The notes under the pieces: generated by a model | Database searches by the model: none | What the model was told of the DNA's origin: nothing | What the model saw: only the letters and a program-made list of their open reading frames with translations | Assembly: GCA_024697505.1 (NCBI GenBank) | Contig: JAILFQ010000056.1 | Location: 1-10,480 of the forward strand | Direction of reading: 5' to 3' | DNA from: Lachnospiraceae bacterium | Lineage (GTDB): Bacteria; Bacillota; Clostridia; Lachnospirales; Lachnospiraceae | DNA length: 10,480 nt | Made by a program: the position numbers and the translations under genes | Shown here: piece after piece, positions 1 through 10,480 of the stretch | How the letters are laid out: every line of letters begins with the position of its first letter | How positions within the stretch are numbered: position 1 is the first letter of the stretch

Positions 1-2076
1 AGGGTGGGAAAACATACAGAGTTTAAAGGTGCTATCCACGAGACTTTACAAGGAATGTATCTTCCGGTTAAAACTTTTGAGGCCTATGTTCATCATTTTG
101 GCTATGCCTATAAAAATGACGAAGAAAGGCGAAGAAAGAATGAAAGAAACTATCCAGCTCTTTTAAGAGAGCTGGAAAAGAATCCGGATGATTTACAACT
201 TCGCGCTCAGGTTGCTATGGAAATTGCAACCTTTGACAACGAAAAAGCCTATTCATTTTGTAATGAGACACTTGAAAAATTCTCTGACCGGTCCGAAAAG
301 GCGGGGTTTCAGTATCAGGTGCTGTTAATCTTCAGATTATTTGAGCCTCTTGAGAAGTCTTATGAAGAAGCAGTAGAGATTTACAAAAAATTAACCGGTG
401 AATATAAGCTCTATGAAACCGTGCTGAACGCAATCTCGCTTTTAATGGCCAGACTTTGTATATTAAGAGGAAAAAACGCTGAAGCATACAAGTATGCGGA
501 AGACTACTTTAAAAGTTACAATCGCATAAAAAATGATGAAAGGATAAAGTCTGTGGAGCTTGTGGGAGATATGGCAAGGTACACAGACAGACCGGCATAT
601 CTTGAAATGCTTGAAATAGGCGCATTTTCAGCCGCCGTATCCGGCAGGATAAATAAAGCCTTTGAGTTGTATTCCCGCATGCCGTGGGAAGATAAGGGAT
701 TTGACAGAAGAGATATTCTTGTGAGGTTCTTTTCTCTGGAAAGCAAAAATCCAAGATATGACATAATTTTTGATGTGATAAAAAAAGTAATGCAAAATGA
801 TACCCTTAAGCCGTATTTTTCTGAAATGTTAAGGAAAGAGCCATACATAAAGAACTACGTAAATTTAGCCATGCAGAAGATGAAGGAAGGCTATGTTTAC
901 AGGGAAGAGACAGAAGTGGAAAGCGAAAATGATAATGATAATAAGGAAGTATCATTTGTAAAAAGCGATATAAAGCTTTCCGTTGCCGTTATGGTTTCGA
1001 AAAAGAGCGAAAGCGTTAATAAGTGCCTTGCAAGTATAAATAAGCTTCTTGAGAAGGTTAAGGGAGAACTGATTGTTCTTGATACAAGACCGGAAGACCC
1101 TGAGAGTGCGGGAAAAGAAGCCTTTAAGTATACAGACAAAGTATACGGATTTAACTGGATAAAGAACTTTTCTGCTGCAAGAAATGAGTGTTTAAAGCAT
1201 GTAAATGGTGAATGGTTCTTATTCCTGGATGACGACGAATGGATAGAAGAACCTGAAAAATTTGCGGAATTCTTAAACAAAGAAGAAAGCAAGTACAACT
1301 CTGCTATGTTCAGAGTAAAGAACTATACGGAACAGGGATGTGCTCAAAGCGATGTAATGAGACTCGCAAGAAGAAGCGGAGAGTTACATTTTGAAGGAAG
1401 AGTGCATGAGCAGCTGAAAGGGGTATATGCCCCGTGTGCATATATAGATACCGGCATAGGCCATTCCGGGTACTATTATACTACAAAGGAAGAAGCCATT
1501 AAGCATCAGGAAAGAAACATGGCTCTTCTTGAAGAAGACTTAAAAGATAACCCGTATTCCGAGCAGACCAGAGCACAGATAGTTCAGGAGCTTGTAGCTC
1601 TGGAGGAAACAAGGCGTGCAGGATACGATTTTTGCGTAAACAGCATTTCTTTGTTAAGGGAAAAAGGCCTGCATACAGGTCCTGCATATAACTGGCTCAT
1701 TTCAATGTCTGTAAAAAGCCTTTTGTATCTTGAAAAGTATTATGAATGTATAAAGCAGGCAGAGATAATAGCCGGCGGCTTTATGATCAATGAAACCGCA
1801 GAAATGGTTATTGCCTACTGTCTTGTTCAAGCGGGATCCTGTATAGGAAATTATCCGGTTGTAACAAAAGAAACAGAGGTCTTTATAAATAAAAGAAACT
1901 GGCTTTTAGAGCACGAAACGGAAAGAAACAGGCAGTCTTTTCTGGATAATGTTGAGTTCTTTTCAATGGATATTTTAAAATCTGTTTTGGATGCCGGCAT
2001 AAAAGCGGCAGAGGGAATGAACGATAAAGAGAAGGCGTTAGATTTTAAGACCTTATTGGAGGGTAAAAATGCTTAA
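1..2076 (+). CDS. Multi-unit GT2 glycosyltransferase with TPR-like helical regions (5' end missing)
   Basis: The frame is open from the first base, and the first residues match the end of a GT2 catalytic domain, so the true start lies upstream; the GTG at base 4 is not a credible start. Order seen: the tail of a first GT2 domain (bases 1 to about 120), a helical TPR-like region (about 130-900), an acidic linker rich in Glu, Asp and Asn (about 905-950), a second GT2 domain (about 970-1430), then a second TPR-like region to the end. The second GT2 domain has NFSAARN followed by a DDDEW stretch (bases 1228-1242) that fits the metal- and donor-binding DXD site. Family knowledge: GT2-TPR proteins are cytoplasmic or membrane-associated transferases often found in surface-glycan and flagellin-glycosylation loci. 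The acceptor and sugar cannot be read from the sequence. It overlaps the next gene by 8 bases, so the two are probably translationally coupled. Confidence 0.85.
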   Translation, partial: RVGKHTEFKGAIHETLQGMYLPVKTFEAYVHHFGYAYKNDEERRRKNERNYPALLRELEKNPDDLQLRAQVAMEIATFDNEKAYSFCNETLEKFSDRSEKAGFQYQVLLIFRLFEPLEKSYEEAVEIYKKLTGEYKLYETVLNAISLLMARLCILRGKNAEAYKYAEDYFKSYNRIKNDERIKSVELVGDMARYTDRPAYLEMLEIGAFSAAVSGRINKAFELYSRMPWEDKGFDRRDILVRFFSLESKNPRYDIIFDVIKKVMQNDTLKPYFSEMLRKEPYIKNYVNLAMQKMKEGYVYREETEVESENDNDNKEVSFVKSDIKLSVAVMVSKKSESVNKCLASINKLLEKVKGELIVLDTRPEDPESAGKEAFKYTDKVYGFNWIKNFSAARNECLKHVNGEWFLFLDDDEWIEEPEKFAEFLNKEESKYNSAMFRVKNYTEQGCAQSDVMRLARRSGELHFEGRVHEQLKGVYAPCAYIDTGIGHSGYYYTTKEEAIKHQERNMALLEEDLKDNPYSEQTRAQIVQELVALEETRRAGYDFCVNSISLLREKGLHTGPAYNWLISMSVKSLLYLEKYYECIKQAEIIAGGFMINETAEMVIAYCLVQAGSCIGNYPVVTKETEVFINKRNWLLEHETERNRQSFLDNVEFFSMDILKSVLDAGIKAAEGMNDKEKALDFKTLLEGKNA
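2058..2063 (+). promoter_or_regulatory. Ribosome binding site inside the upstream gene
   Basis: GGAGGG lies 5 bases before the ATG at 2069 and inside the last codons of the upstream glycosyltransferase gene, whose TAA ends at 2076. This fixes the start of the GT2-GT11 fusion gene and suggests translational coupling of the two transferases. Confidence 0.75.
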
Positions 2077-4747
2077 GGATCAGGAAACAGCAAAAAAAAT
2101 ATACGAAATAGCAGAAACTGCCGTTGCCGCAGCCTATGAGATGCTGGATATTATAAGAGCAGGAAATACAACAGGCTACCTTGAGTATTGTGCGGCTCTT
2201 AAAACCATGCTGAAGGCAGATGCAGGTATATATGCTTCTTTAAAGAAAGAGGAAGAGGGGCTTAATACACCGGAAGTTACAGAATCTGTCCTTTGGACTC
2301 TTACAAGAATAGAAGAAAGTGTAAGGCGAGGTAATATTAACTTTGCTGTAACCAAAACGGAATTTGAACTTATTCCTCTTCTTGAAGAATTCAGAGTAAA
2401 CTTCTATTTCTGGGGACTCTGCAAAGGAGACCCTGAAAGAGAAGAGAAGTATTATAAAGAAGATATAAAAAGACTTGCAACTAACAAGTATACAGTAGAA
2501 GCGGAAAAAACAGGCAAGTATAAGTACGACATGAGTATATGCGTTGTTGGCTATAATGAACTTGAATATACAAGAGAATGTGTAGAGAGCCTTATGAAGA
2601 ACCTTCCAAAGGAGGCATCCTACGAACTTATATTCATTAATCACGGCTCAAATGATGGCACAAAAGAGTTCTTTGAACAGTTTAATCCGGATAAGCAGTT
2701 GGATATAAAGGTTAATGGTGGAGGTTTTACAGGCTTTTACAGAATAACGGAGGGAAAGTATACTCTTCTTATAAGCAATGACGTTATGGTTATGAAGAAT
2801 TCTCTTGATAACCTTTATAAATGTGCTATTGCCGATAAAAAGGCTGTTTACTGTGTACCTATGACAACCAATATATCCAATTACCAGTCTCCAAGAGTGA
2901 ATCTTAGTTGTATTGAGGCTGTTAAGGAGTATGCCGAAGAATGTAACAAAGTATCCGACCCGTTAAAATGGGAACGTAGAACTCGCCTTTGCAACCCGAT
3001 AGATATAATAAAAAGTTCTTTTATTGAAGAGACAAAGATGGCATGGTTGTATCAATCCAGGTCCTTTTTCTCATTCCCGGACGACAAGATATCCCTTCTT
3101 GCAAGAAGAGGCGGTTACCATATGTATCTTGTTAAAGATGCCTTTTGTTACCATCATGGCTCTGCAACCATCAGTAAAGAAAAGGCAATTTCAGATCAGA
3201 AGTTTTATGATCAGGGAAGAAAAGATTTTAAGGCATTATTTGGAGTCGATCCATGGTACAGACCGAATTTTTTCCCTTATCTTATGGATGTTTTAAAGCC
3301 TTCAAAAAAAGGCCATGTGGATATACTTTCAGTTGAAAGTGCAGCAGGAGCACAAGGCTTAAAAATAAAGGAAGCGTTAAAGGAAAACGCAGGAAACACA
3401 GATGTGTTCTTTAAGTATAAGTGTTTTAATCCTGCATACGCTGAAGATATTAAAGATGTGGCGGATAGAGCGGAAATAATCTCGAGTGAAAGCGAGATAT
3501 ATGAAGATAAAAAATATGATTACATACTTGTAGAGGATATAAACGGAAGCGTAGAAGCAACAAAACAAATTATACAAAATCTCTTTAATATGCTTAAAGA
3601 GGGAGGAAGGCTTATTATGGGCTTTTCCGGAACTCTTGCCATAGACATGAGAAACCCTTTAAACGAGATAGATAACATAGAATGTGAAAAATGTGTAGAA
3701 GATAAAGAATCTTCGGAAAACAAAACCTTCTACATATATAAGCGCCCGGATGGGAAGGCTAAAAAAGGCCTGAGAATAGTAAGGCTTAACGGAGGACTGG
3801 GAAACCAGTTATACCAGTATGCGTTCGGAAGAGCAATAGAAATTAAAACAGACGAGCGTGTAATATTTGATGATTCTTTCTTCTTTTTAAAAGAAGCAGA
3901 GGGAAGACATAACGGCTATGAATTGGAAAAAATATTCGGAGTAAAGCCAAAACTTCTCAGTAACGAATATTCTAAAGAAGAATGGGCAGAAATTATAAAA
4001 AAAGCAGACGAAGGAAAAAGCATACCGGACATCCTTAAAGAAAGCGGAAAAGATATATTAATGATGGTTGAATTAGATGATATGGAGTTTAAAGGCAATA
4101 AGGTTTATCTTCCTGTAGGCAGTACATCTGCTGTTATACTGGATGTTTGGGCTAAAGCGGTTGGAAACATTTATTACAACGGCTATTGGGTAACTCCTAA
4201 ACCATACGAATTTGCAAGAAAATATCTTTTTAGAGAGCTAAAGTTTAAGCCTCTTATAAAAACAGAAGGAGTACCGATCTTTGTTCTCGAACTGGAAAAA
4301 AGGATAAGGTCTTGTGACAGTGTGGCAGTGCATATAAGAAGAGGAGACTTTATAAAAGCCGGAAGAGCCCTTTCTCCGGAAAAATATGCAATGGCAATAA
4401 GAAAAATGGAAGAATTGCATCCCGGCGGGAATTATTTTGTTTTTTCGGATGATATAGAATGGTGTAAGGAAAACTTTTTAAATCTTGGATTCTCGGAAAT
4501 AATGGGAAGACTTGTGTTTGTTGAGGGCACCTGTGGAAACGGATGGAATTACCTGGACATGCAGCTTATGTCCATGTGTAACAGAATAATCTTTTCCAAT
4601 TCATCATTTGGAAACTGGGCATTTTTCTTGAACGAAATTCCGAAAAGTGTAATAGGAATATATGCAGATACATACATTGCGCTTATAAACAGACCTTCCG
4701 ATCCAAACAGGCCGTTTGAGCTCTCAATAAAAGAAATAAATCTTTAG
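2069..4747 (+). CDS. Fusion glycosyltransferase: GT2 domain plus C-terminal GT11 (alpha-1,2-fucosyltransferase-type) domain
   Basis: The 892-residue protein has four visible parts. Residues 1-150 are mostly helical with no recognised motif. Residues about 153-400 form a GT2 domain: [10 protein letters not shown] at its start, GSNDGT, SNDVMV around D238 as the DXD-like site, PDD at 337-339 and YHHGS at 361-365. Residues about 415-545 look like a Rossmann fold ending in LKEGGRLIM, as in methyltransferases, but with no clear glycine-rich SAM loop. Residues about 567-892 are GT11: [18 protein letters not shown] (572-589), HIRRGD (755-760) and NSSFGNWA (844-851). GT11 enzymes move L-fucose from GDP-fucose, usually in alpha-1,2 linkage, and the GDP-fucose genes follow directly. 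I infer that one polypeptide adds two sugars, one of them fucose. The GT2 donor and the acceptor are unknown. No signal peptide or membrane segment is obvious, so it is probably cytoplasmic. Confidence 0.88.
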
Positions 4748-4766
4748 CCAAAGAAGGAAAGCTAAT

Positions 4767-5699
4767 ATGCTTAATAAAGATTCTAAAATTTATATAGCAG
4801 GCCACAGAGGAATGGCGGGCTCTGCCATAATGAGAAAACTGAAAGAAGCGGGTTATACAAACTTTGTGGGAAGAAGTTCCGGGGAACTGGATCTTAGATG
4901 CCAGGATGCGACAATGAAGTTTTTTGAAGAAGAAAAGCCGGAAATTGTTGTGCTTGCAGCCGCAAAAGTGGGCGGAATAATGGCAAATATGGAATCCCCC
5001 GCAAGCTTTCTTTACGACAACTTAATGATAGAAGCAAACGTAATAGAAGCGGCAAGAAGAACGGGAGTAAAGAAGCTTTTGTTTCTTGGGTCCTCCTGTA
5101 TATACCCGAGACTTTCCCCTCAGCCAATGAAAGAAGAGTACCTGCTGGACGGCAAGGTGGAGCCTACAAACGAAGGCTATGCAATAGCAAAAATTGCGGG
5201 AATGAAGCTTTGCGAGATGTACAACAGACAGTACGGAACAGATTACATTAGCGTAATGCCTTGTAATTTATATGGTTACGGAGATAACTTCGACCCGGTG
5301 CGGTCCCATGTGGTGCCGGCACTTATAAGAAAGTACCACGAAGCAAAAGTATCCGGTGCTGAATCCGTTACGGTGTGGGGAACCGGAAAGGCAAGAAGGG
5401 AACTTCTTTTTACAGATGATATGGCAGATGCCTGTGTTTATCTTCTTGAAAGCTACTCCGGAAACGAATTCTTTAACGTAGGCACAGGAAAAGACGTTTC
5501 CATAGCGGAGCTTGCAAAAACTGTGGCGGAAGTAGTGGGATATGAAGGAAAAACAGAGTTTGACACGAGCAAGCCCGACGGAATGCCCCAGAAACTTATG
5601 GACTGCACAAAACTTGAAAAAGCGGGATGGAAGTATAAAACAGAATTAAAAGAAGGTCTTGCAAAGACCTATGAATGGTTCCTTAAAAACTGCAAGTAA
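4767..5699 (+). CDS. fcl: GDP-L-fucose synthase (GDP-4-keto-6-deoxy-D-mannose 3,5-epimerase/4-reductase)
   Basis: This cytosolic short-chain dehydrogenase/reductase turns GDP-4-keto-6-deoxy-D-mannose into GDP-L-fucose using NADPH. The 310 residues match the family length. The nucleotide-binding loop reads GHRGMAGSA (residues 12-20). The catalytic triad is visible as Ser110 in GSSCIYP, then Tyr138 and Lys142 in YAIAK, and [11 protein letters not shown] is the typical later signature. A GAAGGAA ribosome binding site precedes the ATG, 19 bases after the transferase stop codon. The substrate comes from gmd two genes downstream and the product is the expected donor of the GT11 domain upstream. The homologous ColC enzymes of colitose synthesis use a related 3-deoxy substrate, so a second activity is conceivable given the odd DegT-type neighbour, but the motifs look like an ordinary fucose synthase. 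Confidence 0.95.
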
Positions 5700-5717
5700 G
5701 CAAAGGAAGGCAAAGAT

Positions 5718-6917
5718 ATGGATAAAATAGGTGTTGGATATGCATCCGTAACAGATATTGAAAAGAAATATGTAATGGATGTGCTTAATAACGAAAGACT
5801 TTCCCAGGGGAAATATGTAGCGGAATTCGAAAAGAAGTTTGCGGCTTTTCACGATAAGAAATACGGTGTAGCCTGCAACAGCGGTACAAGTGCGCTTCAT
5901 CTTGCTCTGGAAACCTTAAAGGAAGTGGATAAGTGGGACGAAAATACAGAAGTTCTGGTTCCTGCAATCACTTTTATTGCAACATCCAACTCCGTAATGC
6001 ATGCAGGCCTTAAGGTAAAATTTGTGGATGTAGAGGAAGACACCTACAATATGAACCCTGATGAAATAGAAAAGCACATTACCGAAAACACACGCTGCAT
6101 TATTCCTGTACATACCTTTGGGATGCCATGTAATATGACGGCAATTATGGAAATAGCAAAGAAGCATAATTTACGAGTTGTTGAAGATTGTGCCGAAGCT
6201 CATTTTGCAAAAATTGACGGTAAGACAATAGGAAGCTTTGGAGACATTTCCGCCTTTTCCACATACGTTGCCCATACAATCACAACCGGTGTTGGCGGTC
6301 TTGTTTTAACAGATAACAGAGAAATGATGGAAATACTTCGTTCTCTTGTGGCTCACGGAAGAGCGTGCACCTGTGAAAGATGCGTTGCCTCTGACGGAAA
6401 AACGGTTTGCCCTAAGAGAATGCAGACAGAAATAGACAGAAGATTTTCTTTTATAAGAATAGGATACAGTTACAGAGTTGGAGAACTGGAAGGAGCCATT
6501 GGCCTCGGCCAGCTCGAGCGTAAAGATGAGATAATGGGTAAAAGGCACGAAAATGCAGAGTATCTTATTAAAGGCCTTGAGAAATACGAAGATCTTTTAC
6601 AGCTTCCAAGACACAAGGAAAATATAGAGCATACATATATGATGTTTCCTATACTTATAAAAAAAGGTTCAGGCCTGGATATGAAGGATATGACAAAGTT
6701 CCTTGAAAAGGCAAATATAGAAACAAGGCCTATGTTGCCGCTTCTTAACCAGCCTATTTATAAAGAAATATTTGGAGATATAGAAAAAGAATATCCGGTT
6801 GCGGAATATATAGACCACAACGGATTTTACATAGGCTGCCACCACGGTCTTACAAAGGAGCAGCTGGACTACCAAATTGCAACTATAGGAGAGTATATTA
6901 AGACGAGGAGGCAGTAA
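5718..6917 (+). CDS. DegT/DnrJ/EryC1/StrS-fold PLP enzyme with His at the lysine position; candidate sugar-nucleotide 3-dehydratase
   Basis: The fold is clear: [12 protein letters not shown] near residues 55-66, EDCAEAH at 156-162, [10 protein letters not shown] at 172-181, TTGVGG at 189-194, and an [24 protein letters not shown] region near 246-265. The residue that forms the Schiff base with PLP in aminotransferases of this family is here His186 ([11 protein letters not shown]). Family knowledge: the same Lys-to-His change marks ColD and RfbH/E1, which remove the sugar C3 hydroxyl through PMP chemistry and do not perform a net transamination. Cysteines at 158, 217, 219, 222 and 231 recall the Fe-S ligands of E1. 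Automatic annotation would probably call this an aminotransferase. Because it lies between fcl and gmd, GDP-4-keto-6-deoxymannose is the likeliest substrate, which would give a ColD-like 3,6-dideoxy product. That substrate is inferred. At 399 residues it is close to ColD and shorter than RfbH. Confidence 0.85.
6905..6911 (+). promoter_or_regulatory. Ribosome binding site for gmd
   Basis: GAGGAGG lies 7 bases before the ATG at 6919, within the last codons of the DegT-fold gene. The stop codon (6915-6917) and the next ATG are separated by one base, so the two genes are probably translationally coupled. This selects 6919 as the gmd start. Confidence 0.75.
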
Positions 6918-6918
6918 A

Positions 6919-7971
6919 ATGTGTAAAGTAGCATTAATTACAGGTATTACGGGGCAGGACGGTTCCTTTCTTGCAGAGTTTTTGCTTGAAAAAGGATACG
7001 AAGTACATGGAATAGTAAGAAGAGCGTCTTCTTCAAATACATCCAGAATAGATCATCTTATAAAAGAAGGCAAACTACATCTTCACGACGGAGACCTTGC
7101 AGACTCTTTGTCAATAATAAGAGTCGTAGATCTTGTAAGACCTACGGAAATATATAATCTGGCTGCTCAGTCCCATGTTCAGGTATCATTTGATGTGCCG
7201 GAGTATTCGGGAGACGTTAATGCCATTGGTGTTTTAAGGATATTGGAGGCTGTAAGAGCGGTCGGGCTTACCGGTAAAACAAAGATTTACCAGGCCTCCA
7301 CTTCAGAACTCTTTGGAAAAGTGGAAGAGGTTCCGCAAAGAGAAACAACTCCTTTCCACCCATACAGCCCTTATGCGGTTGCAAAGCAGTACGGCTACTG
7401 GATGATCAAGGAGTACAGGGAAGCTTACGGAATGTTCGCCGCAAACGGAATACTCTTTAACCACGAATCTGAAAGACGCGGAGAGACCTTTGTTACAAGA
7501 AAGATCACTCTTGCTGCGGGAAGGATAGCAGAAGGTCTGCAGGATCACCTGGAGCTTGGAAATATGGATTCTTTAAGAGACTGGGGATATGCCAAGGACT
7601 ATGTTGAGTGCATGTGGCTGATCCTCCAGCAGGATAAACCGGATGATTATGTTATTGCAACAGGTGTACAACATACGGTAAGAGAGTTTACAACGCTTGC
7701 TTTTAAAGCAAACGGAATTGAGCTGGAGTTTAAGGGGGAAGGTATTAACGAGAAGGGTTACGACAAAAAGACCGGAAAGATGCTTGTTTCAGTAAACGAA
7801 AAGTGGTTTAGGCCTACAGATGTTGTAAACCTTTTGGGGGATCCTACAAAGGCAAAAACAAAGCTTGGTTGGAATCCGCAGAAAACAAGTTACGAAGAAC
7901 TTGTAAATATAATGGCAACACACGACAGAAAACTTGCCAAAAGAGAAAAAGCTCTTGCAGAAATAGACTAA
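6919..7971 (+). CDS. gmd: GDP-mannose 4,6-dehydratase
   Basis: This cytosolic NADP-dependent SDR enzyme converts GDP-D-mannose to GDP-4-keto-6-deoxy-D-mannose, the branch point to GDP-fucose, GDP-perosamine, GDP-rhamnose and GDP-colitose. The 350 residues fit the family. The N-terminal loop GITGQDGS occupies residues 9-16, followed by [15 protein letters not shown], a Gmd hallmark. The active site shows Thr128-Ser129-Glu130 in ASTSELFG and Tyr152/Lys156 in [23 protein letters not shown] and [11 protein letters not shown] are further family signatures. The gene starts one base after the DegT-fold gene ends and is followed by manC, which supplies its substrate. No truncation or unusual active-site residue is seen. 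Confidence 0.96.
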
Positions 7972-7992
7972 ATGTAAACAAGGTGGTTTATT

Positions 7993-9324
7993 ATGAATTA
8001 TATTCTTCTTTCCGGGGGTTCCGGAAGGAGGCTTTGGCCTCTTTCAAATGATGTAAGATCCAAACAATTTATAAAGATTTTTAAAGCTCCGGACGGAAAC
8101 AGGGAATCCATGCTTATGCGTATGTACAGAGGCATAAAGGAAGAAGATAAAAACGCTTTTATTACGGTTGCTACCGGAGAGAGCCAGATTTCAGCAATAC
8201 AGAACCAGCTTGGGGATGAAGTAACAATTTCCAAAGAACCTTGCAGAAGAGATACATTTCCTGCCATTGCCCTTGCTGCGGAATTTCTTCTTTGCGAATG
8301 TAAAAGAAGCAAGGAAGAAGCAGTAATAATATGCCCTGTGGACCCATATGTGGACAGTGAGTATTTTAAACGTTTAAAAGACCTGGAAAAAGAAATAGCC
8401 GGGGGAGATGCAAACCTTGTGCTTATGGGGGCGGTGCCTACCTACCCAAGTGAAAAGTACGGCTATATTTTACCGGAAAAAGAAAGCCTCGGAAAAGAAG
8501 TAATAAAAGTATCCCGCTTTAAAGAAAAGCCTACTGCGGATGAAGCCAAAGAACTTATTGAAGAAGGTGCTCTTTGGAATACAGGTGTGTTCGGAATGAA
8601 GCTTGGATACATAAGCGGCAAGGCACATGAACTTATAGACTATAAAGATTACAAGGATTTATTTGAGAAATATAAAGATCTTAACAAGATAAGCTTTGAC
8701 TATGCTGTGTCGGAAAAAGAAACTGACATTAAGGCAATAGAGTTCGAAGGGAACTGGAAAGACCTTGGTACATGGAATACTTTTACGGAAGCCATGTCCG
8801 AAAGAAGTGTGGGAAAGGCTATTCTTTCCGACAGCTGCGAGAATGTTCACGTAATCAACGAACTGGACGTTCCCGTATTTACAATGGGTTTAAAGAATGC
8901 GGTTGTTTCTGCAAGCCCTGAAGGAATAATAGTTACGGATAAAGAACAATCATCATTTATAAAGCCTTATGTGGATGAGATAAGACAGGAAATAAGATTT
9001 GCGGAAAAGTCCTGGGGGTCTTACCATGTACTTAACGTGGAAAACGAAAGCCTTACCATTAAGGTTACCTTAAGACCGGGGCATAAAATGAATTACCACA
9101 GCCATGAAAGAAGAGATGAGGTTTGGAACATCATTAGCGGGGAAGGACTTGCGGTTTTGGATGGCAAGAAAATTGAGGTTAAACCGGGTGATGTTTTAAG
9201 AATGCCTGCCGGTTGCAGGCACACAATACGCGCTTACAAGGAGCTGAAGATCATAGAAGTCCAACTTGGAAAGGATATATCTGCAACGGATAAGCAGGTA
9301 TATCCTCCCTTGGAGGACAATTGA
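7993..9324 (+). CDS. manC: Mannose-1-phosphate guanylyltransferase with C-terminal mannose-6-phosphate-isomerase-type cupin
   Basis: The N-terminal nucleotidyltransferase domain (about 1-280) makes GDP-mannose from mannose-1-phosphate and GTP. It opens with LLSGGSGRRLWPLS (residues 5-18) followed by SKQF (23-26), and also shows CPVDPYV, EKYGYI, FKEKP, LWNTGVF and the late WKDLGTW motif. A cupin domain occupies about 330-440, with His369, His371, Glu376 and His410 placed to bind a metal as in type II phosphomannose isomerases (YHSHERRDEVW, then PAGCRHTI). At 443 residues it is a little shorter than the 465-480 usual for bifunctional ManC/AlgA, so isomerase activity is possible but not certain. 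An AAGGTGG ribosome binding site (7980-7986) supports the ATG at 7993. It feeds gmd directly upstream. No phosphomannomutase gene is in the window. Confidence 0.92.
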   Translation: MNYILLSGGSGRRLWPLSNDVRSKQFIKIFKAPDGNRESMLMRMYRGIKEEDKNAFITVATGESQISAIQNQLGDEVTISKEPCRRDTFPAIALAAEFLLCECKRSKEEAVIICPVDPYVDSEYFKRLKDLEKEIAGGDANLVLMGAVPTYPSEKYGYILPEKESLGKEVIKVSRFKEKPTADEAKELIEEGALWNTGVFGMKLGYISGKAHELIDYKDYKDLFEKYKDLNKISFDYAVSEKETDIKAIEFEGNWKDLGTWNTFTEAMSERSVGKAILSDSCENVHVINELDVPVFTMGLKNAVVSASPEGIIVTDKEQSSFIKPYVDEIRQEIRFAEKSWGSYHVLNVENESLTIKVTLRPGHKMNYHSHERRDEVWNIISGEGLAVLDGKKIEVKPGDVLRMPAGCRHTIRAYKELKIIEVQLGKDISATDKQVYPPLEDN

Positions 9325-9361
9325 CAGCTTGTTAATATAAAGAAAAACAGGAGGAGAAAAT

Positions 9362-10138
9362 ATGAAGGTTGTACTGCTTGCAGGAGGACTCGGAACAAGA
9401 ATATCCGAAGAAACACAGATTAAACCAAAGCCAATGATAGAAATAGGCGGAAAGCCAATCCTTTGGCATATAATGAAGGAATATTCCTATTATGGATTTA
9501 ACGATTTTATTATTTGTGCCGGTTATAAACAGCATATTGTAAAGAAGTGGTTCGCCGATTATTTTCTTAATAACTCCGATGTGACTTTCGATTTTACAAA
9601 GGGTGCCAATGATATGGAAATACATAACCACTATTGTGAACCCTGGAAGGTTACCGTTGTGGACACAGGACTTGATACTATGACCGGCGGAAGAATAAAG
9701 AGAATACAGCCGTATGTTGGAAATGAAACTTTTATGATGACTTACGGCGATGGCGTTTGCGACGTAAATATAAAAGAACTTGTTAAGTTCCATGAGGGAC
9801 ACGGCAAGATGGCAACCCTTACGGCAGTTATGCTGGAACAGCAAAAAGGGATACTTGATATTGGCGGAGACAACGCGGTAAAGAGCTTCAGAGAGAAGAA
9901 TATTTCTGACGGCGCACCTATAAATGCAGGCTATATGGTACTTAGTCCAAAAGTTTTCGACCTTATTGAGGGGGATAAAACGGTATTTGAAAAGGAGCCT
10001 CTTGAGTGGCTTGCAAATAACGGCGAGCTTATGTCTTACAGACACAAGGGCTTTTGGCAGTGTATGGACAACAAGAGAGAAATGGACATGCTTGAAAAGC
10101 TTATAGAAACAGGCCACGCACCGTGGATTAAGTGGTAA
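9362..10138 (+). CDS. rfbF: Glucose-1-phosphate cytidylyltransferase
   Basis: It makes CDP-glucose from glucose-1-phosphate and CTP, the first step towards CDP-3,6-dideoxyhexoses such as abequose, paratose, tyvelose and ascarylose. The 258 residues match RfbF length. The nucleotide-binding signature AGGLGTRISEETQIKPKPM covers residues 7-25, and MMTYGDGVCDVNI (125-137) holds Asp130 and Asp134, typical of RfbF. PLEWLANNGELMSYRHKGFW near the C-terminus is also family-typical. A strong AGGAGGAG ribosome binding site (9349-9356) sets the start. The 37-base gap after manC is the longest in the window and separates the GDP-mannose branch from the CDP branch, but no convincing promoter or terminator lies in it. 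It is followed 15 bases later by the start of rfbH, as in known dideoxyhexose loci. Confidence 0.95.
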   Translation: MKVVLLAGGLGTRISEETQIKPKPMIEIGGKPILWHIMKEYSYYGFNDFIICAGYKQHIVKKWFADYFLNNSDVTFDFTKGANDMEIHNHYCEPWKVTVVDTGLDTMTGGRIKRIQPYVGNETFMMTYGDGVCDVNIKELVKFHEGHGKMATLTAVMLEQQKGILDIGGDNAVKSFREKNISDGAPINAGYMVLSPKVFDLIEGDKTVFEKEPLEWLANNGELMSYRHKGFWQCMDNKREMDMLEKLIETGHAPWIKW

Positions 10139-10145
10139 AGAGGAG
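10137..10145 (+). promoter_or_regulatory. Ribosome binding site for the rfbH-type gene
   Basis: AAAGAGGAG overlaps the rfbF stop codon and lies 8 bases before the ATG at 10154. It supports that ATG as the start of the truncated last gene and suggests coupled translation with rfbF. Confidence 0.7.
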
Positions 10146-10153
10146 TATATTTT

Positions 10154-10480
10154 ATGGAAAAGTGGACGAACGAAGAAGAGGCAAGAAAAAAGATAAAGGA
10201 ACTTGTAACGCAGTATTACCACGATTTTAAGGAAAAAAAGAAGCCTTTTGAAGAAGGTGACAGAGTTTCTTACGCATCCAGAGTATATGATGAAAAGGAA
10301 ATGTGTGCCCTTACGGATGCAACTTTGGATTTCTGGCTTACTACCGGAAGATTTGCAGAAGAGTTTGAAAAGAACTTTGCTGAATTTCTTGGTGTAAAGT
10401 ACGCCCATCTTGTAAACAGCGGATCCTCTGCCAATCTTATAGCATTTTCCGTTCTTACCGCAAAGGAACTTGGGGAAAGA
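10154..10480 (+). CDS. rfbH: RfbH-type CDP-4-keto-6-deoxyglucose 3-dehydratase, N-terminal part (3' end cut by window)
   Basis: 109 codons are present before the edge, with no stop. The N-terminus fits RfbH: a helical lead with LVTQYYHDF, then KPFEEGDRVSYASRVYDEKE, the TDATLDFWLTTGRFAEEFEK block (54-73), and the PLP-domain motif VNSGSSANLIAFS (87-99). Family knowledge: RfbH/E1 is a PMP- and [2Fe-2S]-dependent enzyme that, with a ferredoxin-type reductase (E3, RfbI or AscD), removes the C3 hydroxyl of CDP-4-keto-6-deoxy-D-glucose. The catalytic His and the cysteine ligands would lie beyond the edge and cannot be checked. Its place next to rfbF strongly supports the CDP-3,6-dideoxyhexose pathway; the rfbG dehydratase needed between their reactions is not in the window and is expected downstream. 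Confidence 0.9.
   Translation, partial: MEKWTNEEEARKKIKELVTQYYHDFKEKKKPFEEGDRVSYASRVYDEKEMCALTDATLDFWLTTGRFAEEFEKNFAEFLGVKYAHLVNSGSSANLIAFSVLTAKELGER

Follow-up and report, generated by a model that had tools for sequence, protein, structure and literature searches.

A histidine-type DegT-fold protein with a four-cysteine loop as a candidate 3-dehydratase of the colitose pathway in a Lachnospiraceae contig

What does an enzyme with the fold of a DegT sugar aminotransferase do when the catalytic lysine of that fold is absent? The question is raised by the gene that lies between 'fcl' and gmd in the window, which here means the whole 10,480-nucleotide stretch of Lachnospiraceae DNA that was analysed. 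Its product, here called X, has this fold and carries His186 instead of the lysine. The first-pass annotation had equated this residue with His188 of ColD and His220 of E1 (RfbH), and had proposed that an aminotransferase label is likely to be wrong and that the gene would encode an enzyme forming a 3-deoxysugar. That reading now finds support in the invariance of the histidine, in a tree position on the side of the dehydratases and in partners of the colitose type, and every checkable sequence statement made with it holds. The gene and the codon at issue are:

5718..6917, + strand: X, His-type DegT-fold enzyme of 399 aa, proposed GDP-4-keto-6-deoxymannose 3-dehydratase (PF01041, 325 bits)
6273..6275, + strand: codon CAT of His186, at the place of the PLP lysine in X (alignment; invariance in the listed family)

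The codon at 6273-6275 is CAT as read directly from the sequence. In phmmer alignments to solved structures, H186 pairs with the first His of the E1 motif YPAHHITMG (3bcx), and the E1 H220K entry 3bb8 has its Lys in the exact column of His186, which places the residue at the PLP lysine as claimed. The alignment partner in E. coli O55 ColD is likewise a His, residue 188, and the equivalence with both enzymes is borne out. A spacing said to be common to X and RfbH proved correct for Salmonella RfbH: from the Glu of the ED motif to the first Cys of the CxC pair, inclusive, both proteins have 62 residues (E156-C217 in X, E190-C251 in RfbH), and the distance from ED to the His is the same, with no gap between the two.

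Conservation was followed in two sets of homologues. The X family set holds the best 120 of 4916 search matches, all at least 72% identical to X and the window's own protein included; the 4916 matches include other DegT proteins. H186, C158, C217, C219, C222 and C231 are kept in 120/120 of these listed members; at position 159, 117 of them have Ala and 3 have Ser, and the Glu of TTGEGG (position 192) is replaced by Val (73), Ile (46) or Thr (1). The second set consists of the 120 homologues listed for a query from Solidesulfovibrio magneticus, a plasmid-borne DegT protein that is 37% identical to X. Here the His and the four loop cysteines, in the same CxCx2Cx8C arrangement as in X, are found in 120/120, whereas positions 158 and 159 are Ala-Ala rather than Cys-Ala and the Glu at 192 is retained rather than lost. 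Because the histidine is invariant in both listed sets of 120, His186 is not a chance substitution. On the plasmid itself, pDMC1, the His-type four-Cys gene (L068:11989-13194) adjoins one annotated GDP-L-fucose synthase; the listed homologues of this second subfamily carry several Thermodesulfobacteriota and other delta-proteobacterial names, and where the proteins are named they are called aminotransferase or transaminase.

A different lysine able to form the aldimine had been named as a finding that would speak against a dehydratase, and it was sought by conservation. A profile scan of genome contigs with a 34-row alignment gave 55 X loci, which with two further loci and the window make 58; equal coordinates mark two duplicates (L003 = L013, L004 = L032), leaving 56 distinct loci, and setting aside three partial copies as well leaves 53 X copies. 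In these 53, Lys3 is the one invariant lysine, Lys16 varying between Lys and Arg, and thus no alternative lysine presents itself for the internal aldimine. A substitute lysine was dropped, X having no conserved lysine in the active site.

The alignment to E1 also places the cysteines of X. The Fe-S ligands of E1, which we take to be C193, C251, C253 and C261, have Cys at all four places in Salmonella RfbH. C217 and C219 of X fall into the columns of C251 and C253 without gaps, and C231 into that of C261 after a short insertion; C222 is extra, beyond the E1 set, and the place of C193 is held by Ala159. The four cysteines that X itself has in the loop fall in a stretch of 15 residues, and ColD has no loop cysteines. 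The stretches concerned, together with one at the C-terminus, are:

6189..6194, + strand: Cys158-Ala159 of X, an invariant Cys followed by Ala at the place of E1 Cys193 (alignment, 120 listed members)
6366..6410, + strand: cysteine loop of X, C217-x-C219-x2-C222-x8-C231 (CxCx2Cx8C), invariant (alignment to E1)
6840..6842, + strand: His375 of X, in a C-terminal stretch common to X and ColD (NGLFVGNHQ in ColD), unlike RfbH (TFWIGIYPG) (alignment)

X is possibly iron-sulfur dependent. Judging from the sequence, we somewhat favour a loop that would carry an Fe-S cluster taking electrons from general ferredoxins, as in E1 and SpnQ, over a loop with a structural role.

A tree of 47 rows, for which the program warned of long branches among the Lys-type rows, places X, ColD and RfbH on one side of a branch (98/93) from six Lys-type rows. 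The X clade (17 rows, 100/99) falls outside a joined group of ColD and RfbH (100/99), the Solidesulfovibrio row joins X weakly (81/49), and a Streptomyces RfbH encoded beside dTDP-sugar genes lies inside the RfbH clade. Because its clade is separate from ColD and RfbH in this tree, X is, by sequence, a third His-type lineage beside ColD and RfbH/E1, apparently uncharacterised. Provided that the root falls among the Lys types, the same position suggests, as the simplest account, an ancestral CxC loop that ColD has lost. X as a ColD orthologue was dropped, since its clade lies outside the ColD clade and the four invariant loop cysteines are present. The deepest subclade of X (L052, L055 and L060) may make another sugar.

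The distribution of X is patchy, because few genomes match: at an E-value of 1e-110 X was found in one of the 398 genomes of a phylum survey, the window's own, and at 1e-60 the X query matched 4 of 61 relatives, the own genome included, one match being a canonical RfbH by motif. Record titles of the 55 scanned loci name Lachnospiraceae, Oscillospiraceae, other Clostridia, Selenomonadaceae, Treponema, Pelosinus, Fonticella and others. Among viral contigs, 30 stretches fit a pattern and none is related to X, and no description of the X family was found in open-access literature titles among the matches listed. The best fold match of X is a GDP-perosamine synthase, an enzyme with a catalytic Lys186 (the title of 3dr4 gives K186A) where X has His, and with no Cys loop in the alignment. 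Such a fold comparison does not separate aminotransferase from dehydratase.

The substrate is best approached through the neighbouring genes, which in the window are:

2069..4747, + strand: glycosyltransferase, GT2 plus GT11 (Pfam)
4767..5699, + strand: 'fcl', GDP-4-keto-sugar epimerase/reductase, proposed GDP-colitose-forming partner of X (homology, residues)
5175..5177, + strand: codon of Gly137 in the 'fcl' product (NEGYA); ColC likewise has Gly, and most control Fcl have Ala or Pro
5262..5264, + strand: codon of Cys166 in the 'fcl' product (MPCN); ColC likewise has Cys, and most control Fcl have Thr
6919..7971, + strand: gmd, GDP-mannose 4,6-dehydratase, maker of the proposed X substrate (TIGR01472, 519.5 bits, cut-off 415)
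7993..9324, + strand: manC-like mannose-1-phosphate guanylyltransferase with a cupin domain (TIGR01479, 175 bits, below the cut-off of 373)
9362..10138, + strand: rfbF, glucose-1-phosphate cytidylyltransferase, opening a separate CDP-sugar branch (TIGR02623, 365 bits, cut-off 300)
10154..10480, + strand: canonical RfbH/E1, N-terminal 109 aa, cut by the contig end (NF011936 positions 4-108, 1.3e-33)

Context was counted in the 40 X loci, window included, that have 3 kb or more of DNA on each side of X. An fcl/colC-type gene (FCL) lies within 3 kb of X in 38 of them, the misses being L018, where the nearest is 3.8 kb off, and L060, which has none; 37 of the loci have gmd, and 30 have manC, no more than 10 kb from X. 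All the FCL and gmd genes so counted share the direction of X, as do 29 of the 30 manC genes. The available DNA of L046, L047 and L049 does not include gmd, and L052 and L055, which are outside the 40, show no FCL, gmd or manC in 6.8 and 9.6 kb on one side. This context suggests GDP-4-keto-6-deoxymannose as the substrate of X. Upstream in the window, the GT2-GT11 protein is preceded by another GT2 protein (4-2076), and its residues 570-854 are 28% identical to the product of an E. coli O55 gene annotated alpha-1,2-fucosyltransferase, from the cluster that also encodes ColC and ColD. A section of PMC13317340 reports GT2 proteins with TPR repeats from Clostridium flagellar glycosylation islands; in the proteins of the window, Pfam found no TPR repeats.

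Two further observations concern individual loci. A small cupin gene stands between X and FCL in L019, L020, L024 and L035, and L025 and L034 have an X-FCL gap of the same size; the L024 cupin scores above cut-off for Polysacc_synt_C and Cupin_2 and just below for FdtA, and is possibly a ketoisomerase or epimerase changing the sugar. In a Pelosinus MAG (L051), a flagellin gene (L051:12149-12559 onward), with what by eye resembles a von Willebrand-type insert, lies about 1 kb downstream of X, which may there feed a flagellar glycan. Flagellin occurs in 12 of 12 X genomes and on X's contig within about 31 kb in four of them (G014, G541, G548, G549), but its presence alone says little, since 40 of the 61 relatives, including three X genomes, have it too.

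Beside X the FCL comes in two kinds, one Fcl-like, as in the window, and one truly ColC-like. L045, L046, L047, L049 and L050 have both; in these loci it is the ColC-like copy that sits at X, and the Fcl-like one lies some 1 kb off. A single open reading frame joins a ColC-type enzyme to X in L045, L046, L049, L050 and L059 (707-709 aa) and an Fcl-type enzyme to X in L053 (720 aa), and in the partial fusions of L047, L048 and L056 the C-terminal part of FCL runs into X. Pfam finds both an Epimerase and a DegT domain in the L059 and L053 fusion proteins, and the ColC-type part of L059 is 55.7% identical to E. coli O55 ColC. Eight of the nine fusion records are titled Selenomonadales or Selenomonadaceae and one Quinella, and because nearly all come from this group they may reflect few events.

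One relative shows ColD where X would be expected. Among 145 relatives searched, the best match to the window FCL (65%) is in G123, a genome of the same order; it carries Gly137, Cys166, Ala209 and Met273 and stands directly after a true ColD, 55% identical to the O55 enzyme and without the Cys loop. The only X-query match in G123 at 1e-40 is this ColD, and in the 12 X genomes none of the matches to a ColD query is above 37% identity. Such an exchange, seen in a single genome, is what one would expect of two enzymes, ColD and X, that carry out the same step.

The partner enzyme was also compared residue by residue. The window 'fcl' product is 55% identical to E. coli Fcl and 39% to ColC, and NCBIfam GDPFucSynFcl (cut-off 500) gives it 484 bits, the L053 fusion 482 and ColC 304. 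At four positions, picked after inspection, E. coli Fcl has Pro, Thr, Pro and Thr, ColC has Gly, Cys, Ser and Met, and the window protein has Gly137, Cys166, Ala209 and Met273, the first two adjoining the conserved Tyr138 and Asn167; at these four chosen sites the window 'fcl' is mostly ColC-like. A residue counted as colitose-type if it was Gly at the first position, Cys, Ala or Ser at the second, Ala or Val at the third and Met at the fourth, which gives ColC itself a score of 3. Three or more of the four are present in 38 of the 44 distinct FCLs that lie no more than 600 bases from X (40 of 46 with duplicates). For FCLs of the same loci that lie farther off the count is 0 of 10, and for control FCLs from relatives it is 2 of 29, the ColD neighbour being one of these two. 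The near-X FCLs of L026, L033, L042, L053, L057 and L058 do not have the signature, and the FCL of L104 has it with no DegT gene in its 4 kb. An FCL tree of 82 rows was built with the four signature columns removed; it omits six rows (the L102 duplicate, L003, L004, one from L103, and two divergent FCLs of L017 and L018). With Ser added to the third set, the signature requires 7 changes on this tree, of which starred branches force 3; an independent-pairs sign test had too few pairs to decide. L017 also has a second FCL homologue (L017:6583-7509) with Tyr at Cys111, Ala at Asn167 and Thr at His181 (window FCL numbering), perhaps a repurposed or decaying enzyme.

We regard X, with good confidence, as a PMP-dependent GDP-4-keto-6-deoxymannose 3-dehydratase of the colitose pathway, because the FCL, gmd and manC context, the fusions, the ColD exchange, the residues of the partner and the C-terminal NGxxxGxH common to ColD all point there. 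In the route of ColD and E1, as outlined in part of PMC8987622, PMP forms a ketimine at C4, the His takes a proton, the C3 hydroxyl is lost and a 3-deoxy-4-keto sugar is released. In X, PMP would form the ketimine with the C4 ketone of GDP-4-keto-6-deoxymannose, His186 would take a proton from the cofactor as the C3 hydroxyl departs, and the deoxygenated intermediate would be released as GDP-4-keto-3,6-dideoxymannose; the neighbouring Fcl/ColC-type enzyme would then invert C5 and reduce C4, giving GDP-L-colitose. X would act like ColD, yet as a separate lineage with a four-Cys loop. We infer this reaction, its product and its cofactor from what was observed of the sequence, its conservation, the tree, the neighbours, the fusions and the one ColD exchange.

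Several known 3-dehydratases resemble X in part. ColD (WbdK; E. coli O55 and Yersinia), the GDP-4-keto-6-deoxymannose 3-dehydratase, has His for Lys in the same column, a partner of the Fcl/ColC type, gmd nearby, the C-terminal NGxxxGxH and, as proposed here, the same substrate and product; however, it is 31% identical to X, forms a clade of its own, and has Asn-Cys at the place of Cys158-Ala159 and no cysteine in the loop. E1/RfbH, the CDP-4-keto-6-deoxyglucose 3-dehydrase (34% identical to X in Salmonella), has the His column, a CxC equally distant from the His and a later Cys, whereas X differs in the Ala at Cys193, the extra Cys222, the short insertion, a GDP rather than a CDP context and a score far below the NF011936 cut-off. 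The H220K substitution in E1 is reported to cost that enzyme its catalytic dehydration (part of PMC8987622). By description, the TDP-sugar 3-dehydratase SpnQ is also His-type with Fe-S cysteines (in the portion of PMC8987622 that treats it), but it uses a TDP substrate in an antibiotic pathway. The C3-dehydratases of the Campylobacter 3,6-dideoxyheptose pathways, again likened by description, use PLP and glutamate for the C3 dehydration of a GDP-linked heptose, after which an epimerase and a reductase act; two H3 protons near 2.1-2.2 ppm are reported for the 3-deoxy-4-keto-heptose (section of PMC10440746).

The window contig itself offers another assignment, as a second 3,6-dideoxyhexose branch begins there. 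If X were the E1 dehydratase of the CDP-glucose branch opened by rfbF, which lies 2.4 kb away, this would agree with its best NCBIfam model, RfbH (NF011936, 264.4 bits), but this score is below the cut-off of 423, and a separate, canonical RfbH/E1 begins right after rfbF, so that the CDP branch seems to have its own dehydratase. Since the contig ends in this canonical rfbH start, X as the CDP enzyme was dropped, and we hold it to be the least probable of all the readings; X and a canonical E1 occur together in five other loci (L010, L027, L040 of Selenomonas ruminis, L041, L042), so that the two dehydratases coexist, plausibly one for each nucleotide. Scarcely more credible is a sugar aminotransferase that dispenses with the lysine. 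Database names for relatives of X, where given, are aminotransferase or perosamine synthetase, the best fold match is GDP-perosamine synthase, and SpnQ transaminates without its reductase (in part of PMC8987622); yet X has no conserved active-site lysine, groups with the dehydratases in the tree, and is fused to, and exchanged with, partners of the colitose pathway. It is unlikely, though less so, that X acts on another GDP-sugar or that its product goes to a sugar other than colitose, such as a 3,6-dideoxyheptose or a 3,6-dideoxyhexose epimerised otherwise, for example via the cupin. C. jejuni does use a GDP-heptose C3-dehydratase (section of PMC10440746), four loci have the cupin gene between X and FCL, and some pair X with an FCL of the fucose type, but Gmd and manC are found with X, and the fusions of the ColC type speak for colitose.

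What the cysteines do is a closer matter. X may instead catalyse a redox-neutral C3 dehydration like ColD, glutamate restoring PMP and the cysteines binding zinc or stiffening the loop, with the same substrate and product as in our preferred explanation; we take this as a serious rival, with a chance a little below even. ColD, the closest functional counterpart, needs no cluster (as set out in part of PMC8987622), and the E1 ligand Cys193 is Ala in X. An E3 reductase was not found with X either: no Salmonella RfbI homologue turned up in the 58 loci at 1e-5 and no full-length E3 in the 12 X genomes, the window's own genome being 70% complete; partial matches to reductase domains came from three of the 12. 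The absence says little, because canonical RfbH copies in the same loci and genomes also have no E3 nearby. The redox-neutral reading is further opposed by the invariance of the four loop cysteines and the His in 240 listed members of two subfamilies, whose queries are 37% identical, and by the match of C217 and C219 to two E1 cysteines. Any electrons required by X or its RfbH neighbours would have to come from a general ferredoxin/flavodoxin system; SpnQ works with general ferredoxin or flavodoxin reductases (portion of PMC8987622).

Beyond the assignment of X as a colitose-pathway dehydratase, we put forward tentatively, as rather less than an even prospect, a third lineage that joins a GDP-sugar substrate to an Fe-S cluster on rearranged ligands (CxCx2Cx8C in one loop, the distant E1 ligand replaced) and general ferredoxins, and that makes GDP-colitose in Clostridia, Selenomonadaceae and Treponema, sometimes as a fused dehydratase-reductase. 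Among the well-characterised 3-dehydratases, ColD uses GDP without a cluster, and E1 and SpnQ use CDP and TDP with one; colitose itself is placed in the LPS of E. coli, Yersinia, Salmonella and Vibrio (both in the part of PMC8987622 concerned). If the proposal is true, X would break this split between nucleotide and cluster, and at least 120 protein clusters, at least 72% identical to X and called aminotransferase where named, would be re-assigned to deoxysugar formation. Colitose would then extend to the surfaces of commensal Firmicutes, and the natural fusions of X would be candidate one-polypeptide routes to GDP-colitose.
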